Virus record (IMG/VR): IMGVR_UViG_3300049215_000306
Location: 1-20,774 of that record
Reading direction: 5' to 3' (one strand)
Length of the DNA: 20,774 nucleotides
Source: a virus
Shown here: in pieces, positions 1-20,774 of the stretch
Layout: each line of letters opens with the position of its first letter
Numbering within the stretch: position 1 is the first letter of the stretch
Program-made: the position numbers and the translations under genes
The notes under the pieces: model-generated
The model's database searches: none
What the model saw: the letters and a program-made list of their open reading frames with translations, nothing else
What the model was told of the DNA's origin: nothing

Positions 1-2
1 TG

Positions 3-104
3 CAGGCGTCGGATGCGTTCAACCAGCACGCGTACACGGTCGAACGGAGCCCGCGCGGACAGCCTCGACTGGGCGTCCTGCGACGCCCGTACGGACGACA
101 ATGA
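3..104 (+). CDS. 3' end of an unidentified upstream protein (5' truncated by window)
   Basis: The frame beginning at position 3 is open from the window edge to a TGA at 102-104. That stop overlaps the ATG of the following methyltransferase as ATGA, the usual translational-coupling arrangement in this genome. About 33 residues are visible, ending in GVLRRPYGRQ, and G or C dominates third codon positions, as in the neighbouring real genes. The other two frames look less coding-like. No domain is recognisable. A gene just upstream of this block in a morphogenesis module could be a terminase subunit, but nothing in these residues proves it. The reading frame is likely; the function is unknown. 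Confidence 0.5.
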   Translation, partial: QASDAFNQHAYTVERSPRGQPRLGVLRRPYGRQ

Positions 105-796
105 GGCCGTACTACGAGCACGCAGGGATCACGATTTACCACGGCGACTGTCGCGACCTTCCTCCTACTCTTGAAGCTGATGCTTTGATCACGGATCCGG
201 TGTGGCCAGACTGCGAGCATGTGTTTCCAGGAATAGATGCTAAGGCGCTGCTCGCGTCGGCGCTCGATGTAGCGAACGTTCGTCGGGTCGTTGTACAGAT
301 CGGGTGTGGATCCGACGTGCGGTTTCTCGGTGCCGTGCCAGATCGATTTCCATTTTTTCGGACCTGTTGGTTAGAGTACGCGTGTCCTTCGTACTCAGGG
401 AGGCTGCTCAATACCGGAGACGTGGGATATGTGTTCGGAGAACCACCCATCGCGAAAAAAGGCGCGATGGTTCTGCCAGGAAAAACAACAGCAACCAGGA
501 CGACGTCGGCAGACTGGGCGAGAATTGCCCAACGGAAGGCCATCAGAAATGGGAAAGAGCGAGGACGATCTGAATTCAGCCTGTCAGAACATCCAACGCC
601 ACGTAGACTTGAGCATGTCCAATGGCTCGTGAAGTGGTTTGGTGGAGATAGCGTGGTGGATCCATTTGTCGGGAGCGGCACGACGCTGATCGCGGCGAAG
701 CGTTGCGGGATCCGCGCCATTGGAATCGATATCACTGAGCGATTCTGTGAAATGGCGGCGAACCGTCTCTCTCAGGAAGTCATGCAATTCGAATAG
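101..796 (+). CDS. DNA methyltransferase, beta-class amino-methylase (N6-adenine or N4-cytosine)
   Basis: This 231-residue protein has the layout of beta-class DNA amino-methyltransferases, with the catalytic motif before the SAM-binding motif. Near the N-terminus (about residues 24-36) lies ADALITDPVWPD, a motif IV equivalent in which the usual DPPY/DPPW reads DPVW. Near the C-terminus, DPFVGSGTT (residues 187-195) is a clear motif I SAM-binding loop, followed by a strand ending in GIDI that would carry the acidic ribose-binding residue. It would transfer a methyl group from SAM to a base at a sequence I cannot predict. No restriction enzyme is adjacent, so it looks like a solitary phage methylase, perhaps protecting phage DNA from host restriction. 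Its ATG overlaps the preceding stop. Sampled lines are about 50-57% GC, lower than the structural genes, suggesting separate acquisition. The altered motif IV leaves activity uncertain. Confidence 0.85.
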   Translation: MRPYYEHAGITIYHGDCRDLPPTLEADALITDPVWPDCEHVFPGIDAKALLASALDVANVRRVVVQIGCGSDVRFLGAVPDRFPFFRTCWLEYACPSYSGRLLNTGDVGYVFGEPPIAKKGAMVLPGKTTATRTTSADWARIAQRKAIRNGKERGRSEFSLSEHPTPRRLEHVQWLVKWFGGDSVVDPFVGSGTTLIAAKRCGIRAIGIDITERFCEMAANRLSQEVMQFE

Positions 797-807
797 GAAC
801 GCACGTT

Positions 808-817
808 GGAGGTTGTG
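808..817 (+). promoter_or_regulatory. Shine-Dalgarno GGAGGT ahead of the FmdB-like frame
   Basis: GGAGGT at 808-813 is one of the strongest ribosome binding sites in the window. It sits just before the codon GTA at 817 in the zinc-ribbon frame. The GTG at 815 lies in a different frame and is immediately followed by TAG. The site therefore marks where translation should begin, although no standard start codon is in frame there. Confidence 0.55.
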
Positions 818-1461
818 TAGCCACGCCAAATTACGGTCAAAAATGTCTCAACGAAACCTGCGGCTTCATCTTCAACGACCTGCGGCCGATGGCCCAGTCG
901 CACGTCTTGCCGCCCTGCCCGAAGTGCGGATCGGAGACCGAACGGGAGTACTCGCCGATCACATCGTTCTCGACCGCGCCGGCTGTGGTCGTCTTCAAAG
1001 CACCTGACGGCTCGTATCGGTACCCAGGACAAACCGAAGGCAAGACCATCGATCATTACTCGCGTCTGGGGTACGAGCGCGTCGAACTTCGCGGGTTTGC
1101 GGACGTTCGTCGGTTCGAACGGGAAGTGAACACGAAGGAGAGTCGGGAGATCGCGCAGCGAGCCGAACGGAGCATGGTCGCGCATCTTGAGGGCGTGCGT
1201 CGTCGACGGTCCGAGGTCTATAACGGCATGGCGAACGGCTTCGTGATCCCGGTGCGAGACAAGCAAGGTCGTCAGATCGGTACAAAAGTCGTAAGATTGT
1301 CGCCGGCGGGCATGGACACACTGCGGAACGCGATGCACGCGATGGATCAACGCGAGCGTCCTCGAGCGCGCGAGGCCGGATTCTTCGTCGACGCGTATTC
1401 GAACGACCGCGGCAGCCGGGACGAGTCGAGAGACGCACGGGGGAAGCGTTTTCGTGACTAG
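817..1461 (+). CDS. FmdB-like zinc-ribbon phage protein with long C-terminal extension (start codon non-standard)
   Basis: The frame encodes a CX4C...CX2C zinc ribbon: C10 and C15 (KCLNETC), then C34 and C37 (CPKCG), counting from codon 817. This matches the FmdB-type zinc-ribbon fold often found next to phage portal and terminase genes. The first ATG in frame is at 889, but starting there would remove C10 and C15 and destroy the ribbon. A strong GGAGGT lies at 808-813, so I place the start at GTA 817; the conservative alternative is 889-1461. The frame is open back to a stop at 748-750 with no ATG, GTG or TTG before 889. With about 214 residues it is much longer than classical FmdB proteins. 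The extension is charged and helical, with an Arg/Asp-rich tail. It overlaps the next gene by 8 bases. The role is unknown; a DNA- or protein-binding accessory is plausible. Confidence 0.7.
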   Translation, partial: VATPNYGQKCLNETCGFIFNDLRPMAQSHVLPPCPKCGSETEREYSPITSFSTAPAVVVFKAPDGSYRYPGQTEGKTIDHYSRLGYERVELRGFADVRRFEREVNTKESREIAQRAERSMVAHLEGVRRRRSEVYNGMANGFVIPVRDKQGRQIGTKVVRLSPAGMDTLRNAMHAMDQRERPRAREAGFFVDAYSNDRGSRDESRDARGKRFRD

Positions 1462-1915
1462 AGAGCGCCACGGACAGCACGGGACGCCGTTGTATTACGT
1501 CTGGAAGTCGATGAGGCAGCGGTGTCGTGACGCTGAATGTGAAGCCTTTCGATGGTACGGAGCGAAAGGCGTTGCCGTGTGTGAGCCGTGGTCGAAGTTT
1601 AGTGCGTTCTTCGCATGGGCACAGTCCAGCGGCTATCGTCGTGGCTTACAACTAGATCGAAAAGACAACAGCGGTCCCTATAGCCCAGATAATTGCCGGT
1701 GGACAACGGGCAAGGTCAACAGCAACAACCGGAGCAACAACGTGCTTCTGACCGCTTTCGGACGAACGATGACTCTCGCTGAATGGGCTGATGTATCTGG
1801 CCTGTCGTGGTCGAGGATTCGTGATCGTGTGTTTAAGTTGGGGTGGCCGGTTGAGCAGGCGTTGACCGTTCCGAAGTCGAATCGCTGGTCTGATCGACAA
1901 GCCGTGGTCGCCTGA
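1454..1915 (+). CDS. Homing-endonuclease-like / HNH-type DNA-binding protein
   Basis: This 153-residue protein starts at a GTG that overlaps the end of the zinc-ribbon gene. It has the pattern of a widespread family of phage-borne HNH/AP2-like proteins: YYVWKSMRQRC (residues 14-24), WYGAKGVAVCEPW (34-46), LDRKDNSGPYSPDNCRW (67-83) and NNRSNN (91-96). The conserved Asp, Asn and Cys residues of the core are present. The C-terminal part (about 100-137), with GRTMTLAEWADVSGL and GWPVEQALT, looks like the small helix-turn-helix module usual in these proteins. Such genes are typically mobile and sit between structural genes, which fits its position before the portal and its lower GC (about 53% in a sampled line). 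Nuclease activity is inferred. Its stop shares one base with the portal start (TGATG). Confidence 0.7.
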   Translation: MTRERHGQHGTPLYYVWKSMRQRCRDAECEAFRWYGAKGVAVCEPWSKFSAFFAWAQSSGYRRGLQLDRKDNSGPYSPDNCRWTTGKVNSNNRSNNVLLTAFGRTMTLAEWADVSGLSWSRIRDRVFKLGWPVEQALTVPKSNRWSDRQAVVA

Positions 1916-3972
1916 TGCCCCCCACCACCAACTACGAAATTCCACGACACGGCACGGGCAGCGACGTCCTGCTGGCCTTCCTGCTCGAGCAGATCAGTGA
2001 AGGGGAAGCCTGGCTGGCGGCGCAGCGGCCGGCGGTTGAGTGGGATTCCGTGCTCGACGGCATCGGGCCGAATCATTCGAACGCCGCCGTCGAGGGGCTG
2101 AGCAACGTCGGGTACGACAAGGTCGGCCGGAACGCCCGAGACATCGTGTCGTCGCTGTCCGACTTCCGGCACGACGGCGAGTTCAAGCCGCGCTGGGACA
2201 TGGGGCTGTACGAACGCGCCCATATCCTCACGAAGCTGGATCGCAACTGGTACGTGGAAACGAACGCGTACGACAAGCACCGGGCCAACCTGCAGTACGC
2301 CGTGGCGCTCGGCACCGGCTACCTCTACGAGATTTTCGACCGCGAAGACCAAGAGATCACGATGACGGCGGTGCCGCCCCAGAATGTGACGTTCGTCCAG
2401 CTTCCGGCCGATCACAACATTCAAAAAGCGTACATGGTCATCATCAAGGAAGAGGTCCCGATCAACCTCGCGCGCCGGCGCTACCACTTCCACCGTGACG
2501 CCCTGGTTCCGGATCGCGATGCCCCGAACTGGCTGATGAAGGGGCTCCGTAAGCTGCAGCGGCTGATGGGCGGATCGCCGGCGCTGCGCGTCGCCGGGAA
2601 CTCGCGACGGAACACCGGGTCGTTCCCGACGGTCGACGTCTTCCACGCGTACACGCTCGACAACGCGATCAACGACAAGCCCTTCGAAGTGACGATGGGG
2701 ACGCACGGCACGAACTGGTCGTACAAGGTGCCGTACATGGGTCAGGCGTTGCCGACCGGGAAGACGCTGCCTGGCGGGCTCAAAGAGACGCGGTCAGCGA
2801 ACGAGAACGACTGTCGGCTGTTCCCGTACCGTCGGTACACCCTGTTCACGCGTACACGTGTGATCTACGACGGGAGTTCGCCGTGGTGGCACGGCGAGGT
2901 TCCGCTGGCGCGCACCCGGTTCAACGACTGGGCGTGGGAAGCACTGGGCCGGTCCCTGATGGCCGAGCCGAAGACGATGCAAGACGGCATCGTCGCGCTG
3001 ATGCGGTACATCGAAGACAGCTGTGCCGCTCGACTCGACCCGCCGTACCTCTACGACGAGCAGGCGGCGTCCGAGGGCTTCGCGAAGAACTTCGATCCTC
3101 GGATGGCCGGGTCTCGAGCCGCGGCGGATCTGGGCAGCGGACGCGACCTGATCAAGTTCCCGGTGCCGTACCAGCTGTACGACGTGCCGACCGTCATTCC
3201 CGACTTCATCAAACAGCAGGAAGAGCGCATCGACAAGTACATGGGCACGCCGGACCTCGTCGCCGCTGCGAAGGCGAAGCAGGTTCCCGGCGAAGGGACG
3301 CTCGAGAAGCTGATCGAGATGGCCGGGCCGCTGGTCAAGGACATGATGCGGCAACTGGAAGCCCCGTTGCACTCGCTCGGCAAGTGGCGCGCGTCGTACT
3401 TTTTCCAGTTCTATTCGAAGGGCAAGGTCATCCAGGTCGCGGGTCCGGGGGACGATGACACCGATGACGCGGACGTGCGTCCAGACGACGGTCCGGCGGC
3501 TCCGCAGTGGAAGCGCGAGTCGGAGTCGTTCGACCAGGACAAGACGCACGACGAGCAGTACGACCCGTCGAAGCTCTTCGGCGTGATCGAAGGCGAGACG
3601 ACCGACCAGTGGCTCGAGCGCCGGCGGCTGATGATATCGGAGTTCAAGTTCGTCATCACCGAGTCCGGCGTGCACGAGATGAACCGGATGGTCAATCGGC
3701 TCGCCCTGCTGCAGCTACGGAAGGCCGGGCTGCCGATCGACTGGTGGACGATTGCGAAGGCGTTCAAGCTGTCCAATATGGGACCGGAGCCGGAAGGCAC
3801 CCACAACATGATGGAACGCTGGATCGCCGAGCAGCACATGACGCGCGAGCTTCAGGAAGAACTGCAGGCCGGTCAGCAGGGGCAGGGACCGGGTCGCCCG
3901 GCGACGAACAAGAAAGCGCCGACGATCAAAAAGAAGGACGGCGGGGCACGCAGCACCGTCGCAACCTCGTGA
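1915..3972 (+). CDS. Portal protein (head-to-tail connector)
   Basis: This 685-residue protein is in the position and size range of podovirus-type portals, which form the dodecameric ring at the capsid vertex through which DNA is packaged. Features consistent with a portal are an acidic, helix-rich N-terminal part (residues 20-120), a stretch VALGTGYLYEIFD around 129-141 resembling the conserved core, and PPQNVTFVQLPAD (about 154-166), the usual segment describing position-dependent strands. A long helical C-terminal region contains EMAGPLVKDMMRQLEAPLHSLGKW (about residues 464-487, shown without its first positions), like the clip and wing helices. An acidic stretch around 510-525 (DDDTDDADVRPDD) is followed by a Lys-rich tail. 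It is followed by the scaffold and capsid genes, as expected. The ATG overlaps the previous stop by one base. The identification rests on pattern and context, not on a database search. Confidence 0.8.
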   Translation: MPPTTNYEIPRHGTGSDVLLAFLLEQISEGEAWLAAQRPAVEWDSVLDGIGPNHSNAAVEGLSNVGYDKVGRNARDIVSSLSDFRHDGEFKPRWDMGLYERAHILTKLDRNWYVETNAYDKHRANLQYAVALGTGYLYEIFDREDQEITMTAVPPQNVTFVQLPADHNIQKAYMVIIKEEVPINLARRRYHFHRDALVPDRDAPNWLMKGLRKLQRLMGGSPALRVAGNSRRNTGSFPTVDVFHAYTLDNAINDKPFEVTMGTHGTNWSYKVPYMGQALPTGKTLPGGLKETRSANENDCRLFPYRRYTLFTRTRVIYDGSSPWWHGEVPLARTRFNDWAWEALGRSLMAEPKTMQDGIVALMRYIEDSCAARLDPPYLYDEQAASEGFAKNFDPRMAGSRAAADLGSGRDLIKFPVPYQLYDVPTVIPDFIKQQEERIDKYMGTPDLVAAAKAKQVPGEGTLEKLIEMAGPLVKDMMRQLEAPLHSLGKWRASYFFQFYSKGKVIQVAGPGDDDTDDADVRPDDGPAAPQWKRESESFDQDKTHDEQYDPSKLFGVIEGETTDQWLERRRLMISEFKFVITESGVHEMNRMVNRLALLQLRKAGLPIDWWTIAKAFKLSNMGPEPEGTHNMMERWIAEQHMTRELQEELQAGQQGQGPGRPATNKKAPTIKKKDGGARSTVATS

Positions 3973-4193
3973 TCGACCTCTCGACGACGCAACGGACATC
4001 GCTGACGATCGACGAGTGCCAAGAGATTTTCGGCGTCGGCCGGAAGACGATCTACAACTGGCTGACGTCGGGCAAGCTGGTCAAGGCCGACGCAGGCCGG
4101 GTCGACGTCGACTCTGTACGAGCGCGGTTGGTGTGCCTGACGCCGCCTGGTTTGGCGGAATGCGTGCCAACCTTACACACCAAGTTCGCGTAA
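3969..4193 (+). CDS. Small helix-turn-helix protein, excisionase/MerR-like (HTH_17 type)
   Basis: Translation from GTG at 3969, which overlaps the portal stop as GTGA, gives a 74-residue protein. Residues 12-54 match the excisionase/MerR-like winged helix: LTIDECQEIFGVGRKTIYNW supplies the helix-turn-helix, and LTSGKLVKADAGRVDVDSV supplies the wing with its typical Gly and Val positions. It should bind DNA. A DNA-binding regulator coupled to the portal gene is unusual. It could be a late-gene regulator, a DNA-recognition subunit for packaging (some small terminases use this fold), or a relic. The C-terminal 20 residues are unremarkable and contain two cysteines (56 and 65). A longer frame extends upstream through the portal gene, but that part is a shadow of the portal. 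The fold is quite certain and the role is not. Confidence 0.75.
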   Translation: MIDLSTTQRTSLTIDECQEIFGVGRKTIYNWLTSGKLVKADAGRVDVDSVRARLVCLTPPGLAECVPTLHTKFA

Positions 4194-4207
4194 CCCCTTC
4201 CAATCGT

Positions 4208-4236
4208 GAATGCTCCTACCGCATTCTTGCGTGCGG
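4208..4236 (+). promoter_or_regulatory. Overlapping alternative hairpins ahead of the 21-residue gene
   Basis: GAATGC (4208-4213) pairs with GCATTC (4221-4226) across a 7-base loop. CCGCA (4219-4223) can instead pair with TGCGG (4232-4236). The two stems share bases 4221-4223, so they exclude each other. The second ends directly before the Shine-Dalgarno AAGGAGG (4237-4243). This could tune translation of the downstream mini-gene, but stems of 5-6 bp are short and may be chance in GC-rich DNA. Confidence 0.3.
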
Positions 4237-4248
4237 AAGGAGGTTCCC

Positions 4249-4314
4249 ATGATGAACGCAGAAGTTCGCGACCGCCGAAAAGGGCGGAAGGGCGGACGCA
4301 AGAAGCACCGCTAA
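4249..4314 (+). CDS. Tiny highly basic peptide (21 residues)
   Basis: ATG at 4249 has an excellent ribosome binding site (AAGGAGG at 4237-4243, five bases away) and opens a 21-codon frame ending at TAA 4312-4314. The product starts MMNAEVRDRRKG and ends GGRKKHR; 10 of 21 residues are Arg or Lys. It has no fold that I recognise. The strong site argues that it is translated. The start and tail resemble the C-terminal part of the 39-residue protein at 4453 (both contain MMNA followed by an RKG...GGK/R-rich tail), and the nine bases GAGGTTCCC precede both start codons. Possible roles include binding DNA or RNA, or an acidic partner such as the scaffold. No function is assigned. Confidence 0.6.
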   Translation: MMNAEVRDRRKGRKGGRKKHR

Positions 4315-4321
4315 CCTCTGC

Positions 4322-4364
4322 TCGCCGAAATGAGCAGTCCACATAGGACTGGTCCCCTCGGCGA
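4322..4364 (+). other. Two-tier stem-loop in the portal-scaffold interval
   Basis: TCGCCGA (4322-4328) is complementary to TCGGCGA (4358-4364). Nested inside, CAGTCC (4335-4340) pairs with GGACTG (4346-4351) around an ACATA loop. There is no U tract afterwards, so it is not a classical terminator. Together with the hairpin at 4387-4412 it makes this non-coding stretch look like a structured RNA. Confidence 0.45.
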
Positions 4365-4386
4365 ACAAGGGTTGTGACCGGCGGGC

Positions 4387-4412
4387 AGGGGCGGCGTGTT
4401 GACGTCGCCCCT
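4387..4412 (+). other. Strong 11-bp hairpin with GTTG loop
   Basis: AGGGGCGGCGT (4387-4397) pairs with ACGTCGCCCCT (4402-4412) around GTTG, with a single G-T wobble. The stem is very stable but is followed by ACTCGAGACTCC rather than a T run, so a Rho-independent terminator is unlikely. It may be an mRNA processing or stability element or part of the leader of the 39-residue gene 40 bases downstream. Confidence 0.5.
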
Positions 4413-4452
4413 ACTCGAGACTCCCCACGATTCACTTTCCACGAGGTTCCCG

Positions 4453-4572
4453 ATGGCTCGACGAGGCAAGCGCGGACGCGGCAAGAAGGGTCGAGGCAAG
4501 GCCCACATCAAGACCACGATGATGAACGCGTTCGGTCGTAAGGGTAAGCGCGGCGGAAAGTCGCGGTACTAG
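4453..4572 (+). CDS. Small protamine-like basic protein (39 residues)
   Basis: ATG at 4453, with GAGG at 4443-4446 as ribosome binding site, opens a 39-residue frame ending TAG 4570-4572. Its composition is extreme: 8 Arg, 8 Lys and 9 Gly. It begins MARRGKRGRGKKGRGK, has a short central AHIKTTMMNAF, and ends GRKGKRGGKSRY. Such a sequence is expected to be disordered and to bind nucleic acid or an acidic surface. Its C-terminal half resembles the 21-residue peptide at 4249, including the DNA string ATGATGAACGC that forms the start of the first gene and lies internally in this one. A role in the head, for example neutralising DNA or interacting with the acidic portal or scaffold, is inference from location. 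Confidence 0.65.
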   Translation: MARRGKRGRGKKGRGKAHIKTTMMNAFGRKGKRGGKSRY

Positions 4573-4576
4573 CCAG

Positions 4577-4858
4577 ATGCCCCCTGTCACCGCAGGCGTC
4601 CCCGGAGCGACCGGCATGGATGCCAACGCACAGGGCGGGCAGCCAGCCGCCGGCGGACAACCGCAAGGCGGCGGACCAGACCTGAACGCGATGATGGGGC
4701 AGGTCCGGTCGGCAAGCGAACCCCTCATGCAGCTGCTGGGCGGACTACCGTTTCTCGCCCCCCAGCAAAAGAAGCTGAAGATGCTTCTGAAAGAAGTCAT
4801 AACCGGGATCGCCGCGAAGGCGCCTAAACAGACGCCATCAGCTGACGAACTCCCATAG
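4577..4858 (+). CDS. Small Gly/Gln/Pro-rich protein, unknown (possible head-assembly accessory)
   Basis: This 93-residue protein begins four bases after the preceding stop. Residues 1-36 are low-complexity and rich in Gly, Pro, Ala and Gln (for example QGGQPAAGGQPQGGGPD). Residues 37-85 look amphipathic-helical, with LNAMMGQVRSASEPLMQLLGG and QQKKLKMLLKEVITGIAAK as cores. I do not recognise a family. Its position directly before the scaffold and capsid genes suggests a head-assembly factor. The ribosome binding site is weak, so translation may depend on coupling to the gene before it. Confidence 0.6.
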   Translation: MPPVTAGVPGATGMDANAQGGQPAAGGQPQGGGPDLNAMMGQVRSASEPLMQLLGGLPFLAPQQKKLKMLLKEVITGIAAKAPKQTPSADELP

Positions 4859-4860
4859 CC

Positions 4861-4895
4861 ACTTCCGGAAACCGCGCTGCGGGAAGGAAGTAGGA
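4861..4895 (+). promoter_or_regulatory. Stem-loop containing a ribosome binding site ahead of the scaffold gene
   Basis: ACTTCC (4861-4866) pairs with GGAAGT (4886-4891), and inside it CCGC (4872-4875) pairs with GCGG (4879-4882). The GGAAGGAAG purine run that could serve as a ribosome binding site for the scaffold ATG at 4904 lies partly in this stem, while a second candidate AGGA (4892-4895) lies just outside it. Folding might limit scaffold synthesis. This is suggestive only. Confidence 0.35.
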
Positions 4896-4903
4896 CGGGG
4901 CAC

Positions 4904-5791
4904 ATGGCACTAGACCTGACAAGCTGGTTGATCAGCATCGGCATCGCGAAAGAGAAGGCCGAAGCACTCGCGCCGGATCTCAAGCCGGCCGAAGCGGCGA
5001 TCGAGCAGGGCGTTCTGCGGCAGGACGACTACAGCCGGAAGATGGGCGAGATCACGAAGCTGCAGGAAAAGCTCGACGACAACAACCGCAAGCTGAACGA
5101 GGACATCGCCGAGTTCGCAGCCATGAGCGTCGCCGACCAGGAAGCTGCCACGGAACTCCGCAACCGCATCGAACTGGCGGAAGACAAAGCGTTCAAGCTC
5201 ACCCAGAAAATTACCCGCTACGCCGAACAGAACGGCATCGACGTCAAGACGGTGATCGGCGACGTCGAGCCGGCGAAGGAACCCGTGAAGCCATCGGCGG
5301 CAGTGTTCGACGACGCGAAGCTCCGCGGCGAGTTCAACAACGCCATCGGTGGCGTCGCGTCCTACATGCTCGACTTGCAGGCCGCGCTACCGGACATCGC
5401 GCGTGAGCACGAAGAACTGACCGGCGAAAAATTCGATCAGCGCGGGTTCATCGCCGCGATCAAGGCCGACATCGCCGCGAAGAAGACCGGCAACCTCGAT
5501 CCGTTCAAACGGTGGGAAGCGGCGTACGGCATCGTCGAAAAGCGCACCGCGCGCGCGACGGCGAATCGTGAGGCCGATCTGAAGAAGGCGCGCGAAGAAG
5601 GTCGACTCGAGGGGCTGTCGCAGGCGGCACTGCCGGGCGGACAGCAGGGCGGGAACACCGAGCATCACTCGCCCGTGTTCCAGACGAAGAACGTCACGCA
5701 GGGCAGCATCCTGAAGCGTGAGCAACCGAGCACCCGGCTGCATGGAGCGATCAGCGCCCTGCAGACTGGCAAGTACCGGAAGACGGCGTAG
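4904..5791 (+). CDS. Capsid scaffolding protein (putative)
   Basis: This 295-residue, highly charged, mostly helical protein lies directly before the major capsid gene, where scaffolds are encoded. Residues about 30-110 form a long Lys/Glu-rich coiled-coil-like stretch (KMGEITKLQEKLDDNNRKLN and later ELAEDKAFKLTQKITRYAEQ), followed by a Pro-containing linker. A second helical region (about 150-245) includes KKAREEGRLEGL. The C-terminus is basic and short (LKREQ...GKYRKTA), and scaffold C-termini commonly bind the capsid protein. Scaffolds guide capsid protein into a procapsid and leave before DNA entry. No protease domain is seen. The assignment rests on composition and gene order; sequence conservation is typically low in this family. 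Confidence 0.7.
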   Translation: MALDLTSWLISIGIAKEKAEALAPDLKPAEAAIEQGVLRQDDYSRKMGEITKLQEKLDDNNRKLNEDIAEFAAMSVADQEAATELRNRIELAEDKAFKLTQKITRYAEQNGIDVKTVIGDVEPAKEPVKPSAAVFDDAKLRGEFNNAIGGVASYMLDLQAALPDIAREHEELTGEKFDQRGFIAAIKADIAAKKTGNLDPFKRWEAAYGIVEKRTARATANREADLKKAREEGRLEGLSQAALPGGQQGGNTEHHSPVFQTKNVTQGSILKREQPSTRLHGAISALQTGKYRKTA

Positions 5792-5819
5792 AGCCAACAC
5801 TTTTCGAGAGGACCGACCC

Positions 5820-7013
5820 ATGTACCGTACAGGCGTCAAAACACTCTTCGGCGTTCAGGCGATCATCAACCTGATCGTGGAAACGCCGGGCGGCGTCTTC
5901 CACGCGGACCCGAACGTCGACGAGCTCACAGCGACGACGCTGTATGAGATTTATCCGCAGACGGTGGAGGACAACTTCTTCCTCGCCGTCCCGGAGCTTG
6001 CGTACTTCCGGGACCACTGCCTCGTGCCGTTCGGCGGCGGGGCGTTCATGCAGGCGGTCTTCCGCTACGCGCCGATGATCGGCGGCTTCTACGCGCCCGG
6101 CTCGAGCTTCAACATCACGAAGCGCACGACGCTGGCCGCGTTGCAGTTCCTGCCGAAGTACCTCTACGTCAGCATCCCGGAGTACCTCGAGGAACTCTCG
6201 GTGCAGAACAAGGGGTCGAACGCGGTCGTGTCGATTCTCGACGCCGACATGCAGAACGGCATCGACACCGCGAACGCCATCACGGCAGTCGGCTTCGCGA
6301 ACTCCGGACAGGGCACGCGGTCGCTCGCGATCAACGGCTGGGTCGAGGCCATCAACGACGGCGTGACGCCTGGCTGGGACGGCAACGTCTACGCGAGCTA
6401 CGGCGGGCAGACCCGCAACGGCGCGGTCGGCTCGGCGCTGAACTCGATTCCGGTGTGGTGCGGCACGGCAGCCGGCGCGACGGGCGTCATTCAGTACTCG
6501 ACGCTCGAGGAAGGCTACCAGGACGCGTCGATCGGCAAGAAAGAACCGAACCTCGGCGTCGGGAACAAGGCGGTCATCGCGTTCGTGAAGGAGAAGATGC
6601 AGGTCCAACAGCGGTTCCAGCAAGAGCGGGATCCGGTGTGGGGCGTCATGGGCTTCCGCTTCAACAACGCGATGGTCCTGAAGTCGGACTACTTCCCGTC
6701 GTTGAAGTACGGCAAGAACGACCCGGTGCTCGGCAACTACAAGACGGGCACGGTCAACACGACCGGTCTGTCGCCGGACGCGGCGTCGAACTACCCAGCG
6801 AACACCGTCTGCACCATCGGCGAAGTGTTCAACTTCTACAACACCTTCGACTGGCTGTTCCGGGTCTCGGACACGGAGCAGTTCGGTTTCGGCTTCTCCG
6901 GCTTCGTGCCGGCGCAAAACAACACCCGCGTGGTCGGTCAGGTCAAGGCGATGATCAACGTCGAGTGCCTGTCGCCGAGGACGCAGAAGCAGTTCGTGGG
7001 CATCGGCGGCTAA
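5820..7013 (+). CDS. Major capsid protein (HK97-fold type, putative)
   Basis: I place the start at ATG 5820, with AGAGGA at 5807-5812 seven bases before it; a longer frame upstream lacks such a site and overlaps the scaffold. The product has 397 residues. Features typical of HK97-fold capsid proteins are an N-terminal arm, a segment ALQFLPKYLYVSIPEYLEEL (about 103-122), a helical part with NAVVSILDADMQNGIDTANA (about 134-153; spine-helix-like), then INGWVEAINDG (about 173-183) and YGGQTRNGAVGSALNSIPVW (about 194-213). This order, helix then GL..W..DG then YGG..R, recurs in phage capsid proteins. The C-terminal part has the VFNFYNTFDWLFRVSD and FGFSGFVPAQN strands of an axial domain. It would form the icosahedral shell. 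The position after the scaffold and before a decoration-like gene supports this. Confidence 0.85.
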   Translation: MYRTGVKTLFGVQAIINLIVETPGGVFHADPNVDELTATTLYEIYPQTVEDNFFLAVPELAYFRDHCLVPFGGGAFMQAVFRYAPMIGGFYAPGSSFNITKRTTLAALQFLPKYLYVSIPEYLEELSVQNKGSNAVVSILDADMQNGIDTANAITAVGFANSGQGTRSLAINGWVEAINDGVTPGWDGNVYASYGGQTRNGAVGSALNSIPVWCGTAAGATGVIQYSTLEEGYQDASIGKKEPNLGVGNKAVIAFVKEKMQVQQRFQQERDPVWGVMGFRFNNAMVLKSDYFPSLKYGKNDPVLGNYKTGTVNTTGLSPDAASNYPANTVCTIGEVFNFYNTFDWLFRVSDTEQFGFGFSGFVPAQNNTRVVGQVKAMINVECLSPRTQKQFVGIGG

Positions 7014-7043
7014 CCCGCCAGTTCAAACAGAGGGACAGACGCC

Positions 7044-7691
7044 ATGTCGATGGAACTGATTCAACGTATCGCGTCCGGCAACATCAACCAGGTCAACGAC
7101 TCGGTTGCTGGCGGCGGCGGCGGCAACATCGGTCCGCAGGTTGGGCTCGCGCCCGGCCAGCTGGGCAAAATCCTCGAGCTTGACGACAGCGAACTGATCT
7201 TCAACTCGGCCGTCGGCACCGTGCTGGGCGGCGGGTTCCGGTACGTTCAGTTGTCGGCGGGCTCGACGCCGAACCCAGTGGTCGGCCAGATCGTCTTCTG
7301 GGACGCCTTCGCGAACTCGGCGGACAACCTGTTCGTCGTGACCACGCTGGAAAACGGCACGGTCCCCGGCGCGCAGTACCCGGCGGGCATCGTGCTCTCG
7401 TCGACGTGGGGCGCCGGCAATTTCTCGATCATCCAGTGCTGGGGACCGACGTTCATCAAGTTCCGGGCGGCACTCACGCACGCGCCAGCGGGCATTGGCG
7501 AAGCGGTGTTCTGTGCGGCGGCTGGCGCGGGTGCCGACAACGGCTTCGCCGACACCATCGCGAATGCGAACCCGGCGACGTGGTCGGATTCGTCGCTGTT
7601 CCTGAACCGCTACCTCGGCCCGTCGATTCAGTTGCCGACGAACGGCGGTCTGAAGCTGGTCAACCTGCGACGCCTGAACGAGCGCGGGTAG
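7044..7691 (+). CDS. Probable capsid decoration / minor head protein
   Basis: This 215-residue protein follows the capsid gene with a good ribosome binding site (AGAGGGA, 8 bases before ATG). It is beta-rich. Blocks such as VGQIVFWDA (about 79-87), PAGIVLSSTWGAGNFSIIQCWGP (about 113-135, given here only as a description of the run from PAG to WGP) and TFIKFRAAL resemble small beta-barrel head proteins in which a glycine-rich turn precedes an aromatic/Gln strand. A Gly run (AGGGGGN, about 22-28) lies near the N-terminus and may be a flexible arm. The role is inferred from gene order and composition; a tail attachment role cannot be excluded. Confidence 0.55.
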   Translation: MSMELIQRIASGNINQVNDSVAGGGGGNIGPQVGLAPGQLGKILELDDSELIFNSAVGTVLGGGFRYVQLSAGSTPNPVVGQIVFWDAFANSADNLFVVTTLENGTVPGAQYPAGIVLSSTWGAGNFSIIQCWGPTFIKFRAALTHAPAGIGEAVFCAAAGAGADNGFADTIANANPATWSDSSLFLNRYLGPSIQLPTNGGLKLVNLRRLNERG

Positions 7692-7724
7692 TCGCTGATC
7701 GCAGTAGTAGAGGGAGACAGAGAC

Positions 7725-8513
7725 ATGCGTTTCAATACTCGAAAAATGGTTGCGATTGCCGCGGTTGTGGCGGCGACGGCGTTCGTATGCTGGCCGGTCC
7801 CGAAGCCGCCGAAGCCGTCAGCGTTCCCGATCGCGCAGTCGGTCGACCTGACGCCGCGGACGAGTTTCTTCGACAAGGTCCGTGGGATTCTGCACGCGCA
7901 GGGTTATTCCAACGCGAACCCGTACAACTACTGGGTACCGCCAGGCGCGTGTCAGGGCAGCACGGCCGGCACCCTGGGCGGCACGAACGGTCTGACGACG
8001 GCGGGCGCGTCGCTCACGGCAGTCAGCCAGGTCTCGACGACAGCCGCAGGCGGTCCGAACACCCATACGTTCGTGTGCAATATCACGCCGCCGAGCGTTG
8101 TGGTCACGTCCGGCACGGGTCTGCAGATCATCAGCGCCGACTTTATGTATGGCGTGCAGACGACGACGCTCGGCACGCAGGCCTGTGTGCCTGCGTCCGG
8201 TACATGGAACGGCGCGACGGTCTTCTCAACGATCACGTATCCGACGCCAGGCGCCGGCGAAACGCCGTCGACGGTTACGCCCGTGCGGGCGGATTCAGGA
8301 ACACAGGTCCAGTTGCCGGTGTGCGCGTCGGCGAACATCGCAACGACGACCGCGGGGGCCTTCGTGAGCCAGCGGTTCACGCCGGCGACCGGCACGTTGC
8401 CGTTCGCGACTGACCTGAAACAGTTACTCTTGACCGTGGCGCTGTTGAATACGACGACCTCGGCGACCATCACGAACACACCGGGCGTTCTGGTTCGATA
8501 TCAGAGCCAGTAG
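7725..8513 (+). CDS. Structural-region protein with N-terminal hydrophobic/signal-like segment
   Basis: This 262-residue protein begins with AGGGAG eight bases before ATG 7725. The first 22 residues (MRFNTRKMVAIAAVVAATAF) have a basic n-region followed by a hydrophobic stretch, then a Cys-Trp-Pro-Val and a Pro/Lys-rich segment. This looks like a signal anchor or signal peptide, without a good cleavage site that I can point to. The remainder is Thr/Gly/Ser/Val-rich and beta-prone, with several cysteines (for example ACQGS, FVCN, ACVPAS, VCAS), consistent with an extracellular or virion beta-domain. It lies between head and tail-connector genes, so a virion location is possible. An export signal on a virion gene is odd. 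No family is recognised. Confidence 0.65.
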   Translation: MRFNTRKMVAIAAVVAATAFVCWPVPKPPKPSAFPIAQSVDLTPRTSFFDKVRGILHAQGYSNANPYNYWVPPGACQGSTAGTLGGTNGLTTAGASLTAVSQVSTTAAGGPNTHTFVCNITPPSVVVTSGTGLQIISADFMYGVQTTTLGTQACVPASGTWNGATVFSTITYPTPGAGETPSTVTPVRADSGTQVQLPVCASANIATTTAGAFVSQRFTPATGTLPFATDLKQLLLTVALLNTTTSATITNTPGVLVRYQSQ

Positions 8514-8522
8514 GAGTCAGCG

Positions 8523-8939
8523 ATGTCACTTCGCCCGTTCAACGGCTACCCCGATTCGTGGGGTTCGAAAAAGGTCACGCTCTTTCCGCACGCTGGGCCA
8601 GCGAGCTACACGCAGGTCACCAACGGCGGACCGCCGGTTACTGGGGGCGACGTTGTCCAGGCGGTTGAAGGCGGACTGAAGAACCTCGACTTCCTGTCCG
8701 ATGGCGTCAGCGACGACGGCCGGTTCCGGGTCGAAGCGATTCCGGTCACGTCGTCCGTCACCGGCATCAACTCGAGTTCGTTGAGCGGCATCCCGGCGAC
8801 CACGTATCGACTCCGCTGGATCGCGACGTTCACTGGGGCGTTCGGCGGACAGGCGCAAACAGCCAATACTGAAGTCGTGGCCGCGACGAACCTGTCGACC
8901 GTGACGGTCCGCCTGCAGGGCTTCGGCGTTTCGTCGTAG
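8523..8939 (+). CDS. Small beta-rich structural protein, unknown function
   Basis: This 138-residue protein has an AGGAG at 8512-8516 that overlaps the previous stop, and ATG at 8523. The sequence is beta-prone and Gly/Thr/Val-rich with no cysteine, for example TQVTNGGPPVTGGDVVQAVEGG and later TYRLRWIATFTGAFGGQ, NTEVVAATNLSTVTVRL. The pattern of a short strand-rich protein between capsid and adaptor genes fits a head-completion or tail-associated component. I do not recognise a family. Confidence 0.6.
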   Translation: MSLRPFNGYPDSWGSKKVTLFPHAGPASYTQVTNGGPPVTGGDVVQAVEGGLKNLDFLSDGVSDDGRFRVEAIPVTSSVTGINSSSLSGIPATTYRLRWIATFTGAFGGQAQTANTEVVAATNLSTVTVRLQGFGVSS

Positions 8940-8945
8940 ACGGGT

Positions 8946-8961
8946 CCGGAGCGTTCTCCGG
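8946..8961 (+). other. Small perfect hairpin in the intergenic gap
   Basis: CCGGAG (8946-8951) pairs with CTCCGG (8956-8961) around CGTT, just before the AGGAGG (8965-8970) used by the next gene. There is no T tract, so it is not a terminator. It may stabilise or mask the start region. Confidence 0.35.
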
Positions 8962-8981
8962 GATAGGAGGACAACGGACTC

Positions 8982-10019
8982 GTGGCCTTCGCAGACCTCG
9001 CTTCAGAAGTCGCTGGCGTGATTCCCGGGGCTCCACCGATGCTGGTGGAGACCTGGGTCCGTCGCGCATGGCGGCGCATCCGGGACAAGCGGGTCTGGTC
9101 CTTCCTGACGACCGACGACTCGGTCGTGTGCCCGGCTCAGATCACGGCGGGCACGCTCAGCATCACCCAGTTCAACAACGTCGTGACTGCCGACGCGACG
9201 GCGTCTGCGGCGTTGTTGGCCGTCGGAACCCTGATCGAAACGCCGTTCCAGTGCCTCTCGCTGCGGTTCGGCGGGCTGGGGAACACGTCGCAGATTTACA
9301 ACATCGTCAGCGTCGACCAGACGAACCCCGCGGCGATCGTCATCACGCTGAACCGTGTCATCGTCGAAGCGACGAACGCCGCGTCGACGTATCAGTGCTA
9401 CCGGCCGTACGTGGCGGCACCGGTCTCAGACTTCCTTCGCTGGATCTCGTTCGTCGACATGGTGAACGGCTGGCAGCTGGCGGGCGACTTCAAGAGTTCA
9501 TTCTTCGACCAGATGGACCCGCAGCGTCAGAGCTTCGGGCAGGCGTACAACCTCGGGTACTATAAGGACTCGGACGACAACCCGTCGAACCAGACACCCG
9601 TGCCGATTTACGAACTGTGGCCGGGTCCGACCGACGGGCAGACGTTCTACGTGCGGTACCGACGGCAGGGGACCGACTTCGCGAAGCCCACTGACACGCA
9701 GCCGCAAATCATCCCGGATGAATTGATCGTGCAGTACGCGCTGGCGTACCACGCGTACCCGTGGGCGCGCGTCAACGCGGGGCGATTCGCGGCACTGCAG
9801 AAGGTGAACTGGAACGCAGCCATCGCCGACGCGATGAAGATTATCCACGGGGTTCCGGGCGGGTCGGTGGGTATCTTGCAGGACGCCTGCAGGCAGGACG
9901 ATAATCAGACCGTGCAGTCGATTCTGAAGCGCGGGCACGGGCTCCGGCAGGGCAAAGGCGCGTTCCCGTACCCGGTCGACGCGAACTTCATTCAGAGTCA
10001 CTTGGTTCCGTTGCGATAG
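8982..10019 (+). CDS. Head-tail adaptor/connector-like protein (putative)
   Basis: This 345-residue protein starts at GTG 8982, with AGGAGG 11 bases upstream. Its first part (MAFADLASEVAGVIPGAPPM, then VETWVRRAWRRIRDKRVWSF) has the helical opening followed by a beta strand that is common in phage head-tail adaptor proteins, which bridge portal and tail. The middle is beta-rich, with DNA-facing or subunit-interface-like strands (QIYNIVSVDQ). Late in the sequence, VPIYELWPGPTDGQTFYVRYRRQG (described from VPI to RQG) is similar to segments seen in connector proteins, followed by a helical end. The exact family cannot be fixed by eye; gene order supports a connector role. Confidence 0.6.
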   Translation: MAFADLASEVAGVIPGAPPMLVETWVRRAWRRIRDKRVWSFLTTDDSVVCPAQITAGTLSITQFNNVVTADATASAALLAVGTLIETPFQCLSLRFGGLGNTSQIYNIVSVDQTNPAAIVITLNRVIVEATNAASTYQCYRPYVAAPVSDFLRWISFVDMVNGWQLAGDFKSSFFDQMDPQRQSFGQAYNLGYYKDSDDNPSNQTPVPIYELWPGPTDGQTFYVRYRRQGTDFAKPTDTQPQIIPDELIVQYALAYHAYPWARVNAGRFAALQKVNWNAAIADAMKIIHGVPGGSVGILQDACRQDDNQTVQSILKRGHGLRQGKGAFPYPVDANFIQSHLVPLR

Positions 10020-10028
10020 GAGAACGAC

Positions 10029-10286
10029 ATGGCTCGAGGCAAGGCGGTCAACACGCAGATGGATTCGAAGTCGATCTCGACGAGCGGTGGGAAGAGTGCG
10101 TGCGACTATTATCCGCACGCGCCGTTCACCGAGCGCGCAGCGAAGGGGGTCGTGCCGTTGAAGATCATGGACGACACGCTGGGGAAGGCTGGCCGAGGAC
10201 CAACGCCGACGCAGACGGCTGGTCGGGAGTCTCGAGCCCCGCGTCCGGGGACGATGCAGCGCGGCTTCGGGAAATCCGACGAGTAA
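10029..10286 (+). CDS. Small basic hydrophilic protein, unknown
   Basis: This 85-residue protein has AGGAG at 10018-10022 overlapping the previous stop. It is hydrophilic and mostly disordered in appearance, with MARGKAVNTQMDSKSISTSG at the start and a Thr/Arg/Pro/Gly-rich tail (GKAGRGPTPTQTAGRESRAP). No motif is recognised. Its stop overlaps the ATG of the next gene (TAATG), so the two are probably translated together. Confidence 0.6.
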   Translation: MARGKAVNTQMDSKSISTSGGKSACDYYPHAPFTERAAKGVVPLKIMDDTLGKAGRGPTPTQTAGRESRAPRPGTMQRGFGKSDE

Positions 10287-10498
10287 TGAAGCTGCCGACT
10301 TTGAGCGATCAAGCCAAGTGGATGCTGAAGGGGGCAGGCTACGCGCTCGCGGGCGTGCTCGTCGTGGCGTTGGTGATCGGCGGGTGGATCGTCTACATCC
10401 GTTCACTACACGGGCAGATGGCGTACGAGTACATCCTGCAGGTCCAACAGGCGCAACAACAGCAGCAAAAGGTGATCACGCCGCCTGCGAAGCCGTAG
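10286..10498 (+). CDS. Small single-pass membrane protein, unknown
   Basis: The ATG at 10286 shares a base with the preceding stop. The 70-residue product has a hydrophilic N-terminus (about 1-15), a transmembrane helix (about 17-38, GYALAGVLVVALVIGGWIVY), and a Gln-rich segment (QVQQAQQQQQKV) before a Pro-ending tail. A longer frame upstream is a shadow of the preceding gene. Small membrane proteins in morphogenesis operons can be holin- or spanin-like, or can be virion components active at DNA entry, but no diagnostic feature is seen here. Topology is probably N-in, from the positive charge of Lys11 and Lys15. Confidence 0.6.
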   Translation: MKLPTLSDQAKWMLKGAGYALAGVLVVALVIGGWIVYIRSLHGQMAYEYILQVQQAQQQQQKVITPPAKP

Positions 10499-10513
10499 TC
10501 GGCTGACCAGGAC

Positions 10514-11701
10514 ATGATCCTTTTCCTCGACTCCGCGAACCACTACACGACGGCTCAGATCGGGTCGAAGTACGACACCGCGTCGAACGCGACGGTCGTG
10601 CCGGGGCAGGGGCGGATCGGGTCAGCGGCACTCTTCTTCGACACCGCCCTCACCGCCAAGGTCATCAAGAACCTGACGCCGTCGGCCTTCGGGGCCGGCG
10701 GAAACGTCTTCACGCACGGCTTCGCGTTCAAGCCAGTCACGATTCCAGGCACCTACACGATTGCGATCCTCGCGATGTCGGCGGGCTTGAACATCAGCCT
10801 GCAGGTCACCGGGACCGGCCAGTTGCAGATTGTGCGCTCGGACACCGGAGCCATCGTCGCGATCTCGCCCGCCCAGACGCTTCGGGCAGGCATCGGTCAG
10901 TACCTCGAGTGGCAGTGGAACAGTAACAACGGCAGCGGGGCGGGTTCGGCCATTATCCGGGTGAACCAGTCGGTCGTCGCCCAGGCGACGTTCCCGACGC
11001 TCGCGAACACGTACACGTCGGTCCAGTTCGGGCCGTCCGGGGCTCAGGCGGGCACGTTCTACGTCTGTGACGTCTACGTCCTCGATGGGAACGCGACGCT
11101 GCCTGTGGGCGGGATTACGCGGGCCGACGGCACGGTGACGACACTGTCGGACTTCCTCGGGAATATGAGCGTCCAGGCGCTGTTGCCGACGGCGGACGGC
11201 CTGAACCTCACCACGGGCAATACGCCGTGGACGCCGGCGCTGTCGCAGCCGACGAACTACACGCAGGTCAACAGCCGGTCTCCGGTCGACGGCAGCGGGG
11301 CGGCGTTCAACCTTGGACCGACGGCGGGCATGAGAGACGCGTACGTCTTCCGGCATCCGATGGCTGGCACGACGATTCCGGGCGGGGGACCGTGGGGGTA
11401 TTTCGTGGACGGCACACCCTGGCCGCTGTACGGCGTGCAGTGGGTGGCTCGCGCGCGGGCGAACGCGGCCGGCGTGAACCTCGCCCGGCTGGTCCGGAAG
11501 ATTGTGACGGGCACGTTCGCGGGCGACTCGCTGAGTCAAGGCACGAACGTCGCAGTGACCAACGGCACGACGAAGGCGTATCTCGAGGCACTGAGCGCCG
11601 ACCCGACGAACGCCAACGCGCCGTGGAACCTCGCGAACCTGTCGCTACTCACGGATCAGAGTCTGCCGGGCAACGTCGAGCTCGGCGTGGTGAAGGTGTA
11701 G
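10514..11701 (+). CDS. Virion protein with lectin-like (LamG/ConA-type) N-terminal domain
   Basis: This 395-residue protein begins at ATG 10514. Residues about 1-190 have the look of a concanavalin/LamG-like jelly roll: LFLDSANHY at the start, GRIGSAALFF (33-42), FTHGFAFKP (65-73), then TGTGQLQIVRS and GQYLEWQWN (128-136), followed by IIRVNQSVV. Such domains occur in phage tail and virion proteins and can bind sugars. The later half is beta-rich and includes an AMAGTTIPGGGPWGYFVDG-type region (about 286-305). A host-binding or structural role is plausible. The ribosome binding site is weak (AGGA close to the ATG), so translation may depend on coupling to the gene 15 bases upstream. Confidence 0.55.
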   Translation: MILFLDSANHYTTAQIGSKYDTASNATVVPGQGRIGSAALFFDTALTAKVIKNLTPSAFGAGGNVFTHGFAFKPVTIPGTYTIAILAMSAGLNISLQVTGTGQLQIVRSDTGAIVAISPAQTLRAGIGQYLEWQWNSNNGSGAGSAIIRVNQSVVAQATFPTLANTYTSVQFGPSGAQAGTFYVCDVYVLDGNATLPVGGITRADGTVTTLSDFLGNMSVQALLPTADGLNLTTGNTPWTPALSQPTNYTQVNSRSPVDGSGAAFNLGPTAGMRDAYVFRHPMAGTTIPGGGPWGYFVDGTPWPLYGVQWVARARANAAGVNLARLVRKIVTGTFAGDSLSQGTNVAVTNGTTKAYLEALSADPTNANAPWNLANLSLLTDQSLPGNVELGVVKV

Positions 11702-11704
11702 CCG

Positions 11705-13504
11705 ATGTCGTGCGGTACGCCCCCACTCGTCGGCCCCCTGACCGCGCCGTTCACGTTCAGCAACTTCATCATCGGGAACGCGGGGCTGTCGTCGGCCTTC
11801 TTCCAGTTCGATTCGAACGACTTCTTCGGGAACGGGTTGTTCGACGACAACACGACCGTCACGGCGTTCGGGAACGCGTATGCGTGTCCGCCGTCCGCGC
11901 CGGCGCTGCAGTTGGTCTCCCGCAACCGGGTCGTCTGTGCCGCGCCGTTTCTCGGCAGCCTGACCAACCTCATTATCGGCATCGGCACGACCTGGACCGG
12001 CAAGGTCTTCATCGTCAACGGCGCGGGGATCCCGCTGCAGGCGGATCAGGTCGCCGCCGAATACCTGCTCGATTACGACCTGCAGTTCGGGAACGCGCCG
12101 ACGTGCGATGGCTGGCAGCCGCCGACCGGGGAATGCGGCGTGCCCGGGCAGTCGGTGTGCTACCCGCTGTCGCAGGCGATTCTCGACGTCGCGTCGCGGC
12201 TCAGCGACCTGAACCTCGTGCACTGGACGTCGGCGGAAATTCAGCGGTACCTCGTCGAAGCTCTGCGGACGTACAACGCGTTCACCCAGACGTACCGGAA
12301 CCGGTCGACGTTCACGACGGCGCTCGCAGCGGCGTTCTATGACATGCCGACGGTGATCCCGGCGCTTCGGTCGTACAACGTCACCGACCGAGACCTCGTG
12401 CTCGACATTCAATACGCGCTGATGGAGCCGCCGAATAACAGCGCCTGGTCTGGCACGTCGATGTTCAACTTCAACGAGGTCGTCGGGGCGATCCAGCGAC
12501 GGGCGGATCAGTTCGTCCGGACCACCGGCTGCGTCGTCACGCTGGCGAACCTGTCGGTCACGCCGGACGCGAACGGACGGGTCACTATCCCGTCGAACGT
12601 GATCACGATTCGTCGGGCGGCGTGGGTCATGGCGGACGGCACGGTGATCCCGCTGAACCGCGATGACGAGTGGTCGCTGCAGCACTACCGTCGGGACTGG
12701 CAGACGCCACAGAACCCCGCGACGGACCGCTGGCCGACGATCTACTCGACCGGTGTCGAACCACCGTTGTCGGTGCAGCTGGGTCCACCACCGAGCGCGA
12801 CGGGCACGCTGTCGCTGCTGGCTGTCGTGCTGTCGGCGACGTTCAACCCGGCGGTGCAGGCGACGTTGCTCGGTGTGCCGGACGACTGGTCGTGGGTGAT
12901 CAAGTGGGGGGCGCTCGCGGATCTCTTCGGCATGTCGGGGCTGTCGTACGACCCGGCCCGCGCGAAGCACTGTCAGGAACGCTGGGAACAGGGGCTGGAA
13001 CTCGCCACGCAGGCGTCGGTGCTGCTCGATGGCTTCGTGTCCAGCATCCCGGTCAACATCGACAGCGTCAACGACCTCGACCAGTTTGCCCGGTTGTGGC
13101 AGACCGCGACGGGCACGCCGGCGCGGTTGTTGGAGACGGCCCAGAACATCGTCGGGCTGGCACCGCCCCCTGACGACAACAACGGTCCTGGGTACGTCAT
13201 CACCGTCGACGTCGTGGCGAACATGCCGGTGCCCGTCAACCCGACCGACTGTATCAACCTCGGCATCGACGACTCGGTGCTCGACACCATCTACGACTAC
13301 GCGCAGTATCTGGCGATGGTCAAAGAGGGCGGTGCCCAGCTGAACACGGCGGTCCAGCTGCTCGAGCGGTTTATGAAGGCGTGCGGCGTGACCATGAAGC
13401 TCGACCAAGCGCAGACGCCGAACCGAGGGGCGATCCTGCAGCAGACCGTGCAGGACGTCCGGGAGAAGCCGCGGGTGCTGCCGCCGGAGCAGACGACGTC
13501 GTGA
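11705..13504 (+). CDS. Large adaptor/tail structural protein with cysteine-containing N-terminal domain (putative)
   Basis: This 599-residue protein shows two parts. Residues about 1-125 form a beta-rich domain with a possible strand core (TNLIIGIGTTWTGKVFIVNG) and cysteines near residues 3, 60 and 78. After a short Cys-rich linker (CDGWQPPTGECGVPGQSVCY, about 136-155), residues about 155-250 look like a connector helix bundle: DVASRLSDLNLVHWTSAEIQ then RYLVEALRTYNAFTQTYRNR, then a strand with FYDMPTVIPALR. This pattern resembles the adaptor proteins of several phages. The C-terminal third is helical and has a run with QATLLGVPDDWSWVIKWGAL. Its stop overlaps the GTG of the next gene. It probably acts in connecting tail and head, but this is inference from pattern. 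Confidence 0.55.
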   Translation: MSCGTPPLVGPLTAPFTFSNFIIGNAGLSSAFFQFDSNDFFGNGLFDDNTTVTAFGNAYACPPSAPALQLVSRNRVVCAAPFLGSLTNLIIGIGTTWTGKVFIVNGAGIPLQADQVAAEYLLDYDLQFGNAPTCDGWQPPTGECGVPGQSVCYPLSQAILDVASRLSDLNLVHWTSAEIQRYLVEALRTYNAFTQTYRNRSTFTTALAAAFYDMPTVIPALRSYNVTDRDLVLDIQYALMEPPNNSAWSGTSMFNFNEVVGAIQRRADQFVRTTGCVVTLANLSVTPDANGRVTIPSNVITIRRAAWVMADGTVIPLNRDDEWSLQHYRRDWQTPQNPATDRWPTIYSTGVEPPLSVQLGPPPSATGTLSLLAVVLSATFNPAVQATLLGVPDDWSWVIKWGALADLFGMSGLSYDPARAKHCQERWEQGLELATQASVLLDGFVSSIPVNIDSVNDLDQFARLWQTATGTPARLLETAQNIVGLAPPPDDNNGPGYVITVDVVANMPVPVNPTDCINLGIDDSVLDTIYDYAQYLAMVKEGGAQLNTAVQLLERFMKACGVTMKLDQAQTPNRGAILQQTVQDVREKPRVLPPEQTTS

Positions 13505-16500
13505 GCGCCTTCCAACGCGAGCAGCGGCGCATGGCGTGGGCCGGCCTGCGGTTGACCGGCGCGATCGACGACTTGCCCGTCGGGAAGTATGGGTTCGCCC
13601 AGAACGTACGATCGTACGCGCCCGACCAGATCACCGCCCGCCCGGGTCTGACGAGTATCGGCACGGTCGCCGGTCCGGTCACCGGGCTCGAGCGGTTCGA
13701 CGACCCGACGCCGTTTGCCACGAACCCGCATCTGTACATCGTCGGCGGCGGTGCGAACGTCTACACGTCGGTCGTCGGGTCCGGCGTGTTCAACAACGTC
13801 GACACCGGCTACTCCGGGACGCCGCTGTCGTTCTTCTCGGCGACGCCCCCGCAAGCTGCGCAGCCGTGGCTCTACGTGTTCGACAAGAACCGCGCTCGAA
13901 AGTTCGATGCGAACGCGCACGTCTTCAACGTGGGGATTGCCCCGCCGGTCAACGAGCCGACCGCCGTGCTGCAGCAGATCGGCACGAACGTCATCGACAT
14001 CTTCAGCGGGGCGTTCATTCCGTGGACCTTGGTCGGTGCCGCAGCGGGGCCGATTACGAACCCGGCACGCACGAACACGACGATCTTTCAGTTGCTCTAC
14101 GACAACAATCACAACACGGTGTTCACGGCACCGTCGTACGCGTCGATCATCCCGGCGTCGATCAACGGGATCAACGCGGGCATGATAGTCGGCCTCGACG
14201 CGTCGGAGACGGTGTTTATCACCGACGTGCTGCTCGCGGTCGCGACGACGGTGATCGCGGCCATCATCTACGACGCCGGCGTGACCGGGTTCTGTACGAT
14301 TCAGCCGCTGGCGTCGCTGGGCACCGGCCAGATCGAAGCGCCGTCGCAGGAAGCCTACGCGGCTCGGTTCATCCCGACGCCCGGCGACGTGCCGCCGGAA
14401 CCGGATCCCCTGGCGGCGGCGAACGCGCGTACCCGGCAGGTCGACTTCCCAGTGAACTGCCTCGTGGCGCTCAACGGCGGGGAGATTGTGCGGATCGAGT
14501 CGGTCGCGCTCGGTGCCGACGGCATCCAGTCGTTCCGCTGCTTCACGACGATCCAGCACTTCACGGGCGAGTCGATTCAGGGCATCCCGTCGTGTCGCGC
14601 GTTCCTGTCCGTGGCGCACGTCGCGGGCGAGACGTTCCAGGACGCGGTGCTCGAGCACACGCTGGGACCGGGTACGGACATCGTCGGCGGGATTCGGACG
14701 GGTGCGGGGTGGGCGGCACGGAACCTGTCCGTGATCTTCGACCGGGCGACGTTGCCAGATGATGACATCAACCTGTCGTGTCGGGTGTCGTTGATCTCCG
14801 AGGTTCAGACGATTCGGCTGTACCTGTCGATGAACCCGACGGGTGGGTCCGCGCCGTCCGATGACGACTTCCTGACGAACTACTACTTCTTCGAATGGCG
14901 GCAGAACGATATCGCTGCCGCGGTGCAGTCGCAGAACGCGGCGCTCGTCGAATCGCTGCAGGACACGCGGTTCCTCGCCGTCGGGAACGCCCAGATCAAC
15001 CAAGACCTCGTCGTCGACGTCAACGGTGTCACGGGCGCGACATCCGGCGGGCTCGGTCCTGGGACGGCGGCACAAGCCGGGTCGAAGATGCTGCAGCTGG
15101 GCAACCTGCAGTGGCTGGAACTGCGGTGTAAGGTCCGCGACCTGCAGCGCATCGGCACGGATCCGTCGCTGTCGTTGGCGAACGTGACCGCCGTCGAACT
15201 GCTCGTGCACATGACGGGTACGAACCCGATCTCCGTCGACTGGGACGGCTTGTCGGTGACCGGCGGCTTCGGTCCGGATTCCGGCGTCACGGCGATTCCG
15301 TACGTGGGGATGTACCGGTACCGAAGCTCGAGGACCGGCGGGGTCAGTAATTTCTCGCCGCCGTTGCGGGGCGGGGTGCCGTCGAAGCGGCAGCGGATCG
15401 TCTTCAACCACACGGTCTCGCCGGACCCGCAGGCGGATCTGGTCGACTGGTTCGTGCTCGGCGGGACCCTGAACCGGTGGACGTACGCCGGGACCGTGCC
15501 GAGCGGGCAGCCGTTCAACCACGACTTTTCGGATTCGGCGATCACGGGCGGGGAGACGCCGGACTACAACAACTTCCCGCCCTGGCCGACGCAGGACGCG
15601 CCACATAGCGGAGTCTGCAGCTACGCCGGCAATGCGGTGATCTGGGTCAGCGGCGATCAGTTCAATACGAACTGGGCGCCGGGCTCCGAGATCATCATCA
15701 ACGGGAACACGTACACCCTGTACTCGCAGCCGCCGACGGCTCGCCTGTTGTTCACGAACGAGAACATCGGGAACCTGAATAACCAGGCGTTCACGGTGAA
15801 GGGCGCGACGCTACTGAATCAGATCATGGCGGCGGCGTGGGGCGGTCCGGTCGCCGGCGCGATGTTCATGTTCGCGTGCGGGGATCCGATCAACCCGTCA
15901 CAGGTGCACTGGACGAACCCCAACGACCCGGAGAGCGCATCTGACAAGAACTCGCTCGACGTGACCTCGGCCGACGAGCCGTTGATCGGTGGGTTCATGG
16001 ACGACGGCGTGTCGTACGTCGCGTCGACGGAGCGGATCATCAGGCTCGAGCCGACGTTCGGCAGCGCGTCGACGTTCACACCGATCGAGACCGACTGTCA
16101 TCGTGGGTTCTGGAACAGCTACGCCTTCGACCGCGGCATCAAGGGCGAGTACTTCCTGTCGAAAGATGGGATCTACGTGACCCGGGGCGGCAGTGCAGCG
16201 CAGTCGATCACCGACGAAGACCTCTACCCGCTGTTCCCGCACGACGGGCAGCCGGGCGTCGCCGTGAACACGATCCAGCCGCCGGACATGACGCAGTCGG
16301 TGCTGTACCTCTCGTGCAACGACGGCTGGGTCTACTTCGACTACAAGGACGTCCAGGGCGCAGCGCACACGCTGGCGTACCGCGAGCTCGACGGCGCGTG
16401 GCATTACGACACGTACGCGCAGGGCATCAGCGCGCGGAACCAGGCGTCCGGCCAGAACGTGCATCAGATGCTCGTCGGCGCGATCAACGGCAAGGTCTAC

Positions 16501-17166
16501 ACGTCGGGCGGGCAGACCGACGACGGGGTCGCGTTCACGGCGACCCTGCAGTGGGTCCAGGACCAGAAGGACGCACGCGGGCAGAAGCTGTACCGGGATC
16601 TGATGCTCGACGGGCAGAACCTGAACCCGGTGTCCGTCACGCTCGGCTTCACGAACAACAGCACGACCATCGGCCCGATCTCACTCGCTGCGGCCGGCGC
16701 GGGCCGGACCCAGCAGCAGGTCGACGCGACGCTGCAGACCGGAAACTTCGGCACGAACTTGACGACGCTCGTGACGTGGAGCCCGCAGGCGACGCCGACC
16801 ATCCTCTACGTCTGGGACATCGCGTTCCAGAAGTCGCCGGAGCTTGCGACCAGCTGGCTCAGCGGGCCGACGACGCACGGGCAGCGCGGGTTCCAGCAGG
16901 TCTATCAGGTGCTCGTGCCGATCATCTCGACGAGCGTGGTCCGGTTCTCGCTGATCGTCGACGGCGTGGCGAACACGTACAACATTCCGTCCACGGGCGG
17001 GATCTATGCCAAAATACCCGTCATCTTGAAGGCGGTGAAGGGCTTGACGTTCCAGTACGGGCTCGACACAGCCGGTGCGCCGTTCCTGCTGTTCGACGCC
17101 GACTTCGAATCGTGGCTGTCCGTCTGGGGCACTGACGGCGATTATCAAATCGTCCGGCCGTTTTAG
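13501..17166 (+). CDS. Very large tail nozzle/hub-like structural protein (1221 residues)
   Basis: The start is GTG 13501, overlapping the preceding TGA as GTGA; a longer open frame upstream belongs to the preceding gene's shadow. The protein has 1221 residues. The N-terminus, AIDDLPVGKYGFAQNVRSYA followed by DQITARPGLT, resembles the opening of podoviral tail-nozzle and stabilisation proteins, where a list of values and a RPG turn precede beta strands. Many repeated beta segments follow, in keeping with a propeller. Around residues 600-720 lies a fibronectin-like YRYRSSRTGGVSNFSPP region. Near 790-810, DPINPSQVHWTNPNDPE has the look of a propeller blade turn. A later part includes YFLSKDGIYVTRGG. 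It probably forms the tail tube or nozzle, though a receptor-binding hub is possible. Confidence 0.6.
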   Translation: MSAFQREQRRMAWAGLRLTGAIDDLPVGKYGFAQNVRSYAPDQITARPGLTSIGTVAGPVTGLERFDDPTPFATNPHLYIVGGGANVYTSVVGSGVFNNVDTGYSGTPLSFFSATPPQAAQPWLYVFDKNRARKFDANAHVFNVGIAPPVNEPTAVLQQIGTNVIDIFSGAFIPWTLVGAAAGPITNPARTNTTIFQLLYDNNHNTVFTAPSYASIIPASINGINAGMIVGLDASETVFITDVLLAVATTVIAAIIYDAGVTGFCTIQPLASLGTGQIEAPSQEAYAARFIPTPGDVPPEPDPLAAANARTRQVDFPVNCLVALNGGEIVRIESVALGADGIQSFRCFTTIQHFTGESIQGIPSCRAFLSVAHVAGETFQDAVLEHTLGPGTDIVGGIRTGAGWAARNLSVIFDRATLPDDDINLSCRVSLISEVQTIRLYLSMNPTGGSAPSDDDFLTNYYFFEWRQNDIAAAVQSQNAALVESLQDTRFLAVGNAQINQDLVVDVNGVTGATSGGLGPGTAAQAGSKMLQLGNLQWLELRCKVRDLQRIGTDPSLSLANVTAVELLVHMTGTNPISVDWDGLSVTGGFGPDSGVTAIPYVGMYRYRSSRTGGVSNFSPPLRGGVPSKRQRIVFNHTVSPDPQADLVDWFVLGGTLNRWTYAGTVPSGQPFNHDFSDSAITGGETPDYNNFPPWPTQDAPHSGVCSYAGNAVIWVSGDQFNTNWAPGSEIIINGNTYTLYSQPPTARLLFTNENIGNLNNQAFTVKGATLLNQIMAAAWGGPVAGAMFMFACGDPINPSQVHWTNPNDPESASDKNSLDVTSADEPLIGGFMDDGVSYVASTERIIRLEPTFGSASTFTPIETDCHRGFWNSYAFDRGIKGEYFLSKDGIYVTRGGSAAQSITDEDLYPLFPHDGQPGVAVNTIQPPDMTQSVLYLSCNDGWVYFDYKDVQGAAHTLAYRELDGAWHYDTYAQGISARNQASGQNVHQMLVGAINGKVYTSGGQTDDGVAFTATLQWVQDQKDARGQKLYRDLMLDGQNLNPVSVTLGFTNNSTTIGPISLAAAGAGRTQQQVDATLQTGNFGTNLTTLVTWSPQATPTILYVWDIAFQKSPELATSWLSGPTTHGQRGFQQVYQVLVPIISTSVVRFSLIVDGVANTYNIPSTGGIYAKIPVILKAVKGLTFQYGLDTAGAPFLLFDADFESWLSVWGTDGDYQIVRPF
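13605..13618. repeat. Perfect 14-bp palindrome CGTACGATCGTACG
   Basis: CGTACGATCGTACG reads identically on both strands. It lies inside the coding region of the large tail protein (N-V-R-S-Y-A region). It contains two overlapping CGTACG hexamers and a GATC centre. It may be chance or codon-driven. Confidence 0.3.
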
Positions 17167-17175
17167 GAGTGACGC

Positions 17176-17670
17176 ATGTCGAACACGTTCCTGCATCCGG
17201 TCCAGTCGAACCCGACGACGCAGTTTATCGAAGCGTTGGCGGCAGCGGGGTCGACGTTCACGCCGCCGTTTGTCGGCTCGGCGCTGTATAACCTGCCGGG
17301 CTTACCGCCCGTGAACTCTCGGCGGTACCTGATTCGGGCGATCGAATATCTGTGCGTGCAGGACGTGGGCCTTGAGTTCGATTTCTGGAACTCGGCGTCG
17401 GGCCTGACGAACGCCATCGCGACCGACGCGTTCATCTCACGGTTCCAATTCGGGGCCGTCAACGGCGCGCAATTCAACGGCGCGGGGCTCTTTCGGTTCT
17501 ATGTCGATGGGCTCGCGATTCCGTATTTCGATGCCGACTCCGTCCTGAGTACGACCGTCGTGCCGACGCTGCACGTCGCCGTCCAGAACGTCGACACGGT
17601 CGCCAAGAGCGCCGGCGCACCGGGCGCGGTGAATGCGACCTTCTGGCTCGAGCCGATGCAGGCGTGGTAA
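17176..17670 (+). CDS. Small structural protein of tail region, unknown
   Basis: This 164-residue protein has AGGAG (17165-17169) overlapping the previous stop, a strong site. The sequence is beta-prone with aromatic strands: RYLIRAIEYLCVQDVGLEFD then FWNS, and later GAGLFRFYVDGLAIPYFD and HVAVQNVDTV. No motif is recognised. Its place between the nozzle-like protein and the signal-peptide proteins suggests a tail component. Confidence 0.6.
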   Translation: MSNTFLHPVQSNPTTQFIEALAAAGSTFTPPFVGSALYNLPGLPPVNSRRYLIRAIEYLCVQDVGLEFDFWNSASGLTNAIATDAFISRFQFGAVNGAQFNGAGLFRFYVDGLAIPYFDADSVLSTTVVPTLHVAVQNVDTVAKSAGAPGAVNATFWLEPMQAW

Positions 17671-17674
17671 GCCG

Positions 17675-18640
17675 GTGACGAAGAAGCGTTTCGCCCTGGC
17701 CGTCCTGATTGGGCTGTTGGTCGCGTCTGTCGACCTGCACGCGCAGACGTTCACCGCCCAGATTCAGCAGTTCTGGAACCTGCTTCGGACGGGGTCGCTG
17801 ACGTTCAACACCATCCAGAACTCGACGACGGCGACGACCTCGAGCAACCTGTTCAGCATCATCTACACGGGCACGACCAACCCGTCGAACTACTTCACGA
17901 ACGCCCTGTTCTCGTCGAACATCACGCAGGCGAACGGGCTCGCCTTCGCGACCGGCGTGAACAACTACTATCGGTACGCGCCGACTGACTCGGACGCGTC
18001 CGGCAGTTCGCGCATCGCCACGCTGTCGTACCTCGAGACGCGTGGGACACAGAACCTGTCGTCGTTCCTGTACAGCATCAAGGGCCGGGTGATTCACCTG
18101 GGGACCGGGTCCGTGGGCACGATTGTCGGCCTCGAGTCGTCGTCGTTCAACGGGCACGCAGGCGAGCAATTGACGACTGGCGGCAACGTCACGACGATGT
18201 ACGGGATCAGGTCCAGCCTGTTCGGACAGTCGTCGGCCTCGATGATTGGCACGCAGTACGGAATCGCCACGTTAGTCGAAAACGACTATGGGGCCGGAGT
18301 GACGACGGCGTACGGGAACCATGTCAGTTTCGTCGGTTCCGTCGTGCCGACGACAAGCTACGGGTTCTACGCGGGGACGATTCTCGGGACGGCGAAGTTC
18401 TCCTTCTTCTCGTCAGACGCCACCGCGCCGAGTTCGTTCGCGGGGTCGACAGTCACGCCCGTGGTGAACTACACGACGAAGATCAACGGCAGCGGATTCA
18501 CGTTCGCCAATATCGGGACCACGCTGACGGCGAACGGTGACATGGCGTACTGCACCGACTGCACGATTGCGAACCCGTGCGCTGCCGCAGGGACCGGGGC
18601 GCTGGCGAAGCGACTGAACGGAGTCAACGTATGCAACTGA
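17675..18640 (+). CDS. Fiber/appendage-like protein with signal peptide and conserved AQTFTAQIQQFWNLLRTGS block
   Basis: GTG at 17675 gives a 321-residue protein. A longer frame runs through the previous gene but lacks support. Residues 1-23 form a classical signal peptide: a KK-rich start, a hydrophobic core (FALAVLIGLLVASV) and an LHA-like cleavage site (cleavage expected after A23). Residues 23-41 (AQTFTAQIQQFWNLLRTGS) are identical to the same positions of the next protein. The middle is Ser/Thr/Gly-rich and repetitive (for example TTMYGIRSS, TQYGIAT), like a beta-solenoid fiber. The last 30 residues contain CTDC and two further Cys (YCTDCTIANPCAAAG...), which could bind a metal or form disulfides. 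The protein may be exported or may carry a signal-like anchor into the virion; the sequence alone does not decide this. Confidence 0.7.
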   Translation: MTKKRFALAVLIGLLVASVDLHAQTFTAQIQQFWNLLRTGSLTFNTIQNSTTATTSSNLFSIIYTGTTNPSNYFTNALFSSNITQANGLAFATGVNNYYRYAPTDSDASGSSRIATLSYLETRGTQNLSSFLYSIKGRVIHLGTGSVGTIVGLESSSFNGHAGEQLTTGGNVTTMYGIRSSLFGQSSASMIGTQYGIATLVENDYGAGVTTAYGNHVSFVGSVVPTTSYGFYAGTILGTAKFSFFSSDATAPSSFAGSTVTPVVNYTTKINGSGFTFANIGTTLTANGDMAYCTDCTIANPCAAAGTGALAKRLNGVNVCN

Positions 18641-19404
18641 GACGATGGCTCACCGCAGTCGTCGTGGCGCTGGTACTTGCGTCGACGCCTGTGTTCGCCC
18701 AGACGTTCACGGCGCAAATTCAGCAGTTCTGGAACCTGCTCCGTACCGGTTCGATTAAGTTTTCGAGCATCGCAGCGGGCAACGGTGTTCCTGACGCGGC
18801 GCATCCGATCAGTCTCGTCTATAGCTCTAACTCCGACATTCAGATGATTTTCCAAAATCTGAACACGGGGTCGTCGGCGGCTGCGGAGTTCGACATCAAG
18901 GCGGACACGTCGCGGCTGAATATCTCCGTCGAAGGCATCAATTCGTCGGACGCCTTCGGGGCACAGCGGGCACAAATCTACGCGGCGACAGGGGGCGGTG
19001 GCGCGACGTCGCACACGTCAGGGATCGACATCATTTCCTGCGAAGCGGCGACGCCGACGTTGTGTTTCACGCGGTTCGTCACCAACGGTCTGAATACGGG
19101 CGCCGTCCGCGCCACGATGGACGTCAACGGCCTGACGATGAACAACAGCGCGACGTCGCTGATTGGCTTCGCGGCCGGGGTGGGTGCCGCCGACGTGGGC
19201 CTCTCGCGCTCGGCCGCGGCGGCGATGGTCTTGGGCAATGGCACCGTGGGGGACTTCACGGGAACGTTGAAACTGGGCACGGTCAACGCCGTGACGGCGT
19301 ATCAGACGAACGGGACTCCTGGGGCAACCCATGCCGCGTGTTCCGTGTCGGTCACGGCGATCACGGTGACGAACGGACTCGTGACTGCTATTACCTGCAC
19401 GTAG
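18631..19404 (+). CDS. Second signal-peptide fiber/appendage-like protein (paralogous N-terminus)
   Basis: ATG 18631 overlaps the last 10 bases of the preceding gene. The product has 257 residues. Residues 1-23 are a signal peptide (MQLRRWLTAVVVALVLASTP, then VFA as the cleavage site). Residues 23-41 repeat AQTFTAQIQQFWNLLRTGS exactly as in the neighbouring protein; the 19 codons differ at 8 third positions and at none that change an amino acid, so this block is constrained. After it the sequences diverge. The body is Ser/Ala/Gly/Thr-rich and beta-like (for example ATGGGGATSHTSG), and the C-terminus has a short Val/Thr-rich strand set with Cys (HAACSVSVTAITVTNGLVTA). Export is likely from the signal; function is unknown. 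Confidence 0.7.
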   Translation: MQLRRWLTAVVVALVLASTPVFAQTFTAQIQQFWNLLRTGSIKFSSIAAGNGVPDAAHPISLVYSSNSDIQMIFQNLNTGSSAAAEFDIKADTSRLNISVEGINSSDAFGAQRAQIYAATGGGGATSHTSGIDIISCEAATPTLCFTRFVTNGLNTGAVRATMDVNGLTMNNSATSLIGFAAGVGAADVGLSRSAAAAMVLGNGTVGDFTGTLKLGTVNAVTAYQTNGTPGATHAACSVSVTAITVTNGLVTAITCT

Positions 19405-19412
19405 GTCACACC

Positions 19413-19661
19413 ATGTCGCTACCCAGCAACGTGTCGCAGTTCCTGATTCAGATCGTCGATAAGACGACAGGCGAGGTCGTTGTCGGCCTTGAGCCGGGCA
19501 GTCGCGTCGAGACGGATCTGATCAACGAGTTCGTGATACGAGTGAAGGGGATCGGCGTCGGCATGTTCAAGACCGAAGCCGCCGTCGAGGCCGCGAGTCG
19601 TCAGGCGTGGGCTGATCTACTGATGGCCCTGAAACTTCAGGTCCGTCCGCCGAGAAGCTGA
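19413..19661 (+). CDS. Small unknown protein of the appendage region (82 residues)
   Basis: I choose ATG 19413, eight bases after the previous stop; a longer frame upstream is a shadow. The 82-residue product begins MSLPSNVSQFLIQIVDKTTG and contains a short strand-helix pattern (EVVVGLEPGSRVETD, then FKTEAAVEAASRQAW). No domain is recognised. Its stop and the next start share a base (TGATG), so it is translated with the next gene, a likely virion appendage protein. Confidence 0.6.
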   Translation: MSLPSNVSQFLIQIVDKTTGEVVVGLEPGSRVETDLINEFVIRVKGIGVGMFKTEAAVEAASRQAWADLLMALKLQVRPPRS

Positions 19662-20512
19662 TGCACGGGAACAACATCGGCTTCGTCTATCGCGTTTTCG
19701 AGAGCGATAACTTCGTCTGGTCGCCGATGCTGCTCATGTGGGTGCCGATGACGCAGCCGACGGGCGGCGGCGGTGGGGGTGGCCCGGTCACTATCGCTGA
19801 TGGCGCGGACGTGGCGGAAGGGGCGACCACGGATGCGGCCGTGCAGGGCGACAATCCCGGAACGGTCAGTGCGAAGCTCCGGGGACTGAACAAGTCGATT
19901 GCGGCCGGGGTACCGGTGACGAACGCCGGTCTGACGAACCTCGATGTCGCTCTATCGACCCGACTGAAGCCCGCCGACACGCTCGCGAAGGTGTCCGTCG
20001 TGGATACGATCACGAACCCCGTGGCGGTGACGAACGCGAACCTCGACGTGGCGCTGTCGACCCGGCTCGCCGACGCCACGTTCACGACGCGGATCAATAC
20101 GCAGGGCCAGAAGACGATGGCCACGAGCACGCCGGTCGTGCTCGCGTCAGATCAAGCGGCAATTCCGGTCACGGTGCCCAATCCGTTGCCGATCAGCGCG
20201 GCGGCATTACCGTTGCCCGCCAACGCGGCGATTGAGTCCGGCGGGCATCTGGCGGCGCTCGACGTCACGCTCGACGCGGCACAGGGGGCGCCGTCCTCTG
20301 GGCAGGCGGGTCCGATGGTGCAAGAGATCATCGAACAGGATCCGACGCCCCATCTGTTCGCTGGGGTGCTGTCGCCACTCTCGGTCGATCAGGATCGCAA
20401 TCTGCGGATTGCGCTCGCCAAGCCGAACATCGAAGGATCGATCGAACGTCTGATTGCCGAACTACGGGCGCAACGCTTCGAAGATTACCTGCGGAGCGGT
20501 GTCGGTCTTTGA
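19661..20512 (+). CDS. Virion appendage-like protein with internal repeats and Gly linker
   Basis: This 283-residue protein starts at ATG 19661. A short N-terminal domain (about 1-33, with FVYRVFESDNFVWSPMLLMW) is followed by seven Gly (35-41). The middle has a decapeptide, NLDVALSTRL, at residues 93-102 and 127-136, exactly 34 residues apart. The two copies differ at six codons, all synonymous. Next come TQGQKTMATSTPVVLASDQA and IPVTV, the kind of short Gly/Val/Thr motif that recurs in phage tail and virion proteins. The end (about 255-283) is charged and helical. It most likely belongs to the virion's outer part, for example a fiber or baseplate-like protein. Confidence 0.6.
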   Translation: MHGNNIGFVYRVFESDNFVWSPMLLMWVPMTQPTGGGGGGGPVTIADGADVAEGATTDAAVQGDNPGTVSAKLRGLNKSIAAGVPVTNAGLTNLDVALSTRLKPADTLAKVSVVDTITNPVAVTNANLDVALSTRLADATFTTRINTQGQKTMATSTPVVLASDQAAIPVTVPNPLPISAAALPLPANAAIESGGHLAALDVTLDAAQGAPSSGQAGPMVQEIIEQDPTPHLFAGVLSPLSVDQDRNLRIALAKPNIEGSIERLIAELRAQRFEDYLRSGVGL

Positions 20513-20527
20513 GTAAAGGACGCGAAT

Positions 20528-20774
20528 ATGGCTGCTGACGTCAAACTATTAGCGCGGGTTCGAAAGCTGCTGGAAGGGATCGACGCAGAAGTCGCGGGCG
20601 GGGATCCGCGCGATGTGTCGATGACGCAACAACTTGAGTTACTCGTCGCTCAAGGGACGGCGTCGTACTCAGAGACCGTTCGGATGGGCCGGGCCTTCTG
20701 GACGGGGACAACCGCAGCCGTCGCGGCCGTTGTGGCGATTCCGACGACCGCCGTGTTGTTGGCCCTGTACAACA
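20528..20774 (+). CDS. Partial virion-like protein, 3' end outside window
   Basis: ATG 20528 has AAGGA (20516-20520) ahead of it. 82 codons are visible before the window ends. The first 55 residues look helical (MAADVKLLARVRKLLEGIDA and TQQLELLVAQ). Then comes RMGRAFWTGTTAAVAAVVAI followed by PTTAVLLALYN. This Ala/Val/Thr/Pro stretch looks like a beta-domain segment common in phage structural proteins rather than a membrane helix, though a hydrophobic segment cannot be ruled out. Without the rest, no function can be assigned. Confidence 0.6.
   Translation, partial: MAADVKLLARVRKLLEGIDAEVAGGDPRDVSMTQQLELLVAQGTASYSETVRMGRAFWTGTTAAVAAVVAIPTTAVLLALYN

What the first reader, a model, noticed from the sequence alone, without database searches (positions are those of the whole stretch)
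17741..18753. Two adjacent signal-peptide proteins share an identical 19-residue block under strong constraint
Genes at 17675 and 18631 both begin with a Sec-type signal peptide, and both place AQTFTAQIQQFWNLLRTGS at residues 23-41, right at the predicted cleavage point. The codons of the block (17741-17797 and 18697-18753) differ at 8 third positions and 0 amino acids. Flanking sequence diverges completely. So this is not a recent duplication but a retained motif at what would be the mature N-terminus. Phage tail-fiber-like proteins normally lack export signals. The pair could be secreted (a decoy, matrix-acting or superinfection factor), or the hydrophobic segment plus motif could dock fibers to the virion through a common N-terminal tag. 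I do not know a described system with this exact block.
Basis: partly seen in the sequence, partly recalled or inferred. Interest (0 to 1): 0.72.

Follow-up and report, generated by a model that had tools for sequence, protein, structure and literature searches.

The report
Phage fibre proteins with export signals
A soil phage carries two neighbouring fibre-like proteins that both start with a secretion signal followed by the same 18 residues, and related fibres from other environmental phages show the same export signals plus paired cysteines, which suggests that some phages fold their tail fibres outside the bacterial cytoplasm.

Summary
The 19-residue block is identical in both proteins, with 8 synonymous and 0 amino-acid differences, and it begins at a canonical signal-peptidase site (…LHA|QTF, …VFA|QTF). 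The mature shared part is 18 residues, QTFTAQIQQFWNLLRTGS.

The window is an uncultured podovirus-like phage related to Tunturiibacter (Acidobacteriota) phages Tunturi_1/2. Its one close IMG/VR relative carries two block proteins in the same place. One of them joins the N-terminus of window protein 1 to the body of window protein 2, so signal plus block behaves as an interchangeable N-terminal module. The exact block was found nowhere else.

The wider pattern is new to me. Fibre-like proteins sharing protein 1's C-terminal four-cysteine cap carry Sec-like signals in 13 of 19 cases, against 10 of 100 control ORFs. Tunturi_1 has a run of signal-bearing fibre/spike genes. Siphovirus Tunturi_4 independently repeats the design: two tail proteins share a signal plus QTAAVK, again with synonymous divergence. 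Mature cysteine counts are even in 28 of 31 signal-bearing proteins, a signature of disulfide folding outside the cytoplasm.

Best reading: Sec-exported, disulfide-bonded tail fibres, with the block as a shared docking or trimerisation helix. Export is well supported by sequence. Attachment to the virion is inferred.

The parts
17675..18640 (+). P1: fibre-like protein, 321 aa, GTG start, signal peptide + block + unique body + C-terminal four-cysteine cap
   Evidence: ORF; start supported by the ATG start of the G001 orthologue; cap matches other phage fibre-like proteins
17675..17743 (+). P1 predicted Sec signal peptide, residues 1-23 (TKKR n-region, LAVLIGLLVA h-region, LHA|Q site)
   Evidence: heuristic; SignalP not available
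17744..17797 (+). mature shared block QTFTAQIQQFWNLLRTGS in P1
18503..18637 (+). C-terminal cap of P1 (residues 277-321; C.DCTI..PC...GTGA.AKRLNG.W/N-VCN)
   Evidence: 66.7% to MW202444 residues 1208-1253; same cap at the C-terminus of many otherwise different phage proteins
18631..19404 (+). P2: fibre-like protein, 257 aa, signal peptide + block + body related to G001 L003:2618-3928
   Evidence: 46% over about 175 residues to G001 protein 1
18631..18699 (+). P2 predicted Sec signal peptide, residues 1-23 (QLRR, LTAVVVALVLA, VFA|Q site)
   Evidence: heuristic
18700..18753 (+). mature shared block QTFTAQIQQFWNLLRTGS in P2
19192..19284 (+). P2 segment GNGTVGDFTGTLKL.. shared with a collagen-like tail fibre that has no signal peptide (L005) and with L004/L006
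   Evidence: 61-67%; L005 N-terminus MSLVRYEDIIYN
17176..17670 (+). conserved 164-aa tail-module gene just upstream; syntenic in G001, where block protein 1 also follows it
   Evidence: 71% identity
13510..17166 (+). large tail/structural protein (listed ORF start 13381; true start not settled), homologue of Tunturi_1 gp31 'virion structural protein'
   Evidence: 29.5% over 85% of the query

Best explanation
P1 and P2 are tail-fibre-like proteins of an (inferred) Acidobacteriota podovirus that are made as Sec pre-proteins. Signal peptidase cuts after A23, the chains are translocated, and they fold with disulfides in the periplasm. The shared mature N-terminus QTFTAQIQQFWNLLRTGS is a short amphipathic helix acting as a common adaptor, for trimerisation or for docking to one socket, behind which fibre bodies are exchanged by recombination. 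The fibres most likely meet and bind progeny tails when lysis opens the envelope. Shown by sequence: signal-peptide architecture, block identity under purifying selection, body swapping behind the module, fibre-type C-termini, even cysteine counts. Inferred: actual cleavage, periplasmic folding, helix/adaptor function, attachment to the virion.
For: (1) Block identity with 8/8 synonymous changes. (2) G001 has two SP+block proteins at the same locus; its protein 1 = SP+block of P1 (83% over 47 aa) joined to the body of P2 (46%). (3) Large tail protein and portal are homologous to Tunturi_1/2, where gp12, gp13, gp14 'tail spike' and gp16 are SP-like genes almost in a row; Tunturi_2 names gp13 tail fibre and gp14 pectin lyase. 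(4) Fibres with the P1 cap: SP-like N-terminus in 13/19 versus 10/100 control ORFs, p = 2e-7; T7 and lambda controls flag only Rz/Rz-like and Lom, no fibre. (5) Independent replicate: Tunturi_4 gp111 and gp113 share SP + QTAAVK, with 5 of 6 QTAAVK codons synonymously different. (6) Even mature cysteine counts in 28/31 SP proteins, 24/27 for cysteines outside the cap, 14/16 with one per record; cysteine-containing control genes 14/26 even; 1.89 versus 0.73 Cys per 100 aa. (7) Bodies and caps are shared with fibres that lack a signal (L005, L035, L047, L050).
Against: No SignalP run and no proteomics; signal calls rest on a home-made heuristic. Tailed virions assemble in the cytoplasm, so an exported fibre needs a post-lysis attachment step that nobody has shown for these phages. 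5-6 of 19 cap fibres lack a signal, so export is not obligatory for the fold. AlphaFold models of P1 and P2 are uninformative (pLDDT 32 and 35). The block's helical moment is only marginally above shuffles (6%). Tunturi_3 and the fibre genes checked in Tunturi_5 have no signals. Host phylum of the window phage is inferred from distant homologues.
Confidence: 0.5

Rival explanations
1. Exported but not virion-bound: the proteins are Sec-secreted fibre-like adhesins or glycan-acting proteins that stay in the periplasm, on the cell surface or in the matrix and alter it (superinfection, matrix remodelling, decoy). The block would be a common assembly or anchoring tag.
For: Signal peptides and even cysteine counts support export. 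Lambda encodes Lom, a signal-bearing outer-membrane protein, between its tail genes (PMC12309495). The tailspike-fold enzyme WceF is exported by a bacterium through a Tat signal (PMC7949094).
Against: Caps and bodies are shared with ordinary fibres lacking signals. The genes sit in the tail module. In Tunturi_1 the long fibre/spike-like genes gp12-gp14 all carry the signal, leaving few other candidates for receptor binding.
Confidence: 0.3
2. Uncleaved hydrophobic N-terminus: the 'signal peptide' is not used for export; the hydrophobic segment plus block is buried in the tail and docks the fibre to the virion.
For: Shared N-terminal modules with swapped bodies are how conventional fibres attach.
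Against: Canonical small-x-A|Q sites, n-region charge and h-region in many unrelated proteins; even cysteine counts, not expected for proteins folding in the reducing cytoplasm; the signal segment diverges in sequence between P1 and P2 while the block just after the cut does not.
Confidence: 0.13
3. Recent gene conversion between the two genes left an identical patch that means nothing functionally.
For: Neighbouring genes with one short similar patch.
Against: 8 of 8 differences are synonymous; the same block is kept in G001 in two genes, one of them with changes at only some positions.
Confidence: 0.05

Closest known systems
Fibre/spike genes gp12-gp16 of Tunturiibacter phages Tunturi_1/Tunturi_2 (PP887698, PP885685; PMC11924767)
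   Same: Related portal and large tail protein; several fibre/spike-like genes close together with Sec-like signals and mostly even cysteine counts
   Different: No QTFTAQIQQFWNLLRTGS block; module lies at a different place relative to the large tail protein; signal peptides are not mentioned in the paper
Tunturi_4 gp111/gp113 (PP885687)
   Same: Two tail proteins of one phage share a signal peptide plus an identical short mature N-terminus with synonymous codon divergence
   Different: Different block (QTAAVK...), siphovirus; GenBank start of gp111 omits the signal
MW202444 UOF76952.1 (uncultured phage, 1253 aa fibre-like)
   Same: Sec-like signal and the same C-terminal four-cysteine cap as P1
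   Different: Unrelated, much longer body; no block
Conventional tail fibres and tailspikes with a conserved N-terminal virion adaptor and exchangeable bodies (general knowledge)
   Same: Modular layout: constant N-terminus, variable body, conserved C-terminal piece
   Different: Conventional adaptors are not preceded by an export signal
Lambda Lom and Pantoea WceF
   Same: Lom: signal-bearing protein encoded among tail genes; WceF: exported tailspike-like trimer (PMC12309495, PMC7949094)
   Different: Lom is an outer-membrane beta-barrel and WceF is a Tat-exported chromosomal enzyme; no sequence relation tested

Membership tests
Tailed-phage tail fibre / receptor-binding protein | encoded in the tail module of a tailed phage | tested here: met
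   follows the large tail protein and a conserved 164-aa tail-module gene; capsid and portal genes upstream
Tailed-phage tail fibre / receptor-binding protein | shares fibre-type sequence modules with recognised fibres | tested here: met
   P2 GNGTVGDF segment in a collagen-like fibre; P1 cap at the C-terminus of many fibre/spike-like proteins
Tailed-phage tail fibre / receptor-binding protein | recognised by curated family models | tested here: not met
   no Pfam match for P1 or P2; one weak PHROGs match of unknown function for P1. Many fibres lack such models, so this feature is helpful rather than strictly defining.
Tailed-phage tail fibre / receptor-binding protein | present on the virion, binds a receptor | not testable with these tools
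   needs virion proteomics or binding assays
Tailed-phage tail fibre / receptor-binding protein | trimeric beta-structured fold | tested here: inconclusive
   AlphaFold monomers pLDDT 32 and 35
Sec-exported protein | positive n-region, hydrophobic core, small-x-A cleavage site | tested here: met
   both proteins; heuristic checked on T7 and lambda
Sec-exported protein | even cysteine count in the mature part (disulfide signature) | tested here: met
   4 and 4; class-wide 28/31 even; criterion as in PMC7678975
Sec-exported protein | demonstrated export and cleavage | not testable with these tools
   no experiment
Lom-like outer-membrane moron protein | sequence relation to Lom / OM beta-barrel | not tested
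   Pfam scan gave no match of any kind; no direct comparison made

The most novel reading that the evidence does not exclude
A set of tailed phages, notably of Acidobacteriota, send their receptor-binding fibres and spikes through the host Sec pathway, fold them with disulfides in the periplasm and fit them to the virion at or after lysis through a short mature N-terminal adaptor shared by several fibres of that phage. Virion assembly would then be split between cytoplasm and periplasm.
Probability: 0.4. Interest if true: 0.85.

Novelty: new variant of a known kind. Interest (0 to 1): 0.62.

Why it matters
Tailed phages are taught as assembling wholly in the cytoplasm. A recurring class of fibre genes with export signals and disulfide-type cysteine counts would mean that some phages finish their fibres in another compartment. 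It would also affect annotation: starts can be called too late and lose the signal, as in Tunturi_4 gp111. It would change how such fibres should be expressed for study. Cultured relatives exist (Tunturi_1, 2 and 4), so the claim can be tested directly.

Tried and rejected
Block or N-terminus searched in IMG/VR by profile, by two DNA patterns and with P2's alignment: only G001 (the other pattern hits are chance). Block in GTDB genomes: 72 pattern stretches, none confirmed. P2 against cultured phages: no match. Upstream 164-aa gene and large tail protein in IMG/VR: only G001. Fibre N-terminal domain of L050 against cultured phages: none. Cap in plasmids: none; cap in GenBank phages: only MW202444. 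Portal search in an Acidobacteriota MAG: empty, uninformative (searches failed on handle format). Structure prediction too poor for a fold search, so none was run. Pfam on the wider set gave nothing except a Big_7-like Ig domain just below its curated cut-off in an L033 signal-bearing gene and a weak DUF match. Literature searches found no description of Sec-exported tail fibres in the held library; most subscription papers and preprints are not held. Gene conversion considered and rejected (8/8 synonymous, kept in G001).

Full report
What is in the window. The record is a 20.8-kb uncultured virus contig. Portal, major head protein and the large tail protein identify it as a tailed phage; portal and tail protein are distant homologues (27-30%) of the podoviruses Tunturi_1 and Tunturi_2, which infect Tunturiibacter, an acidobacterium. 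The host of the window phage itself is inferred, not shown.

The observation. P1 (17675-18640) and P2 (18631-19404) both carry AQTFTAQIQQFWNLLRTGS at residues 23-41. Eight codons differ, all at third positions, none changing the residue; with about 26% of random changes synonymous, 8 of 8 has a probability near 2e-5. A23 is the -1 position of a canonical signal-peptidase site in both, so the mature shared block has 18 residues. Past residue 41, P1 shows no detectable similarity to P2.

The close relative. G001 (IMG/VR 3300047409_000695, 60 kb) has the same large tail protein and 164-aa gene, followed by a block protein, a signal-bearing 152-aa protein, and a second, more divergent block protein QSVVTAQINNFWNLLRFGS. 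Its first block protein has the P1 N-terminus (83% over 47 aa) on a P2-type body (46%). The signal plus block therefore travels as one N-terminal unit and bodies are exchanged behind it. No other occurrence was found in 2.9 million viral contigs or in GTDB genomes with the patterns used, so the exact block is confined to this small lineage as far as these pattern scans can see.

The wider class. P1 ends in a cap (YC.DCTIANPC...GTGALAKRLNG.WVCN in most members) that also ends MW202444's 1253-aa fibre-like protein, which has its own signal peptide. A DNA pattern for the cap gave 25 stretches in IMG/VR and a few in MAGs. Bodies differ; some share a pectate-lyase/tailspike-like GATGDGTTDD region with L035, which lacks a signal (the pectate-lyase label is from my own knowledge of that motif). 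Of 19 cap proteins with a resolvable N-terminus, 13 have a Sec-like signal by a fixed heuristic, against 10 of 100 other ORFs of the same loci (Fisher p 2e-7); L057 adds a fourteenth by eye, because its start lay outside the scanned range. On T7 and lambda late genes the heuristic flags only the Rz or Rz-like lysis proteins and Lom, not fibres.

Cultured phages. Tunturi_1 gp12, gp13, gp14 ('tail spike') and gp16 have such signals, in the structural region. Tunturi_3 has none among 26 structural genes and the Tunturi_5 fibre genes checked have none, so the trait follows phage lineage, not simply the host. In Tunturi_4, gp113 and gp114 have signals, and gp111 gains one if read from an upstream TTG at record position 80076; gp111 and gp113 share the signal and QTAAVK directly behind the cut, with 5 of 6 QTAAVK codons synonymously different. 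This is the window's pattern arrived at separately in a siphovirus with a different sequence.

Cysteine parity. Exported bacterial proteins prefer even cysteine counts (PMC7678975). After removal of the predicted signal, 25 of 28 signal-bearing phage proteins have an even count (p 1.4e-5); with Tunturi_4, 28 of 31 (p 2e-6). Counting only cysteines outside the cap gives 24 of 27; one protein per record gives 14 of 16 (p 0.002). Cysteine-containing non-signal genes of the window, G001 and Tunturi_1 are even in 14 of 26. Density is 1.89 against 0.73 per 100 residues. The proteins are not fully independent, some starts were chosen by the heuristic, and the one-per-record set was picked by hand, so the p-values are indicative. 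The measure is largely independent of the signal-peptide call and points the same way.

Mechanism. Most likely the fibres are exported, oxidised and folded in the periplasm, and the 18-residue mature N-terminus (hydrophobic at F26, I30, F33/W34, L37; AlphaFold gives helix here but at low confidence) is the shared adaptor. Binding to tails at lysis is the step with no direct evidence. It is chemically reasonable, since tailspikes of some podoviruses add to finished heads in vitro (P22; own knowledge). The rival that the proteins stay in the envelope or matrix is not excluded.

Novelty. Tail fibres with constant N-termini and variable bodies are well known. Tail fibres with Sec signals and disulfide-type cysteine counts were not found described in the held library, which lacks most subscription papers and preprints. 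I therefore call it a new variant of a known kind.

Noticed in passing
7725-8513 (+): A 262-aa gene behind the head genes also starts with a hydrophobic, signal- or anchor-like segment (MRFNTRKMVAIAAVVAATAFVCWPVPKPPKP), far from the fibre genes; by the heuristic its mature cysteine count is odd (5).
   Followed up: partly
L064:30076-33171 (Tunturi_4 record 80076-83171): GenBank start of Tunturi_4 gp111 'tail fiber protein' appears to be too late: an in-frame TTG upstream adds a signal peptide and the N-terminus shared with gp113.
   Followed up: yes
L068:33318-36736 (Tunturi_5): Four tandem genes of about 285 aa without signals share an N-terminal motif like FKAWAQ.ISNAF..FGW...DTGQV, a signal-less example of a shared fibre N-terminus.
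   Followed up: no
L053, cap protein: This signal-bearing tailspike-like protein has two copies of the cysteine cap, one near the N-terminus and one at the C-terminus, and 26 cysteines in the mature part.
   Followed up: partly
L003:3947-4405 (G001): A signal-bearing 152-aa protein (4 mature cysteines) sits between the two block proteins; L033:4292-4783 is a comparable small signal-bearing protein with a weak bacterial Ig-domain match.
   Followed up: partly
20528-20773 (+): The contig ends inside a small gene with a C-terminal hydrophobic stretch, possibly a holin or membrane anchor; further fibre genes may follow beyond the end.
   Followed up: no
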